Assembly (NCBI RefSeq): GCF_016765775.1
Contig: NZ_JAESVN010000001.1
Span: 434,001-498,000, forward strand
Direction of reading: 5' to 3'
DNA: 64,000 nt
From: Szabonella alba
Lineage (GTDB): Bacteria; Pseudomonadota; Alphaproteobacteria; Rhodobacterales; Rhodobacteraceae
Of this stretch, positions 1 to 64,000 are shown piece by piece. Numbering within the stretch: position 1 is the first letter of the stretch; each line of letters begins with the position of its first letter. The notes beneath the pieces are model-generated. The model did no database searches and had not been told where the DNA came from. It worked only from the letters and a program-made list of their open reading frames with translations. The translations under genes and the position numbers were made by a program.

Positions 1-117
1 CATCTTGGCCGTCGCCTTCATGATCTTTTCTGCCAGCTTTTCATTTTCTTTCATACGCTTGGCTAACTCTTCAATGTCTTTCTTCACGTCTTTGTCAAGT
101 TCGACCTTGGGCGCCAT
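1..117 (-). CDS. Partial small charged protein, N-terminal part only
   Basis: A minus-strand gene starts with ATG at 117 and is still open at the left edge, so only 39 codons are visible. The peptide begins MAPKVELDKDVKKDIEEL and is very rich in Lys, Glu and Asp, with no hydrophobic stretch, so it should be a soluble, largely helical protein. A good ribosome binding site (AGGGAG) lies about seven bases before the ATG. The stretch is visibly poorer in GC than its neighbours. It is divergent from purA across a 259-base gap. I do not recognise a family, and the missing C-terminus prevents any functional call. Confidence 0.6.
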   Translation of the reverse strand, partial: MAPKVELDKDVKKDIEELAKRMKENEKLAEKIMKATAKM

Positions 118-317
118 CGTCCACTCCCTGAAAATGTTGCAAGTATCAGCGCCGGCAGTCTAGCATGAAGCGGGTCCCTGCCATAGCGTTCCATGGCACG
201 CGGCAGGGGCGTTGCCACGCGTTGGGGAACACCGTGCTGCCATGCGGCGGCCTTGCGATGCCGGGGCGGATCTGTGCCAGCATACCACGTCCTGATCGGC
301 TGCGACGCGAATCCGGG

Positions 318-364
318 TTTCGCCGCGCGCGCCGGACCGCTATAGGACAGTCGGTTTCAAACCG
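318..364 (+). promoter_or_regulatory. Candidate purA promoter with a small palindrome
   Basis: TTTCGC at 318-323 and TATAGG at 341-346 are 17 bases apart and could be a sigma-70 type promoter for purA, although the -35 is poor. Just downstream, 352-364 is a perfect 6-1-6 palindrome, CGGTTT-C-AAACCG, which ends at the purA ribosome binding site (GAGGAGA, 364-370). The palindrome may be a binding site or a leader hairpin that hides the Shine-Dalgarno. Nothing else in 118-376 looks like a gene. Confidence 0.3.
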
Positions 365-376
365 AGGAGAACGGGC

Positions 377-1669
377 ATGGCCAATGTGGTTGTCGTGGGC
401 GCGCAATGGGGCGATGAGGGCAAGGGCAAGATCGTCGACTGGCTGTCCGAACGCGCCGATGTGATCGCGCGCTTTCAGGGCGGGCACAATGCGGGCCATA
501 CGCTGGTGATCGAGGGCAAGGTCTACAAGCTCAGCCTGCTGCCCTCGGGCATCGTGCGGGGCGGCAAGCTCAGCGTGATCGGCAATGGCGTCGTGCTGGA
601 TCCCTGGCATCTGGTGTCCGAGATCGCCAAGCTGCGCGATCAGGGGGTCGAGATTTCGCCGGATAACCTGCTGATCGCCGAAAACACGTCCCTGATCCTG
701 CCGGTGCATGGTGAATTGGACCGCGCGCGCGAGGCGCAGAATTCGGTGGCCAAGATCGGCACCACCGGTCGCGGTATCGGCCCGGCCTATGAGGACAAGG
801 TGGGGCGCCGCGCGATCCGCGTGGCCGATCTGGCGGATGAGGCAACGCTGGATCTGCGCATCGGGCGGCTGCTGACGCATCACAACGCGCTGCGGGCGGG
901 TCTGGGGCTTGATCCGGTCGATGCTGTGCGGCTGAAATCCGACCTGATGGCGATTGCGCCGCAGGTGCTGCCCTATGCCGCCCCGGTCTGGAAAGTGCTG
1001 ACCGAGGCGCGGCGTGCGGGCAAGCGCATCCTGTTCGAAGGCGCGCAGGGCGCCCTGCTGGATGTCGATTTCGGCACCTATCCCTATGTCACCTCATCCA
1101 ACACACTGGCCGGGCAGGCCGCCACCGGCACCGGGCTGGGGCCGACCGCGATTGATTTCGTTCTGGGCATCGTCAAGGCCTATACGACCCGGGTGGGCGA
1201 AGGTCCGTTTCCGGCCGAACTGCATGATGCCGATGGCGAAAGGCTTGGCACGCGCGGCCATGAATTCGGCACGGTGACGGGGCGCAAGCGGCGCTGCGGC
1301 TGGTTTGACGCGGTGCTGGTGCGCCAGACCTGCGCGACCTCGGGCGTCACCGGTATCGCGCTGACGAAACTGGACGTTCTGGACGGGTTCGAGACGCTGA
1401 AGATCTGTGTCGGCTATGATCTTGACGGCAAGCGGCTGGATTACCTGCCGACGGCCGCCGAGGCGCAGGCCCGCTGCACGCCGATCTATGAAGAACTGGA
1501 AGGCTGGAGCGAGTCGACCGAAGGCGCGCGGTCCTGGGCCGACCTTCCCGGTGCTGCGGTCAAATATGTGCGCCGGATCGAGGAACTGATCCAATGCCCG
1601 GTTGCCCTGCTGTCGACCTCACCCGAGCGTGACGACACGATCCTCGTCACCGATCCTTTCTCGGACTGA
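377..1669 (+). CDS. purA: Adenylosuccinate synthetase
   Basis: PurA joins IMP and aspartate using GTP to make adenylosuccinate, the first step from IMP to AMP, in the cytosol. The GTP-binding loop [11 protein letters not shown] (residues 8-18) and GGHNAGHT (35-42), with the catalytic His, are at the N-terminus. [13 protein letters not shown] follows from residue 129, and GTVTGRKRR lies near 300. At 430 residues it is the standard bacterial length with no gaps. The ATG is placed seven bases after GAGGAGA. A small DUF2842 gene follows 36 bases after the stop and probably shares the transcript. Confidence 0.98.
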
Positions 1670-1705
1670 TCCCCCGGACTGATTCCCTCGACGGAGGCAA
1701 GGCGC

Positions 1706-1963
1706 ATGGCACTCAGCTACAAGGCAAGACGGCGCTGGTCCCTGATCATCCTGCTGGTGGGCTTGCCGCTTTATATCGTGGTAGCGGTCACGCTGGTCAA
1801 TCTGCTGGACCGCCCCCCGATCTGGGCGGAATTCCTGATCTATGTGGGATTGGGCTTTCTGTGGATGCTGCCCTTCAAATATGTGTTTCGCGGGGTCGGG
1901 CAGGCCGATCCCGATGCGGAGCCGGATGCAGGGCAGAAACCAAAGGAAAAGGCCGGGAACTGA
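1706..1963 (+). CDS. DUF2842 family small membrane protein
   Basis: This 85-residue protein has a basic N-terminus (YKARRRW) and two hydrophobic segments, about residues 11-32 and 42-60, followed by a hydrophilic Asp/Glu/Lys tail. Length, topology and position behind purA match DUF2842, a family of unknown function common in Rhodobacterales. It lies 36 bases after purA with a ribosome binding site (GGAGGC) before the ATG. The stop codon lies inside the loop of the hairpin that ends the transcript. Function unknown; an inner-membrane location is inferred from the helices. Confidence 0.85.
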   Translation: MALSYKARRRWSLIILLVGLPLYIVVAVTLVNLLDRPPIWAEFLIYVGLGFLWMLPFKYVFRGVGQADPDAEPDAGQKPKEKAGN

Positions 1964-1980
1964 TCCCGGCCTTTAGCATT
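1948..1980. terminator. Bidirectional terminator between DUF2842 gene and the Ala/Glu/Lys-repeat gene
   Basis: AAAGGCCGGG (1948-1957) pairs perfectly with CCCGGCCTTT (1965-1974) around a seven-base loop that contains the TGA of the DUF2842 gene. The arms end in A/T runs on both sides, so it can serve plus-strand transcription from purA and minus-strand transcription of the convergent gene ending at 2015. Confidence 0.75.
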
Positions 1981-2014
1981 TCGCGGATCCCGCATCGCCT
2001 GCGGGGCAGGCGGA

Positions 2015-4669
2015 TCACTCTGCGCTGTCCCCTTCGATCAGCTTGCGGCCCTCGGCCAGTGCCGGCGCATCGGCGTTCAGCGCGAATTGACCGCGGCCGA
2101 CCTTTTCGATCCGGCCTTCCCGCAGCAGCACACCGAACACGCTCAGCATGTCCTCGCGCCGATCGGCCAGTTCGGGGCGCAGTTGCGTGACATGCCGCAC
2201 GATATGCGGGCGCGTCATGCTGTCCTGTCCTTCGGCGCAATGGGCATAGGCGGCGGCGGCCTCCAGCAGTTCGGGCAGGCTGATCGCCCCCAGACCTTCG
2301 GCAAAACCGGCGAAATCCAGTTGCGGATCGAAGATCGTGCCGATTTCCGCACCGGACAGGGCCTGTTCCTCGTCCTCCTCGAAATCCTCCTTGGCCATCT
2401 GCATGGCAAGATTGCCCGCGCCCATCACACGATGTGGGCGCATCGGTGTCACCATGGGGGCGGCTGACGTGTCCTCGGCGGCGGGCCGGGATGCAGGCCG
2501 GTCGATGCGCTGCTCCGAGACCAGAACCAGCGGCGCGGGACGTTCAACAGGCGGGGCGACCGGCTGATCGCCAGGCTGTGCGGCGCGCGGGCGCATTGCC
2601 CGTTCAAGATCGGTGCGATAGGGGCTGATCCGGGATTCGTCGCTGGGGCGTCTGGTGTCCAGACCGGCCTTGCGATCCGCCACCGTGGTGGCAACCGCCG
2701 CCTTCAGATGAGCGATGGCCGAAAGGCGGCGGCGGTTCTCGGGTCCGTCCAGTTCGGTATTCGTCTGGTCGATCAGCCGCTTGACCGAGGCATCCTCATC
2801 CTGTGCTGCATCCGGGCGGGGGCGGCGCGGCATCACCGGGCGGCGGGGCTGCACCGGGGCCTGTGCGGCGCTTTCATCGCCGGCCAGCGGTTCGGCCGGT
2901 GCCGGGCTGTCGGCAACCGGCGGCAGCGCATCGGGCCGGGTCGGGGCATCGGGCCGGGCCGGGGCATCGACACGGCGGATGCGGATGACGCGCGCGCGCG
3001 CCCGCTTGGCCCGGGCCATCAGGCTTGCGGCATCCTGCGGGGCGTCGCCCGTTCCGGCATTGTCCGTGTCGGTACCGTCTCCATCTGCGTGATCGGTGCC
3101 TGCGGTATCCGGGGCCGCTTCGGCCTCGGTTGCGCGATGATCCGCTGCTTCGGTACGGGCAGTGGCCGGGGGCAGGGCGGCGGACAGATCCGCCACCGGT
3201 TCCGGCGTGTCGTCCGGTGTGGTCGTGATCTCCCCGGTTGCCTGCAGCAGCTTGGCATCGGGAGTGGCGCCATCAAGATCCTGCTCTGCCGTCTCTGCCC
3301 CGGCTGTCGCCGCGTCTTCAGCCGGTTCCATTGCGATGGTCAGCGGATCCTCGCCCTGATCGGTCGCGAAATCCTCGCCGAAGGAGGTTGGCACAAGCGC
3401 GGCTTCGGGCAGGCCGGATCCGACATCGGCGGGGCCAGCGGTCAGGTCTGCGACCAGATCGCTGTCGGCCTCCGCCTTATCCTTGATAGCGCCATCCGCC
3501 GCCTGCGCTGCGGCATCTTCCGGAGCGGGGGGGGGGCTGTCCGGGGTGTCGGTCAGGAACTGTGCCAGCAGCGCCGCCTCTTCGGCCGCGTCACTGTCAG
3601 CCTCGTCGTTGTCGGCCTCCGCCCCGGCAGAGGTCGGCAGCGACAAGGCGGGGGCGGTTGCCGGGGCGTTCTTGGCCCCGGTCGTCTCTGCGCCGTCATC
3701 GGCATCAATGGCGGCCATTCGTTCGATTTCCGCTGCGGCTTCGGCGGCCAGCCTGTCCGCCTTGGCCTGCGCTTCGGCAACCCGCGCCTTCTCGGCGGCA
3801 AGCCGTTCCGCCTCGGCCTGTTCAGTCGCGAGGCGCTCGGCTTCGGCTTTCTCGGCGGCAAGGCGGCCAGCCTCGGCCTGTTCAGCCGCGACGCGTTCCG
3901 CTTCCGCCTTCTCGGCAGCAAGGCGTTCGGCTTCAGCCTGTTCAGCCGCGATGCGTTCAGCTTCCGCCTTTTCAGCGGCAAGACGTTCTGCCTCGGCCTG
4001 TTCCGCTGCGATGCGTTCGGCTTCGGCCTTCACGGTGGCAAGGCGGTCAGCCTCATCCGGTCCGTCACTTGCGGCGGTTTCGGCTTCCTCGATCTCGGCG
4101 GCGGCCAGCATCGCGGCAAGGTTTTGCGGCGGTCGCGTGGTTTCGCCCGAGGCGCGCGACACAGTTACGGCCTGACGCAGGCGTTGCAGTTTGGCGGCCA
4201 CGCTGTCGCTGACCGCCCCCGCCTGCGTGGCCGTGGGCCCTGCTTCCGTCTGCTGTCCCTGCGGCGTGGCCGGTGCGGGGTCGGCCTTCTGCCTTGCGGC
4301 AAGACTGGCCATCGGGGCAACCATCGAATCGTCTGGCGCTTGCGGCGGGGCGGGGCGGGGCGCCGGGGTGCTGCCTGCGGCCTGACCCTCAGCGCCTGCG
4401 CGCAGCACGACACCGTTTTCCTCAACCCGGGCCTCGACGCGGCGCTGCACCTCACGTTCCGCGATCCGGTGCAGCATCGCGGCATCGGGCTGCGGCGGTT
4501 CGGCCCCGAAATACCGGTCATCCGCTGCCAGATCCCGGAAATATTCCGCAATCGCCTTCATCGTGTTGAACGGATCGTCGAACCCTTCCAGAGTGCAGGA
4601 AAAGGTGCCGTAGGAAACCGTCAGGATCTTGCTCGCTCCGACCATCGGATACTCGCTTTCTATGAACAT
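2015..4669 (-). CDS. Large hypothetical protein with a decapeptide Ala/Glu/Lys repeat
   Basis: The 884-residue product has three parts. Residues about 10-95 form a compact conserved-looking N-terminal domain ([20 protein letters not shown]). Residues about 205-318 are ten-residue repeats of the type [10 protein letters not shown] / [10 protein letters not shown] that predict a long charged helix or coiled coil. A long acidic, Pro/Ala-rich linker follows. From about 730 to the end a second ordered domain ends in a winged-helix-like stretch ([23 protein letters not shown]). There is no signal peptide. The likely start is ATG 4669, though the Met nine codons in (MVGASK) is also possible. It is divergent from thiN. 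I know similar uncharacterised proteins only as a Rhodobacterales type; the function is unknown, and a cytosolic scaffold is a guess. Confidence 0.8.
3716..4057 (-). repeat. 30-bp tandem repeat encoding AAE(K/Q)AEAER(L/I)
   Basis: About nine to ten consecutive copies of a 30-base unit lie inside the gene ending at 2015. Position 4 of the decapeptide alternates Lys and Gln between successive copies, so the DNA can also be read as a 60-base higher-order unit. The array is in frame and uninterrupted; its ends degrade into diverged copies. Such arrays can change length by slippage or recombination. Confidence 0.9.
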
Positions 4670-4783
4670 GTGCCGAGATATCGCCTCGATGCCTGTTCAA
4701 TTCCGTGGACAGATAGAGGTAATTTGAAGGATTGATTGTGTCCAGCGTGACGGATTGTGCCTTAATTGGAAAACAGTATCACC

Positions 4784-5455
4784 ATGATTCTTCCGATTGT
4801 TGAGGTCACCGGCGGGGCCACCCTGCTGGCGGGCGGTCCGGTGCGGCGCGGTGATCTGCAGGCGGGGCTGGCGCTGGCGCCCGATCTGGTCGCTGTCGAT
4901 GGCGGCGCCGATCACGCGCTGCGCCTGGGCCACGAACCCCGGGCCGTCATCGGCGATATGGATTCGATCTCGGATGCGGCGCGGCAGCGGCTGGCGGGGC
5001 GGATCCATGTGATTGCCGAACAGGACAGCACCGATTTCGAAAAGGCGCTGTCACGGATCCGGGCGCGATTCGTGCTGGCGCTTGGCTGTCTGGGCGGGCG
5101 GGTCGATCATGAACTGGCGGTCTTTTCGGCGCTAGTTCAGCAGCAGGAGGCGCCGCCCTGCCTGCTGGTGGGCGCGCAGGATGTGGTCTTTGCCGCCCCT
5201 GCCGGACGCCCGATCCGGCTGCCTCTGCGTTCGGGGGACCGGGTCAGCCTGTTCCCCATGGCGCCGGTCACCGGCCTGTCCGAAGGGCTGCGCTGGCCGA
5301 TCCGGGGGCTGGATCTGCGCCCGGATGGTCGGGTGGGAACCTCGAACGCAGCGACGGGTCCGGTTCATCTGCGTTTTGATGCGGCCGGAATGCTGGTGAT
5401 CCTGCCGCGCAACCGGTTGAAAGCGGCGTTCAGCGCGTTGGTGTCGGGGGACTGA
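4784..5455 (+). CDS. thiN: Thiamine diphosphokinase
   Basis: The enzyme transfers a pyrophosphate from ATP to thiamine to make the cofactor TPP in the cytosol. At 223 residues it has the size of the thiN/TPK1 family, with the acidic motif GDMDS (57-61) after VDGGADHAL, and STDFEKAL (82-89), which bind the metal-ATP and thiamine. I chose ATG 4784; an in-frame TTG at 4766 would add six residues, and neither has a strong ribosome binding site. The C-terminus overlaps the convergent EamA gene by 26 bases. No other thiamine gene is nearby. Confidence 0.9.
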   Translation: MILPIVEVTGGATLLAGGPVRRGDLQAGLALAPDLVAVDGGADHALRLGHEPRAVIGDMDSISDAARQRLAGRIHVIAEQDSTDFEKALSRIRARFVLALGCLGGRVDHELAVFSALVQQQEAPPCLLVGAQDVVFAAPAGRPIRLPLRSGDRVSLFPMAPVTGLSEGLRWPIRGLDLRPDGRVGTSNAATGPVHLRFDAAGMLVILPRNRLKAAFSALVSGD

Positions 5456-6374
5456 CACGCGCGCGCATGCTGACCCGTTCACGGTGGATGACGTAAAGCC
5501 CCGAGGCGGAAATCACGATGATCCCGGCCCATGTCATCAGGTTGGGGAAATCCCCGAAAATCGCATAGCCAAGCGCCACGGCCATCACGATCTCCAGATA
5601 ATGCAGCGGGGCCAGCGTTGCTGAAGGCGCGAATTTCAGCGCATAGGTCATGCACATATGGCTGATCGAGGCCCAGAAACCGACACCGAGCAGCCAGAGC
5701 CATTCAAGGCCAACCGGATCGGTCCAGCCGATGCTGGCAATGGGGCCCCCATCCAGCAGCCAGATCAGCGGCAGGATCATGACCGACCCGGCCACGGCGG
5801 TGTGCAACTGCATCGCGACCGGATGCATCCCGCGCGACATCGACCGCGTGATCAGCATGTAGAAGGCAAAGGCAAAGGCCGTGCCCAGCGGAAAGACCGC
5901 GACCCAGCCAAAGGCCGCAATCGAGGGCTGGATCACCAGAAGGGCGCCGCCGAACCCCACGGCCGAGGCCGCAATCCGGCGCGGCCCGACCTCATCGCCG
6001 AAGAGGATCGAGCCGAGGATCAGCAGGATGAACGGCTCGACAAAGGCGATGGCCAGCGCATCGGCAATCGGCATCACCGTCACGGCGGCGACAAAGCAAT
6101 AGGTCGAGACGATCAGGAAGATCGCGCGCAGCACGACCAGCCCGGCCATGCGCGGGGACATGCCCCAGCCAAGCCCCATCCACCAGATGACAGGCAGCAT
6201 CAGCACGGCCTGCACGACAAAACGCGCCGCGACGATCTGGCCAACCGGCAGGGTCTGCGCCGCCAGTTTCGACGAGACATCCAGAAGCGGCGCCAGCGCG
6301 CAAAAGGCAATCATCAGCGCCACACCCGGAAGGATGCGGTCGGTCGAGGGCATAAGGGCGGGCGCGCTTGTCAT
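5430..6374 (-). CDS. EamA/DMT-family transporter
   Basis: This 314-residue protein has about ten hydrophobic helices in two homologous halves, as in drug/metabolite transporters of the EamA (RhaT/YdcZ-like) type. The first helix starts near residue 16 (LPGVALMIAFCALAP). The second half (after about 160) begins FAFYMLITRSMSRG. These proteins export or import small metabolites across the inner membrane; the substrate cannot be read from sequence. ATG 6374 is preferred because it lies directly before the first helix. An upstream ATG at 6443 would give an unusual Arg-rich extension. The 3' end overlaps thiN tail to tail. Confidence 0.85.
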   Translation of the reverse strand: MTSAPALMPSTDRILPGVALMIAFCALAPLLDVSSKLAAQTLPVGQIVAARFVVQAVLMLPVIWWMGLGWGMSPRMAGLVVLRAIFLIVSTYCFVAAVTVMPIADALAIAFVEPFILLILGSILFGDEVGPRRIAASAVGFGGALLVIQPSIAAFGWVAVFPLGTAFAFAFYMLITRSMSRGMHPVAMQLHTAVAGSVMILPLIWLLDGGPIASIGWTDPVGLEWLWLLGVGFWASISHMCMTYALKFAPSATLAPLHYLEIVMAVALGYAIFGDFPNLMTWAGIIVISASGLYVIHRERVSMRARVSPPTPTR

Positions 6375-6570
6375 GACAAAATCCGTAGCCGCGCCGCCAT
6401 GCCGGGTCCAGCCCGGATTTACTCTGATGAAAGATTTTCGCATCTGGTCCGGAGGCAAGCCGTCCCGCGCCCGCCTTTGCCCAGTCGTCCGGTGCTTTGC
6501 CCCGGGCTTCGCGACATTGCAGAGCGGGCAGGGTCCGACTAGGGTCTTCCCGGTCTAATGAAAGGTGCCC

Positions 6571-7254
6571 ATGCTGATCCTGCCCGCCCAGAGACTTGTC
6601 GTGCTGGAGGTCCCCAAGACCGGCTCGCTTGCGCTGCGCGCGATGCTGGAGCCGTTCTCGGCCGAGGCTGACCTGGCCCCCAAGGCCCCGCGCCATATCC
6701 GGGCCGAGGCCTTTGACCAGCGGTTCCGCACCGATGTCGAAGCGGCGCTTGGCGGGCCGGTGGAACTTGTGGCCGTGTTGCGCGAACCGCTGCGCCGCCT
6801 GCAAAGCTGGTATCGCTATCGCCGCCGCGAACAGGTTTCCGATTCGACGGTCAGCACCCGGGCGGTCAGCTTCAACGATTTCGTCACCGAATATCTGGCC
6901 CCGAAGCGGCCTGACCGGGCAAGGCTGGGGCGGCAGGACCGTTTCGTCGGCTGGGACGGCGCGCGCGCGCTGGTCGATCACCTGTTCGATTATCGCCGCA
7001 CCGATCTTCTGGTCGATTTCCTCTCACAGCGCATGGCGCAGCCCCTGCGCATGCCGCTGCGCAATATCAGCCCCGATGATGACATGGCCGATTACACGCT
7101 TGACGAAGCGGTGCTGACGCGGCTTTTGAAGCGCAACAGCGCCGAATTCGCGCTGTATTCGGCGGTGCGTGAGGCGGGCCATATGCGGTCGGCACCCGGG
7201 GAGCCGGAAAGTTCCGGGACGGCTCAGCCCCCGGATGCGGGGCGCGTGCCGTAA
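6571..7254 (+). CDS. Sulfotransferase-family protein
   Basis: The 227-residue protein starts with a short strand and the loop VPKTGS (residues 14-19), which resembles the 5'-phosphosulfate loop of PAPS-dependent sulfotransferases. LREPLRRLQSWY (about 70-81) resembles the 3'-phosphate motif (R-x-P...S-x-Y). Such proteins would move sulfate from PAPS to a hydroxyl or amine; the acceptor is unknown. ATG 6571 is preceded by AAAGG; GTG 6565 would add two residues. The 3' end overlaps the convergent PNPOx-like gene by 31 bases. Family assignment is moderate, because only the two nucleotide motifs are clear. Confidence 0.65.
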   Translation: MLILPAQRLVVLEVPKTGSLALRAMLEPFSAEADLAPKAPRHIRAEAFDQRFRTDVEAALGGPVELVAVLREPLRRLQSWYRYRRREQVSDSTVSTRAVSFNDFVTEYLAPKRPDRARLGRQDRFVGWDGARALVDHLFDYRRTDLLVDFLSQRMAQPLRMPLRNISPDDDMADYTLDEAVLTRLLKRNSAEFALYSAVREAGHMRSAPGEPESSGTAQPPDAGRVP

Positions 7255-7691
7255 AGGCGATGCGCCTCGGCCACGCGCTCGGCCTCGCTGCGGTCGGGGA
7301 AATGCCGATAGCTGGGGGCGAGGATCGGAACGGCGCGCTGCACTTTCACCGACAGAAGATGCCGCACCGGATAGGCGCTGCCCGCCATGCGCAGCACTTC
7401 GGCGCCAAGATCGGCAAAGTGCGGCTCCCCGGGGGCGATCACCTCGGCCTGGCCAGTCAGTTTCCAGCCGCGCTGACGGAAAATGTCGATCAGGCTGACG
7501 CAGACCTTCGGGTTCTGGCGGATGTTGCGCAGGCTGCCGGCCGAGGCGATTTCGGCGATCATCACCCGGTCGGCGCCATGGGGGGCGAAAATCTCCTTGG
7601 GGCTGACACTGGGCTGGCCATCGGCATCCACCGTGGCCAGCCAGCACAGCACCGCCTGCGCCATATCGGCGCGGATCTCATCCGTCAGCAT
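7224..7691 (-). CDS. Pyridoxamine 5'-phosphate oxidase-like flavin protein
   Basis: The 155-residue protein has the split-barrel pattern of the PNPOx-like family: an N-terminal helix, then CWLATVDADGQPSVSPKE and MIAEIASAGSLRNIRQNPKVCVSLID, the usual strand-loop-strand run that binds FMN or F420. It is too short and lacks the C-terminal signature of true PdxH, so it should not be called pyridoxine oxidase. The substrate is unknown. It lies downstream of the serine ammonia-lyase gene start region on the opposite face, 21 bases from that gene's stop, and could be co-transcribed with it. Confidence 0.8.
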   Translation of the reverse strand: MLTDEIRADMAQAVLCWLATVDADGQPSVSPKEIFAPHGADRVMIAEIASAGSLRNIRQNPKVCVSLIDIFRQRGWKLTGQAEVIAPGEPHFADLGAEVLRMAGSAYPVRHLLSVKVQRAVPILAPSYRHFPDRSEAERVAEAHRLYGTRPASGG

Positions 7692-7712
7692 CTCACCCCC
7701 TCTGCGCGCCGC

Positions 7713-9092
7713 TCAGCAATTCGGTACATTGACGGCAAGGCCGCCAAGGCTGGTTTCCTTGTATTTCTCGTTCATGTCGCGGCCGGTCTGGCGCATGGTC
7801 TCGATACAGGCATCAAGGCTGACCAGGTGCTGCCCGTCACCGCGAAGCGCCAGCGAGGCCGCCGAAACCGCCTTGATCGCGCCCAGTCCGTTGCGCTCGA
7901 TGCAAGGCACCTGCACCAGACCCTTAACCGGGTCGCAGGTCATGCCCAGATGATGTTCCAGCGCGATCTCGGCGGCGTTTTCCACCTGTTCGGGCGTACC
8001 GCCCAGCACCGCCGCCAGCCCCGCCGCCGCCATGGCCGCCGCCGAACCGACCTCGGCCTGACAGCCGCATTCCGCGCCCGAAATACTGGCATTGTGCTTG
8101 CACAGCCCCCCGATTGCGGCGGCGGTCAGCAGAAATTCCCCGACGCGGGCCTGTGAGGCCCCGGGCACATGGTCCAGCCAGTAGCGGATCACCGCAGGCA
8201 CCACCCCCGCCGCGCCATTGGTGGGCGCGGTCACGACCTGTCCGCCTGCAGCGTTTTCCTCGTTCACAGCCATGGCATAAAGGCTCATCCAGTCATTGAT
8301 GACATGGGGAGGCGTCATGTTCAGGCCCCGCTCGGCCATCAGCTTTTCGTGGATGCCTTTGGCGCGCCTGCGCACCTTCAGCCCGCCGGGCAGGATGCCG
8401 CTGCCTTCCATCCCCCGCGAAATGCAACCGTTCATCACCTCCCAGATCCGGGCAATGCCCTTGTCCAACTCGGCGGCGCTGCGGAATTTCAGCTCATTGG
8501 CGCGTTTCATCGCGGCGATGGACAGGCCCGAGGCGCGCGCCATCTCCAGCATCGCGGCGGCGCTGTCGAACGGATGGGGCACGGCGGCGGGGGCGGATTT
8601 GCGCGCCTCGGTCGAGGCGGCAAGGTCCTTGTCGGTCAGCACGAAGCCGCCCCCGATGGAATAATAGGTTTCCTCAAGGATCACATCGCCCTGCGCATCG
8701 GTGGCGCGCAGGACCATGCCATTGGCATGACCGGGCAGGTTGGGGCCATAGTCGAAAACCAGATCGGTCGCCGGATCGAAGGCCAGCGGCCCGATCCCCG
8801 GGGCGTCGATGGATTTGGTTGCGCGGATCGCAGCAAGGGCGGCCTCGGCGGCCTCGGGGTCATAGGTCGCGGGGGAAAACCCTGCCAGACCCAGAATCGT
8901 GGCGCGGTCGGTGGCATGACCGACCCCGGTGAAGGCGAGCGAGCCATGCAGCGTCGCGCGCAGCCCCTGCGCCCGGAACGGCGAGTTGCGCAGCCGGTCC
9001 AGAAACATCCCCCCCGCGACCATCGGCCCCATCGTATGGCTGGAGGAGGGGCCAATCCCCACCTTGAACATGTCGAATACGGACAGAAACAT
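7713..9092 (-). CDS. sdaA: L-serine ammonia-lyase, single-chain iron-sulfur type
   Basis: Deaminates L-serine to pyruvate and ammonia in the cytosol with a 4Fe-4S cluster as Lewis acid. The 459-residue chain has the beta domain first ([10 protein letters not shown], residues 14-23) and the alpha domain after about 175. The likely cluster cysteines are C344 (in SGAECGC), C386 (TCDP) and C397 (QVPC). The last residue is Cys459, as in the Legionella enzyme, where a C-terminal Cys reaches into the active site and caps the cluster. I chose ATG 9092 over an upstream in-frame codon because GAGG precedes it and the family starts [10 protein letters not shown]. The GST gene stop lies eight bases upstream, so the two are one transcript. 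Confidence 0.95.
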
Positions 9093-9099
9093 CTGAACC

Positions 9100-9798
9100 T
9101 CAGGTTGCGCTGCCCTCGGGCGGGCAGGCGGGTTGCGGGGCGGAAAACGGGGTGTCGCCCAAGCCTTCGGCAAGGGCGGCGTCCCGGACAGCGGCACGCT
9201 GCTCGGTCCGGCGGCAAAGATCAAGCAGGGTCGGGAAGTCGGCAGCGTCGAACCAGCGCGTCTGACCGGCGGGATAAAGCACCGACCAACGCATCAGCGT
9301 ACACAGATAGATCGTCAGCACCGAGGGGGCTGCAAAAAGCGCCGGATGATCGGCGCAGGCGCGCTCCATCAGGGCGAAATGCTGCAAGATCCGGGCCGAG
9401 GTGATGGCGTGATGACCGGCAATCGCCCCGGGCGGCACCTGCGTTTCGGGATAGAACAACTGCCGCAGATCGGCATGCAGGCTGTTGGACAGAAAGAACA
9501 GCCATTTCAGGAAATCGCCCCGGGCGGGGCTGTCCGGGGCGGGGCCCAGCCCGGCGGCAGGGTGGCGTTCCGCCAGCCACAGCAGGATGGCCCCGGTTTC
9601 AAAAATCGGGCCCTGCGGCGTTTCCAGCACCGGGATCCGCCCGGTCGGTGCCAGCGCGCGATAGGCGGGTTCCGTCTGCGCGCGCCGACGCCGGTCAACC
9701 AGCCGCGTCGTGAACGCCGCACCCGCCTCGGACAGCGCGATCCGCACGATCAGCGAGGCATTGTCGGGGGCGTAATGCAGGACATAGGCAGTGGTCAT
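9100..9798 (-). CDS. Glutathione S-transferase family protein
   Basis: The 232-residue product has an N-terminal thioredoxin-like half (YVLHYAPDNASLIVRIAL, then TGRIPVLETPQG and the cis-Pro and ETGAIL signature near 56-70) and an all-helical C-terminal half, typical of GSTs. It may conjugate glutathione or act as a reductase; the substrate is unknown. ATG 9798 follows AAGGGA at the correct distance; an upstream in-frame Met is less likely. It precedes sdaA by seven bases in the same direction. There is no Cys at the usual active-site turn, so it is not an omega or beta Cys type by inspection. Confidence 0.85.
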   Translation of the reverse strand: MTTAYVLHYAPDNASLIVRIALSEAGAAFTTRLVDRRRRAQTEPAYRALAPTGRIPVLETPQGPIFETGAILLWLAERHPAAGLGPAPDSPARGDFLKWLFFLSNSLHADLRQLFYPETQVPPGAIAGHHAITSARILQHFALMERACADHPALFAAPSVLTIYLCTLMRWSVLYPAGQTRWFDAADFPTLLDLCRRTEQRAAVRDAALAEGLGDTPFSAPQPACPPEGSAT

Positions 9799-10237
9799 CG
9801 GCGTTCCCTTCCCGTGCAACCCCGCCAACCGGGGCCACACGGCAGCAGTGTCTCGCGCGCAGCAGAGCCCGGCGGGGCGCGGGATGCAAGCGGCGGAAGC
9901 GACCTTTCGCCACCGGCGGCGACGCGGGCGCGTTGCAGCAGGGCCGGGCAGGTGGGCTTTCCGTCCCTTCGCCGCATTCTGCGGCTAAGCCCCGAAGATC
10001 TTTCGGCCAGGGTGAGGGGGGCAGACTTTCATCTTTGCCCAAATACCTCCGCCGGAGGCAACCGCCGTCCGGGGCCGGGCGCGCGGGCCGGAAGGGAGAG
10101 GGCAGACGCAAAGGGCAGAGGCAAATTGCCCCCTCGCGCCCCGGCGGGGCTTTGCCTATAAACACCGGGCCTGCAGATGCGGGCAAGCCCGAAGCCCGAC
10201 CGAAGTCTGCCCGAAGCCTGATTGCCGGAGATCCGCC
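9799..10237. other. 439-base intergenic region with no gene
   Basis: The region separates the divergent GST and rpiA genes. It contains one copy of the dispersed AAATACC repeat (10029-10062). A TATAAA at 10157-10162 may be the -10 of an rpiA promoter, but I find no good -35 at 16-18 bases from it. The open frames that cross it overlap real genes and lack ribosome binding sites. Confidence 0.6.
10029..10062 (+). repeat. Dispersed intergenic repeat, copy A
   Basis: The sequence CATCTTTGCCCAAATACC is followed by the 6-1-6 palindrome CCTCCG-C-CGGAGG (10046-10058). It matches, in reverse orientation, the stretch found inside soxD (49342-49374), and shares the AAATACC core with 49000-49065 and 54001-54055. 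Confidence 0.8.
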
Positions 10238-11026
10238 ATGCCTGCCGACCTGTCCCCCATCGACAAGGCCAAGTTCGTCGCCGCGAAACGCGCGGTCGAC
10301 CTGATCGAGGACCGCATGACGGTCGGATTGGGGACCGGTTCGACCGCCGCCTGGATGGTGCGCTGTCTGGCCGAGCGGGTCCGCGAGGAGGGGCTTCGCG
10401 TGACGGGCGTGCCCACATCACGCCGCACGGCGGAACTGGCGCGGCAATTGGGTGTGCCGATCACGACCCTGGACGATGCGAAATGGCTGGACATGACCAT
10501 AGACGGCGCGGATGAATTCGACCCGGCGCTGAACCTGATCAAGGGCGGCGGGGCGGCGCTTTTGCAGGAAAAGATCGTCGCCACCGCGTCCGACCAGATG
10601 GTGGTGATCGCCGATGCCGCCAAGGAAGTGACGCAGCTTGGCGCCTTTCCCTTGCCGGTGGAGGTGATCCCTTTCGGTTGGCAGACGACCAAGGCGCTGG
10701 TCGAGGAAATGCTGGTCGCGATGGATGTGATGAACCGCGATGTGACGCTGCGCATGAATGGCGAGGCGCCGCTGGTGACGGATGAGGCGAATTACATCCT
10801 TGATCTGCATCTGAAGCGGATCGGCAATCCGCGCCAGTTGGCCATGGTGCTGAACCAGATCCCGGGCGTGGTGGAGAACGGGCTGTTCATCGACATCTGC
10901 GATATCGTGGTGATCGGTCATGGCGACGGGCGGGTGGTTCTGCGCGACATCAATTCCGGTGAGACCGAGGACGGGCGGGTGGACTTCGCACCCACCGACA
11001 ATATCTTCACCGATCTGGGAGACTGA
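10238..11026 (+). CDS. rpiA: Ribose-5-phosphate isomerase A
   Basis: Interconverts ribose 5-phosphate and ribulose 5-phosphate in the pentose phosphate pathway. At 262 residues it has the expected length with the family motifs in order: GLGTGSTAAW (30-39, phosphate loop), DGADEFDP (89-96, catalytic Asp) and KGGGAALLQEK (102-112, catalytic Lys and Glu). Start ATG 10238 follows GGAGATCCGCC. The gor start lies three bases past the stop, so the two are co-transcribed: one supplies pentose phosphates near the NADPH-forming branch, the other consumes NADPH. Confidence 0.97.
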   Translation: MPADLSPIDKAKFVAAKRAVDLIEDRMTVGLGTGSTAAWMVRCLAERVREEGLRVTGVPTSRRTAELARQLGVPITTLDDAKWLDMTIDGADEFDPALNLIKGGGAALLQEKIVATASDQMVVIADAAKEVTQLGAFPLPVEVIPFGWQTTKALVEEMLVAMDVMNRDVTLRMNGEAPLVTDEANYILDLHLKRIGNPRQLAMVLNQIPGVVENGLFIDICDIVVIGHGDGRVVLRDINSGETEDGRVDFAPTDNIFTDLGD

Positions 11027-11029
11027 GCC

Positions 11030-12391
11030 TTGGATTTCGACTTTGATCTTTTCGTGATCGGCGGCGGCTCGGGCGGGGTGCGCGCGGCGCGGATTGCGGC
11101 GGGAACCCATGGTGCGAAAGTGGCGCTGGCCGAGGAATACCGGATGGGCGGCACCTGTGTGATCCGGGGCTGCGTGCCGAAGAAACTGATGGTCTTCGCC
11201 TCGGGCTTTGCCGATCTGGCCGAAGATGCCCGCGCCTATGGCTGGGATGCACGGATCGGCGCCTTTGACTGGCGCGCCTTCCGGGGCAGGCTTGAGGCCG
11301 AGCTTGACCGGCTTGAGGCGGCCTATCGCTCTGGTCTGACCGGGGCAGGGGTCACGATCTATGATCAGCGCGCGGTGCTGGAGGATGCTCATTCCGTGCG
11401 GCTGGCCGACGGGCGTTTGATCCGCGCGCGACACATCCTGATTGCAAGCGGCGGGCGGCCTTTCGTGCCTGCCATCGAGGGGGCGGAACTTGCCGTGACC
11501 TCGAATGAGATCTTCCGGCTGGACAGCCTGCCCGAACGGGCGCTGATCGTCGGCGGCGGCTTCATCGCCTGCGAATTTGCCTGCATCCTTCAGGGGTTGG
11601 GGGTGCAGGTCAGCCTTTACTACCGGGGCGACCAGATTCTGCGCGGCTTTGATGCCGAGGCGCGTGACCATGTGGCATCGGCGATGCGGGACCGGGGCAT
11701 CACGATCCGTTGCGAAACGGATGTGACGCGGCTGGACCGGGCGGGCCGCGCCATCCGCGCCACGGCGGCGGATGGTGGCGCGGCGGAATTCGATCTGGTG
11801 CTATATGCAACGGGCCGCCTGCCCAATACCGGCGATATGGGGCTGGAGGCAACCGGGGTCGGACTGGGCCGCAAGGGCGAGATCCTTGTTGATGACTTCA
11901 GCCAGACCGCCGTGCCCTCGGTCTTTGCCGTGGGCGATGTGACGGACCGGATCAACCTGACGCCGGTGGCGATCCGCGAAGGTCATGCCTTTGCCGATAC
12001 AGTCTTTGGCGGTCAGCGCCGCCGCATGGATCACAGCCTGGTCGCCTCGGCGGTCTTCACCCAGCCCGAGCTTGGGGCGATCGGCCTGACCGAGGAAGAG
12101 GCTGCGGCCAGAGGTCCGATCGAGATCTATGCGACCGCGTTCCGGCCGATGCGGACGGCGTTTGCCGGGCGTCCGGACAAGGTGATGATGAAACTTGTCG
12201 TCTGCGCCGACAGCCGCAAGGTTCTGGGTTGTCACATCGTGGCGGAAAACGCAGGGGAGTTGATCCAGCTTGCGGCCATCGCGGTGACGATGGGAGCGAC
12301 GAAAGAGGATTTCGACCGCACGGTTGCGGTGCATCCGACCATGGCCGAAGAACTGGTCACCCTGCGCAATCCCGTGCGGCGGATCGGTTAA
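11030..12391 (+). CDS. gor: Glutathione-disulfide reductase
   Basis: Reduces oxidised glutathione with NADPH through FAD, in the cytosol. The 453-residue chain has the FAD loop GGGSGG (11-16), the redox pair C43/C48 in GGTCVIRGCVPKK, a second nucleotide-binding loop VGGGFIACE near 178-186, and the dimer-interface catalytic base H435 in HPTMAEE. The CVIRGC spacer separates it from dihydrolipoamide dehydrogenase and mercuric reductase. The only sensible start is TTG 11030, with GGGAGA upstream overlapping the rpiA stop region; no in-frame ATG precedes the FAD loop. Together with gshB and two GST-fold proteins it marks a glutathione-based thiol system. Confidence 0.96.
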   Translation: MDFDFDLFVIGGGSGGVRAARIAAGTHGAKVALAEEYRMGGTCVIRGCVPKKLMVFASGFADLAEDARAYGWDARIGAFDWRAFRGRLEAELDRLEAAYRSGLTGAGVTIYDQRAVLEDAHSVRLADGRLIRARHILIASGGRPFVPAIEGAELAVTSNEIFRLDSLPERALIVGGGFIACEFACILQGLGVQVSLYYRGDQILRGFDAEARDHVASAMRDRGITIRCETDVTRLDRAGRAIRATAADGGAAEFDLVLYATGRLPNTGDMGLEATGVGLGRKGEILVDDFSQTAVPSVFAVGDVTDRINLTPVAIREGHAFADTVFGGQRRRMDHSLVASAVFTQPELGAIGLTEEEAAARGPIEIYATAFRPMRTAFAGRPDKVMMKLVVCADSRKVLGCHIVAENAGELIQLAAIAVTMGATKEDFDRTVAVHPTMAEELVTLRNPVRRIG

Positions 12392-12452
12392 CGGCTTGAA
12401 AATCGGCTGGCGATGACCAGTTTGAACGCAAAGACTACAGGAAGGGAAACCC

Positions 12453-13646
12453 ATGTCTGGAAACGGAGGCCCCTGGGGGGGCGGTGGTGGCGGCGGCGGC
12501 AATCGCGGCGATGACAATCGCGGCGGCGAGGATCGCCCCGGAAACGGCCGCAAGCCCGGCAGTGAAGGCCCCCAGATCCGCGAGATCGACGAGATCATGA
12601 AAAAGGGTCAGGAACAATTGCGCGTCCTGATGGGCGGGCGCGGTGGCCGTGGCCCGAACGGTCCGGGGGGCGGTGGCGCTCCGGGCGGGCGCGGACCGGG
12701 GCCGATGCTGACGAAACAGGGCATCGGACTGGGTGTTCTGGTGGCGCTGGGCCTTTGGTCCTTTGCGTCCTTTTACACCGTACGGCCCGAAGAGCGGGCG
12801 GTGGAACTGTTCCTGGGTGAATTCAGCGCGGTCGGCAATCCGGGTCTGAATTTCGCACCCTGGCCGGTGGTGACGGCGGAAATCGTGCAGGTCACGGGCG
12901 AACGCCAGACCGATATCGGAACCGGGCGCAGTGGCGCGATGGACAGCGGGCTGATGCTGACGCGCGACCAGAACATCGTCGATATCGAATTCCAGATCGT
13001 CTGGAACGTCTCGGATCCGGCGGCCTTTCTGTTCAATCTTGCCGATCCGTCGGACACGATCCGCGCGGTTGCGGAATCCGCGATGCGCGACATCATCGCG
13101 CGGTCGGAACTCGCACCGGTCCTGAACCGCGACCGAGGCCTGATCGCGTCAGATCTGTTGGCCGCGGTGCAGGGAACGCTGGACAGCTATGAGGCGGGGA
13201 TCAATGTTGTCCGGGTCAACTTCGACAAGGCCGACCCCCCGCGTGAGGTGATCGACAGTTTCCGCGAGGTGCAGGCCGCACAGCAGGAACGCGACCGCCT
13301 TGAGAAAGAGGCCGACGCCTATGCCAACCGCGTCACTGCCGCCGCGCGCGGTGAATCCGCGCGGCTGCTGGAGGAATCCGAAGCCTATCGCGCGCAGGTC
13401 GTCAACAACGCCGAGGGTGAGGCAAGCCGCTTCCTGTCGGTCTATGAGGAATATGTGAAGGCACCCGATGTCACCCGCCGCCGCATGTATCTTGAGACGA
13501 TGGAAACTGTGCTGGGCTCGATGAACAAGGTGATCCTTGACGGGGTTTCGGGCGAGGCCGGCAATGGTCAGGGCGTCGTGCCTTATCTGCCGCTCAATGA
13601 ACTGACGCCGCGCCCCGGCGCATCCGCCACCGGAGGGACCAACTGA
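12453..13646 (+). CDS. hflK: FtsH protease modulator HflK
   Basis: HflK is a membrane-anchored SPFH/prohibitin protein that with HflC forms a large cage around the FtsH protease and controls its access to membrane substrates. The 397-residue chain starts with a very Gly-rich cytosolic arm (about 1-85, including eight consecutive Gly from residue 9), then one transmembrane helix (about 89-108), the SPFH domain with RPEERAVEL, and a C-terminal coiled-coil region rich in Ala, Glu and Arg. ATG 12453 follows GAAGGGAAACCC. The stop overlaps the hflC start (ATGA at 13643-13649), so the two are translationally coupled. Confidence 0.96.
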   Translation: MSGNGGPWGGGGGGGGNRGDDNRGGEDRPGNGRKPGSEGPQIREIDEIMKKGQEQLRVLMGGRGGRGPNGPGGGGAPGGRGPGPMLTKQGIGLGVLVALGLWSFASFYTVRPEERAVELFLGEFSAVGNPGLNFAPWPVVTAEIVQVTGERQTDIGTGRSGAMDSGLMLTRDQNIVDIEFQIVWNVSDPAAFLFNLADPSDTIRAVAESAMRDIIARSELAPVLNRDRGLIASDLLAAVQGTLDSYEAGINVVRVNFDKADPPREVIDSFREVQAAQQERDRLEKEADAYANRVTAAARGESARLLEESEAYRAQVVNNAEGEASRFLSVYEEYVKAPDVTRRRMYLETMETVLGSMNKVILDGVSGEAGNGQGVVPYLPLNELTPRPGASATGGTN

Positions 13647-14584
13647 TGAAAGCTGCAATGATCCTTCCCGCGATCGGTGTCGTCGCGGCTGTGGCCCTGT
13701 CATCGATGTTCATCGTGGACGAACGGGAAAAGGTGCTGGTGCTGCAATTCGGTCAGGTGAAGCAGATCAAGGAGGATCCGGGCCTTGGCTTCAAGATCCC
13801 CTTGATTCAGGAAGTCGTGCGCTATGACGGGCGGATTCTGGGCTTTCTGACCCAGCCTCTGGAGGTCACGCCGCTGGATGACCGCCGTCTTGTGGTCGAT
13901 GCCTTTGCGCGCTGGCGTATCGTCGATCTGGTCAATTTCCGCGAATCCGTCGGGACCGAGGGCGTTCGCGCCGCGCAAGTCCGGCTTGAACGGATCCTGA
14001 ATGCCGCGATCCGTGAGGTTCTGGGTTCCGTGCCGTCGAACCGGGTGCTGTCCGAGGACCGGACCAGCCTGATGAACCAGATCCGGGACCGGGCAAGGCG
14101 GGAATCCTCGGCGCTGGGGATCGAGGTGGTCGATGTGCGTCTGACGCGCACCGATCTTCCGGAACAGAACCTTGCCGCGACCTTTGCGCGGATGCGGGCG
14201 GAACGTGAACGCGAGGCTGCCGATGAGATCGCCCGCGGGAACGAGGCGGCGCAGCGCGTGCGGGCGACCGCAGACCGGACGGTGGTCGAACTGACCTCGG
14301 GCGCGCGGCGGGACGCCGAGGTGATCCGGGGTGAGGCCGATGCGCAACGAAACGGCATCTATGCCGAGGCGTTCGGGCGCGATCCCGAATTCTTCGCCTT
14401 CACGCGGTCGATGACCAGCTATGAGCGGGCGCTGCGCGGTGAGAATTCGTCGATCGTGATGCAGCCCGACAGCCAGTTCTTCGAATATCTGCGCAGCGAC
14501 AGCGTCGCGCCGGCGCCGGGGCAGGTTGATCCGGGGCAAGGCGCGCCACAGGCCGCGACGCAGACCGCCCCTGTTGCCGAATAG
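13646..14584 (+). CDS. hflC: FtsH protease modulator HflC
   Basis: Partner of HflK in the periplasmic-face cage around FtsH. The 312-residue product has an N-terminal membrane anchor (about 4-24), then the SPFH domain (VDEREKVLVLQFGQ onward, with DRRLVVDAFARWRI), and a long Ala/Glu/Arg coiled coil around 190-235. The Gln/Pro-rich tail after 285 looks disordered. It starts inside the hflK stop codon. A strong hairpin 60 bases downstream probably ends the transcript before degP. Confidence 0.96.
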   Translation: MKAAMILPAIGVVAAVALSSMFIVDEREKVLVLQFGQVKQIKEDPGLGFKIPLIQEVVRYDGRILGFLTQPLEVTPLDDRRLVVDAFARWRIVDLVNFRESVGTEGVRAAQVRLERILNAAIREVLGSVPSNRVLSEDRTSLMNQIRDRARRESSALGIEVVDVRLTRTDLPEQNLAATFARMRAEREREAADEIARGNEAAQRVRATADRTVVELTSGARRDAEVIRGEADAQRNGIYAEAFGRDPEFFAFTRSMTSYERALRGENSSIVMQPDSQFFEYLRSDSVAPAPGQVDPGQGAPQAATQTAPVAE

Positions 14585-14645
14585 GGGCACAGGGCCGCGA
14601 TCCGATGCCGGGCCGGAACCGTTCGATCCGGCCCGATTGACCCGG

Positions 14646-14683
14646 AAGGGGCCGCCTGCATCTGATGCGGCGGCCCCTTTCCT
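14646..14683 (+). terminator. Terminator downstream of hflC
   Basis: AAGGGGCCGCC and GGCGGCCCCTT are perfect complements, extended by GCAT/ATGC inside around a three-base loop with one bulged T; a TTTCCT run follows. The hairpin spans 14646-14680. It separates hflKC from degP. Confidence 0.8.
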
Positions 14684-14722
14684 GTTGCGGCCTGTCATGC
14701 AAGGATGGATCATCACATCCTG

Positions 14723-14751
14723 TTGAGACATCGCGACGGGCTTTGTATTGC
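14723..14751 (+). promoter_or_regulatory. Candidate degP promoter
   Basis: TTGAGA (14723-14728) and TATTGC (14746-14751) stand 17 bases apart in the gap between the hflC terminator and degP, about 90 bases before the degP start. It reads as a fair sigma-70 type promoter. I do not see a convincing RpoE or RpoH consensus, so any stress control is not established by the sequence. Confidence 0.4.
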
Positions 14752-14839
14752 ATCGGATGCTTCCTAGATGAAGGATGCGCCATGCCGAGGCCGGTGGCCC
14801 CATGGCCCGCCCGGCCCGAGATTTGAAAAGGAGTTTCGA

Positions 14840-16336
<1,497 letters not shown>

Positions 16337-16366
16337 GCGCGGGGTCGTCCGGGCTGTAGATTTCGC

Positions 16367-16398
16367 AACGGGCGCGGTCCTTCGGGTCGCGCCCGTTC
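16367..16398 (+). terminator. Terminator downstream of degP
   Basis: AACGGGCGCG (16367-16376) pairs with CGCGCCCGTT (16388-16397) around an 11-base loop, 31 bases past the degP stop. The T run is short. The next 50 bases hold nested short repeats: TGCATTCCGTC at 16399 and 16434, and GTCCCCGTTT at 16407 and 16424. Confidence 0.65.
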
Positions 16399-16450
16399 TG
16401 CATTCCGTCCCCGTTTGGGGTCGGTCCCCGTTTTGCATTCCGTCAGGGTG

Positions 16451-16978
16451 TCAGCGCCCCAGATCCGCCGCTGAAATCCCGAGGGCCCGCGCCGTGGCAA
16501 GGGCCAGAACCGGGCTGTCCAGCCCAAGCGGCGCCTGATGGCGGCGCACCGCCCGGGCGGTGGCGGCATCCGCGACCCCTGTGACCGGGTCCAGATAGAC
16601 CCCCCGCGCCTTCAGCGCGCGTTGCAGGGAGGCAATGAAATCGGGGGTCTGTTCTGACGGGCAGGGGGCGCGGAACCAGACCTCGCGGCGGTCTGACAGG
16701 ATGCGCTGGCGCTGTTCGCTGCGAAAGACGGCGGGTTGCGTCACGCGGCCATCGGCGGCGCGGCGTTCGGGCTCGTCAAGGATCTGTTCCGTCACCGTCT
16801 CGATCACCGCAGGAACCGTGTCCGACGCCCAGCAGGCCCCGGCTGGCCCCTCGGGCGGGGTCGCATCCCGTCTGGGAACCAGTTCGGCAGCAAGATCGGG
16901 CGCACCGTCCCGCAGGGGGGCAGCAGACTGGCAGGCCGCCAGTGCAAGGATCAGCGGGATTGCAAGGAAACGGGTCAT
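16451..16978 (-). CDS. Small lipoprotein with a peptidoglycan-binding-like domain
   Basis: This 175-residue protein starts with a lipoprotein signal (MTRFLAIPLILALAAC, lipid-modified Cys16), so it should be tethered to a membrane facing the periplasm. After an Ala/Pro-rich stretch, the C-terminal third (TPDFIASLQRALKARGVYLDP, then TARAVRRHQ and ALATARALGI) has the helix pattern of PG_binding_1 domains. Two further cysteines (in GACWAS and APCPSE) could form a disulfide. I chose ATG 16978 for the clean lipobox; the in-frame extension upstream is not plausible. It is convergent with degP and divergent from the ferredoxin gene. A specific role in wall maintenance is only inferred. Confidence 0.75.
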   Translation of the reverse strand: MTRFLAIPLILALAACQSAAPLRDGAPDLAAELVPRRDATPPEGPAGACWASDTVPAVIETVTEQILDEPERRAADGRVTQPAVFRSEQRQRILSDRREVWFRAPCPSEQTPDFIASLQRALKARGVYLDPVTGVADAATARAVRRHQAPLGLDSPVLALATARALGISAADLGR

Positions 16979-17028
16979 CGGATCGCCGGGTCTGGTATGA
17001 GGAAGGCGGGCCGAACAGGACTGGCTGA

Positions 17029-17550
<522 letters not shown>

Positions 17551-17613
17551 CGGCGCAACCGGGGCCCGTCGCCACGCGCCGGGAGCCTGCGAAGCGACAG
17601 GAGGCTGTGACCA

Positions 17614-18384
17614 ATGCCCGACTATCTGAACACGCCCGAGGGGCGCCGGATCGCCTATCACCGGCTTGCGGCGACCGGGCCGGGTGCGGATTTGCCGGGC
17701 ATCGTGTTTCTGGGCGGGTTCCGCTCGGACATGCAGGGGACCAAGGCGGTTTACCTTGAGGATCAGGCCCGCGCAGAGGGCCGTGCATTCCTGCGGTTCG
17801 ACTATTCCGGCCATGGCCACAGTTCCGGCGATTTTGTCGAAGGGACGATCGGGGACTGGGCGCAGGATGCGATGCGCGCCCTTGCCGCGCTGACCGAGGG
17901 GCCGCAAATTCTGGTCGGGTCGTCGATGGGCGGCTGGATCGCGTTGCTGGTCGCCCGCGCCATGCCGGACCATGTGGCGGGGCTGGTGGGCATTGCCGCC
18001 GCGCCCGATTTCACGCAGGCGATGGAGGCCGAATTCACCGGGGACCAGCGGCAGGAAATGGCGCGGACAGGGCAGGTGGCCCGGCCTTCGGATTATTCGG
18101 ACGAACCCTATCCCATCACCCGCCGCCTGATCGAGGACGGCCGCAGCCAGCAGGTTCTGGACCGGCCCTTGCGGCTGGATTGCCCGGTGCGGCTGTTGCA
18201 GGGCACAGCGGATACCGATGTGCCGCCTGCGGTCGCGCTGCGCCTGCTGGATCATCTGGAGGCAAATGATTGCCGCCTGACACTGGTCAAGGGCGCCGAT
18301 CACCGCTTTTCCACGCCCGAATGCCTTGCGTTGATCGCCGGTGCGGTGGCTGAGGTCACGGCGGGCGCACCCGACAGGGACTGA
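17614..18384 (+). CDS. Alpha/beta hydrolase
   Basis: The 256-residue protein has the alpha/beta hydrolase core: VFLGGFRSDMQG (oxyanion region, about 31-42), FDYSGHGHS (62-70), nucleophile S104 in GSSMGGW, a late Asp in GTADTDVPP, and a His in KGADHRFS near the C-terminus. These form a plausible Ser-Asp-His triad. The family includes short-chain acyl and peptidase-like hydrolases; the substrate is unknown. There is no signal peptide. It may share the ferredoxin transcript, as 63 bases separate them. It is convergent with phaZ, 56 bases away. Confidence 0.85.
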   Translation: MPDYLNTPEGRRIAYHRLAATGPGADLPGIVFLGGFRSDMQGTKAVYLEDQARAEGRAFLRFDYSGHGHSSGDFVEGTIGDWAQDAMRALAALTEGPQILVGSSMGGWIALLVARAMPDHVAGLVGIAAAPDFTQAMEAEFTGDQRQEMARTGQVARPSDYSDEPYPITRRLIEDGRSQQVLDRPLRLDCPVRLLQGTADTDVPPAVALRLLDHLEANDCRLTLVKGADHRFSTPECLALIAGAVAEVTAGAPDRD

Positions 18385-18440
18385 CCGCACCTGTCGGGTC
18401 ATCCCGGCCCCTCAGCGCAGGCTGATAGTCGCGCCCTTGT

Positions 18441-19712
18441 TCAGCCGGCCACCACGCGCGGACTGCGCGACTTGGCCGGGGCGGCGGAATTGGCGTCGAT
18501 GAAGTTCAGCACCAGCGGGCGGATGTTCAGCCGCCAGGACTTGCCCGCGAAGATGCCGTAATGGCCCGCGCCCGGCTCCAGATGCGAGGCTTTCTTTTCA
18601 TCCGGCAGGTTGGTCAGCAGATCAAGCGCCGCCAGACACTGCCCCGGCGCGGAAATATCGTCATTCGCGCCTTCGACCACCTTCACCGCGACATTGGTGA
18701 TCGCGCCGAAATCGACCGCCTTGCCCGCCACGGTAAAGCAGTTGCGCGCGATCTCGCGGTTCTTGAAGATCCGTTCCACGGTGGACAGATAAAATTCCGC
18801 GGTCATGTCCATCACGGCCAGATATTCGTCATAGAACCGGTTATGCGCGTCATGATCCGAGGATTCGCCCCGCGCCGCCCGCATGATCTGTTCGGAAAAC
18901 GCCTTGGAATGGCGTTCGGCATTCATCGAGATGAAACTTTGCAACTGCAAAAGCCCCGGATAGACCAGCCGACCGGCCCCCTTGTATTTGAAGCCGACGC
19001 GCTGAATTGCCAGTTGTTCCAACTGGCCCATCGTGACGCGGCGGCCGAAATCGGTGACTTCGGTGGCGGCGGCATCGGGATCAACCGGGCCACCGATCAG
19101 CGTCATCGACCGGGGCTGCGCGGCAGGTTCCTCACCGGCCAGATACGCGACGGCGGCCAGCGTCAGCGGCACGGGCTGACAGACCGCGATCACATGGGTG
19201 TCGGGGCCCAGATGGCGCAGGAAATCCACCAGATAGAGCGTATAATCCTCGACATCGAACTTGCCGGCGGAAACCGGAATGTCGCGGGCATTGTGCCAGT
19301 CGGTCACATAGACATCGCAATCGGGCAGCAGGCTGGCCACGGTGGACCGCAGCAGCGTTGCGTAATGGCCTGACATGGGGGCCACCAGCATGACCTTGCG
19401 GGCCATCGGCGCGCGGCGGCGAACCTGAAACTGCACCAGATCGCCGAAGGGACGTTCGACCACCGGAACCGCATCGACCAGATGGTCCTGCCCCTGTGCG
19501 CCCGGGATCGACCGGATGCCCCAGTCGGGCTTGACGACCATGCGGCCAAAGGTGCGCTCGGTCACCTCACCCCAGGCCGCCATCAGCGGCAGGGCCGGAT
19601 TCATCGACAGGGCAAAGGCGGGGTAGGACGCCATGGCCCGCGCGGTGGCACCCAACCATTCGTTGGTGTTGCGCGCACTTTCCATCATGTCATAGGTCGT
19701 CATATACTTCAT
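18441..19712 (-). CDS. phaZ: Intracellular polyhydroxybutyrate depolymerase
   Basis: Mobilises stored native PHB granules to hydroxybutyrate or oligomers. The 423-residue protein lacks a signal peptide and fits the intracellular PhaZ family, in which the nucleophile is a Cys in a lipase-like box: here C178 in VIAVCQPVPLTL. Downstream acid and His candidates lie in GANDDISAPGQ and GAGHYGIF. ATG 19712 is chosen because AGGAGA lies just before it; an upstream in-frame reading is without a site. It is divergent from phaC across 107 bases that hold a PhaR-type operator, so synthesis and breakdown genes may share control. Confidence 0.93.
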   Translation of the reverse strand: MKYMTTYDMMESARNTNEWLGATARAMASYPAFALSMNPALPLMAAWGEVTERTFGRMVVKPDWGIRSIPGAQGQDHLVDAVPVVERPFGDLVQFQVRRRAPMARKVMLVAPMSGHYATLLRSTVASLLPDCDVYVTDWHNARDIPVSAGKFDVEDYTLYLVDFLRHLGPDTHVIAVCQPVPLTLAAVAYLAGEEPAAQPRSMTLIGGPVDPDAAATEVTDFGRRVTMGQLEQLAIQRVGFKYKGAGRLVYPGLLQLQSFISMNAERHSKAFSEQIMRAARGESSDHDAHNRFYDEYLAVMDMTAEFYLSTVERIFKNREIARNCFTVAGKAVDFGAITNVAVKVVEGANDDISAPGQCLAALDLLTNLPDEKKASHLEPGAGHYGIFAGKSWRLNIRPLVLNFIDANSAAPAKSRSPRVVAG

Positions 19713-19782
19713 GGCATCTCCTGGCCCGACGGGCGACGCTGCCAATCCGCCGCGTTGCGCCGATGCGGCGCCGCTGGGGACA

Positions 19783-19797
19783 TGCTGCGTAGCAGCA
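19783..19797 (+). promoter_or_regulatory. PhaR-type operator in the phaZ-phaC intergenic region
   Basis: TGCTGC-GTA-GCAGCA is a perfect 6-3-6 palindrome that contains CTGC-N3-GCAG, the motif reported for PhaR of Rhodobacter and TGC-rich PhaR sites of Paracoccus. It lies 23 bases before the phaC ATG and 70 bases before the phaZ start. Hexamers GGGACA (19777-19782) and TATGCG (19800-19805) flank it at 17 bases, but a start site there would leave almost no leader, so I treat it as an operator only. Confidence 0.6.
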
Positions 19798-19819
19798 AAT
19801 ATGCGGGGGAAAGATCGGG

Positions 19820-21625
19820 ATGACAACCACGACCAAGGAAGAAGGTGAGCGTATTGCCCGCCTGAACGCCAATCTGGCCAAGATGGAGGAGTTGTCCCAA
19901 CGTCTGACTGCGGCATTCGCACGTCGCAAAAACGCCGATCCTGCGCTGAGCGGCCCCAGTCAGGAGGTCTATATGAAGGCCACAGCCGCCTATGTTGCAG
20001 AAATGATGCAGAATCCGTCGAAAATACTGGAGCATCAGATCACCTACTGGGGAAAGAGCCTTAAACATTACGTCGATGCCCAGCACATTCTGCTTAAGGG
20101 AGAGCTGAAGGCCCCTGCGGACCCGACACCGCAGGACCGGCGATTCTCGAACCCGCTGTGGCAGACGCATCCGTTTTTCAACTATATCAAGCAGCAATAC
20201 CTGCTGAATGCCGAGGCCGTGACCGGGGCAGTCGCGTCGCTGGACCATCTGGACCCGGCCGACCGGAAACGGGTCGAATATTTCTCGCGCCAGATCGTCG
20301 ATCTGTTCTCCCCCACCAATTTTCTGGGCACCAATCCGGATGCGCTGGAAAAGGCGGTGGCGACGGATGGCGACAGTCTTGTGCGCGGGCTGGAAAATCT
20401 TGTGCGCGATATCGAAAGCAATGACGGCGACCTGATCGTGACGCTGGCCGACAAGGATGCGTTTCAGGTGGGTGAGAATATCGCGACCACGCCCGGAGAG
20501 GTCGTCTATCGCAACCGGATGATGGAACTGATCCAGTATTCGCCGACGACCGAAAAGGTGCATGAGATCCCGCTCATCATCTTTCCGCCATGGATCAACA
20601 AGTTCTACATCCTTGATCTGAAACCGCAGAACAGCCTGATCAAATGGATCGTCGATCAGGGCTTCACCCTGTTTGTCGTGTCCTGGGTCAACCCCGATCC
20701 GACCTATGCCGAGGTCGGGCTGGATGACTATATCCGGGACGGGTATCTCCGCGCCATGGCCGAGGTGCGCCGCATCTGCGGCACCAAGCAGGTCAATGCG
20801 GTCGGCTATTGCATCGCGGGCACCACCCTGTCGCTGACGCTGGCGCATCTGGAACGGGCCGGTGACAAGACCGTGAAATCGGCAACCTTCTTTACCACGC
20901 TGACCGATTTTTCGGATCCGGGTGAGGTTGGCGTCTTTCTGGATAATGATTTCGTGGACGGGATCGAACGGCAGGTCGCGGCGGATGGCGTTCTGGACAA
21001 GACCTTCATGGCGCGGACCTTCAGTTTTCTGCGCTCGAATGACCTGATCTATCAGCCCGCGATCAAAAGCTACATGATGGGTGAGGCGCCGCCTGCCTTC
21101 GATCTGCTGTACTGGAACGGCGACGGCACCAATCTGCCCGCGAAGATGGCCATCGAATATCTGCGGGGGCTATGTCAGGGCAACGGTCTTGCGCAGGGTG
21201 AATTTCCGGTCTTCGGTGAACCGGTCAGCCTTGGCCAGATCAAGCTGCCGGTCTGCGCCATCGCCTGCGAAACCGACCATATCGCGGCATGGAAGGGCAG
21301 CTATAACGGCATCCGGCAGATGGGTTCGAAGAACAAGACCTTCATCGTGTCGCAATCGGGCCATATCGCCGGGATCGTCAATCCGCCTTCGAAGGGGAAA
21401 TACGGCCATTGGGTGAACCCCGCCCCGATGTCGACGCCCGAGGCGTTCATGGAGGGCGCCGAGTTCCACAAGGCAAGCTGGTGGCCGCGCTGGGGCGAAT
21501 GGCTGGCGGGCCATTCCGGCAAGCAGGTCGCGGCGCGTGAACCGGGCGATTCGGACCATCCGCCGCTTGGCCCTGCGCCCGGGGCCTATGTGAAGGCCAT
21601 TCCGGCCCTTCCGGCAAGCGATTGA
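19820..21625 (+). CDS. phaC: Class I poly(3-hydroxyalkanoate) synthase
   Basis: Polymerises (R)-3-hydroxybutyryl-CoA into PHB on the granule surface. The 601-residue protein has the class I length, an N-terminal helical domain, and an alpha/beta hydrolase catalytic domain with C331 (GYCIAG), D486 (CETDHIAAW) and H515 (SGHIAG). There is no PhaE partner, which agrees with class I. ATG 19820 follows GGGGGAAAG. Genes phaP and phaR follow on the same strand, but a hairpin and a strong promoter lie between phaC and phaP. No phaA or phaB is in the window, so monomer supply is encoded elsewhere. Confidence 0.97.
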   Translation: MTTTTKEEGERIARLNANLAKMEELSQRLTAAFARRKNADPALSGPSQEVYMKATAAYVAEMMQNPSKILEHQITYWGKSLKHYVDAQHILLKGELKAPADPTPQDRRFSNPLWQTHPFFNYIKQQYLLNAEAVTGAVASLDHLDPADRKRVEYFSRQIVDLFSPTNFLGTNPDALEKAVATDGDSLVRGLENLVRDIESNDGDLIVTLADKDAFQVGENIATTPGEVVYRNRMMELIQYSPTTEKVHEIPLIIFPPWINKFYILDLKPQNSLIKWIVDQGFTLFVVSWVNPDPTYAEVGLDDYIRDGYLRAMAEVRRICGTKQVNAVGYCIAGTTLSLTLAHLERAGDKTVKSATFFTTLTDFSDPGEVGVFLDNDFVDGIERQVAADGVLDKTFMARTFSFLRSNDLIYQPAIKSYMMGEAPPAFDLLYWNGDGTNLPAKMAIEYLRGLCQGNGLAQGEFPVFGEPVSLGQIKLPVCAIACETDHIAAWKGSYNGIRQMGSKNKTFIVSQSGHIAGIVNPPSKGKYGHWVNPAPMSTPEAFMEGAEFHKASWWPRWGEWLAGHSGKQVAAREPGDSDHPPLGPAPGAYVKAIPALPASD

Positions 21626-21640
21626 TGTGGCGATAGAATT

Positions 21641-21671
21641 CAGCGAGGCGCGCCAGAATTGTGCCTCGCTG
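21641..21671 (+). terminator. Hairpin downstream of phaC, possible weak terminator
   Basis: CAGCGAGGC (21641-21649) pairs perfectly with GCCTCGCTG (21663-21671), 15 bases after the phaC stop. No T run follows, so it may be an attenuator or 3'-end stabiliser rather than a full terminator. Confidence 0.45.
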
Positions 21672-21684
21672 CCGGTGGTTTATG

Positions 21685-21695
21685 CTGCGTTGCAG
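21685..21695 (+). promoter_or_regulatory. PhaR-type operator 1 upstream of phaP
   Basis: CTGC-GTT-GCAG fits CTGC-N3-GCAG exactly. It lies directly upstream of the -35 hexamer of the phaP promoter, 28 bases centre to centre from the second operator. Confidence 0.75.
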
Positions 21696-21704
21696 AAAAT
21701 TCAC

Positions 21705-21733
21705 TTGAAATGCTGCAGTGCAGCATCTATATT
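21705..21733 (+). promoter_or_regulatory. phaP promoter with PhaR-type operator 2 in its spacer
   Basis: TTGAAA (21705-21710) and TATATT (21728-21733) are spaced 17 bases, close to ideal. The spacer is almost entirely a perfect palindrome, ATGCTGCA-G-TGCAGCAT (21710-21726), which contains CTGC-AGT-GCAG. A bound PhaR would block RNA polymerase directly. Release of PhaR onto PHB granules, as established for PhaR proteins, would then switch phaP on. The predicted leader is about 45 bases. Confidence 0.75.
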
Positions 21734-21784
21734 CGTTCCATAGCAAAACGCGTGACGCCCCACGCACCGCAATGGAGAGATGAC

Positions 21785-22234
21785 ATGACCAAGACCCCCG
21801 ATATGACCAAGATGATGCAAGACATGATGGGTTCGTTCCCGATGGACAATGACGCAATGAAGAACGCGTTCAAAACCCAGGCTGCGATGGCCGAGAAACT
21901 GTCGAAAGTGGCAATCGAAGCCGCCGAGAAGTCGACCGAGATCACCTCGAAATGGGTGAAGGACACGCTGGCCAAGTCGGTTGATCTGACCAAGGCCAAG
22001 ACCGATCCGGCCGATTACACCAAAGCCGCCACCGATTTCGCCTCGGTTTCGGCCGAGATGGCTGCCGAGAACATGGCTGCCTTCGCCGAAGTGGCCAAGA
22101 AAGTGCAGATGGAAACGGTTGAGTTGATGCTGGCCGCCGGCAAGGACCTTACCGAGGAAACCACCGCTGCCGTGAAGAAAGCCACCGCCGACACCACCGC
22201 CGCTGTGAAGAAAGCTTCTGCAGCTGCGAAGTAA
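21785..22234 (+). CDS. phaP: Phasin (PHB granule-associated protein)
   Basis: Small amphipathic protein that coats PHB granules and limits their fusion. The 149-residue product is almost all helix, rich in Ala, Lys and Glu, with Met-rich N-terminal segment (MTKMMQDMMGSF) and an Ala/Lys/Thr tail with a repeated AVKKA(S/T)A motif. Phasin family length and composition fit. ATG 21785 follows GGAGAG. It has its own strong promoter overlapped by two PhaR-type operators and a strong terminator, so it forms a one-gene unit between phaC and phaR. High expression is expected once PHB is present. Confidence 0.93.
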   Translation: MTKTPDMTKMMQDMMGSFPMDNDAMKNAFKTQAAMAEKLSKVAIEAAEKSTEITSKWVKDTLAKSVDLTKAKTDPADYTKAATDFASVSAEMAAENMAAFAEVAKKVQMETVELMLAAGKDLTEETTAAVKKATADTTAAVKKASAAAK

Positions 22235-22287
22235 TCCTTCGGGATCGGCGCAGCACCGACCCATTTCCTCCCGGGCGGGTGACGCGC

Positions 22288-22320
22288 AAGGGGCGGGCGA
22301 AAGCCCGCCCTTTCTTTTTG
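22288..22320 (+). terminator. Terminator downstream of phaP
   Basis: GGGCGGGC-GAAA-GCCCGCCC (22291-22310) is a perfect eight-base stem with a GNRA-type tetraloop, framed by AAG before and TTTCTTTTT after. It is a textbook intrinsic terminator, 54 bases past the phaP stop. Confidence 0.92.
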
Positions 22321-22372
22321 GTTTTCACTGTCCTAGACTTTGCCGCAGTGCAACATGCCGCAGGGGGGCCCT

Positions 22373-22942
22373 ATGGCCGAGGACAACAAGCCGCTTCTCA
22401 TCAAGCGCTATGCGAGCCGCCGCCTCTACAATACCGAGACCTCGGATTATGTGACGCTTGAGGATATCGCGGGCTTCATCCGTTCGGGCCGCGAAGTCCA
22501 GATCATCGACCTGAAATCGGGCGATGACCTGACCCGGCAATATCTTTTGCAGATCGTCGCCGAACATGAGGCCAAGGGCGAAAGCGTCCTGCCGGTCGAT
22601 GTGCTGAATGATCTTGTGCGCAGCTATGCCAGTGGCGTGCAAAGCGTAGTGCCGCAGTTTCTGGCGACATCGTTTGAAATGCTGCGCGAAAGTCAGTCCA
22701 AGATGATGGAAAACCTGACCAAGGTGCCGCATCCGATGGCCGCGATGCCGGGCTTTGAGGCGATGCGCAAGCAGCAGGAGGCGTTTCTCAAGTCCATGAT
22801 GGGCAATATGCCCGGATGGCCCGGACCGCAGGGCGGCAAGGAGGCAGGCAGCGAGGGCGCGCCGGATCAGAAGGCCGAGGATGAACTGGCCCAGATCAAG
22901 GCCCAGCTTGCCGAATTGCAGAAGAAACTGTCAAAGCTCTGA
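22373..22942 (+). CDS. phaR: PHB-responsive repressor PhaR
   Basis: Repressor that binds upstream of phasin (and its own) genes and is released by binding nascent PHB. The 189-residue protein has the PHB/PHA accumulation DNA-binding domain at residues about 8-70 (IKRYASRRLYNTETSDYVTL), then the polymer-binding middle domain (LNDLVRSYASGVQSVVPQF), and a coiled-coil tail (LAQIKAQLAELQKKLSKL) likely for oligomerisation. ATG 22373 follows GGGGGG. Upstream, 22342-22363 contains two GCCGCAG boxes 15 bases apart, an imperfect version of the PhaR site that would allow autoregulation. A terminator shared with trpS lies downstream. Confidence 0.95.
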   Translation: MAEDNKPLLIKRYASRRLYNTETSDYVTLEDIAGFIRSGREVQIIDLKSGDDLTRQYLLQIVAEHEAKGESVLPVDVLNDLVRSYASGVQSVVPQFLATSFEMLRESQSKMMENLTKVPHPMAAMPGFEAMRKQQEAFLKSMMGNMPGWPGPQGGKEAGSEGAPDQKAEDELAQIKAQLAELQKKLSKL

Positions 22943-23024
22943 CGCTTGCGGGGTTTGCTGTGGAGACCGCCTGCCCAGCAGTTGCGGGCGAATTGACCCG
23001 GCATGGCGATAGGATCTGAGCGTG

Positions 23025-23091
23025 CAGGGGGGCGCTGCCCCCTCTTTGGCTGTGCCAAATTCACCCCCCGGGATATTTGGAGACAGAAAAA
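23025..23091 (-). repeat. Dispersed intergenic repeat, copy D
   Basis: On the minus strand this reads CCAAATATCCCGGGGGG followed by a GC hairpin, GGGGGC-AGC-GCCCCC (about 23027-23042). It has the architecture of the other AAATACC repeats (core, then GGGGC-AGC-GCCCC hairpin), but the core is diverged. It lies between the convergent phaR and trpS genes. Confidence 0.6.
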
Positions 23092-23138
23092 GCAGTGCAG
23101 AGGGCCACGGGCATTAGTGCTGGGCCCGGGCTGGAGTT

Positions 23139-23181
23139 GAAAAGGGCGTGTGCCGGTGATCGATTACGCGCCCTTGTTTTG
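23139..23181. terminator. Possible bidirectional terminator between phaR and trpS
   Basis: AAGGGCG (23142-23148) pairs with CGCCCTT (23169-23175) around a 20-base loop. GTTTTG follows on the plus strand and TTTTCAA on the minus strand, so it could stop both convergent transcripts. The long loop lowers confidence. Confidence 0.5.
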
Positions 23182-23201
23182 TAATCCGCCCTTCGTCGCC
23201 C

Positions 23202-24260
23202 TCAGCGGCGGCGTGAGCGCACCATACCGACGATGTCGTAAACCTCTTCCAGCACCGGCCGGGCAATCGCATCGGCCCGGTCCGCCCCGTCACCCAGGAT
23301 CCGGTCAATCTCGGCCGGATCGGCCATCAGGCGGTTCATCTCGGTGGTGATGGGCGACAGCACCGACACTGCCAGATCGGCCAGCGCGGGCTTGAACGTG
23401 CCGAATTGCGCGCCGCCATATTGCGCCAGAACCTCGGGCGCGGTGGTCCCGGAAAGGCCTGCATAGATATTCACCAGATTGCGCGCCTCGGGCCGGTCGG
23501 CCAGCCCCTCGACCGTGTCGGGCAGCGGTTCGGGATCGGTCTTGGCCTTGCGGAACTTCTTGGCAATCGTGTCGGCATCGTCGGTCAGGTTGATGCGGCT
23601 TTGATCCGACGGGTCGGATTTCGACATTTTCTTGGTGCCGTCGCGCAAGGACATCACCCGCGCCGCTGCCCCCTCGATCACCGGTTCGGCGACGGGAAAG
23701 AAGTTCACACCATAGTCATTGTTGAACTTGATCGCGATATCGCGGGTCAGTTCGATATGCTGCTTCTGATCCTCGCCCACCGGCACATGGGTTGCGCGAT
23801 AGACAAGGATATCGGCCGCCATCAGTGCGGGATAGGCAAAGAGCCCCAGCGATTGCGCCTCGGCATTCTTGCCCGCCGTCTTGTCCTTCCACTGCGTCAT
23901 GCGGCCCATCCAGCCCATGCGCGCGATGCAGTTGAAGATCCACGCGAGTTCGGCATGGGCGCCGACCTGGCTTTGGTTGAACAGGATCGACCGTTTCGGG
24001 TCGATGCCCGCGGCGATGAAGGCGGCTGCCGCCTCACGCGTCTGGTGGCGCAGGCGTTCGGGGTCCTGCCAGACGGTGATCGCATGCATGTCGACAAGGC
24101 AATAGATCGTCTCGATGCCCTGATCCTGTTTCTCGACGAACCGCTTGAGCGCACCAAGGTAATTCCCCAGCGTCAGCCCCCCCGAAGGCTGGATCCCCGA
24201 GAAGATCCGGGTCGGAAAGGTCACGGCGGCATCGGTCGGCGCGGACATGGGGGCAGACAT
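23202..24260 (-). CDS. trpS: Tryptophanyl-tRNA synthetase
   Basis: Charges tRNA-Trp in the cytosol; class I synthetase. At 352 residues it has normal bacterial length, with the HIGH-equivalent TLGN in [12 protein letters not shown] (about 25-36), [14 protein letters not shown] in the middle and the KMSKS loop in KKMSKSDPS near 215-223. ATG 24260 is preceded by GGAG; a second Met four codons in has no site. It is divergent from the rhomboid-like gene. In related genomes trpS often follows murJ; here the rhomboid homologue sits between them on the other strand. Confidence 0.97.
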
Positions 24261-24388
24261 GGGGGGAAACTCCGTCTGGAAACTGGCTGGTCCCTCGCTT
24301 ACCTTCGGGGGAAAGGGGCGTCAATCGACAGCACCCGTGACAGCCGAGGCGCGGGACACCCGGGCCCCGCAACATTTGAGGATTGAGC

Positions 24389-25075
24389 ATGACCACCGAC
24401 CCCAATGCGGCGCCGCTGAACCCGCTGCCCGCAATTGTCTGGATCCTTGCGCTGCCGATCATCGCGATGGAGACGGTGCTGAACCTTGCCTCACGCGGGA
24501 TCCTTGGCGGGGCCGAGGGCGTGGGCTGGCGGCTGCAGGCGATGGAACGCTTTGCCTTTTCGCCGGACCTCATGCGCGCGATGATTTCCCTGGGGGACTA
24601 CCCGCCGCATCACCTGATGCGACTGGTCAGCTATCCGCTGGTCCATGGCAATCTGACCCATGCGATTTTCGTGATCGTCTTCCTGCTGGCCCTTGGCAAG
24701 ATGGTGGGGGAGGTGTTCCGCTGGTGGGGCGTGGCGCTGGTGTTTTTTGGCGCCGCCCTTGTCGGGGCGCTGGCCTATACCGCGCTGCCCGGGGTTCAGG
24801 CGCCGCTGATTGGCGGCTATCCGGCGGTTTACGGGCTGATCGGGGCCTTTACATGGCTTTTGTGGATGCGCCTTGCGGGGACCGGATCCAGCCAGTACCG
24901 CGCCTTCAGCCTGATCGGGATGCTGATGGCGTGTCAGTTGTTGTTCGGGCTGATCTTCGGCGGCGGCCTGCATTGGGTGGCCGAGCTTGCGGGCTTTGGC
25001 GCAGGGTTCCTGCTGTCCTTCGTTGTCAGTCCCGGGGGCTGGGCAAGGATGCGTGCCCGGCTGCGCGAGCGCTGA
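24389..25075 (+). CDS. Rhomboid-fold membrane protein, predicted catalytically inactive
   Basis: The 228-residue protein has about six hydrophobic helices and rhomboid landmarks: SYPLVHGNLTHAIF (81-94) in the place of the HG...H element before helix 2, and helix 4 pattern AVYGLIGAF (146-154). The catalytic GxSG is replaced by G-G-Y-P (142-145), so the Ser is Tyr144. The catalytic His before LGG is Glu199 (VAELAG). Both protease residues are therefore missing, as in iRhom-like pseudoproteases. It probably binds rather than cuts membrane proteins; that is inference. ATG 24389 follows TGAGGA. It is convergent with murJ, 14 bases apart. Confidence 0.8.
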   Translation: MTTDPNAAPLNPLPAIVWILALPIIAMETVLNLASRGILGGAEGVGWRLQAMERFAFSPDLMRAMISLGDYPPHHLMRLVSYPLVHGNLTHAIFVIVFLLALGKMVGEVFRWWGVALVFFGAALVGALAYTALPGVQAPLIGGYPAVYGLIGAFTWLLWMRLAGTGSSQYRAFSLIGMLMACQLLFGLIFGGGLHWVAELAGFGAGFLLSFVVSPGGWARMRARLRER

Positions 25076-25089
25076 CCCCTGCGGGTGGA

Positions 25090-26643
25090 TCAGCCCGCGC
25101 TGCCCCCGCGCCTTAGCGCAGACCGGAAATCCGACAGGCGGAAAGCGCCCAGAGCTGCGCCAAGGCCGAAATAGCTGACGATCCCGGTCAGGACCAAAGC
25201 CGCCAGCGCGGCATAGCGCCAGCCCGCCGCCCCAAGCGCAGGCGCCAGCAGCAGCGCCGCGCCCCAAAGGCACAGCCCCATCGCCACCGAGGCCAGCAGG
25301 ATTCGCGGCGCGCGTTTGCGGAAGCGCTCATCCAGCGTGGCCGCCAGACCCATGGGGCGTGATCCTTGCCATAGCTGCCAGACCATCGCCCAGCCCGCGA
25401 CGGTCGTGGCCAGCGCCGCCGCGATATAACCGATGATGGGGGCAAGGCCGATGGCGATCAGCGCGTTCAGCACCATGGCGACAAGGGCGTAATGGAAGGG
25501 GCGGCGCGTATCTTCCCGCGCGAAGAACAAGGGCTGCAGCACCTTTTGCAGCACGAAGGCGGGCAGCCCCAGCCCATAGACCGCCACCGCCAGCGCCGTG
25601 GCCGCACTGTCCTCGGGGCCAAAGCGGCCGCGTTCGAACAGGACCGAGACCAGTGGCAGCGGAATGATGATCAGCGCCACGGCGGCAGGCAGTGACAGGG
25701 CCAGCGCAAATTCCGCCGCGCGGGAAAAATTGGCCCGCCCGCCCTCGGTATCGCCCGCGCGCAGGCGGCGCGCGAGATCCGGCAGCAGCACCACACCGAT
25801 GGCGATGGCCACCACGCCAAGTGGCAACTGATACAGCCGGTCGGCATTGAACAGCCAGGCCACCGCATTGTCGAAATAGCTGGCCACCTGTCGCCCGACC
25901 AGCAGGTTGACCTGCACCACGCCCCCCGCCAGCATTGCCGGGGCCGCGATCAGTGCAAGCCGACGCATTTCCGGCGTCAGCCGGGGCAGGCGCGGCGTGA
26001 TGGTGAACCCGGCCCGCCGCGCCGCGATCCAGACCAGCAGCAGTTGCGCCGCCCCGGCCAGCGGCACCGTCCAGACCAGCGCATCGCCGGGCGGCCAGCC
26101 CATCCGGGGAGCCAGCAGAAGGGCAGCGATGAACATCAGATTCAGCAGGATCGGCGCGGCGGCGGCGGCGGTGAAGCGCCCGACCGAATTCAGAACCCCC
26201 GAACAAAGCGCCGCCAATGAGATGAACAGGATATAGGGAAAGGCAATGCGCCCGAAGGTGACGGAAAGATCGAACCGCGCATCCCCCTGAAAGCCCGAGG
26301 CCATTGCCAGCACGAGCCAGGGCATCGCGGCCATCGCGATCAAAGTCAGAACGATCAGCAGGCCGGCCAGCGCCGAGGCGGCATCGCGGGCAAAGCCCGT
26401 CGCATCGCCTCCCGCCTCGACCTTTTTGGCGAAAAGCGGGATGAAGGCCGTGTTGAACGCGCCTTCGGCAAAGAAACGACGGAACATGTTGGGCAGGGAA
26501 AAGGCGACAATGAAGGCCTGCGCCACCGGACCGGTGCCAAGGGTTGCCGCGATCATTATATCGCGCGCAAGGCCAAGGATGCGGCTGGCCAGCGTCCAGC
26601 CTCCCACGGTGACAAAGCCCCGGACCAGACGGATCGGTGTCAC
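25090..26643 (-). CDS. murJ: Lipid II flippase MurJ
   Basis: Flips lipid-linked peptidoglycan precursor across the inner membrane. The 517-residue protein has about 14 hydrophobic helices and the MOP/MviN pattern: GGWTLASRILGLARDI (about 14-29), SLPNMFRRFFAEGAFNTAFIP (split across about 49-69) with the conserved basic residues, and PYILFISLAAL. The start is GTG 26643, which overlaps the glnD stop (GTGA), so the pair is translationally coupled. It ends 14 bases from the convergent rhomboid-like gene. Confidence 0.96.
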   Translation of the reverse strand: MTPIRLVRGFVTVGGWTLASRILGLARDIMIAATLGTGPVAQAFIVAFSLPNMFRRFFAEGAFNTAFIPLFAKKVEAGGDATGFARDAASALAGLLIVLTLIAMAAMPWLVLAMASGFQGDARFDLSVTFGRIAFPYILFISLAALCSGVLNSVGRFTAAAAAPILLNLMFIAALLLAPRMGWPPGDALVWTVPLAGAAQLLLVWIAARRAGFTITPRLPRLTPEMRRLALIAAPAMLAGGVVQVNLLVGRQVASYFDNAVAWLFNADRLYQLPLGVVAIAIGVVLLPDLARRLRAGDTEGGRANFSRAAEFALALSLPAAVALIIIPLPLVSVLFERGRFGPEDSAATALAVAVYGLGLPAFVLQKVLQPLFFAREDTRRPFHYALVAMVLNALIAIGLAPIIGYIAAALATTVAGWAMVWQLWQGSRPMGLAATLDERFRKRAPRILLASVAMGLCLWGAALLLAPALGAAGWRYAALAALVLTGIVSYFGLGAALGAFRLSDFRSALRRGGSAG

Positions 26644-29468
26644 GCCCGCGCCCTTTCCACGCCTTCGGTGATCGCCTGACGCAGCTTGCGCTCCAGCGCC
26701 TCCTGTTTCGACTTTGCGTGCAGCTTCAGGCCGAACATGTCCTTGACGTAGAAGCTGTCCACCACCTGCGCGCCATAGGTCGCGATCACCGCCGAGGCGA
26801 TATAGATATGGTTCGCGGCCAGCGTGCGGGTCAGGTCATACAGAAGACCGGGCCGGTCGCGCGTATCCACCTCGATGATCGTGTAGATTTCCGAACCTTC
26901 ATTGTCGAAAGTGACATGGGTTGGAAAGCGGAATTCCCGTTCGCGTTTCTTGATCTTGTCGCGATCCTTCAGCGCCTCGCGGGCCACGACCTCACCGGCC
27001 AGCGTGCGCTCGATCATCTTGCGCAGGCGGGGCAGGCGGGCGGTCTCATAGGGGTGGCCTTCGCTGTCCTGCACCCAGAAAACGGCGGTGGCATAGCCGT
27101 CCTTGGATGTATAGGTGCGCGCATCGACGACATTCGCCCCGACCAGCGCCAGCGCGCCCGCCAGACGCGAAAAGATGCCCGGATGATCGGCCAGCGCAAA
27201 GGCCGCGCGGGTCGCATCGCGATCCGGCGCAGGGTGCAGGTCGATGCGGATCTCGTCATCCTTGATGCCGCGCAGAAGACCGGCAAAAACCTCCTGCGTT
27301 TCGGTCGAAAGACCCTGCCAATAGGGCGGGTAATGGCGCGCCAGTTCCACGCGCAGATCCTTGGCATCCCAGCCGGTCAGCTTTTCGCGCAACAGTTTGC
27401 GCGCCTCATCGGCGCGGTTCTCGCGGTTCAATGTCTCGAACCCGCCTTCCAGCGCGGTTGCCGTGTCGCGATAAAGCTGCCGCAGCAGCATGGCCTTCCA
27501 GTTGTTCCATGTGCCGGGGCCGACGCCCCGGATATCGCAGACCGTCAGCACCGTCAGCAGATCCAGCCGTTTCTTGGATTTCACCGCCTTGGCAAAATCG
27601 CGCACCGTGCGCGGATCGCTTAGATCGCGTTTCTGTGCCATGTCCGACATCAGAAGGTGATAGCGGACCAGCCATTCCACGGTCTCGGCATCCTCGGCAT
27701 TCAGCCCCAGACGCGGTGCCACCCGGCGGGCGATCTGCGCACCAAGGATGGAATGATCCTCGGGCCGTCCTTTGCCGATATCGTGCAGCAGCAGCGCAAG
27801 ATACAGAACCTTGCGATTGACCCCGTCCTTGAGGATCGACGAGGACAGCGGTAATTCCTCGATCAACTCCTCGCGCTCGATCTGCGCAAGGGTTGAGATG
27901 CATTGAATCGTATGCTCATCCACCGTGTAGTGGTGATAGACGTTGAACTGCATCATCGCGACGATGGGTTCGAATTCGGGGATGAAGGCGGACAGCACGC
28001 CCAGTTCGTTCATCCGCCGCAATGCGCGTTCCGGATTGCCATGTTTCAGCAAAAGATCGTGGAAGATCGAGATCGACTCACGATTGCTGCGCATCGCATC
28101 GTCGATCAGGTCCAGATTTGCCGTGATCTGGCGCATCGCGGCCGGATGGATCAGAAGGCCGGTGCGAAGGGCCTCGGCAAAGATGCGCAGGATGTTCAGG
28201 GGTTCGGCGCGGAAATCCTCGGCCTCGGCGAAATCGACACGACCCTGCACCAGCCGGAACCCGTGTTTCAGTGCCTTGCGGCGGCGGAAAAACCCGATCA
28301 GCGCCGGTTCGCTTTTGGCGTGGCGCGCCTCAAGCTGGGTCAGGAAAATCCGCGTCAACTCTCCCACGCGGGTGGCGTGGCGGAAGTAGTCCTGCATGAA
28401 ATGTTCGACCGCGCGCCGCCCGGCCGTGTCGGAATATCCCATCCGCGCGGCCACCTCGACCTGCAGATCGAAGGTCAGCTGATCCATCGCCCGACCGGCG
28501 ATGAAATGCAGATGGCAGCGGATGTCCCACAGGAAGTTCTCGGCCGTGGCGAAGGTCTCGTATTCGTCCTGCGTGAACAACCCGGCCTCGACCAGCCCCG
28601 AGGCCGATTGCACGCGGTGCAGGTATTTGCCGATCCAGTACAACGTCTGAAGATCGCGCAGCCCCCCCTTGCCCTCTTTGATATTGGGTTCCAGCACATA
28701 GCGCTGACCGCCCTGCCGCCGGTGGCGTTCGCTGCGCTCGGCCAGTTTCGCCTCGATGAATTCCGGCCCGCTTTTGCGGAAAAGATCGGACCAGAGCTTT
28801 TCGCGCAATTCCAGCGCCAGCGGTTCATGCCCGGCAATGAAACGGCGTTCCAGAAGGGCGGTGCGGATGGTGATGTCTTCCCGCGCAAGGCGGATGCAGT
28901 CCTTTACGGTGCGGGTGGCATGGCCGACCTTCAGCTTCAGATCCCACAGGATGTAAAGCATCGATTCAACGACAGATTCTGCCCAGGGCGTGACCTTCCA
29001 GGGCGTCAGGAACAACAGATCCACATCTGAATAGGGCGCCATCTCGGCCCGCCCGTAACCGCCCACGGCCACCACCGCGATGCGTTCACTTTCCGTCGGA
29101 TTGGCCAGCGGATGCAGATGATCGCGCGCAATATCCAGCGCCAGCGTGACAATCCGGTCGGTCAGCCAGGCCATGGCGCGGATCAGATGCCGGGCCTTGC
29201 GCGGATGGGCAAGAAAAGCCGCCGCCAGCCGTTCATTGGCCCGTGCCCGTGCCTCGGTCAGATGCCGCACGGCGATACTCCGGGCGGCGCGTGTGTCGCC
29301 CGCAGCCTCGGCCTTGATCTCGGTTGCCATGGCGCGCAGCAGCGCCTCGGGATCAAGCATCGCCTCGGGCGGCAGCAACAGATCCGCCATTCCGACACCG
29401 GTCAGGTTCGGAAAGGGCAGTGGGCCCTTGTCGGCCAGGGGCAGGGGCTGGGCCGCGGATGGTGTCAT
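26640..29468 (-). CDS. glnD: [Protein-PII] uridylyltransferase / uridylyl-removing enzyme
   Basis: Senses glutamine and adds or removes UMP on PII proteins, controlling nitrogen assimilation. The 942-residue protein shows the nucleotidyltransferase signature GGYGRAEMAPYSDVDLLFL, then the linker GlnD helical region, an HD domain (LLLHDIGKG and HSILGAQ) for UMP removal, and two ACT domains at the C-terminus (one after GIFSRLAGALAL, one after DRPGLLYDLTRTL) for glutamine sensing. ATG 29468 is preferred; an in-frame codon 19 residues upstream would overlap the LpoA-like stop. It follows that gene by 37 bases and overlaps murJ, so the three form one minus-strand operon. Confidence 0.97.
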   Translation of the reverse strand: MTPSAAQPLPLADKGPLPFPNLTGVGMADLLLPPEAMLDPEALLRAMATEIKAEAAGDTRAARSIAVRHLTEARARANERLAAAFLAHPRKARHLIRAMAWLTDRIVTLALDIARDHLHPLANPTESERIAVVAVGGYGRAEMAPYSDVDLLFLTPWKVTPWAESVVESMLYILWDLKLKVGHATRTVKDCIRLAREDITIRTALLERRFIAGHEPLALELREKLWSDLFRKSGPEFIEAKLAERSERHRRQGGQRYVLEPNIKEGKGGLRDLQTLYWIGKYLHRVQSASGLVEAGLFTQDEYETFATAENFLWDIRCHLHFIAGRAMDQLTFDLQVEVAARMGYSDTAGRRAVEHFMQDYFRHATRVGELTRIFLTQLEARHAKSEPALIGFFRRRKALKHGFRLVQGRVDFAEAEDFRAEPLNILRIFAEALRTGLLIHPAAMRQITANLDLIDDAMRSNRESISIFHDLLLKHGNPERALRRMNELGVLSAFIPEFEPIVAMMQFNVYHHYTVDEHTIQCISTLAQIEREELIEELPLSSSILKDGVNRKVLYLALLLHDIGKGRPEDHSILGAQIARRVAPRLGLNAEDAETVEWLVRYHLLMSDMAQKRDLSDPRTVRDFAKAVKSKKRLDLLTVLTVCDIRGVGPGTWNNWKAMLLRQLYRDTATALEGGFETLNRENRADEARKLLREKLTGWDAKDLRVELARHYPPYWQGLSTETQEVFAGLLRGIKDDEIRIDLHPAPDRDATRAAFALADHPGIFSRLAGALALVGANVVDARTYTSKDGYATAVFWVQDSEGHPYETARLPRLRKMIERTLAGEVVAREALKDRDKIKKREREFRFPTHVTFDNEGSEIYTIIEVDTRDRPGLLYDLTRTLAANHIYIASAVIATYGAQVVDSFYVKDMFGLKLHAKSKQEALERKLRQAITEGVERARA

Positions 29469-29505
29469 GCTGTGCGGGTCCGGATCGAAGGGCGGACGGG
29501 CCGGG

Positions 29506-30690
29506 TCAGAACCCGGCGCCGCCAAAGCTGCGGGGCGCCGCGTCGATCACCACCATCTGGTTGTTACGGATCTGTGCCACGGCAAGGCCGCGCTCGTTGC
29601 TGCCATCGCCGCGCAGCCGGAAGATGCCGTTGACCCCGACAAAGCCCGAGCCTTGCGTCAGCGCGGAACCGGTCAGCGCATTGGACTGCCCGTTCTTGAC
29701 CAGCGCGCCGATGGCCGCAATCCCGTCATAGGCCAGCCCCGAAATCGGATGCGGCGCTTCGCCGAAAGCGGCCTGATAGCGCGACTGATACTGCTGATAG
29801 AGTGCCGGATCGGGCAGCGCGAACCAGCCGCCCTGCGTGCCCGGCAGCGACAAAGTGGCCGCCGGAATGTCCCAGCGGGTCAGGCCGATGAACTGCGCCA
29901 CGGACGTGTCGATGCGGTTGTCGCGCAGCATCTGCGTCAGCATCGGCAGCGCACCGGCGGTATCGGCGGTCATGAAGACCGCATCGGCCTCATTCGCGCG
30001 GATCTGGGCCGCAATCTGCGGCGCGGCCTGCACGATGCCGTTCTGCGAAAACTCATAGCCGACCGTTCCCACGACTGACCCGCCCGCATTGGCCACCCCG
30101 CGCTGGATCGCGGCGCGCCCGATCTCGCCTGCGGTGTTGCGGTCATGCACGACCATCACCCGGCGCTTGCCCTGCCGCGCCGCGTATGAGGCCAGCCGGT
30201 TCGCCGTGTTCTGGAAGGTCGGGCCGAGGACAAAGACATTGCCCCCCGCGATATCGGTATTGTTCGAGAAGCTCAGCACATTGATGCCGCGTCCGGCCAG
30301 CGCCACGCCCGCGGCATTGGCCTCTTGCGCAAAGACCGGCCCCAGCACGATCTTCGCGCCCTCATCGGCGGCGCGGATCGCCATGGCCTGCGCCTGACCG
30401 GGCTGGCCTGCGGTGTTGTAGACCCGCAGGTCGATGCGGACATTGCCCAGATCCGAGATGGCCAGACGCGCCGCATTCTGCAGCGAGCGGGCCAGCAGTT
30501 CATCGCTTGCCTGACCCGAGCCGGCCGGAACCAGCAGGGCGACGGGAATCGGCGCATTGGTGTCGATGGCCGGGCCGCGCGATGAGGCGACGGGCTGGCA
30601 GGCGGCCAGTGCGACCACCCCGAGTGCCACGGCAGCCCGCCCGATATGGCGGCGCAGGGTCTTGTGGGTACGGGTGAAAATGGACAACAT
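29506..30690 (-). CDS. LpoA-like lipoprotein, penicillin-binding protein activator family
   Basis: The 394-residue precursor has a lipoprotein signal ending LAAC (Cys31) and a type I periplasmic-binding fold (IPVALLVPAGSGQ, then GAKIVLGPVFAQEA, RRVMVVHDRNTAGEI, and AYDGIAAIGALV). This is the pattern of the C-terminal half of LpoA, the outer-membrane activator of PBP1A, and of alphaproteobacterial proteins annotated as penicillin-binding protein activators. The TPR half of E. coli LpoA is absent. The start ATG 30690 gives an ideal lipoprotein signal. It is divergent from rsmI (87 bases), an arrangement conserved from enterics to alphaproteobacteria, which supports the call. Direct PBP activation is not proven. 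Confidence 0.85.
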   Translation of the reverse strand: MLSIFTRTHKTLRRHIGRAAVALGVVALAACQPVASSRGPAIDTNAPIPVALLVPAGSGQASDELLARSLQNAARLAISDLGNVRIDLRVYNTAGQPGQAQAMAIRAADEGAKIVLGPVFAQEANAAGVALAGRGINVLSFSNNTDIAGGNVFVLGPTFQNTANRLASYAARQGKRRVMVVHDRNTAGEIGRAAIQRGVANAGGSVVGTVGYEFSQNGIVQAAPQIAAQIRANEADAVFMTADTAGALPMLTQMLRDNRIDTSVAQFIGLTRWDIPAATLSLPGTQGGWFALPDPALYQQYQSRYQAAFGEAPHPISGLAYDGIAAIGALVKNGQSNALTGSALTQGSGFVGVNGIFRLRGDGSNERGLAVAQIRNNQMVVIDAAPRSFGGAGF

Positions 30691-30777
30691 CAAGGTTCCC
30701 TCGCGGCAGATCCGGTCATTTGGCGACAGCCTATGCGTTTCGGGGCGCGAAGTAAACTTTCGAAGGACCGTAAAGCC

Positions 30778-31686
30778 ATGACCGCCGAGGACCATGCCGA
30801 TCCCCGCCCTCAGGGCTTTCGCCCCGACCCGCGTCCGCTGGAACCGGGGCTGCATTTCGTCGCCACGCCCATCGGGGCCGCGCGGGATATCACCTTGCGC
30901 GCGCTGGATATTCTGGCCAAGGCCGATGTTCTGGCCGCCGAGGATACGCGCACGCTCCGCCATCTGATGGAGATCCATGGCATCGCCCTGGGCGCAAGGC
31001 GGATCATTGCCTATCACGACCATAACGGTGATCGGGTGCGCCCGCTGCTGCTGGCCCGGCTGGCCGAGGGCAAAAGTGTCGCCTATGCCTCCGAGGCGGG
31101 CACGCCGCTGGTGGCCGATCCCGGCTTTCCCCTTGCGCGGGAGGCGATTGCGGCAGGGCACACTCTGCGCGCCGCACCCGGCCCCTCGGCGCTGCTGGCG
31201 GCGCTGACCGTGGCGGGATTGCCGACGGACCAGTTCCATTTCTCAGGTTTTCTGCCCGCCACCCGCAGCGCCCGCCGCCGGGCCATTGCGGACTTGCGCG
31301 CGGTGCCCGGCACCATCGTTCTTTACGAATCACCGCGCCGGGTGCGCGCGCTGCTGGAGGATCTGGCCGAGGGTCTGGGGGCTGCGCGTGAGGCCGCCCT
31401 GTGCCGCGAGTTGACCAAACGCTTTGAGGAAACCCGGCGGGGCAGTCTGGCAGCCCTGATCGATGGGTTCGGCGAGGCCACGCCCAAGGGCGAATTCGTG
31501 GTTTTGGTCGCCCCGGCCACGGAGGCACCGGCGGAACCCGAGGATCTGGCCGCTGAAATTGCCCGGGCGCTGCCCGGGCGGCATGTGAAGGAGGTTGCGG
31601 CGGAACTGGCGCTGAAACATGGGCTGAATAAACGGGATGTTTACCAGTTGGCCCTAGAGGTGAGAAAGACCATGGAGGACGGATGA
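30778..31686 (+). CDS. rsmI: 16S rRNA (cytidine1402-2'-O)-methyltransferase
   Basis: Methylates the ribose of C1402 in the decoding centre of 16S rRNA using SAM. The 302-residue protein belongs to the tetrapyrrole-methylase fold: LHFVATPIGAARDITLRAL (about 24-42), LAAEDTRTLRHL, SEAGTPLVADPGF (the SAM loop near 103-115), and APGPSALLAAL. ATG 30778 follows AAGGA. It overlaps yraN by four bases (ATGATGA), so the two are coupled. The pair rsmI-yraN divergent from an LpoA-like gene is a widely conserved neighbourhood. Confidence 0.96.
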   Translation: MTAEDHADPRPQGFRPDPRPLEPGLHFVATPIGAARDITLRALDILAKADVLAAEDTRTLRHLMEIHGIALGARRIIAYHDHNGDRVRPLLLARLAEGKSVAYASEAGTPLVADPGFPLAREAIAAGHTLRAAPGPSALLAALTVAGLPTDQFHFSGFLPATRSARRRAIADLRAVPGTIVLYESPRRVRALLEDLAEGLGAAREAALCRELTKRFEETRRGSLAALIDGFGEATPKGEFVVLVAPATEAPAEPEDLAAEIARALPGRHVKEVAAELALKHGLNKRDVYQLALEVRKTMEDG

Positions 31687-32078
31687 TGGCCCAGACCCCA
31701 AATGCGATATCCGATTGCCGCCGGAACCGGGGGCGGGTGGCCTTTCATTCGGGCCACGCGGCCGAACAGGCGGTGGCCCGGCATTACGACCGGCAGGGCG
31801 CTCCGATTGCCGCCTTGCGCTGGCGTGGCAGCGCCGGAGAGATCGACCTTGTCGCACGGGAGGGACTTGCCGTGGTGTTCATCGAGGTCAAGAAGGCCGC
31901 AACCCATGCCGAGGCGGCTTATCGTCTGTCGCGGCGGCAGATGGACCGGATTTATGCGGCGGCTTCGGAGTTTCTGGCCGGTGAACCGGCAGGACAGATG
32001 ACCGAAAGCCGTTTCGATGTTGCCCTTGTCGACGCGCAGGGCCGGGTCGAGATCATACAGGATGCATTCTGCGCCTGA
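31683..32078 (+). CDS. yraN: YraN/UPF0102 family nuclease-fold protein
   Basis: The 131-residue protein has the restriction-endonuclease-like core of UPF0102: an N-terminal helix (GHAAEQAVARHYDRQG), then the PD-(D/E)XK residues D55 (in GEIDLV) and E68-V-K70 (in VFIEVKK), and a tail of helices (SRRQMDRIYAAASEFL). The metal-binding residues are intact, so nuclease activity is possible, but the biological role of the family is not settled. It starts inside the rsmI stop; gshB follows after 129 bases. Confidence 0.9.
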   Translation: MMAQTPNAISDCRRNRGRVAFHSGHAAEQAVARHYDRQGAPIAALRWRGSAGEIDLVAREGLAVVFIEVKKAATHAEAAYRLSRRQMDRIYAAASEFLAGEPAGQMTESRFDVALVDAQGRVEIIQDAFCA

Positions 32079-32207
32079 CGAATTCGGCATTCTTGCCGTG
32101 CATTTCGCTGTCGGGCCGGGCGCGGGATTATACGGGCGAATGACAGGGGCGGATTGCAAGCGCCCGACCCTTGCGGCAAAGAAGGGCTGCACAGGAAGGG
32201 AAAGCCC

Positions 32208-33152
32208 ATGCGTCTCAAGGTTGCCTTGCAGATGGATCCTATCGGATCCGTAAATATCCATGCCGACAGCACGTTCCGCATCGCGATTGAGGCGCAGGAG
32301 CGGGGTCATTCGCTGTTTTTCTACACGCCTGACAAGCTGGCCTTCCGCGACGGGCGGGTGGTGGCGCGCGGATTTCCGATCACGCTGCGCCGCGTGGTCG
32401 GCGATCATGTCGACTATGGTGCGGAAACCGAGGTCGATCTGGCCGATTTCGACGTGGTCTGGCTGCGGCAGGATCCGCCTTTCGACATGGGCTATATCAC
32501 CACTACCCATCTGCTGGAACTGATCCATCCGCGCACGCTGGTCGTCAATGACCCGTTCTGGGTGCGCAATTTTCCCGAGAAACTGCTGGTCCTGCGCTTT
32601 CCCGACCTGATTCCACCAACGATGATCGCACGGGATCTGGACACGATCCGCGCCTTCAAGGCCGAACATGGCGATGTCATCCTGAAACCGCTTTACGGCA
32701 ATGGCGGCGCGGGGGTGTTCCGGCTGGACCCCAATGACCGCAACCTGTCCTCGCTGCACGAGCTGTTCACCGGCATGAGCCGTGAGCCGCTGATCGTGCA
32801 GAAATTCCTGCCTGCCGTCGCAAAAGGCGACAAGCGGGTGATTCTGGTCGATGGTGAAGTGGTTGGCGCCATCAACCGCGTGCCGCAGGAGGGCGAGACC
32901 CGGTCGAACATGCATGTCGGCGGGCGGGCCGAGAAGGTGGCGCTGACGGATCGCGACCGTGAAATCTGCGCCGCCATCGGCCCGACGCTGCGCGATCATG
33001 GCCAGATCTTTGTCGGCATCGATGTGATCGGCGATTACCTGACCGAGATCAACGTCACCTCGCCCACCGGCCTGCAGGAGATGGAACGATTCGACGGCAC
33101 CAATGCCTCGGCGCTGATATGGGAGGCGATTGAGGCAAAGCGGCGGGGCTGA
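32208..33152 (+). CDS. gshB: Glutathione synthetase
   Basis: ATP-grasp enzyme that adds glycine to gamma-glutamylcysteine to form glutathione. The 314-residue chain opens with the GshB N-terminal domain ([14 protein letters not shown]), has [16 protein letters not shown] near 83-98, and the ATP-binding elements [17 protein letters not shown] (about 160-176) and [18 protein letters not shown] (273-290), with the metal ligands in EIN. ATG 32208 follows GGAAGGG; upstream in-frame codons are not needed. The gene sits after rsmI-yraN, a common arrangement. GshA is not in the window. It is convergent with comM. Confidence 0.96.
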
Positions 33153-33194
33153 TCCAGCCCGCGCCGGTTGCGTTTGAGGCATCGGACGCGGTCT

Positions 33195-34715
33195 TCAGCC
33201 CTGACCTGCCCGCCCGATGGCCAGCCGGAAGCTGACCGCCTCGGCGATATGGGGTTTGCGGATCGCGGGCGCGCCCTCCAGATCGGCAATCGTGCGCGCG
33301 ACGCGCAGGATTCGGTGATAGCCGCGCGCTGTAAGGCCGAATCGTTCCGCCACCAGCGTAAGCAGCGCCCGCCCCTCGGCATCGGGGCTGGCGATCTCAT
33401 CCAAAAGCGCGCCTTCGGCTTCGGAATTGACGCGCACCGGGGCATGGGCGGCAAAACGCGCTGACTGGATCTGCCGCGCTTTCGCGACCCGTTCGGCGAT
33501 CTGCGCCGAGGGTTCGCCGCTGGCGGGCAGGTCAAGATCCTGAAAATCCACCGGCGGCACCTCGACCCGCAGATCGAACCGGTCCATCAGCGGACCCGAG
33601 ATGCGGCCCAGATAATCCTCACCGCAGGCGGGAACGCGGGCGCAGGCGCGCGCAGCATCGGCCAGATAGCCGCATTTGCAGGGATTGGCCGCCGCGATCA
33701 GCAGAAAACGGCAGGGATAGCGGATATGGGCATTGGCCCGGGCAACGACCACCTCACCGGTCTCGATGGGCTGGCGCAGGGTTTCCAGCACGGTGCGGGG
33801 AAATTCGGGAAATTCATCCATGAACAGCACGCCATTATGCGCAAGGCTGATTTGGCCGGGCCGCGCGCCCCGGCCCCCGCCGACGATTGCCGCCATCGAG
33901 GCGGTATGATGCGGCTCACAAAACGGTCGCGCGCGCGAGATCCCGCCTTCGGTCAGCAATCCGGCGAGAGAATGGATCATCGAGGTTTCCAGTGCCTCGG
34001 GCGCCGAAAGCGGTGGCAGGATGCCCGGAAGCCGCGCGGCGAGCATGGATTTCCCCGATCCCGGGGCGCCGACCAACAGCAGGTGATGCCGCCCCGAGGC
34101 CGCGATTTCCAGCGCGCGCTTGGCCCGTTCCTGTCCTTTCACATCGCGCATGTCGCGTGCGAAAGGGGGCAGCGCGACCTCACCCGCCTCGGCGGGGGCA
34201 ATCGGGGCCTGACCGGTGAAATGGCGCAGCACATCCGACAGCGTGGCCGCCCCCAGCACCTGCGTCGCCCCCACCCATGCCGCCTCTGCCCCGCAGGCGG
34301 CGGGGCAAAGCAGCGCGCGGTCGGATTCAGCAGCGGCAAGGGCGGCGGGCAGGGCGCCCGCAACCGGCATCAGCCGCCCGTCCAGCGACAATTCCCCAAG
34401 CGCCACGACAGAGGCCGCCGCATCACGCGGCAGCACATCCAGCGCGCAAAGCAGCGCCAGCGCGATGGGAAGGTCGAAATGCGAGCCTTCCTTGGGCAGG
34501 TCGGCAGGGGCCAGATTGACCGTGATCCGCTTGGCAGGCAGGGCAATCGACATCGCGGTCAGGGCCGCGCGCACCCTTTCGCGCGCTTCGCTGACCGCCT
34601 TGTCGGGCAGGCCCACGATGCTGAAGGCTGGAAGGCCCGCCGTGACCGCGCATTGCACCTCGACCTGCCGCGCCTCCACCCCTTCAAAGGCGACCGTAAA
34701 GGCGCTTGCGATCAT
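33195..34715 (-). CDS. comM: YifB/ComM family AAA+ ATPase
   Basis: The 506-residue protein has the N-terminal Lon-protease-like (ChlI) domain starting VEARQVEVQCAVTAGLPAF, a central AAA+ Mg-chelatase module with Walker A GAPGSGKSM (about 217-225) and Walker B VLFMDEF, and a C-terminal winged domain (RGYHRILRVARTIADLE). ComM is a hexameric helicase that drives branch migration of DNA taken up during transformation, in Vibrio and others. It is present in many bacteria not known to be competent, and no competence gene is in this window, so a general recombination role is possible. Starts at ATG 34715 and stands alone. Confidence 0.92.
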   Translation of the reverse strand: MIASAFTVAFEGVEARQVEVQCAVTAGLPAFSIVGLPDKAVSEARERVRAALTAMSIALPAKRITVNLAPADLPKEGSHFDLPIALALLCALDVLPRDAAASVVALGELSLDGRLMPVAGALPAALAAAESDRALLCPAACGAEAAWVGATQVLGAATLSDVLRHFTGQAPIAPAEAGEVALPPFARDMRDVKGQERAKRALEIAASGRHHLLLVGAPGSGKSMLAARLPGILPPLSAPEALETSMIHSLAGLLTEGGISRARPFCEPHHTASMAAIVGGGRGARPGQISLAHNGVLFMDEFPEFPRTVLETLRQPIETGEVVVARANAHIRYPCRFLLIAAANPCKCGYLADAARACARVPACGEDYLGRISGPLMDRFDLRVEVPPVDFQDLDLPASGEPSAQIAERVAKARQIQSARFAAHAPVRVNSEAEGALLDEIASPDAEGRALLTLVAERFGLTARGYHRILRVARTIADLEGAPAIRKPHIAEAVSFRLAIGRAGQG

Positions 34716-34768
34716 TCCGGGGCCCTTGCCGCTTGTTCATCTTGGTTAATGAATAGCGGGTCAAAGGT

Positions 34769-35638
34769 TTACGCCCGGTAAATGGCCATGAAGGCGGGCC
34801 AGGCCTCGGGGTCGGCGGCGGTCTTGTCGCGGCAGAAGGCGTTGCAAAAGCCCCAGACGCGTCCGCCTGCTTCCAGAAAATGCGTGACCGGATCGCCGGA
34901 ATAGGGGCAGGCGGCATTGACGGATGGGCCGCTTTCCACCGCGCGTGCAGGCAGCGGGGCGGCGGCGGGCCAGGGACGCTGTGGCCAGTCGCGCCGATAG
35001 AAGGGTTGGTCCGGCCCCTCAACCCGCCCCATCGCGCGCCAGCGCCGCAAGGCCGGATCGGCCAGATGCGCCGCGACATACTGCGCCGCCTGCGGTCCGA
35101 CCGGCAGGTTATAGGTCGCAATACGCGTCGCGACCGGGGCAAAGAACACATCCGCTGCCGAATACTCGCCGCAAAGCCAGGGGCCGGGGGATCCGGTCTG
35201 TGCCCTTGCCCAGCCCCAGATCTGTTCCAGCCGCGCCAGATCGGCCAGCACGGGTTCAGGCGGGTCGCAACGCTCATAACTGCTGCGCAGGTTCATCGGG
35301 CAATGACTGCGCAGCGCGCCAAAGGCTGCATGCATTTCCGCCGCAAGCGCACGGGCCACGGCGCGGGCCTTTGCATCCTGCGGCCAGATCCCGGCCAAAG
35401 GGTGGCGCGAGGCCAGTTCCTCGGCAATGGCAAGGCTGTCGGGGATCACCGTGCCATCCTCAAGCCGCAGGGCAGGCACGCTGCGGGCGGGCGCGAAATC
35501 GCGCAGAAGGGCGGTGAAGTCATCGGAATAAAGCCGCACTCGGCGGGTGGTGACAGGGATGCCGAAGGCTTCGAACAAAAGCCAGCCGCGCAGGGACCAG
35601 CTGGAATAGCTGCGATCACCGATGGCGAGTTCATACAT
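34769..35638 (-). CDS. Glutathione S-transferase with C-terminal TRASH-like Cys motif
   Basis: Residues 1-80 are a thioredoxin-like GST domain (RSYSSWSLRGWLLFEAFGIPV, then VPALRLEDGTVIPDSLAI with the cis-Pro and the D-S pair), and about 90-205 the helical GST domain. A Pro/Ala-rich linker leads to the last 47 residues, where C244, C265 and C269 are spaced C-X20-C-X3-C, exactly the TRASH/YHS metal-binding pattern (CPYSGD ... GFCNAFCRD). The fusion would tie glutathione chemistry to metal binding; that is inference. The 289-residue length fits the fusion. ATG 35638 is chosen over upstream in-frame codons because the family begins MYELAIGDRSYSSW. It is monocistronic; convergent neighbours are absent. 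Confidence 0.82.
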   Translation of the reverse strand: MYELAIGDRSYSSWSLRGWLLFEAFGIPVTTRRVRLYSDDFTALLRDFAPARSVPALRLEDGTVIPDSLAIAEELASRHPLAGIWPQDAKARAVARALAAEMHAAFGALRSHCPMNLRSSYERCDPPEPVLADLARLEQIWGWARAQTGSPGPWLCGEYSAADVFFAPVATRIATYNLPVGPQAAQYVAAHLADPALRRWRAMGRVEGPDQPFYRRDWPQRPWPAAAPLPARAVESGPSVNAACPYSGDPVTHFLEAGGRVWGFCNAFCRDKTAADPEAWPAFMAIYRA

Positions 35639-35718
35639 GATCCGTCCTTTCCGATGGGTCGGAGCCGGATTTAGCAGGGGCGGCGCGTCGGGGGAAATGA
35701 CGCTTTGTGCGGGGGGTA

Positions 35719-36285
35719 TCACGGAATGTGATTGATCCGCGCCGCAGCCCAACCCTGTGGGCCAAGGGTCAGCTCGGTCAGGGAAAGCGGGTCGATCCGA
35801 TGGGCGAAGGCCTCATAGGGCGTGATGCCAAGGGCGCGCTGTACCTGCGTCAGGATCACCCCGAAATGGGCCACAAGAATCAGATCGCCCGCATGGGCCG
35901 TCAGCAGGCGGTCAACGCATGCATTGACGCGGGCACCGACCGCGTTCCAGCTATCGCCGCCCGGCGGGGCAATGTCGCCGGGCCGGTCCCAATAGGCCCG
36001 CAGATGGTCCTGATCGGCAATCTCGGCATGGTGCTGCATCTCCCAGTCGCCGAAATGAATCTCGCGCAGGGCGGGGTCGGGGGGCAGGCGGAGGCGGTTC
36101 CCGGCAATGGCATCGGCGGTGGTTACCGCGCGCTGCAGATCGGATGAGATGACGGGAACCTGCGGCAGGGCCGCCGACAGCCGGGCAAGGGCGGCAAGGT
36201 CGGACAGATCGGCGGGCAGGTCGGTCCAGCCCACCAGCGCGCGGGCATGGGTCGGCCCGTGGCGCAGCCAGAAAAGCCGTCTCAT
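35719..36285 (-). CDS. Histidine phosphatase, probably alpha-ribazole phosphatase
   Basis: The 188-residue protein has the phosphoglycerate-mutase-like phosphohistidine motif LRHGPT (residues 7-12, His9), the second Arg in SSDLQRAVTTA, the acid region REIHFGDWE and the second catalytic His in LVAHFGVI. Its start codon overlaps the cobU stop (ATGA), so it is co-translated with the cobinamide kinase. That context suggests it removes phosphate from alpha-ribazole phosphate in cobalamin assembly (CobC). Sequence alone cannot separate it from other small histidine phosphatases, so I leave the symbol blank. Confidence 0.8.
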   Translation of the reverse strand: MRRLFWLRHGPTHARALVGWTDLPADLSDLAALARLSAALPQVPVISSDLQRAVTTADAIAGNRLRLPPDPALREIHFGDWEMQHHAEIADQDHLRAYWDRPGDIAPPGGDSWNAVGARVNACVDRLLTAHAGDLILVAHFGVILTQVQRALGITPYEAFAHRIDPLSLTELTLGPQGWAAARINHIP

Positions 36286-36857
36286 GCCGTTCCCGTCCCT
36301 GTCCCTGTCTCGGGGTCTTTCAGCCACAGCGGCAGGCCCGCGACCACCACCGCAACCCGCCCGGCCTGCGCCGCCAGCCGCTGGTTCAGCCGGCCCTGTT
36401 CATCGCGGAACTGCCGCGCCAGCGCGTTTTCCGGCACGATGGACCATCCCACCTCATTCGTGACGATGACGACCTCTGCCGGAGATTGTTTCAGCGCGTC
36501 CAGCAGGTGTCCGGTTTCCGCGCTCAGATCGCGCCCCGCCAGCAGGATATTCGTCAGCCACAGCGTCGCACAATCGAGCAGCACCGCCGAACCGGGGGCG
36601 ACATCGCTCAGCGCGCCCGCCAGATCCAGCGGTGCCTCGATGGTCTGCCAGCCCCCTGCCGCGCGGTCGGCGCGATGGGCCGCGATGCGGGCGCGCATTT
36701 CGTCATCCCGGCCTTCGGCGGTGGCAATATAGACCTTCGGGCGGGCCATGGCCCGCACCAGACCCTCCGCAAAGCGTGATTTGCCCGAACGGGCCCCGCC
36801 TGTCACCACTGTCAGACGGTCCGGCGATCCCTGATGCGAAATATCTGCGTTCTGCAT
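36282..36857 (-). CDS. cobU: Adenosylcobinamide kinase / guanylyltransferase
   Basis: Bifunctional enzyme that phosphorylates adenosylcobinamide and then adds GMP to make AdoCbi-GDP in the lower-ligand branch of vitamin B12 synthesis. The 191-residue protein has Walker A GGARSGKS (20-27), the active His region (YIATAEGRDDEMRARI, AAHRADR), and LLDCATLWLTN. It ends in a Gly-Thr run (TGTGTGTA). ATG 36857 is preceded by GAGG. It is divergent from rpoH across 119 bases and overlaps the downstream phosphatase. No other cob gene lies in the window, so the main cluster is elsewhere. Confidence 0.93.
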   Translation of the reverse strand: MQNADISHQGSPDRLTVVTGGARSGKSRFAEGLVRAMARPKVYIATAEGRDDEMRARIAAHRADRAAGGWQTIEAPLDLAGALSDVAPGSAVLLDCATLWLTNILLAGRDLSAETGHLLDALKQSPAEVVIVTNEVGWSIVPENALARQFRDEQGRLNQRLAAQAGRVAVVVAGLPLWLKDPETGTGTGTA

Positions 36858-36976
36858 GGCCTCGAGTGATCCGTTCCCCGCCCCGATGCGTAGGACATAG
36901 CGAAAGGTCGGGCAAGCCGACAGGGGCAGCCTCACGGTGATCGGACCGGTAGGGGCCTGACCGGCAGGAGGGTAAA

Positions 36977-37855
36977 ATGGCCTTCGACGGAACGAATGAT
37001 CAGACCATGTCCCGCCGCGCGATGAAGGCGGAACTGCTGGATGCCGAGACCGAATTGCGGCTGGCCTATGCCTGGCGTGACCAGCGCGATGAGGCGGCGC
37101 TGCATCGCCTGATTACTGCGTATATGCGGCTCGCCATCTCGATGGCGGCCAAGTTCCGCCGTTATGGCGCGCCGATGAACGACCTGATTCAAGAGGCGAG
37201 CCTTGGCCTGATGAAGGCCGCCGACCGCTTTGATCCCGACCGGGGGGTGCGGTTTTCCACCTATGCGGTCTGGTGGATCAAGGCCTCGATTCAGGATTAT
37301 GTCATGCGCAACTGGTCGATGGTGCGCACCGGATCGACCTCCAGTCAGAAATCGCTGTTCTTCAACCTGCGCCGGGTGCAGGCGCGGCTGGAACGCGAGG
37401 CCTCGGCGGCGGGTGAGGATCTGGACGGACATCAGCTGCGCGAAAGGATCGCATCGGAAATCGGTGTGCCGCTGGCGGATGTCGAGATGATGGAGGGCCG
37501 GCTTTCGGGGTCGGATTTTTCGTTGAATGCGACGCGGGCGGCTGGGGAAGAGGGCCGCGAATGGATCGAGACGCTGGAGGATGACTGCGCGCAGGCCGCC
37601 GAACAGGTCGAGGATGCCCATGATACCGATCTGCTGCGCGGCTGGCTGGTCGAGGCGATGGGGGCGCTGAACCCGCGCGAACGCTTCATCGTGACCGAAC
37701 GCAAGCTGCGCGGTGAGGGACGGACGCTGGAAAGTCTGGGCGATGAACTGGGCCTGTCGAAAGAGCGCGTGCGCCAGCTTGAAGCCTCGGCCTTTGCCAA
37801 GATGCGCCGCAGCCTTGAAACCCAGTCGCGGGAAGTGCAACACTTTCTGGCATGA
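36977..37855 (+). CDS. rpoH: RNA polymerase sigma factor RpoH-type (heat-shock sigma-32 family)
   Basis: The 292-residue sigma factor has region 2 (LRLAISMAAKFRRYG, DLIQEASLGLMKAADRFDPD, FSTYAVWWIKASIQ), the RpoH box QKSLFFNLRR (124-133), and region 4 with a helix-turn-helix (ESLGDELGLSKERVRQLE, about 247-264). There is no region 1.1. Rhodobacterales usually have two RpoH proteins; the RpoH box with QKSLFF agrees with the second (RpoHII), which covers singlet-oxygen and heat responses in R. sphaeroides. That paralogue assignment is inferred. ATG 36977 follows GGAGGG. The ChaN gene starts inside its stop codon, so they are coupled. Confidence 0.93.
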   Translation: MAFDGTNDQTMSRRAMKAELLDAETELRLAYAWRDQRDEAALHRLITAYMRLAISMAAKFRRYGAPMNDLIQEASLGLMKAADRFDPDRGVRFSTYAVWWIKASIQDYVMRNWSMVRTGSTSSQKSLFFNLRRVQARLEREASAAGEDLDGHQLRERIASEIGVPLADVEMMEGRLSGSDFSLNATRAAGEEGREWIETLEDDCAQAAEQVEDAHDTDLLRGWLVEAMGALNPRERFIVTERKLRGEGRTLESLGDELGLSKERVRQLEASAFAKMRRSLETQSREVQHFLA

Positions 37856-38736
37856 TGCATGCCCGTTTCCCGCTTCACGCCCTTCTGTCCTGCGCTGTCC
37901 TGTGCCTGTCGCTGATCGGGTCGCTGGCCGGGCCGCAGGCGGGCATGGCCCAGCCCCGGGGCCAGATCGGCCCCGATGATCTGGCCACACTTCCGCCTGC
38001 TGATATCGTCATTCTGGGGGAGGTGCATGACAATCCCGCCCATCACCGCAATCAGGCCACCGCCGTCGCCGCGATTCGGCCCGCCGCACTGGTGTTTGAG
38101 ATGTTCGGGCCGGATCAGGCCGCCCGTGCCACCGATGTGCCGCGCGATGATGCCGGGGCGATGGCGGCGGCCCTGGGCTGGGAGGGCGGTGGCTGGTCGG
38201 ATTTCGCGCTTTATCATCCCATCCTTGCCGCTGCCCCCGGGGCCGCGATCTATGGGGCCGCCCTGCCGCGAGACATGGTGCGCCGTGCCATGACCGATGG
38301 CGCAGCGGCGGTCTTTGGCGATAATGCGGCAGTTTACGGGCTGGACCAGCCGCTGCCCCCCGATCTTCAGGCCGCGCGGGAGGCCGAACAGCAGGCCGCG
38401 CATTGCAATGCGCTGCCCGAGGCGATGCTGCCCGGCATGGTGGCCGCGCAGGCGCTGCGCGATGCCGCCTTTTCACGAACCGCCCTGACCGCGCTGGCCG
38501 AAACCGGCGGTCCGGTTGTGGTGATCGCGGGATCGGGTCATGCCGACCGCGACCGTGGGATGCCGGCTTTCCTGACCCGGGCCGCCCCCGATGTCACCCT
38601 GCTGTCACTGGGTCAGGTCGAGGCGCCCGCCGCCGCCCTGCAGCCCTATGATCTGTGGATCGTGACCGATGCCGCACCGCGTGACGACCCCTGCGCTGCC
38701 TTCCAGCCGCCCGCCGCCCCGCAGCAGGGCGGTTGA
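37852..38736 (+). CDS. ChaN family haem/iron-regulated protein
   Basis: The 294-residue product has a signal peptide (hydrophobic 9-27, cleavage near GMA-Q at about 33) and the ChaN domain: IVILGEVHDNPAHHRNQ (about 51-67), ALVFEMFGPDQ, ALYHPIL, and GSGHADRDRGMPAFL. ChaN binds haem in Campylobacter; the family is predicted to handle periplasmic or surface haem iron. The His residues that would ligate haem are present in EVHD and GSGHAD. It overlaps rpoH by four bases, so it is produced with the stress sigma factor. A lipobox is possible at LLSC but lies very early in the signal, so secretion is more likely. Confidence 0.85.
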   Translation: MMHARFPLHALLSCAVLCLSLIGSLAGPQAGMAQPRGQIGPDDLATLPPADIVILGEVHDNPAHHRNQATAVAAIRPAALVFEMFGPDQAARATDVPRDDAGAMAAALGWEGGGWSDFALYHPILAAAPGAAIYGAALPRDMVRRAMTDGAAAVFGDNAAVYGLDQPLPPDLQAAREAEQQAAHCNALPEAMLPGMVAAQALRDAAFSRTALTALAETGGPVVVIAGSGHADRDRGMPAFLTRAAPDVTLLSLGQVEAPAAALQPYDLWIVTDAAPRDDPCAAFQPPAAPQQGG

Positions 38737-38786
38737 GTTCACCCCCGGCGCCCCGTAAAGCTGGGCAGAGGATTGTGCAGGGGGCA

Positions 38787-39995
38787 ATGATGCTGGCAGG
38801 CAAGCGGGTACTTCTGATCCTTGGCGGCGGGATCGCGGCCTACAAGGGGCTGGATCTGATCCGCCGCCTGCGTGAACGCGGGGCTGCGGTGACGCCGGTC
38901 CTGACGCGTGCGGGGGCTGAATTTGTCACCCCGCTTTCCGTGGCCGCCCTTGCAGGCGCGCCCGTGCATCAGGATCTGTTCGACCTGACCGCCGAGGCGG
39001 AAATGGGGCATATCCAGTTGTCGCGCTCCGCCGATCTGCTGGTCGTGGCCCCGGCCACCGCCGATCTGATGGCAAAACTGGCGCAGGGGCGGGCGGATGA
39101 TCTGGCCTCGACCCTGCTTCTGGCCACCGATACGCCGGTTCTGATCGCGCCTGCGATGAATGTGCGGATGTGGGACCACCCGGCGACGCAGCGCAATCTG
39201 GCGGTGATACGCGGGGACGGGGTGTCCGTTGTCGGCCCGAATGAGGGCGACATGGCCTGCGGCGAATACGGGCCGGGGCGCATGGCCGAACCGCTGGAGA
39301 TCGCCGCCGCCATCGAGGCGCGGCTTGCGGCCATGGCCGGAGGGCGGCCCCTGCAGGGGCGGCATGTGCTGGTCACCTCGGGGCCGACGCATGAACCGAT
39401 TGATCCGGTGCGCTATATCGCGAACCGGTCCTCGGGAGCCCAGGGCACGGCAATTGCGGCGGCGTTGCGCGATCTGGGGGCGAATGTCACCTTCATCACC
39501 GGCCCCGCCACGATGCCACCGCCCGCCGGTGTGACCGTGATTGCGGTTGAAACGGCGGCCCAGATGATGACCGCCGTGACTGCGGCCCTGCCCGCCGATG
39601 CCGCCGTGATGGCCGCTGCCGTGGCCGACTGGCATGTCGCCAATGCAGGCGCGCAGAAGATGAAGAAGGACGGATCGGGCCGTGCTCCGGCGTTGGACTT
39701 TGCCGAGAATCCGGACATTCTGGCTACCGTCTCCCGCGCGGCGGACCGGCCCCGTCTGGTCGTGGGTTTTGCCGCCGAGACGGAAAACGTGATCGACCAT
39801 GCCAGCGCGAAACGGCTGCGCAAGGGCTGTGACTGGATCCTTGCCAATGATGTCAGCCCCGCGACCGGCATCATGGGCGGCAGTGAAAACGCCGTGACTT
39901 TGATCACCGCCGACGGGGCCGAGGACTGGCCGCGCATGGGCAAGGCCGAGGTGGCGCGCAGGCTTGCTGCGCGGATTGCGGAGGCGCTGACATGA
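38787..39995 (+). CDS. coaBC: Bifunctional phosphopantothenoylcysteine decarboxylase / synthetase
   Basis: CoaBC makes 4'-phosphopantetheine from phosphopantothenate and cysteine in coenzyme A synthesis. The 402-residue chain has the flavin-binding CoaC half first ([54 protein letters not shown], and [12 protein letters not shown] with the active Cys), then the CoaB half ([21 protein letters not shown] and DILATVS). Start ATG 38787 follows GCAGGGGG, 51 bases after the ChaN stop. The dut gene starts inside its stop codon. Confidence 0.96.
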
Positions 39996-40468
39996 CCAGC
40001 TCCCTTCCTGTGCTGCGCGTCTTACATGAGGACTGGGCCGATCCCGGCCTGCCCTTGCCGCGCTATGAAACCGCAGGGGCAGCGGGCGCCGATATCCGCG
40101 CCAATCTTCCCGCCGATCTGCGCGAAAGCGGCATCACGCTGGCACCGATGGAACGGCGGATCTGCCCGACGGGCCTGCGCGTCGCGATCCCCGATGGCTA
40201 TGAAATGCAGATCCGGCCCCGGTCGGGCCTCGCGCTGAAACATGGCATCACCCTGCCCAACACGCCCGGCACCATCGACAGCGATTATCGCGGGCCTCTG
40301 GGCGTGGCGCTGGTCAATCTGGGGGCGGAACCCTATGTCATCCATCATGGCGACCGGATCGCGCAGATGATCGTGGCCCCGGTCGTGCAGGTGCGGTTTC
40401 AGATCGTGACCGAACTGGATGAGACGGCGCGCGGGACGGGCGGTTTCGGCTCGACCGGCAGGGCATGA
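39992..40468 (+). CDS. dut: dUTP diphosphatase
   Basis: Hydrolyses dUTP to dUMP, supplying thymidylate synthesis and keeping uracil out of DNA. The 158-residue trimeric dUTPase has all five motifs: AGAADIRA-type near 29-37 (AAGADIRA), [11 protein letters not shown] (about 74-84), the nucleotide pocket GTIDSDYRG (92-100), DRIAQMIV (120-127), and the flexible C-terminal [10 protein letters not shown] (147-156) that closes over the phosphates. It overlaps coaBC (ATGA), a common bacterial pairing. The MoeB-like gene follows after 34 bases. Confidence 0.96.
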
Positions 40469-40502
40469 AGGCGCGACGCGGCGCGCAGGCGGGCAGGATG
40501 CG

Positions 40503-41585
40503 ATGATCGGCCTTCTGGGGTTCGGGGTGATCTGGGCGCTGGCGCGCTGGCGGCCTGGGCTGGTGCCGGGGCTGCCGCTGGCGCTGATCTGGTGGGGGAT
40601 GTTGCTGCTGGTCCATGCGCCGCTGATCGCCCAGCCCAATCCGGTGGCCGGGTTTCTGGGGGGTGATTTCCGCGCATGGCTGCTGTTCGGGGCGCTGCTG
40701 GCCTTGATTCTGGCCTATCGGCGCGGTCTGGCGGCACTGCACCGCCGTGCGGCGGGGGCAGCGGCGCAGGCCGGGACAGACAAAGCCCCGAGTGCAGTCA
40801 ACGCCGTGCCCGCCTTCACCGCGCCCGCCTTCACCGCGACCGAGCTTGAGCGCTATTCCCGCCATATCATGCTGCGTGAGATTGGCGGAACCGGGCAGAA
40901 ACGGCTGAAATCGGCGCGGGTGCTGGTCGTGGGGGCCGGGGGGCTGGGCAGTCCGGTCCTTTTGTATCTTGCGGCGGCGGGGGTGGGGCGCATCACGGTG
41001 ATCGACCCGGACCGCGTGGAAAACTCAAACCTGCAGCGGCAGGTCATCCATCGCGATGACAGCCTTGGCCAGCCCAAGGTGCAATCTGCGGCTGACGCGA
41101 TGCGCGCGCTCAACCCCTTTGTCGAAATCGTGACCCATATCGGCAGGCTGGATGAAGACAGCCGCGACCTGCTGGATGGGCAGGATCTGATCCTCGACGG
41201 AACCGACAATTTCGACACACGATACGGTGTGAACCGTTGGGCGGTAGCGGCGGGCAAGCCTTTGATTTCTGGCGCGATCACGCAATGGGAAGGGCAGATC
41301 GGCCTTTATGATCCGGCGCGCGGCGGGCCCTGTTACGAATGCGTCTTTCCAACCCGTCCCGCCCCGGGGCTGGTGCCGACCTGCGCCGAGGCCGGGGTGG
41401 CTGGACCGCTGCCCGGCGTTATCGGCGCGATGATGGCGCTGGAGGCGGTGAAACATCTGACCGGGGCGGGGCAGGGGCTGCGCGGGCGGCTGATGATCCA
41501 TGACGCGCTTTATGCCGAGACGCGGATGATCGGCACCCGCCCGCGCGCCGACTGCCCTGTCTGTGCCGGGCGTGGGGTCGTTTAA
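40503..41585 (+). CDS. moeB: MoeB/ThiF-type adenylyltransferase with an N-terminal membrane region
   Basis: From about residue 115 the 360-residue protein is an E1-like enzyme: YSRHIMLREIGGTGQ, ATP loop GAGGLGSP (144-151), NLQRQVIH, and two zinc-binding CxxC pairs (CYEC and CPVC). It should adenylate the C-terminus of MoaD or ThiS to allow thiolation. The C-terminal rhodanese domain of eukaryotic homologues is absent. The first 75 residues hold two or three hydrophobic segments (about 1-14, 22-43, 57-72), which is unusual for this normally cytosolic enzyme. Start ATG 40503 follows GCAGGATGCG. Function as molybdenum cofactor or thiamine enzyme cannot be separated by inspection. Confidence 0.85.
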   Translation: MIGLLGFGVIWALARWRPGLVPGLPLALIWWGMLLLVHAPLIAQPNPVAGFLGGDFRAWLLFGALLALILAYRRGLAALHRRAAGAAAQAGTDKAPSAVNAVPAFTAPAFTATELERYSRHIMLREIGGTGQKRLKSARVLVVGAGGLGSPVLLYLAAAGVGRITVIDPDRVENSNLQRQVIHRDDSLGQPKVQSAADAMRALNPFVEIVTHIGRLDEDSRDLLDGQDLILDGTDNFDTRYGVNRWAVAAGKPLISGAITQWEGQIGLYDPARGGPCYECVFPTRPAPGLVPTCAEAGVAGPLPGVIGAMMALEAVKHLTGAGQGLRGRLMIHDALYAETRMIGTRPRADCPVCAGRGVV

Positions 41586-41655
41586 AACCCCGTCAAGGGC
41601 AGGGCTGGACCTTACCGGGCAGGATGCCTAGCTTGCCGGGCAAAGGAGATTACCC

Positions 41656-43674
41656 ATGACCAACCCGCTTTTGTCCTCTTGGGACGCGCCTTTCGGTCTG
41701 CCGCCCTTCGATCTGATCGAGGACGCGCATTTCGCTCCGGCCTTTGACGCCGCATTGGCCGAGGCCCGCACCCGCATCGCCGCGATTGCCGAAGATCCTG
41801 CCGCGCCGAATTTCGAAAACACCATTGCGGCGCTGGAGCAGGCATCGGGCCTTCTGGACCGGGTGGCCGGCGTTTTCTACAATGTCGCAGGCGCTGACAG
41901 CACCGAGACGCGCGAGGCGCTGCAACGCGATCTGGCCCCGAAGATGAGCGCCTATTCGTCCGAAATCACCGGCAATGCGGCGCTGTTCGCACGGATCGAA
42001 ACCCTGTGGCAGGATCGTGCCGCGTTGGATCTGGATGCTGAACAGGCCCGGGTGCTGGAGCTTTACCACCGCATGTTTGTGCGCGCAGGCGCCCGCCTGA
42101 CGGGGGATGAGGCCGCGCGGATGAAAGCGGTGAAATCGCGTCTGGCAACCCTTGGCACCAGCTTCAGCCAGAACCTGCTGGCCGAGGAACGCGGCTGGTT
42201 CATGGATGTGACTGAGGCGGATCTTGAAGGTCTGCCCGATTTCGTGACCGATGCCGCGCGTGCGGCCGGGGCGGAACGCGGGCGGCCCGGACCGGCCATC
42301 ACGCTGAACCGGTCGCTGATCGTGCCTTTCCTGCAGTTTTCGCCGCGCCGCGACCTGCGCCAGCGCGCCTATGCGGCTTGGGTGGCCCGGGGTGAGAATG
42401 GCAATGACCACGACAACCGTGCCATTGCTGCCGAGATCCTTGCGCTGCGGGCCGAGCGGGCCACCCTGCTGGGCTATGCCGATTTCGCCAGTTACAAGCT
42501 GGAAACCGAAATGGCGGGCCATCCCGGCGCGGTGCGCGATTTGCTGATGCGGGTCTGGAAACCGGCCCGGGCGGCGGCGGGGGCGGATGCCGAAATCCTG
42601 ACGGCGATGATGGCCTCCGAGGGCATCAACGGCCCGCTGGAGCCCTGGGACTGGCGCTACTATGCCGAAAAGCGCCGCAAGGCCGAGCATGATCTGGATG
42701 AGGCAGCGCTGAAACCCTATCTGGGGCTTGAGGCGATGCTGGGCGCGATGTTCGATTGCGCGACGCGGTTGTTCGGGCTGGAGTTTCGCCCGCTGGATCT
42801 TGCGCTGTATCACACGGATGCGCGGGCGTGGGAGGTGACCCGGCAGGGCCGTCATGTCGCGGTCTTCATCGGCGACTACTTTGCCCGCTCCTCGAAACGC
42901 TCGGGCGCATGGTGTTCGGCGATGCGCAGCCAGCGCAAACTGGGTGGCGATGTGCGTCCCGTCGTCGTCAATGTCTGCAATTTCGCCAAGGGCGATCCGG
43001 CACTGCTGTCCTGGGATGATGCCCGGACATTGTTCCATGAATTCGGCCATGCGCTGCATCAGATGCTGTCGGATGTGACCCATGAATTCATCTCGGGCAC
43101 CTCGGTCGCACGCGATTTCGTCGAATTGCCCAGCCAGCTTTATGAACACTGGCTGTCGGTGCCGGAAGTGCTGGAACGCCATGCCCGCCACTGGAAGACG
43201 GGCGCGCCGATGCCTGCTGATTTGCGCGAACGCCTGCTGGCGGCGCAGACCTTCGATCAGGGCTTTTCCACGGTGGAATATCTGGCCTCGGCGCTGGTCG
43301 ATCTGGGCTTTCATGAAGGTCCGGCCCCCGCCGATCCGATGGCGCGGCAGGCCGAAATTCTGGCCGCACTGGACATGCCGCGCGCGATCCGCATGCGCCA
43401 TGCAACCCCGCATTTCGCGCATGTCTTTTCCGGCGACGGCTATTCTGCGGGATATTACAGCTATATGTGGTCCGAAGTCATGGATGCCGATGCCTTTGCC
43501 GCCTTTGAGGAGGCGGGTGACGTGTTTGACCCCGCGACAGCGGCGCGGCTGGAAAAATTCATCCTGTCGGCAGGCGGATCGCGTGAGGCGGATGCGCTTT
43601 ACCGCGAATTCCGTGGACGGATGCCGGGGGTGGAGCCGCTGCTGAAAGGGCGCGGGCTGGTCGAACCGGCCTGA
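41656..43674 (+). CDS. M3-family oligopeptidase (PrlC/Dcp-like)
   Basis: Zinc metallopeptidase of the thimet-oligopeptidase family that degrades short peptides in the cytosol. The 672-residue chain has the HEFGH zinc site at H461-E462-H465 (FHEFGHALHQML), with the third ligand expected in the Glu of the next helix. The N-terminal half is all helical, as the family requires. There is no signal peptide. Upstream GGAG lies before ATG 41656, 70 bases after the MoeB-like gene. OpdA (PrlC) and Dcp are both possible; the start PLLSSWDAPFGLPPFDLI resembles the oligopeptidase A group. Confidence 0.93.
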   Translation: MTNPLLSSWDAPFGLPPFDLIEDAHFAPAFDAALAEARTRIAAIAEDPAAPNFENTIAALEQASGLLDRVAGVFYNVAGADSTETREALQRDLAPKMSAYSSEITGNAALFARIETLWQDRAALDLDAEQARVLELYHRMFVRAGARLTGDEAARMKAVKSRLATLGTSFSQNLLAEERGWFMDVTEADLEGLPDFVTDAARAAGAERGRPGPAITLNRSLIVPFLQFSPRRDLRQRAYAAWVARGENGNDHDNRAIAAEILALRAERATLLGYADFASYKLETEMAGHPGAVRDLLMRVWKPARAAAGADAEILTAMMASEGINGPLEPWDWRYYAEKRRKAEHDLDEAALKPYLGLEAMLGAMFDCATRLFGLEFRPLDLALYHTDARAWEVTRQGRHVAVFIGDYFARSSKRSGAWCSAMRSQRKLGGDVRPVVVNVCNFAKGDPALLSWDDARTLFHEFGHALHQMLSDVTHEFISGTSVARDFVELPSQLYEHWLSVPEVLERHARHWKTGAPMPADLRERLLAAQTFDQGFSTVEYLASALVDLGFHEGPAPADPMARQAEILAALDMPRAIRMRHATPHFAHVFSGDGYSAGYYSYMWSEVMDADAFAAFEEAGDVFDPATAARLEKFILSAGGSREADALYREFRGRMPGVEPLLKGRGLVEPA

Positions 43675-43798
43675 GACGGGGCTGCCCTGCATGCCGTGAG
43701 CGAAAAGTGGGGGCTGCCCCCCCGGTCGGTGCTGGCTGGATGCGACAGGCAAAGGCGGCTATAGCCCGGACGGAACGGGACATGCGGGAGGGCAGGCG

Positions 43799-44398
43799 AT
43801 GCGCGCCGATCAGGATGAAGCGACAGGTGGGCCGAAGGAAGCGCAGGCACCGGGGGCGCAGGACCATGACGCCACAGAGCACGCTGTTTTCGGGCGCACC
43901 AGCGAAGGCGATCTGATCCTTGCACGGCTGATGCCCTCACCGGCGCGGCGCGTCATCGGGGCGGTCATCCTGTTTTCGCTGGGCCTGTTCGTTCTGTATC
44001 TGGCCCTGTGGCAGGCGCCCGAGGGGCTGCTGCTGCGGTTGTTCCTGCTGATCTTCGCGCTGTCGGTCCTGTTCGGTTGCCTCCGCCTCTGGCAGGCGAC
44101 CGAGCGGGGGCTTGAACTGACGCCGCGCGAATTGCGGGAGACGGGCGGGCGGCGGCTTGCGTTGGTGGCGCAGATGCAGGACGCGTCACGCGGGGCCTTT
44201 GCCTTCAAGCCCTCAAACGGGTTCATGGTGCGGCTGGACGCCCCCGGTGCCACCGTCTGGGCACCGGGCCTGTGGTGGCGGTTGGGGCGGCGGCTGGGCG
44301 TCGGGGGCGTCACCTCGGCCAGTGAGGCGCGGTTCATGGCCGAACAGATCAACACGCTGATCGCGGCGCGGGCTCAATCCCGGACCGAACAGGATTAA
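43799..44398 (+). CDS. Hypothetical two-helix membrane protein
   Basis: The 199-residue protein starts with a polar, disordered-looking Gln/Glu/Asp segment (about 1-45), has two adjacent hydrophobic helices (about 50-71 and 77-95), then a basic soluble region with LRETGGRRLALVAQMQDASRG. The two close helices suggest a hairpin in the inner membrane with both ends in the cytosol. ATG 43799 has GGGAGGGCAGGCG before it. It is convergent with the TadE gene at 44420, 21 bases away. I do not recognise a family; many Rhodobacterales genomes carry similar uncharacterised proteins. Confidence 0.65.
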   Translation: MRADQDEATGGPKEAQAPGAQDHDATEHAVFGRTSEGDLILARLMPSPARRVIGAVILFSLGLFVLYLALWQAPEGLLLRLFLLIFALSVLFGCLRLWQATERGLELTPRELRETGGRRLALVAQMQDASRGAFAFKPSNGFMVRLDAPGATVWAPGLWWRLGRRLGVGGVTSASEARFMAEQINTLIAARAQSRTEQD

Positions 44399-44419
44399 AC
44401 CGGCCCCTCGGCGCCGGGA

Positions 44420-44995
44420 TCAGGAACAGGAATACCCCGTATGGCAGATCCGCGTGAGGAAACGCGGGCGCGTCACGATGAACTGTTCGATATCGGTCGG
44501 GCTGAGCCCGAAGCGCAGTGCCGGGATATAGGGTACTTCCGTCTCAACCAGAATTGCGCTGTCGCCATCCGCCATTTCGGGCAGGGCCCCGGTCAGTTCG
44601 GCAATCGTGCCGGTGGTCAGCGCGGGCTTGCCGGGCATGTCGCTGTTCGACCAGATCACCTCATACCGGTTTCTGTTTTCGCTCCACCGGTAGGAGGTGA
44701 TGCGCATGGTGGCATCCTGGTCGTCATCCAGCAGATAGGCCAGGGTGCTGCGCATCCCGTTCAGATAGGCGTTGTTCACCGAACCCTGCTGGCGTGAGAT
44801 CAGGTCCGAAATCGTATAGGAGGCCTTTTGCACCGTATTGATCGTGCGATAGACATCCCAATAGGCGAACAGCGCCGCATGGGCCCAGATCAGCACGGGA
44901 AGGACGATCACCGCTTCCAGCGTGACGCTGCCCCGGTCATCCCGGGCGAAACGGCGAAACGGATGGCGAAGGCGTGTCAGCATGCGCGCTCTCAT
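44420..44995 (-). CDS. TadE-like pseudopilin-type protein
   Basis: The 191-residue protein has a short basic start (RHPFRRFARDDRG), then SVTLEAVIVLPVLIWAHAALFAYW, the TadE signature with a conserved Glu at +5 of the hydrophobic stretch, so it is a candidate substrate for a prepilin peptidase. The rest is a small extracytoplasmic domain with two cysteines at the end (RICHTGYSCS). TadE proteins join the Flp/Tad pilus or act in related surface structures. It overlaps the upstream TadE gene by four bases (ATGA), being third in a three-gene operon. Confidence 0.85.
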   Translation of the reverse strand: MRARMLTRLRHPFRRFARDDRGSVTLEAVIVLPVLIWAHAALFAYWDVYRTINTVQKASYTISDLISRQQGSVNNAYLNGMRSTLAYLLDDDQDATMRITSYRWSENRNRYEVIWSNSDMPGKPALTTGTIAELTGALPEMADGDSAILVETEVPYIPALRFGLSPTDIEQFIVTRPRFLTRICHTGYSCS

Positions 44996-45585
44996 CTGGG
45001 TTCGTTCACGAAGGCAGAGCTTGCAACAAGCCCGTAAGCGCCGCCCGAATCCTTGGGCAGGCGAAGGCCGATGCCGGTGGTCGGAAACATCGCATCCTGC
45101 GCCACGCAGACGCGGACCAGCATGATCTGATGCGGCTGTCCGGGGTTGAAATTGTTGGGCGGGTTGATCTCTTCCTCACGGTTGACGCAGCCCGTCCGCG
45201 TATTCGGGAAGGCCCATGTGACCGTGCTGACCGGCTGCATCTCGACATGGATATTGGTCATGCAATCCTTCAGGATCACGCTGCCCCGGCAGACCTCGGA
45301 CTTGATGAGATCGGCATCGGGATTGGTGAACTGACCCAGCCGCAATTCGCGCATCGTCATATCCAGGGATCGTTCCAGCATGATGAAACGCGTCATCAGC
45401 AAGCCCGCCTCGAAGGCCGACATGAAGATCAGCAGCAGAACCGGAAGCACCAGCACGAATTCCAGCGAGGCGACGCCCCGGCGGTCGCGCCAGATCCGGC
45501 GGCGCAGCATTGCCGCCAGCCGTCGCAACCCGCGTGATGGCCCGGTTCGGGGCGCGGGAGGCGTGGGGTCGGAAAGCATGGTCAT
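44992..45585 (-). CDS. TadE-family protein
   Basis: The 197-residue protein begins with a disordered Pro-rich arm and then RRGVASLEFVLVLPVLLLIF (about 35-54), the TadE hydrophobic N-terminus with its Glu. Three cysteines follow in the extracytoplasmic part (EVCRG, KDCMTN, RTGCVN, VRVCVAQ give four). The presence of two TadE-like genes beside a TadG-like gene is the usual minor-pilin set of Tad systems. It is translationally coupled to both neighbours by ATGA overlaps; ATG 45585 is used, ATG 45579 is equally possible. Confidence 0.87.
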   Translation of the reverse strand: MTMLSDPTPPAPRTGPSRGLRRLAAMLRRRIWRDRRGVASLEFVLVLPVLLLIFMSAFEAGLLMTRFIMLERSLDMTMRELRLGQFTNPDADLIKSEVCRGSVILKDCMTNIHVEMQPVSTVTWAFPNTRTGCVNREEEINPPNNFNPGQPHQIMLVRVCVAQDAMFPTTGIGLRLPKDSGGAYGLVASSAFVNEPR

Positions 45586-47291
45586 TGGGTCAGCCTCAGC
45601 TGGCTGATATTATTGGCAATTGCGCGGAAGGCGGTGCGAAGCTCAAGCCCCTCGACATCGAAGAAATGGCTTTCCGAGGTGGAACAGTTGCGGATCTGAT
45701 TGGCGCCGTTTGACGATTCCAGTTCAAAGGCGATGCCATAGATGATGATGCCGTTGTTCTTGGCCAGATTGCAGACATCCTGCAGACGATTGTCCATCGT
45801 GTTGGTCGGGGTCTGTGACCGGAACCTGTTGAGCCAGATCGTATACTGGTTGGTGCCTGTCGCGCGTGCATAAAGCTGCCATGCGACCCATTGAACAGGA
45901 TAATCCTGCCAGACCTCTGGCCAACTCAGACGGGTGGCCGATCCGCCTCCGGTGTTCCACGGACTGCTGCGCCATTCGTCGCGATGCGGCACCCAGTATT
46001 GATTGTAACCGGGGGGACGGACAGACAGATGCCCGTCGCCGCGACTGCGCCATATGTCCGAATTTCCGCTGCGATAAGTGTCGTTCAGCGCCTCGAAGGC
46101 GAAATGTTCGCCATCGGTCATCAGCACGATCACTTTCATCGCGTCCTCGGCCGAGAAATCCAGCGGCCGCCCGTCAAATTCATCGGGCACGATGTTGCGG
46201 TTGCGCAGATTGGTCACCATCTGACGCGAGTTCGGGGACAGAAGGTTCAGGCCCCATTTGAGCCCCAGATCAATCGATGTCGCGCCGACCGCGACCAGAT
46301 TGTTGATGTAGCCGGTAAGCTGGCCGACATCATTCTGCAGCGGCCGGATGATATTCGCCGCAATCGGCTGGCACCAGACATTCAGGAAATTGCCATTGCC
46401 TTGGGTAAAGCTCGGGCTGGACCGCCAGCGGTTATCGCGTGTCGTTGCGGTGAAACTGTCGAAGAACCCGGCCTGCGGAAAGGCCGTGTTCGTCGGGATA
46501 TGATGCGAATTATAGGTCCATTGCGGCAAGTCGAGGCAATGGCTGTTGGGATAGTTGTGCTGGTGGCTGACGGTATATTGATCCATCAGATCCGGCCCCA
46601 GATTGACCTGCCCGTTATAGGGCACCAGCGAGATCGAGATGCGGTCCTCGATATCGTTTTCCAGCACGGTCTCGACGAATTCGGTGGCCGCATCCTTGAG
46701 GTTCTGGAATTTCTGCGGATTGGAGGATTGGTTCGGGTAAAGCACCATCGACCGCGAAACATCCAGCACCATGGACACCTCGACATTGGTGATGCGCTGT
46801 TCGGCCTCGGATCCCGCAACCGCCTGCAGATTGTCGATGCCCACCAGATGCATCAGGAAGGTCGGCACATCGGCCGAGGCCCGCGCGCGCACCTGACGGA
46901 AGTTCAGCCCCTCGGGTGCCTCGACCTCGTCCAGATACTGCTCCATCCCGGCCTTGGTGAAGTAGTCGTTCACCACGTCCTCGGCGTCCAGCCGCTGGGT
47001 CATGCTGGCGGCGGCCAGAACCGACCGGTCCAGCGTCTGCTGCATCTTGGTGCGCTGCTGTTCGAACCGCATCAGATCGACGGCCACGCCGCCCATCATG
47101 CACATCAGCAGAAAGAGGAACATCGTGAAGATCAGCAGCACGCCATCCTCGTCGCGGGAAAAGCGGCGCAGCGACTGGCTCAGGGACTGGCGCAGGGATC
47201 GCATGACATGGCGATACATCGCCCGGCATCCCGACGTCATCGCGACCGCAACTGGGGAAAGCGCCCCCCTGTCCTTGCCTTGCAGCATCAT
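45582..47291 (-). CDS. TadG-like protein with von Willebrand factor A domain
   Basis: The 569-residue protein has a basic N-terminus, one TadG-type membrane helix (about 51-71, VLLIFTMFLFLLMCMMGGVAV), and an extracytoplasmic vWA domain opened by the metal-binding MIDAS motif DVSRS (about 171-175) with the later TDGEH. A low-complexity segment rich in Trp, Ser and Asn sits inside the domain (DIWRSRGDGHLSVRPPG region). vWA domains mediate metal-dependent adhesion. First gene of the TadG-TadE-TadE operon; GAGGAACGGGGA lies before ATG 47291. The ATPase, secretin and Flp genes of a full Tad system are not in the window, so this set must work with machinery elsewhere. Confidence 0.88.
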   Translation of the reverse strand: MMLQGKDRGALSPVAVAMTSGCRAMYRHVMRSLRQSLSQSLRRFSRDEDGVLLIFTMFLFLLMCMMGGVAVDLMRFEQQRTKMQQTLDRSVLAAASMTQRLDAEDVVNDYFTKAGMEQYLDEVEAPEGLNFRQVRARASADVPTFLMHLVGIDNLQAVAGSEAEQRITNVEVSMVLDVSRSMVLYPNQSSNPQKFQNLKDAATEFVETVLENDIEDRISISLVPYNGQVNLGPDLMDQYTVSHQHNYPNSHCLDLPQWTYNSHHIPTNTAFPQAGFFDSFTATTRDNRWRSSPSFTQGNGNFLNVWCQPIAANIIRPLQNDVGQLTGYINNLVAVGATSIDLGLKWGLNLLSPNSRQMVTNLRNRNIVPDEFDGRPLDFSAEDAMKVIVLMTDGEHFAFEALNDTYRSGNSDIWRSRGDGHLSVRPPGYNQYWVPHRDEWRSSPWNTGGGSATRLSWPEVWQDYPVQWVAWQLYARATGTNQYTIWLNRFRSQTPTNTMDNRLQDVCNLAKNNGIIIYGIAFELESSNGANQIRNCSTSESHFFDVEGLELRTAFRAIANNISQLRLTQ

Positions 47292-47727
47292 TCCCCGTTC
47301 CTCACACAGTCTCTGGCCTGCCCTGATCCGATGCCCTGTCGCACCGGTCGCCCAAAGGCGGCCAAACCCACTTACCCAAGGGTGATATGTCCTGATTTAT
47401 CTGGCGGAATTAAGGCAAATCGGCAGGTTTTGGCTGAAGAACCGGAAAGGCCGGAAACGACCAGCGATGGTGATCGGGTATTGTTCGCAAAGCCGGAACA
47501 GGCGCATCCGTCCAGTGGTGATGCAGGGGGCTGCGGCGGCGCGGAACCTCAGGGCGGCTTCAGGCCGGAAAAGGTCCGATTCGGCCTTCCCGTCGCCGCC
47601 TGCTGTGCCGCAGGCCTCGGTCCTGGGGCGCCGTTCGCGACAGTTCCTGTCGCAAGGGGGCTAGGAAATCCGCGAGCCGCGTTGGATAGTGCGCAGCATC
47701 GGAACGGCGGATCGTGTCGGAGGGGTG
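47292..47727. other. 436-base divergent regulatory region between tadG and soxB
   Basis: The region separates the divergent TadG-like and soxB genes and has no credible gene. It contains an AT-richer patch at about 47378-47430 (GATATG, TTATCT, GAATTAAGG) where promoters for one or both sides are likely, and the inverted repeat at 47637-47653. I looked for a glycine or folate riboswitch, because of the sarcosine oxidase operon, and did not find its conserved core. Confidence 0.55.
47637..47653 (+). promoter_or_regulatory. Inverted repeat upstream of soxB, candidate operator
   Basis: GCGACAG-TTC-CTGTCGC is a perfect 7-3-7 inverted repeat, 74 bases before the soxB ATG. It could be a dimeric regulator site. 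The TGTCGC half resembles half-sites I recall for GbdR/SouR-type activators of glycine-betaine and sarcosine genes in Pseudomonas, but those act on differently spaced halves, so the link is weak. Confidence 0.45.
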
Positions 47728-48978
47728 ATGCAGTATTCAGGGTTCAGGGTCATTGCCGAAGGCCTGTTCGGCAATCGCGGCTGGAAACCCGCATGGCGCG
47801 ACCCCACACCGAAACCGGCCTATGATGCCATCATCATCGGGGGCGGCGGGCATGGGCTGTCCACCGCCTATTACCTTGCCAAGAACCACGGCCTGACCAA
47901 TATCGCGGTGCTGGAAAAGGGCTGGATCGGTTCAGGCAATATCGGGCGCAACACGACCATCGTGCGGGCAAACTACTTCCTGCCGGGCAATTCGGAATTC
48001 TATTCCCATTCGCTGAAGCTCTGGGAAGGGCTGGAGGCGGATCTGAACTACAACGTGATGCACAGCCAGCGCGGGCTGATCAACCTGTTCCATTCCGACG
48101 GGCAGCGCGACGCTTTCGCGCGGCGCGGCAATGCGATGGTCAATCAGGGCGATGATGCGGAACTTCTGGACCGCGAGGGCGTGCGCGCGCATCTGCCCTA
48201 TCTGGATTTCGAACAGACCCGTTTCCCGATCTATGGCGGGCTCTTGCATCGTCGCGGCGGCACCGCCCGTCATGATGCGGTGGCCTGGGGCTATGCACGG
48301 GCCGCTGACCGGCGCGGCGTGGATCTGATCCAGAATTGTGAGGTGACGGGGATTGATATCGAGAATGGCCGCGTCACCGGTGTGCAGACCACACGCGGCG
48401 CGATCCGTGCGAAAAAGGTGGGCATCGTCGTTGCGGGCCGCTCCAGTCAGGTCGCGGCCATGGCCGGGCTGCGCCTGCCGATTGAAAGCCATATCCTGCA
48501 GGCCTTCGTGACCGAGGGGCTGAAACCCGTGATCGACCATGTCATCAGCTTCGGTATGGGCCATTTCTATATCAGCCAGTCCGACAAGGGTGGCCTTGTC
48601 TTCGGCGGCGATCTGGATTTCTACGCCTCTTACGCCGCGCGCGGCAATCTGCCCATGGTCGAACATGTGATGGAGGCGGGCATGACGCTGATGCCGATGA
48701 TCGGGCGGGCGAAACTGCTGCGGTCCTGGGGGGGCATCATGGATATGTCGCCCGATGGTTCACCGATCATCGACAAGACGCCGGTGGACGGGCTTTATCT
48801 CGATTGCGGCTGGAATTACGGCGGGTTCAAGGCGGTCCCGGCCTCGGGCTGGACGATGGCGCATCTGATGGCGACCGATCAGCCACATGAGGTCGCGCGC
48901 CGCTTCCGGCTGAACCGTTTCGCCACCGGCCATCTTCTGGATGAAGAAGGCACCGGCAGCCAGCACAACCTGCATTGA
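47728..48978 (+). CDS. soxB: Sarcosine oxidase subunit beta
   Basis: Large catalytic subunit of the heterotetrameric sarcosine oxidase, which oxidises sarcosine to glycine. The 416-residue chain has the FAD loop GGGGHG (38-43) in AIIIGGGGHGLSTAY, and HRRGGTARHD near 174-182, where the His that binds FMN covalently (about 172-173 in characterised enzymes) is expected; I mark H174 as the candidate. The C-terminal DCGWNYGGFKAVPASG is characteristic. Start ATG 47728 follows GGAGGGG at ideal distance. First gene of soxB-soxD-soxA-soxG. Not related to the thiosulfate-oxidising SoxB. Confidence 0.96.
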   Translation: MQYSGFRVIAEGLFGNRGWKPAWRDPTPKPAYDAIIIGGGGHGLSTAYYLAKNHGLTNIAVLEKGWIGSGNIGRNTTIVRANYFLPGNSEFYSHSLKLWEGLEADLNYNVMHSQRGLINLFHSDGQRDAFARRGNAMVNQGDDAELLDREGVRAHLPYLDFEQTRFPIYGGLLHRRGGTARHDAVAWGYARAADRRGVDLIQNCEVTGIDIENGRVTGVQTTRGAIRAKKVGIVVAGRSSQVAAMAGLRLPIESHILQAFVTEGLKPVIDHVISFGMGHFYISQSDKGGLVFGGDLDFYASYAARGNLPMVEHVMEAGMTLMPMIGRAKLLRSWGGIMDMSPDGSPIIDKTPVDGLYLDCGWNYGGFKAVPASGWTMAHLMATDQPHEVARRFRLNRFATGHLLDEEGTGSQHNLH

Positions 48979-48999
48979 TGCCATGACCCGATCCGCATT

Positions 49000-49065
49000 C
49001 ATCTTGGCCGAAATACCTCGGGGTGAGGCCTGCAAGGGCCGAGGGGCAGCGCCCCTTTCCCCGCC
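49000..49065 (+). repeat. Dispersed intergenic repeat, copy B
   Basis: CATCTTGGCCGAAATACC starts at 49000, with the AAATACC core at 49011, followed downstream by the hairpin GGGGC-AGC-GCCCC (49043-49055). It lies between soxB and soxD, so it is transcribed in the operon and may form an intercistronic stem-loop. Confidence 0.8.
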
Positions 49066-49086
49066 CAAGCACAAGGAGCGCGCCCC

Positions 49087-49392
49087 ATGCGCCTGACCTG
49101 CCCGCTTTGCGGCCCGCGCGACCGGCGTGAATTCTACTATTACGGCGCTGCCGATTATCTGAACCGCCCGGCGGGGGGGGATCCGGCCGAATGGGATGCC
49201 TATCTGCATCTGCGCGACAACCCGGCGGGCCAGACGCGGGATCTTTGGTATCATGAAACCGGCTGTGCGCAGTGGTTGCTGGTCACGCGCGACACCGTCA
49301 CCCATTCGATTTCCGATGTGGCACTGGTGGCGGCGGGCGGAGCCTCCGGCGGAGGTATTGCGGCCAAGGTGAAACCGGAGGGCAGCGCATGA
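49087..49392 (+). CDS. soxD: Sarcosine oxidase subunit delta
   Basis: Small zinc-binding subunit of sarcosine oxidase. The 101-residue protein has zinc ligands C5, C8, H56 and C60, in the expected order (LTCPLCG ... WYHETGC). The middle RDNPAGQTRDLWYHETGC is conserved. The last part, residues 86-96 (ASGGGIAAKVK), is encoded by a sequence that matches the dispersed AAATACC repeat in reverse orientation, so the natural C-terminus may have been altered by the repeat. ATG 49087 follows AAGGAG, and its stop overlaps soxA (ATGA). Confidence 0.95.
   Translation: MRLTCPLCGPRDRREFYYYGAADYLNRPAGGDPAEWDAYLHLRDNPAGQTRDLWYHETGCAQWLLVTRDTVTHSISDVALVAAGGASGGGIAAKVKPEGSA
49342..49374 (-). repeat. Dispersed repeat copy C, embedded in the soxD 3' end
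   Basis: Read on the minus strand it is TTCACCTTGGCC GCAATACC followed by CCTCCG-C-CGGAGG, matching copy A (10029-10062) with about five mismatches in 33 bases, including the same 6-1-6 palindrome (49343-49355). It is in frame with soxD and codes for its Gly/Ala/Lys tail. Confidence 0.75.
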
Positions 49393-52307
49393 GAATCGCG
49401 GGCAAGGGTCTGATCGACCGCAACCGGGCGCTGCGCTTCCGCTTTGACGGGCGCGATTACGCCGGCCATCCCGGCGATACGCTGGCCTCGGCGCTGCTGG
49501 CCAATGGCGTGCGGCTGGTCGGGCGCAGTTTCAAATATCATCGGCCGCGCGGCATCTGGTCAGCGGGGTCGGAAGAACCCAATGCGCTGGTCGAGATCAT
49601 CGAGGACCGCCAGCAGACCCCGAATGTCCGCGCCACGATGCAGGAGCTGTTCGAGGGGCTGGAGGCGAAAAGTCAGAACCGCTGGCCCAGCCTGAAACAT
49701 GATCTGCTGGCGGTGAACGATCTTGCAGCCCCGTTCCTGAGCGCGGGATTTTACTACAAGACCTTCATGTGGCCGCGCGCCTTCTGGGAACGGCTTTATG
49801 AACCGGTGATCCGCCGCGCGGCGGGTCTGGGCAGCCTGTCGGGCCAGCATGATGAGGGGCATTTTGAAAAGGCCCATGCCTTTTGCGACCTGCTGGTGAT
49901 CGGGGCAGGGCCTGCGGGTCTGATGGCGGCGCTGACGGCAGGGCGCGCGGGGGCAAAGGTGATCCTTGCCGATGAAGGGGCGGCGATGGGCGGACAACTT
50001 TTGTCCGATGCGCGGCCCATCGACGGTAAGCCGGCGGCGGATTGGGTGGCGGATGTTCTGGCGGAACTGGCCAGCCTGCCCAATATCCGCCTGATGCCGC
50101 GCACCACGGTCACCGGGGCCTATGACCACGGCACCTATGGCGCGCTGGAACGGGTGGGGCTGCATCTGCCCGACCAGCCCAACCTGCCGCGCGAATGTTT
50201 CTGGCGCATCGTCGCGAAGGCGGCAGTGCTGACCACGGGGGCGACCGAACGCGGCATCGCCTTTGCCGACAATGACCGTCCCGGCATCATGGCAGCCTCG
50301 GCAGTGCGCAGCTATCTGAACCGCTATGGCGTTGCGGCGGGCGCGCGCGTCGCGCTTTTCGCCAGCAATGACGATGCCCGCCGCACCGCGCGCGATCTGA
50401 TGGCTGCAGGCGTCACGGTTGCCGCGATCATCGACCCGCGCCCCGATGCCTCGGTGCTGGAGGACTGTCCGGTGCTGACCGGTGCCACCGTGACCGGCAC
50501 GCGCGGACGCCATGGATTGCGCGAGATCACCGTCGCCCATGCCGGGGGCGAAAGCCGGATCGAGGCCGATTGTCTTGCGGTTTCCGGCGGCTGGAACCCG
50601 GCGCTGCATCTGACCTGCCATATGAATGGCCGCCCGGTCTGGGATGCGGGGCTTGCGGCCTTCCTGCCCTCGCCGGGGGCGGTGACGGGGCTTCATCCGG
50701 CAGGGGCGGTGGCGGGACGCTATGACACGCTGGCCTGTCTGTCTGACGGGGCCGAAACCGCGCGCCTGATACTGGCGGAGCTCGGCATCAAGGCCGTTCT
50801 GCCGGATCTGCCCGCCGCCGAGGATGCGCCCCATGCCCATGCGCCGCTCTGGTCCGTTCCGGGCAAGCGGCGGGCATGGCTGGACCTTGCCAATGACGTG
50901 ACGGTCAAGGATGTCGCGCTTTCCGCACAGGAGGGCTTCCGCTCGGTCGAGCATATGAAACGCTACACGACGCAAGGCATGGCGCCCGATCAGGGCCGGA
51001 ATTCCAATGTCGCAGCCCTTGCGGTGCTGGCCGATTTGACCGGGCGCGGCATCCCGGAAACGGGCACCACCACCTTCCGCCCGCCCTATTCGCCGGTCTC
51101 CATCGCAGCCCTTGGCGCGGGGGGGCGGGGCGCGGGCTTTGCGCCGCAACGCTTCCTGACTTCGCATTCGGCATCGGTTGAACGGGCCGCCCCGATGATC
51201 GAGGCGGGGCTGTGGTATCGCCCTTCCTACTTCCCGAAACCGGGGGAAAGCACATGGCGCGAATCCTGCGACCGTGAGGTGCAGATGGTGCGCAACACGG
51301 TCGGGGTCTGCGATGTCTCGACCCTTGGCAAGATCGACCTGCAAGGGGCTGATGCCGCGCGTTTTCTGGATTTCGTCTACACCAATACCTTTTCAACCCT
51401 GCCGGTGGGCAAGGTCCGCTATGGGCTGATGCTGCGTGAGGACGGGCAGGTGCTGGATGACGGCACCACGGCGCGGCTGGGGGAAAACCATTTCCTGATG
51501 ACCACGACCACGGCGGCGGCGGGGCTGGTGATGCGGCATCTCGATTTCCTGCATCAGGCCTTCTGCGCGCATTGGGATCTGCGGTTCATTTCCGTGACCG
51601 AAAACTGGGCGCAATTCGCCGTGGCGGGGCCGCAGGCGCGGCGGCTTCTGGACAGTCTGCTGGATGCGCCAGTGGATCTTCCCTTCATGGGCTGCGGTGC
51701 GGTCTCGGTTGCGGGTGTTGCGGCACGGCTGTTCCGCATCTCGTTTTCCGGTGAACAGGGTTATGAAATCGCCGTGCCTGCCCGCTATGGCGAGGCGCTG
51801 TTCCGCGATCTGGTGGCCCGGGCCGAAACGCTGGGCGGCGGGCCGTACGGGATGGAGGCGCTGAATGTGCTGCGCATCGAAAAGGGCTTCATCACCCATG
51901 CCGAGATCCATGGCCGCGTGACCGCTTTCGACATCGGTGCAGAGCGCATGATCAGCGCGAAAAAGGATTGCGTCGGCAAGGCGGCGGCGCTGCGTCCGGG
52001 ACTTCTGGGGCCGGAGCGGGAACAGATGGTCGGGCTGCGCCCGGTCAATGATGCGCCGATCACGGCAGGCGCGCATCTATTCACCCCGGGGGATGAGGTG
52101 GGCCGGGTCAACGATCAGGGCTATGTCACCTCGGTCGGCTATTCGCCGACGATGGGCGGCTGGCTGGGCATTGGGTTTCTGAAGAATGGCCGCGCGCGGC
52201 ATGGTGAAATGGTGCGCCTTGTCGATCATCTGCGTGGGATCGACCTTTTGTGCACGGTGGCGGACCCGGTTTTCCACGATCCGCAGGGGGAAAAGCTGCG
52301 TGGCTGA
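49389..52307 (+). CDS. soxA: Sarcosine oxidase subunit alpha
   Basis: The 972-residue subunit couples oxidation to folate. N-terminal 15-95: ferredoxin-like (Fer2_4) domain (GHPGDTLASALLANG, YHRPRGIWSAG) that lacks its cluster cysteines. About 165-450: NAD-binding Rossmann part with VIGAGPAGLMAAL. After about 590: GcvT-type aminomethyltransferase domain that transfers the sarcosine methyl carbon to tetrahydrofolate, giving 5,10-methylene-THF instead of free formaldehyde. Ends LLCTVADPVFHDPQGEKLRG, typical of the family. ATG 49389 overlaps the soxD stop, and the soxG start overlaps its own stop. Confidence 0.96.
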   Translation: MRIAGKGLIDRNRALRFRFDGRDYAGHPGDTLASALLANGVRLVGRSFKYHRPRGIWSAGSEEPNALVEIIEDRQQTPNVRATMQELFEGLEAKSQNRWPSLKHDLLAVNDLAAPFLSAGFYYKTFMWPRAFWERLYEPVIRRAAGLGSLSGQHDEGHFEKAHAFCDLLVIGAGPAGLMAALTAGRAGAKVILADEGAAMGGQLLSDARPIDGKPAADWVADVLAELASLPNIRLMPRTTVTGAYDHGTYGALERVGLHLPDQPNLPRECFWRIVAKAAVLTTGATERGIAFADNDRPGIMAASAVRSYLNRYGVAAGARVALFASNDDARRTARDLMAAGVTVAAIIDPRPDASVLEDCPVLTGATVTGTRGRHGLREITVAHAGGESRIEADCLAVSGGWNPALHLTCHMNGRPVWDAGLAAFLPSPGAVTGLHPAGAVAGRYDTLACLSDGAETARLILAELGIKAVLPDLPAAEDAPHAHAPLWSVPGKRRAWLDLANDVTVKDVALSAQEGFRSVEHMKRYTTQGMAPDQGRNSNVAALAVLADLTGRGIPETGTTTFRPPYSPVSIAALGAGGRGAGFAPQRFLTSHSASVERAAPMIEAGLWYRPSYFPKPGESTWRESCDREVQMVRNTVGVCDVSTLGKIDLQGADAARFLDFVYTNTFSTLPVGKVRYGLMLREDGQVLDDGTTARLGENHFLMTTTTAAAGLVMRHLDFLHQAFCAHWDLRFISVTENWAQFAVAGPQARRLLDSLLDAPVDLPFMGCGAVSVAGVAARLFRISFSGEQGYEIAVPARYGEALFRDLVARAETLGGGPYGMEALNVLRIEKGFITHAEIHGRVTAFDIGAERMISAKKDCVGKAAALRPGLLGPEREQMVGLRPVNDAPITAGAHLFTPGDEVGRVNDQGYVTSVGYSPTMGGWLGIGFLKNGRARHGEMVRLVDHLRGIDLLCTVADPVFHDPQGEKLRG

Positions 52308-52833
52308 TCTTATCGCGAAATCGCCTCTCGACGGGGCAAGCATCACGATCGGCGCGCTGACGCTGGCCGAATTTGACGCAGGAAGAATCACCTCGGTGGC
52401 CCCCCTTCAGGGGCAGGAGGCGGCGCTGGCCAAGGCCTTTGCACCGCTGGGGCTGGCCTTCCCCGCGCCGAACCGGGTCAGCACCGGCAAGGATGCGCGG
52501 CTGGTCTGGACCTCGCGCGGGCAGGCCTTTCTGTTCGGGGCCGCGCCTGCGGGACTGGAGGCCCATGCCGCGCTGACCGATCAAAGCGATGGCTGGGCCA
52601 CGCTGCGCCTGACCGGCGCAGGGGCGGCTGCGGCGCTGATGCGGCTGGTGCCGCTGGATCTTGAGGCGATGGCGGTGGAAGAGGCCGCGCGCGCCCCCCT
52701 GGGCCATATGCAATCCATCCTGATCCGAGTTGAAGACGGGTTCGAGATCCTCGTTTTCCGGTCGATGGCACGCACCCTGTGGCATGAAGTCGAGACCGCG
52801 ATGAAATCGCTGGCCGCGCGGGCGCAGATCTGA
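52300..52833 (+). CDS. soxG: Sarcosine oxidase subunit gamma
   Basis: The 177-residue protein has the SoxG/GcvT-like fold (LTGAGAAAALMRLVPLDLE, AARAPLGHMQSILIRVEDGFEILVF), and ends in SMARTLWHEVETAM. It forms the fourth subunit of sarcosine oxidase. The start is GTG 52300, with GGGGGAAAA before it, overlapping the soxA stop by eight bases; this is the only sensible start, because no ATG lies nearby in frame. The next gene, an M20 amidohydrolase, begins in the TGATG overlap at 52831-52835. Weakly conserved family; gene order supports the call. Confidence 0.93.
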   Translation: MADLIAKSPLDGASITIGALTLAEFDAGRITSVAPLQGQEAALAKAFAPLGLAFPAPNRVSTGKDARLVWTSRGQAFLFGAAPAGLEAHAALTDQSDGWATLRLTGAGAAAALMRLVPLDLEAMAVEEAARAPLGHMQSILIRVEDGFEILVFRSMARTLWHEVETAMKSLAARAQI

Positions 52834-53993
52834 TGCTGACCAAAACCGATCTGACAGAGACCGATCTGGCCGAAATCCGCGCCTTCCGCCATGACCTGCA
52901 CCGCCACCCCGAGGTGTCAGGCGCCGAGAGCAAGACGGCTGCGCGGGTGCTGGCCCATCTGGCCCCGACCCGGCCCGACCATGTGCTGACCGGCCTTGGT
53001 GGGCATGGGGTTGCGCTGGCCTATGACATGGCCGCCCCCGGGCCGACCGTGATGATCCGGGCCGAGCTTGACGCCCTGCCGATCACCGAATTGTCGGAGG
53101 CGCCCCATGCCTCCAGCTTGCCCGGCACGGGGCATCTTTGTGGGCATGACGGGCATATGGCGATCCTTGCCGCGACCGCGCGCCTGATCCGCCGCCACCC
53201 ACCTGCGCGGGGGCGCGTTCTGCTGCTGTTCCAGCCTGCCGAGGAAACCGGCGCGGGGGCGGCGGCGGTGCTGGCCGATCTTGCCTTTGGCGGGGTGGCG
53301 CCTGACTGGGCCTTGTCGCTGCACAACATGCCGGGCCTGCCACGCGGCGCGGCGCTTTTGGCAGAGGGGCCCGCGAATTGTGCTTCGATGGGGTTGCGGC
53401 TGAGCTTTGGCGGCAAGACCGCCCATGCCGCACAGCCCGAAACCGGGTTGTCGCCCGCGACCGCCCTTGCCCGGCTGATCCCTGCGCTGACCGCCCTTGG
53501 CCCGGGGGGTGCCATGGGGCCGGATTTCCGTCTGGTCACGATCACCCATGCAAGGCTGGGCGAACCCGCCTTTGGCATCGCCCCCGGTGAGGCAGAGCTT
53601 TGGGCGACCCTGCGCAGCCGCGATGACGGGCCCATGGCGGCCCTGCTGGCCGAGGCGACGGCGCTTGCCCAAGCGGCGGCAGAGGCGGACGGTCTGACGC
53701 TGGAGATCTCGCATCACGATGTCTTTGCGGCCTGCGCCAACCATCCGCAGGCCACCGCCGTTCTGGAAGGGGCGGCACAGGCGACGGGGCTTGCCTTGCG
53801 GACCGATGGCCTGCCCTTCCGCGCCTCCGAGGATTTCGGGCGTTTCGCAGCACTTTGCCCCTCGGCCATGCTGTTTCTGGGCGCGGGCGAAGGTCACCCG
53901 GCCCTGCACAATCCCGATTACGACTTTCCCGATGCGCTGATCGCCGAAGGGGCGGCGCTGTTCGATCATGCGATCCGCCAGATTCTTGATTGA
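52833..53993 (+). CDS. M20D-family amidohydrolase in the sarcosine oxidase operon
   Basis: The 386-residue zinc enzyme has FRHDLHRHPEVSG (about 14-26), the metal site GHLCGHDGHMAI (near 97-108), QPAEETGAGA with the catalytic Glu, a dimerisation domain, and a C-terminal His/Asp pair in HNPDYDFPDA. M20D members cleave N-acyl or aryl amides, for example hippurate or indole-acetyl amino acids. Its ATG overlaps the soxG stop (TGATG), so it is made with sarcosine oxidase. A role in freeing glycine or sarcosine from N-acyl forms is therefore possible but inferred. No signal peptide. Confidence 0.9.
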   Translation: MLTKTDLTETDLAEIRAFRHDLHRHPEVSGAESKTAARVLAHLAPTRPDHVLTGLGGHGVALAYDMAAPGPTVMIRAELDALPITELSEAPHASSLPGTGHLCGHDGHMAILAATARLIRRHPPARGRVLLLFQPAEETGAGAAAVLADLAFGGVAPDWALSLHNMPGLPRGAALLAEGPANCASMGLRLSFGGKTAHAAQPETGLSPATALARLIPALTALGPGGAMGPDFRLVTITHARLGEPAFGIAPGEAELWATLRSRDDGPMAALLAEATALAQAAAEADGLTLEISHHDVFAACANHPQATAVLEGAAQATGLALRTDGLPFRASEDFGRFAALCPSAMLFLGAGEGHPALHNPDYDFPDALIAEGAALFDHAIRQILD

Positions 53994-54000
53994 TCCTGTC

Positions 54001-54055
54001 GCCTTGGCTTAAATACCGGGGCGGGGATGCGGGGGCGCGAAGCCCCCGCTTGCGT
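54001..54055 (+). repeat. Dispersed intergenic repeat, copy E
   Basis: GCCTTGGCTTAAATACC (core at 54011) is followed by GCGGGGGC-GCGAA-GCCCCCGC (54029-54049), a strong eight-base hairpin. It lies just past the amidohydrolase stop and may double as its terminator, although no T run follows. Confidence 0.75.
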
Positions 54056-54100
54056 TGCGGCCACTGGACGAAACCCCTGCAAGGACCGATATAGGAAGGC

Positions 54101-56110
54101 ATGAGCCTTCCACCCGGTTTCCTTGATGAACTACGCACCCGCATCTCGCTGTCGCAGGTGGTCGGGCGCAAAGTTACATGGGATATGCGCAAATCCAATC
54201 AGGGCAAGGGCGACTGGTGGGCGCCCTGTCCGTTCCATCAAGAAAAATCCGCGTCTTTCCATGTGGATGACCGTAAGGGATTTTATTACTGCTTTGGCTG
54301 TCACGCCAAGGGCGATGCGCTGACCTTCCTGCGCGAATCGGAAAACCTGTCCTTCATGGAATCGGTCGAGACATTGGCGCGCGAGGCCGGGATGACCATG
54401 CCCGCCCGTGATCCGGTTGCCGCACAAAAGGCCGACCGGCGCAGCCAGCTGGCCGAAGTGATGGAGGACGGGCTGCAGCATTACCGGATGCAGCTTTCGA
54501 CCGTTACCGCCCGCACTGCGCGCGACTATCTGGACCGGCGCGGCCTTGATGCGGGCGCGCAGGAGCGCTGGCAGATCGGCTGGGCGCCGGACCAGCGGCA
54601 GGCGCTGTTCACCGCCCTGCAGCAAAAGGGGCACAGCCCCGATCTGATCGTGGCCTCGGGGCTTTGTGCCAAGGCCGATGACGGTTCGATCTATGACCGG
54701 TTCCGGGGGCGCATCATCTTTCCGATCCGCGACGGGCGGGGCCGCGCGATCAGCCTTGGCGGGCGTTCGCTGGATCCGAATGCGCGGGCGAAATACCTCA
54801 ACGGTCCGGAAACCGAGCTGTTCGACAAGGGTCGCAATCTGTTCAATCTGGCCCGCGCGCGGGAGGCGGCAGGCAAGGGCCAGACGCTGATCGTGGCCGA
54901 GGGCTATATGGATGTGATCGCGCTGTCCGAGGCGGGGTTCGGCGCGACGGTGGCCCCGCTGGGCACTGCTGTCACCGAGGAACAGCTGCGGCTGATCTGG
55001 CGCATCCATGATGAACCGGTGATCGCGCTGGACGGTGATGCGGCGGGGATCCGCGCGGCGCTGCGCGTGGTCGATCTGGCGCTGCCGCTGCTGGAGGCGG
55101 GCAAGGGGCTGCGTTTCGCGGTGCTTCCGGCGGGGCTGGACCCCGATGACCTGATCCGGGCCGAGGGGGCTGCGGCCATGCAGGCCGTGATCGAGGCGGC
55201 GCAACCCATGGTCACCCTGCTGTGGCAGCGCGAGACCGAGGGCCGGGTCTTTGACAGTCCCGAACGGCGGGCATCGCTGGACAAATCCCTGCGCGCGGTG
55301 CTGATGCGGATTCAGGACCCGTCGCTGCGCAGTCATTACGGCGAGGAGATGAAACGCCTGCGGCGCGGGATCTTCGGGCAAAGTTTCGGGCAGGGCTTCG
55401 CGCAGGGCGGCGGCTTCGGGCAGGGCGGGGCTGCGGCGCAGGGCGGTCGTGGCTTCCGGCCCGGGCGGGGCAACTGGCAGGGCGGCGGGAAATGGTCGCC
55501 CCCCGCGATCCCCAGTCCGACGACCCGCAGTTCGGTGCTCGCCTCGAACCTGTCCGAGGAACGGGTGCTGGAGCAGATCGTGCTGGCCACGCTGCTGACC
55601 CATGGCGGGCTGGTCTCGGAATTCGAACCGGCATTGGACCGGCTGCGCTTTTCCGATCTGGGGGAGGAGGCGCTGAAACTGGCCATGCTGCGCCATGACG
55701 GTGAGGCGGATGGCCTGCGCGCCGCGCTGCAATCCATGCATGGCCCGGTGCTTGAAAATCTCCTTAACCAGAACCATGTGATGTCGGCACCTCCGGTTCT
55801 GAAGTCGGAGGATACCCTGTTCGCGCGCATGTGCCTTGCCGCCGATCTGGCAAAACTCGTTGCGGCGGTTGCGGCGCGCCGGGAGATCGAGGAAGCAGCC
55901 GAAGATCTGGAAGGCCTTGCCGATGAGGGTGTCACATGGCGGCTTGCCAGAACCAATGAGGCGCGCTTTGCCGCGCAGCGTGGCCCGCAGGAAGACCGCC
56001 GGTCCGGCCTTGTCGCCGAGAACGGCGTCGAGATGGACCGGGATGAGCTTGAGGAGGCCCGCAGCCTGTGGGACCGCATAAATTTCACCAAGGGAAAGCC
56101 GCGAGGATGA
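54101..56110 (+). CDS. dnaG: DNA primase
   Basis: Makes RNA primers at the replication fork. The 669-residue chain has the CHC2 zinc finger C43-X2-H46-X17-C64-X2-C67, the catalytic core with the TOPRIM domain near 265-345 (VAEGYMDVIAL, ALDGDAAG), and the C-terminal helicase-binding domain after about 510. Between them, residues about 425-466 are an unusual low-complexity linker rich in Gly and Gln (FGQSFGQGFAQGGGFGQGG). Start ATG 54101 follows AGGAAGG. rpoD follows 177 bases downstream, part of the classic macromolecular synthesis arrangement without rpsU. Confidence 0.96.
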   Translation: MSLPPGFLDELRTRISLSQVVGRKVTWDMRKSNQGKGDWWAPCPFHQEKSASFHVDDRKGFYYCFGCHAKGDALTFLRESENLSFMESVETLAREAGMTMPARDPVAAQKADRRSQLAEVMEDGLQHYRMQLSTVTARTARDYLDRRGLDAGAQERWQIGWAPDQRQALFTALQQKGHSPDLIVASGLCAKADDGSIYDRFRGRIIFPIRDGRGRAISLGGRSLDPNARAKYLNGPETELFDKGRNLFNLARAREAAGKGQTLIVAEGYMDVIALSEAGFGATVAPLGTAVTEEQLRLIWRIHDEPVIALDGDAAGIRAALRVVDLALPLLEAGKGLRFAVLPAGLDPDDLIRAEGAAAMQAVIEAAQPMVTLLWQRETEGRVFDSPERRASLDKSLRAVLMRIQDPSLRSHYGEEMKRLRRGIFGQSFGQGFAQGGGFGQGGAAAQGGRGFRPGRGNWQGGGKWSPPAIPSPTTRSSVLASNLSEERVLEQIVLATLLTHGGLVSEFEPALDRLRFSDLGEEALKLAMLRHDGEADGLRAALQSMHGPVLENLLNQNHVMSAPPVLKSEDTLFARMCLAADLAKLVAAVAARREIEEAAEDLEGLADEGVTWRLARTNEARFAAQRGPQEDRRSGLVAENGVEMDRDELEEARSLWDRINFTKGKPRG

Positions 56111-56222
56111 TCCGAAATCAGGGGCCTGTCGCGGCCCGAAACCGCAGCAATGCCTGCCTGAATGCCGCATCCGCCCCTGAAAATCGACGCGGATGCCTTA
56201 CACCCGCTGCGATTCGCGTTAT

Positions 56223-56258
56223 TGATTCGGTTGCAGCAGTACTGATTCGGCCTGCAGC
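56223..56258 (+). repeat. Direct repeats upstream of rpoD
   Basis: TGATTCGG occurs at 56223-56230 and 56243-56250, exactly 20 bases apart, each followed within three bases by GCAGC; GATTCG also occurs at 56211. They lie 30-65 bases before the rpoD ATG. They may be tandem regulator sites two helical turns apart or part of an rpoD promoter; I find no clear -35/-10 pair. Confidence 0.4.
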
Positions 56259-56287
56259 CCGCGTCCCTACCCATCCGAGGAGCATCC

Positions 56288-58300
<2,013 letters not shown>

Positions 58301-58327
58301 TGCAGGGCATCACGACCGCAGAAACGG

Positions 58328-58355
58328 AAAGGCGCCCCTCGGGGCGCTTTTTCTT
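58328..58355 (+). terminator. Terminator downstream of rpoD
   Basis: GCGCCCC-TC-GGGGCGC with a flanking G-T pair and AAA/TTT extension forms the stem, followed by TTTTTCTTT, 28 bases after the rpoD stop. It also borders the end of the convergent ispE gene. Confidence 0.9.
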
Positions 58356-58373
58356 TGGGGCCGGGGCAGGGGA

Positions 58374-59249
58374 TCAGCGCAGGACCGGCCCCGCCGCCAC
58401 CCACCAGTCGCGATGTTCGGCCCCGATGGCCTGTGCAGCCGCCTGTGCAGGGGCGGGCTGGCCGAACAGCGCAAAACAGGTGGCGCCCGATCCTGACATC
58501 CGCACCAGCAGCGCATCGGGACAGGCAGAAAGCCGGTCCAGCACCGCGCCGATCCCCGGGGCGATGGCCAGCGCCGGGGCCTCAAGGTCATTGCGCTGCG
58601 CGGTCAGCCAGCGGGCCAGTGCCGCCGCATCGGGCCAGTCGGGCAGCGTCGCGGGCATGGGGGGATTGTCGCGCCGCGCCAGCGCGCGAAAGACCGCAGG
58701 GGTTGGCAGGGTGATGCGGGGATTGACCAGCAGCAGATGCGCAGGCGGCAGGGGCGGCACGGGGTCAAGCCTTTCGCCGATACCGCGCATCCGGGCGGGC
58801 CGTCCGGCCAGACAGACCGGCAGATCAGCACCAAGCGCCAGAATGGTGTCCGCGTCCGGCCCGGTCGCGCCGGTCATGCGGCGCAGCAGACGGATCGTCG
58901 CCGCCGCATCGGCCGAGCCGCCCCCGATGCCCGAGGCGGGGGGAAGATGTTTTTCCAGCGTGATCGCGGCAGTTTGCGCGGTGGCCCGCGCCGCGCGCAG
59001 AACCAGATTGTCGGCCCCCTCGGGCACCTGATCGGCAAAAGGTCCAGTCAGGCGCAGTGACAGGCCCGGGGCCTTTTCGGCCCGCAGCCGGTCCCCGATG
59101 CCGCAGAACACCACCAGACTGTCCAGCATGTGATAGCCATTGGCCCGCCGCCCCGTCACATGCAGCGCAAGATTGATCTTGGCCGGTGCGAATTCAGCTG
59201 CGAATTCCGGTGCAATTTCAGGCGAGACTTCAGTTTCCGGCGTCGGCAT
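58374..59249 (-). CDS. ispE: 4-(cytidine 5'-diphospho)-2-C-methyl-D-erythritol kinase
   Basis: GHMP kinase that phosphorylates CDP-ME in the MEP isoprenoid pathway. The 291-residue product has the N-terminal [20 protein letters not shown] (about 22-41), the phosphate-binding GHMP motif [14 protein letters not shown] (near 106-119), and [15 protein letters not shown] near the end. ATG 59249 overlaps the stop of the upstream TPR gene by 20 bases, so the two are coupled. Its N-terminal arm ([17 protein letters not shown]) is longer than usual. The rpoD terminator lies 19 bases past the stop. Confidence 0.95.
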
Positions 59250-60939
59250 TGACCGGTCTCAGCGGATCGGCGCCTTCCTCTTGCAACACCGCATCAAGGC
59301 CGATCTCCAGCTTGCGGCGGATCCGGGTCGCGTCCTTTTCCTCGGGGTCGAAGGACAGCGCGCGGCGCCATTGAAACCGCGCTTCCATCTGCCGTCCGAC
59401 CGCCCAATAGACATCGCCCAGATGATCGGTCACGACCGGATCGACCGGTTCCAGCAGGCTGGCGCGTTCCATCGGCTCGACCGCTTCTTCATAACGGCCC
59501 AGCACGAACAGACCCCATGCCAGACTGTCGACGATATAGCCGCTGTCCGGGCTGGCCGCGACGGCCTCTTCGATCATGCGCATGGCCTCGTCGATATTCT
59601 CGCGCCGGTCGAGAAAGGAATAGCCCAGATAGTTCAGAACCTGCGGCTGCCCGGGATTGAGGGCCAGCGCGCGGCGGAAATCGGCCTCGGCCCGCGGCCA
59701 GAGATCCTGCCGTTCCAGCGTGATCGCGCGGCTGTAGAACACCGCCCAATAGGGTTCGGGAACGGGTTCCTCAACCAGATCCAGCGCGGCGGTATAGGCC
59801 TCGGTCGCCTCGGGCCAGCGTTCGGCACGGCGCAGCGTGTCGCCCAGCGACAGGTGGATGGTGAAGACATCGGGATAGCGCGCGGCAAGATCGCGCAGCA
59901 CCCCGATGGCCCCATCGGTATCCCCCGCTCCGCCAAGCGCGCGGGCGCGTCCGATCTCGGCCGGAATATGGGCGGCATCTTCGGTGCCGATCCCGGCATA
60001 AACCTCGGTCGCCAGATCGAACTGGCTTTGGTTTTCCAGCATCCCGGCGGTCATCAGTACGGCATCACCGTGATCGGGGCGCAGCCATGCGGCGATGCGG
60101 CTGTAAAGCAGCGTATAGGCGTCCGAGGCCTCGCCGTTCAGCGCGACGCCCAGGGTGAAGAACACCTCGGCCATGCCCTCGGTCGCGTTGCGCGCGACAT
60201 CATAGGGGATCGTTTCCCCGCTTTCGATCCGCGCCAGCAATTCGGCGCTGGACGGATCGGATTCGGCGGCAAAGGAGTCGCGCAGAACCGTCGCGGCCTC
60301 GTCATTGCGTTCCAACTGGCTCAGGATCTGGATATGGGCCAGCGCGCCACGCCGCACCACGCGCACCGGGCCGCTATCCGAGCCGGAAAAGATACGCTCG
60401 GCAGCCTCGTAATTGCCGATGGAGGCCAGCGCCAGCGCCTTGTGGTAAAGGCCGAACACCTCAAGCCCCGGGGTGGCGACCAGTTCATCAAAGGCGGCCA
60501 GCGCCTCGGTCACCCGGCCCGCGCCCAGTTCCGCCCAGCCGGTCAGCAGCACATCCATCAGCCGCCCGACGCTGCGCCCGGCGGCAAGATCGGCCAGCAT
60601 CGGTTCGAATTCGCCGCGCTGCGCCTGATCGCCGATCAGCGCCATCCAGGCCGCCTGCGATTTCCCGCCCGCGTCATCCAGGCGGCGTGCAAGCTCAATC
60701 GCGGTTTCGATCCGGCCGATGCCGATCTGCGCCACAACCGCGCCTTCCATCAGGTAAAGATTTTCGGGATCCGCCGCCAGCGCCTGACCGAACCAATGCG
60801 CGGCCTCGCGGAAATCATCCTGCATCCCGGCGGTGCGGGCGGCAAGATAGGCCCCGAAATCCTGCGCCGGGGCCGGGCCGGTCAGGGCGGCAAAAGACAG
60901 CATCAGGGCGGCAAGTCGGATCTTGAAGGGTCGGATCAA
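59230..60939 (-). CDS. Periplasmic tetratricopeptide-repeat protein
   Basis: The 569-residue precursor has a signal peptide (hydrophobic 10-20, cleavage near APAQ-D at 26). The rest is built of about twelve TPR-type helical pairs: characteristic spacings appear in [36 protein letters not shown], and [22 protein letters not shown] and [27 protein letters not shown] proteins are scaffolds for protein complexes. Similar proteins sit upstream of ispE in many Rhodobacterales. Start ATG 60939; it overlaps ispE. The specific partner is unknown. Confidence 0.88.
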
Positions 60940-61108
60940 TTCTCGGCTCTCCCTCTGGTGCCAGTCATGCGGCGCAGGCCGGTATGCAGGGCCGGCAGCA
61001 ATCCGGCACCGGATCGCTGCGCGACAACCCTAGGCCCGCCCGGCACGCAAGGCAATGCGCGTGCGGGCGCAGGCCGCCCCCGCGCCCGCCCACATGCACA
61101 AATCTGCG

Positions 61109-62761
61109 TTACATATTGGGATAATTCGGCCCGTCGCCGCCCTGCGGCACCGTCCAGTGGATGTTCTGGCTTGGATCCTTGATATCGCAGGTCTTGCAAT
61201 GGACGCAGTTCTGGAAGTTGATGACAAAGCGCGGCTCCTTGCCCTCCTCGGCCACGACCTCATAAACGCCCGCCGGGCAATAGCGCTGCGCCGGCTCGGC
61301 GAATTGCGGCAGGTTCACCGCGATCGGCACCGACGGGTCCTTGAGCTTGAGATGCGCGGGCTGGCTTTCCTCATGGTTGGTGAAGGAAAAGGCCACATTG
61401 GTAAGACGGTCGAAGGACAGCACGCCATCGGGTTTGGGATAGGCGATTGGTGCGAAATCGGCGGCCTTGCCGGTCGCTGCGGCATCGGATTTGCCATGTT
61501 TCCGGGTGCCGAACAGCGACAGGCCGAGAAGGTTGTTCGTCCACATATCGAACCCGCCCAGCACCAGAGACGGGAAAAGCCCCCATTTCGACCAGAAGGG
61601 TTTCACATTCCGAACCTTTTTCAGGTCCTGGCCGATCGCGCCGCCGCGCACCTCGGTCTCGTAATCGGTCAGTTCATCCCCGGCCCGGCCAGCATGGATC
61701 GCGGCATGGGCGGCCTCGGCTGCGGCCTTGCCTGACAGCATGGCATTGTGATTGCCCTTGATGCGCGGCACGTTGACCATGCCGACCGAACAGCCCAGAA
61801 GCGCCACGCCGGGGGCGACCATCTTCGGCATCGACTGCCAGCCGCCCTCGGAAATCGCCCGCGCGCCGTAAGCCACGCGTTTGCCGCCCTTGAGCAGTTC
61901 GGCCACCATCGGATGATGCTTGAAGCGCTGGAACTCCATATAGGGGTAAAGATGCGGGTTTTCGTAGTTCAGATGGACCACGAAACCGACATAGACCTGA
62001 TTGTTTTCAAGATGGTAGATGAAGCTGCCGCCGCCTGCATTCCCGCCCAGCGGCCAGCCCATCGTATGGGTCACGCTGCCCTGACGGTGCTTGGCGGGGT
62101 CGATCTCCCAGATTTCCTTCATGCCCAGCCCGTATTTCTGTGGGCATTTCCCGGCAGACAGGTCGTATTTCGCGATGACTTCTTTTGCCAGTGATCCGCG
62201 CACACCTTCGGACAGGAAGACATATTTGCCCAGAAGTTCCATGCCGGGTTCATACTGGGGGCCGGGCGTGCCATCGGCGGCCAGACCCATTTCACCCGCC
62301 ACGACGCCCGCCACGCGGTCGCCGTCATAGACCAGCGCGGAACAGGCCATGCCCGGGAAGATCTCGACCCCCAGCGCCTCGGCCTGTTCGGCCATCCAGC
62401 GGCAGACATTGCCCATCGAGACGATATAATTGCCGTGATTGTTCATCAGGGGCGGCATCGGCAAGTTCGGGATGCGCAGTTGCCCGGCAGGACCGAGCAG
62501 GTAGAAATTATCCTCGGTCACCGGGGTGTGGATCGGCGCGCCGCGGTCGCGCCAGTCGGGGATCAGCGCATCTAGCCCCGAAGGGTCCAGCACCGCGCCG
62601 GACAGGATATGCGCCCCCACCTCGGAGCCTTTTTCCAGCAGAACGACGGACAGGTCGGGATCAAGCTGTTTCAACCGGATCGCCGCCGACAGGCCCGCAG
62701 GCCCTGCGCCGACGATGACGACATCATATTCCATCTGCTCGCGCGTCACCTGACCGGACAT
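61109..62761 (-). CDS. Electron transfer flavoprotein-ubiquinone oxidoreductase
   Basis: Membrane-associated FAD/4Fe-4S enzyme that passes electrons from ETF to ubiquinone, draining fatty acid, amino acid and dimethylglycine or sarcosine oxidation. The 550-residue protein has the FAD loop VIVGAGPAGLSAAI (about 15-28), the ubiquinone segment in the middle, and a C-terminal 4Fe-4S site with CPAG and CVHCKTCDIKDP (the ferredoxin-like cluster). ATG 62761 follows GGGGGAAG. It is a single gene, divergent from greA. It is the natural acceptor for electrons from ETF-linked dehydrogenases in this organism. Confidence 0.96.
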   Translation of the reverse strand: MSGQVTREQMEYDVVIVGAGPAGLSAAIRLKQLDPDLSVVLLEKGSEVGAHILSGAVLDPSGLDALIPDWRDRGAPIHTPVTEDNFYLLGPAGQLRIPNLPMPPLMNNHGNYIVSMGNVCRWMAEQAEALGVEIFPGMACSALVYDGDRVAGVVAGEMGLAADGTPGPQYEPGMELLGKYVFLSEGVRGSLAKEVIAKYDLSAGKCPQKYGLGMKEIWEIDPAKHRQGSVTHTMGWPLGGNAGGGSFIYHLENNQVYVGFVVHLNYENPHLYPYMEFQRFKHHPMVAELLKGGKRVAYGARAISEGGWQSMPKMVAPGVALLGCSVGMVNVPRIKGNHNAMLSGKAAAEAAHAAIHAGRAGDELTDYETEVRGGAIGQDLKKVRNVKPFWSKWGLFPSLVLGGFDMWTNNLLGLSLFGTRKHGKSDAAATGKAADFAPIAYPKPDGVLSFDRLTNVAFSFTNHEESQPAHLKLKDPSVPIAVNLPQFAEPAQRYCPAGVYEVVAEEGKEPRFVINFQNCVHCKTCDIKDPSQNIHWTVPQGGDGPNYPNM

Positions 62762-63044
62762 GGCTTCCCCCTGACTGCTGGCTTTTCCGCTTTCCTGCCG
62801 GGTTTGCCCGAACCTCTCCCTGCGGTCAATCGTGACGTCCCGGCGCGATGCCGCAATGCGGCGTCAAATTTCCGGCAGGGGTGGGGGACCGTGCGGGCGG
62901 ACCCGCCGCTTCCGGCACTTCCTTGCCACGGGCATCGCCAAGCCTGTTGCAATTGCCGGATTGGTGGTGTTGGGTAACGGAAAGGGAACCTCTGAAGGGT
63001 CATGGCCGGTCGGCTGTGGCTCTCTTGTTTTTGAGTGAAGGCCG

Positions 63045-63515
63045 ATGGAAAAAATACCGATGACCCGCGCCGGAAATGTGGCACTGGACGGGGAACTCAA
63101 GCAGCTTAAATCGGTCGAGCGGCCGGAGGTGATCCGGGCAATCGCCGAGGCGCGCGAACATGGCGACCTGTCGGAAAATGCCGAATACCATGCCGCGCGG
63201 GAAAAGCAGAGCTTTATCGAGGGCCGCATCAAGGAGCTTGAGGCGATCCTGTCGCTGGCCGAGGTGATCGACCCCGCCAAACTGTCCGGTCCGGTGAAAT
63301 TCGGTGCGACCATCACGCTGGTCGATGAGGACACCGATGAACAGCGCACCTATCAGATCGTCGGTGAACCTGAGGCCGATCTGGAAAAGGGGCTTTTGAA
63401 CATCAAAAGCCCGCTGGCCCGTGCATTGATCGGCAAGGACGAAGGCGACAGCGTCGAGGTCAAGACCCCCGGTGGCGACCGCAGCTATGAGATTCTGTCG
63501 ATCCGATACGTCTGA
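63045..63515 (+). CDS. greA: Transcription elongation factor GreA
   Basis: Rescues backtracked RNA polymerase by stimulating cleavage of the nascent RNA. The 156-residue protein has the N-terminal coiled coil (about 10-75, [20 protein letters not shown] with the acidic tip D-L-S-E-N) and the C-terminal FKBP-like domain ([15 protein letters not shown] onward, with [14 protein letters not shown]). ATG 63045 ([11 protein letters not shown]) fits the family start; ATG 63060 would cut five residues. GAAGG lies before it. Confidence 0.97.
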
Positions 63516-63523
63516 TCCGTCCG

Positions 63524-63586
63524 GGCAGAGAGCGGGCCAGGCAGAGAGCGGGCCGGGCAGGTGGCGGGCAGGTCAGGTGGCGGGCC
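63524..63586 (+). repeat. Short GC-rich tandem repeats downstream of greA
   Basis: Four imperfect units of 15-16 bases stand head to tail: GGCAGAGAGCGGGCCA (63524-63539), GGCAGAGAGCGGGCCG (63540-63555), GGCAGGTGGCGGGCA (63556-63570) and GGTCAGGTGGCGGGCC (63571-63586). They lie between greA and the next start, so a hairpin or slippage site is possible. Confidence 0.7.
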
Positions 63587-63617
63587 GGCGACAGCGGGCA
63601 GGGACAGGTGACCCGGG

Positions 63618-64000
63618 ATGAGTGACGCAAAGGACAGCACGACGCCGATCGGCGTGACACCGACGCCCCCGGCGGCCGATGGTCGCCCCCTGTCCGAGAT
63701 TGTTGCACTGCTGCTGGCTCTGGTCTGGGCCGGGGCGGTGGCGATGCAATTCGCGCTGGCCTCGGAAAGCGTGCTGACGGGGCCGCTCTCGATTCTGATG
63801 ACCCTGCTGGTCGTCTTCCTGCCCCTGGCGCTGATTTGGGGCATCGTCTCAACCGCCCGGACGATCCGCGCGCTGCGGGATGAGGCTGCGCGCCTGCAGG
63901 TCACGGTTGATGCGATGCGCCATGCCTATGTCATCGGGCAGCAGACGGGCACCGCGAAACCCTCGGTCGAACGCAAGATCGAGGAAATCGCGGCAGCCCA
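63618..64000 (+). CDS. Hypothetical two-helix membrane protein, 3' end beyond window
   Basis: An open frame starts at ATG 63618 and is still open at 64000 after 127 codons. The protein begins with a polar Thr/Pro/Asp segment (about 1-25), two hydrophobic helices (about 27-48 and 56-76), then a basic, helical region with RTIRALRDEAARLQVTVDAMRH, likely a coiled coil. Such proteins sit downstream of greA in several Rhodobacterales, without known function. The weak site GGGACAGG lies about 12 bases before the ATG. The C-terminus is outside the window. Confidence 0.65.
   Translation, partial: MSDAKDSTTPIGVTPTPPAADGRPLSEIVALLLALVWAGAVAMQFALASESVLTGPLSILMTLLVVFLPLALIWGIVSTARTIRALRDEAARLQVTVDAMRHAYVIGQQTGTAKPSVERKIEEIAAA

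Follow-up and report, generated by a model that had tools for sequence, protein, structure and literature searches.

Putative glutathione transferases of the Rhodobacteraceae carry a conserved three-cysteine C-terminal domain indirectly related to YHS/TRASH treble clefs

The closest described relatives of the domain reported here are YHS/TRASH proteins, among which PMC4626032 names the ribosomal protein L24e and toluene-4-hydroxylase. According to the same paper, L24e binds cadmium via four cysteines in the crystal, the YHS domain of toluene-4-hydroxylase crystallised without metal, and adenylyl cyclase YHS domains have their first cysteine replaced by aspartate and keep three cysteines. In the adenylyl cyclase of M. 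phlei, copper activates the enzyme through its C-terminal YHS domain (PMC4626032). Here we describe a putative glutathione transferase (GST) that ends in a related kind of domain, encoded in the window, by which we mean the whole 64,000-nucleotide stretch of Szabonella alba DNA that was analysed. An earlier note on this DNA had proposed a GST fused to a C-terminal C-X20-C-X3-C, TRASH-like domain and knew of no characterised example; open-licence PubMed Central full-text searches likewise returned no paper that we recognised as describing a GST paired with a YHS/TRASH-type tail. To our knowledge, few enzymes with a YHS-type domain have been tested for metal control, and GSTs have seldom been linked to metal sites. 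Each part of the protein is of a known kind; the novelty lies in having a GST as partner, in the C-x2-S knuckle and in how far the fusion has spread through one family. The gene, its parts and its immediate neighbours are as follows:

33195..34715, minus strand: comM / YifB-family AAA ATPase, the next gene downstream on the same strand (TIGR00368, E 7.8e-156)
34769..35638, minus strand: 289-aa putative GST ending in a YHS/TRASH-related domain, ATG at 35638
34955..35638, minus strand: GST domain, residues 1-228; closest solved folds 4jbb, 4mp4 and 3bby
35594..35605, minus strand: S12-S13-W14-S15, putative glutathione-site motif, by conservation across tailed and tail-less rows
35021..35056, minus strand: last GST helix, residues 195-206, with a proposed docking face around R198, A202 and M203 (model and conservation)
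34919..34954, minus strand: linker, residues 229-240, variable in the alignment, with a strand at 231-234 in the model
34772..34918, minus strand: tail domain, residues 241-289 (49 residues), with a C-x2-S knuckle and a predicted hairpin (253-264) and helices (267-275 and 281-288)
34907..34909, minus strand: C244, in 78/78 and 103/103 tailed rows
34898..34900, minus strand: S247, invariant serine (78/78 and 103/103), by motif in the place of the second knuckle cysteine of L24e
34844..34846, minus strand: C265, in 78/78 and 103/103 tailed rows
34832..34834, minus strand: C269, in 78/78 and 103/103 tailed rows
35719..36327, minus strand: upstream neighbour, a cobC-like histidine phosphatase resembling alpha-ribazole phosphatase (His_Phos_1, E 3.8e-36; TIGR03162, E 1.9e-29, under its cut-off)

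The start codon of the GST gene is preceded by AAAGGA at a gap of six bases. Between window positions 30646 and 40468 lie rsmI, yraN, gshB, comM, the GST gene, the cobC-like gene, cobU, genes for an rpoH-type sigma factor and a ChaN-like protein, coaBC and dut; parts of this neighbourhood recur among the 80 loci that were kept from the 82 found in our search for whole-protein relatives with six search patterns. A cobalamin link via cobC/cobU was considered and dropped, with a cobC match near 40 of these 80 loci as against 30 of 40 loci whose GST lacks the tail. No metal-related gene context was found at tailed loci, at tail-less loci or in the window neighbourhood. The window also holds a second GST-like open reading frame (9100-9840, minus strand, 246 aa); GST_N_2 matches it, but it lacks a tail of the CPYSG type. 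There are ten GST_N_2 matches in the window's genome and a single match to a profile of the tail. A Pfam model search of that genome found no YHS protein at E 0.001, and since Pfam YHS is also blind to the window's own tail, other relatives of the tail kind can be excluded only by the tail profile.

Searches of Pfam, NCBIfam and PDB sequences with the whole protein detected the GST part alone. GST_N_2 covers residues 11-77 (E 3.4e-14; 53.7 bits against a Pfam cut-off of 25), GST_C_2 stays under its Pfam cut-off (19.5 vs 24.9 bits), and NCBIfam PRK15113 matches at E 1.7e-11, below its cut-off. The predicted fold has the thioredoxin-like N domain and helical C domain of a cytosolic GST, and a VIA search with the whole model, whose list speaks to the GST part only, was headed by 4jbb (Z 22.6), 4mp4 (Z 21.6) and 3bby (Z 21.3); we take 3bby to be YfcF of E. 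coli and 4jbb a YfcF-kind GST of K. pneumoniae. Residues S13, W14 and S15 are present in 103/103 distinct tailed and 40/40 tail-less rows, S12 in 100 and 40 of them, and W14 and S15 in 26/26 rows from other families (L208-L233; our tree places L208 within the family clade). P55 hardly varies among tailed, tail-less and outgroup rows, and D/E67 and S/T68 are conserved; the roles of S12-S15, P55, D/E67 and S/T68 at the glutathione site are presumed from zeta-class GSTs. The GST that had looked intact at first sight keeps that appearance across all three groups of rows, and by predicted fold and conserved glutathione site the protein is a glutathione transferase, of putative activity.

At three loci (L076, L078 and L081) a tail is missing from every frame, and these were dropped from the tailed alignment, leaving 77 loci plus the window, or 78 rows. 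The window protein has exactly C244-X20-C265-X3-C269, which lies within the C-X19-22-C-X3-C spacing given in the earlier note, and the three cysteines, N241, S247, G263, N266, R270 and D276 are each present in 78/78 tailed rows. A larger set of 103 distinct tailed sequences keeps the cysteines, N241, S247, N266, R270 and D276 in 103/103 and W280 in 101/103. Mean entropy is 0.80, 0.54 and 0.64 bits in the tail blocks 241-250, 261-270 and 271-280; the blocks 251-260 (1.50 bits) and the end 281-289 (1.92 bits) are more variable, and values exceed 1 in 17 of the 23 ten-residue blocks that precede the tail. One of the six search patterns, WGFCNAFC, falls inside the tail and biased the search toward tailed loci; the sample of 198 genera described below was drawn without it. 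Given its conservation in 78 tailed proteins, the cysteine triad is not a product of chance, and the fusion of a GST to a C-terminal C-X20-C-X3-C domain is borne out. That the tail might be a frameshift artefact was rejected because it is conserved across genera.

Pfam found no match in the tail of the window protein (the gathering score of PF04945 was not reached), and among 30 tail members three matched YHS and two matched L24e, at a best E of 0.028. Searched against the PDB, a profile of the tail retrieved just two matches, both weak and both to cytidine deaminases (E 0.17 and 0.72), which we read as a common CPYS motif. What the tail profile matched in genomes was of three kinds: further cases of the GST fusion, frames that are short or stand-alone-like, and long frames (795-947 residues). 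The short frames read N-x2-C-P-[WF]-S-G ... FCN-x2-CRD (E 1e-15 to 5e-8 per genome), with serine at the S247 equivalent in every short CPxSG frame inspected. The long frames inspected read DPVCGM ... FCxxxC and have ATPase-like YHS segments at E 1e-7 to 9e-4; by eye, we take them for P-type ATPases. Profile comparison scored the tail against the stand-alone proteins at 99.0% (E 2.2e-18, 42% identity over 48 columns), the tail against the ATPase YHS at 97.9% over 30 columns and the stand-alone proteins against the ATPase YHS at 96.9% over 41 columns; because the segments compared (7 stand-alone, 13 ATPase) were motif-picked from tail-profile hits, with E-values per single comparison, these figures describe the link between tail and YHS more than they test it and are not independent. 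The independent link is the Pfam YHS matches of the stand-alone proteins themselves: two of the seven pass the YHS cut-off, one of them through two summed copies, four more match below it (E 7e-6 to 0.009), and the last has a match to a TRASH model alone (0.011). Judged by sequence, the tail domain is thus related to YHS/TRASH treble clefs indirectly, via the stand-alone proteins.

The finding points to a family of small CPWSG proteins, with five of the seven examined below the Pfam YHS cut-off and no useful NCBIfam match for any of the four searched. A GST of the window protein's family was absent from the fetched stretch of about 12 kb at 12/12 stand-alone loci (six frames; neighbours judged by eye). 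A plasmid search with one stand-alone protein gave no match; with the whole window protein it gave 98 records, one of them covering at least 80% of the query. At L126 (5917-6339), as in L098, two tandem stand-alone CPWSG domains share one frame of about 140 residues. In another locus, L100 (G473:C38), a CPWSG domain closes an open frame of 318 residues; what precedes it looks acetyltransferase-like by eye, and this is possibly a second kind of enzyme fusion.

The knuckle of the tail reads C-P-Y-S-G, so that a cysteine is kept and an invariant serine stands three residues on. It can be laid on YHS in two registers. By motif and by Pfam coordinates read with the ATPase DPVCG motif, S247 falls on the YHS cysteine; by ungapped profile alignment, the single knuckle cysteine of the stand-alone relatives fits DPVC. 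The C244-C265-C269 spacing may or may not match TRASH position for position, and C244 is perhaps not the first TRASH cysteine. Of the original assignment to TRASH/YHS, the kinship stands through the stand-alone link and the fold model; the window's tail goes unrecognised by Pfam YHS, and the knuckle is a C-x2-S variant.

AlphaFold, supplied with 45 family rows, modelled the whole protein at a mean pLDDT of 96.7 and a pTM of 0.92, with the tail's hairpin (strands at 253-257 and 260-264) and its two helices (at 267-275 and 281-288) scoring pLDDT 97-98; the tail alone gave 89.5 and 0.66. Foldseek with the tail ranked toluene monooxygenase hydroxylases best (E 0.11, probability 0.97), followed by L24e, and found nothing at E 0.001. 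VIA returned 3rng_A (Z 5.1, rmsd 2.6, 45 aligned), IscB 9liq_A (Z 5.0, rmsd 2.2, 48 aligned) and L24e at about 3.2; a Foldseek E near 0.1 and a VIA Z of 5.1 lie in the range where unrelated folds also occur. These weak fold matches agree with the chain of sequence comparisons because toluene-4-hydroxylase and L24e are both named as YHS/TRASH proteins (PMC4626032). Of the YHS-like treble clef, for which the earlier note had suggested structure prediction, the model shows a predicted hairpin and helices; the best PDB matches are YHS-containing hydroxylases and L24e, at E 0.1 or worse and Z at most 5.1, and the fold may thus be a treble clef.

Across 198 genera of the window's family, represented by one genome each, the tail profile matched 81. 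By our reading of the rows, 75 of these are GST-type (E 1.4e-16 or better), one is stand-alone (G014, L236) and five are weaker, in frames of 405-883 residues. The full alignment search gave a GST match at E 1e-40 in 137/198 genera, and close tail-less orthologs, counted from the rows, occur in 55/198 (E 1.6e-74 or better); 40 of these 55 loci were fetched and all 40 examined, and the tail is absent from each in any frame. In the class sample, a GST match at E 1e-30 was obtained in 81/190 genomes, three of them tailed (two of the window's family and G306), and in the class sample searched with the tail profile 18/337 matched (three GST-type, nine short or stand-alone-like and six weak, five of which look like ATPases). 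In the phylum sample the profile matched 19/249, of which five are GST-type, four stand-alone-like and ten in frames of 804-947 residues (six of the ten inspected); these samples overlap. With both domains in one chain in 75/198 family genera, the GST-tail fusion is a family trait found in dozens of genera.

The tail is present or absent at one and the same locus. ComM lies beside the GST on the same strand at 68/80 loci of whole-protein relatives and at 36/40 tail-less loci, counts in which some loci stop at contig ends. Truncation by error is an unlikely origin of the tail-less genes because no tail occurs in any frame at the 40 loci and comM follows in 36 of them. A quick tree of 97 selected rows, in which 39 of 92 inner branches stay open, implies at least 13 changes of tail state, and well-supported branches force five of these. 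L059, placed in the family clade's unresolved base, carries the two additional residues that are typical of the stand-alone proteins; this fits a single early capture of the tail followed by many losses. Four Ruegeria tailed GSTs (L065, L068, L071 and L077) are nested in a tail-less clade of the GST tree; this placement suggests that the tail end was regained or transferred, or else that their surroundings lost it many times, and the tail may have been gained through transfer, in Ruegeria for instance. Interruptions of the fused gene occur in two genomes (L234 in G183 and L235 in G044): a frame change right where the last GST helix begins, and an in-frame stop in the GST.

To compare the GST domains, we took the 57 columns that are at least 93% conserved in the 103 distinct tailed rows and divided the 40 tail-less rows into 16 outside the main tail-less clade of the tree and the other 24. 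The columns most relaxed without the tail are M203 (0.94 in tailed rows, 0.06 in the 16 scattered tail-less rows and 0.08 in the other 24), R198 (1.00, 0.19 and 0.46) and A202 (0.98, 0.56 and 0.71); no other column falls below 0.79. Helix 195-206 holds five of the 57 columns, and the top three would all lie inside it by chance in 10 of 29,260 draws, a figure that is only a guide as the rows are mutually related. Position 203 is E in 18/40 tail-less rows vs M in 97/103 tailed rows, position 206 is K in 13/40 vs V or A in 92/103, and this 203/206 face seems to lie buried where the tail is present and to be exposed where it is missing. Among the 26 rows from other families, 17 have Q or K at 198 and 15 have A at 203. 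R198 and M203 are both present in six Ruegeria-type tailed rows, four of which are nested in a tail-less clade. An independent-pairs test on 99 rows (positions 198, 199, 203, 206, 67, 68 and 35) had R198 following the tail in 3.3 and M203 in 3.4 of four supported pairs, with 0.0 and 0.1 against, and V/A/I206 not tracking it (0.7 of four); with only four pairs on well-supported branches, this test cannot reach significance. The glutathione-site residues show no change without the tail in the 103 tailed and 40 tail-less rows. As R198 and M203 drift when the tail is missing and the glutathione site stays fixed, the tail probably docks on the last GST helix, a placement drawn from sequence and model confidence and not from contacts. 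The DP-AWP end is conserved in fused tails and not in the aligned stand-alone proteins, which makes D276 and W280 candidates for the tail side of the contact.

The best explanation, to which we give a probability of about 45%, is a GST with an acquired, docked treble clef that holds one metal and makes the enzyme metal-tuned. The GST C-terminus would have acquired a YHS/TRASH-related treble clef of about 49 residues, most likely from the stand-alone alphaproteobacterial family of about 60 residues, and the treble clef would pack on the last GST helix (residues 195-206). C244, C265 and C269 would most likely hold one metal ion, whose fourth ligand would be S247, a water molecule or a small thiol; metal occupancy would shift helix 195-206 and so tune the enzyme. 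The copper-activated YHS adenylyl cyclase offers a precedent for such tuning (PMC4626032). The fusion, its conservation, the kinship with YHS, the presence or absence of the tail at one locus and the co-variation of the last helix are shown here. Metal binding by the tail itself is putative and likely; we infer it, as we do the docking contacts, the identity of the metal and the regulation, and the predicted metal control of the GST through the tail may operate. Counting against this explanation, S247 by motif removes a cysteine that YHS, TRASH and L24e keep, the YHS domain of toluene-4-hydroxylase, our best solved match, crystallised without metal (PMC4626032), and the gene context gives no pointer to metal. 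The matched orthologs with and without the tail, mostly at one locus and in dozens of genera, make the effect of the tail on the GST directly measurable.

The main rival is a purely structural zinc, bound once, that would hold the small domain together and stabilise the GST or its dimer without any sensing. It would account for the invariant cysteines, the compact predicted domain and the apparently fixed docking face, and L24e, which in the ribosome carries a metal on four cysteines (Cd in the crystal; PMC4626032), speaks for it too, but it sits less well with a knuckle that holds one cysteine and not two. The GST moreover persists without the tail in 55/198 sampled genera and so its fold does not need it, and we consider a structural zinc somewhat unlikely. 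A tail that is metal-free in the cell, serving as a docking or protein-interaction module with redox-active or glutathionylated cysteines, strikes us as improbable. The metal-free crystal of the toluene-4-hydroxylase YHS domain (PMC4626032) and the break that S247, by motif, makes in the usual four-ligand set speak for such a tail, and a GST would be a natural source of glutathionylation; yet the C-X20-C-X3-C set is kept in 103/103 tailed rows, and the three cysteines recur in the aligned stand-alone relatives, although 7 of those 13 rows had been selected with a motif containing these same cysteines.

The earlier note's own idea, that the pairing could deliver or sense a soft metal bound to glutathione or bring glutathione to a metal site, which we read as a metal such as Cu(I) passing to or from the tail, gained no specific support and is improbable: both parts are intact in one chain, soft metals are well served by a site of three cysteines, and glutathione synthase lies near 56/80 loci of whole-protein relatives, but this gene also lies near 7/40 tail-less loci (fetched with shorter flanks) and in the window runs on the other strand towards comM, the glutathione-site residues are the same in tail-less rows, the tail is dispensable for the GST (close tail-less orthologs in 55/198 genera), and a partner recognised by Pfam YHS at E 0.001 is absent from the window's genome. 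We also entertain, as a long shot, that S247 leaves the triad permanently one ligand short and that the GST provides the missing ligand: glutathione, either free or loaded with Cu(I), Cd(II) or Hg(II), would fill the coordination sphere of the docked tail. If true, the protein would be a glutathione-gated soft-metal sensor or buffer, and we know of no description of a GST acting as one.

Set beside known systems, the tail has its N-x2-C-P-[YWF]-S-G ... FCN-x2-CRD core in common with the stand-alone CPWSG proteins of Alphaproteobacteria (such as L096, L101, L114 and L236). These proteins are about 60 aa long, have a knuckle-hairpin stretch two residues longer and lack the conserved DP-AWP end. 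YHS domains (PF04945), as found in Cu-ATPases and in the adenylyl cyclase of M. phlei, are likewise small, with an FC[NS]xxC helix motif and a hairpin plus helix, and that of the cyclase is likewise C-terminal and fused to its enzyme by a short linker (PMC4626032). Unlike them, the tail has a C-x2-S and not a D-x2-C knuckle, is sub-threshold in Pfam, and has a GST as its partner, in a fusion that extends across many genera of one family. With TRASH and ribosomal L24e it has in common a knuckle and C-x3-C at a helix and, by its predicted model, possibly a treble clef; it differs from the four cysteines of L24e (PMC4626032) in having, by motif, an invariant serine as the second, and from both in lacking a nucleic-acid-binding or regulator partner. 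With the YfcF-kind GSTs (3bby and 4jbb), finally, the protein has in common its predicted fold (Z 21-23) and a serine-type glutathione site, as do its tail-less orthologs, whereas the window protein adds a C-terminal domain and the tailed rows fix R198 and M203 in the last helix.
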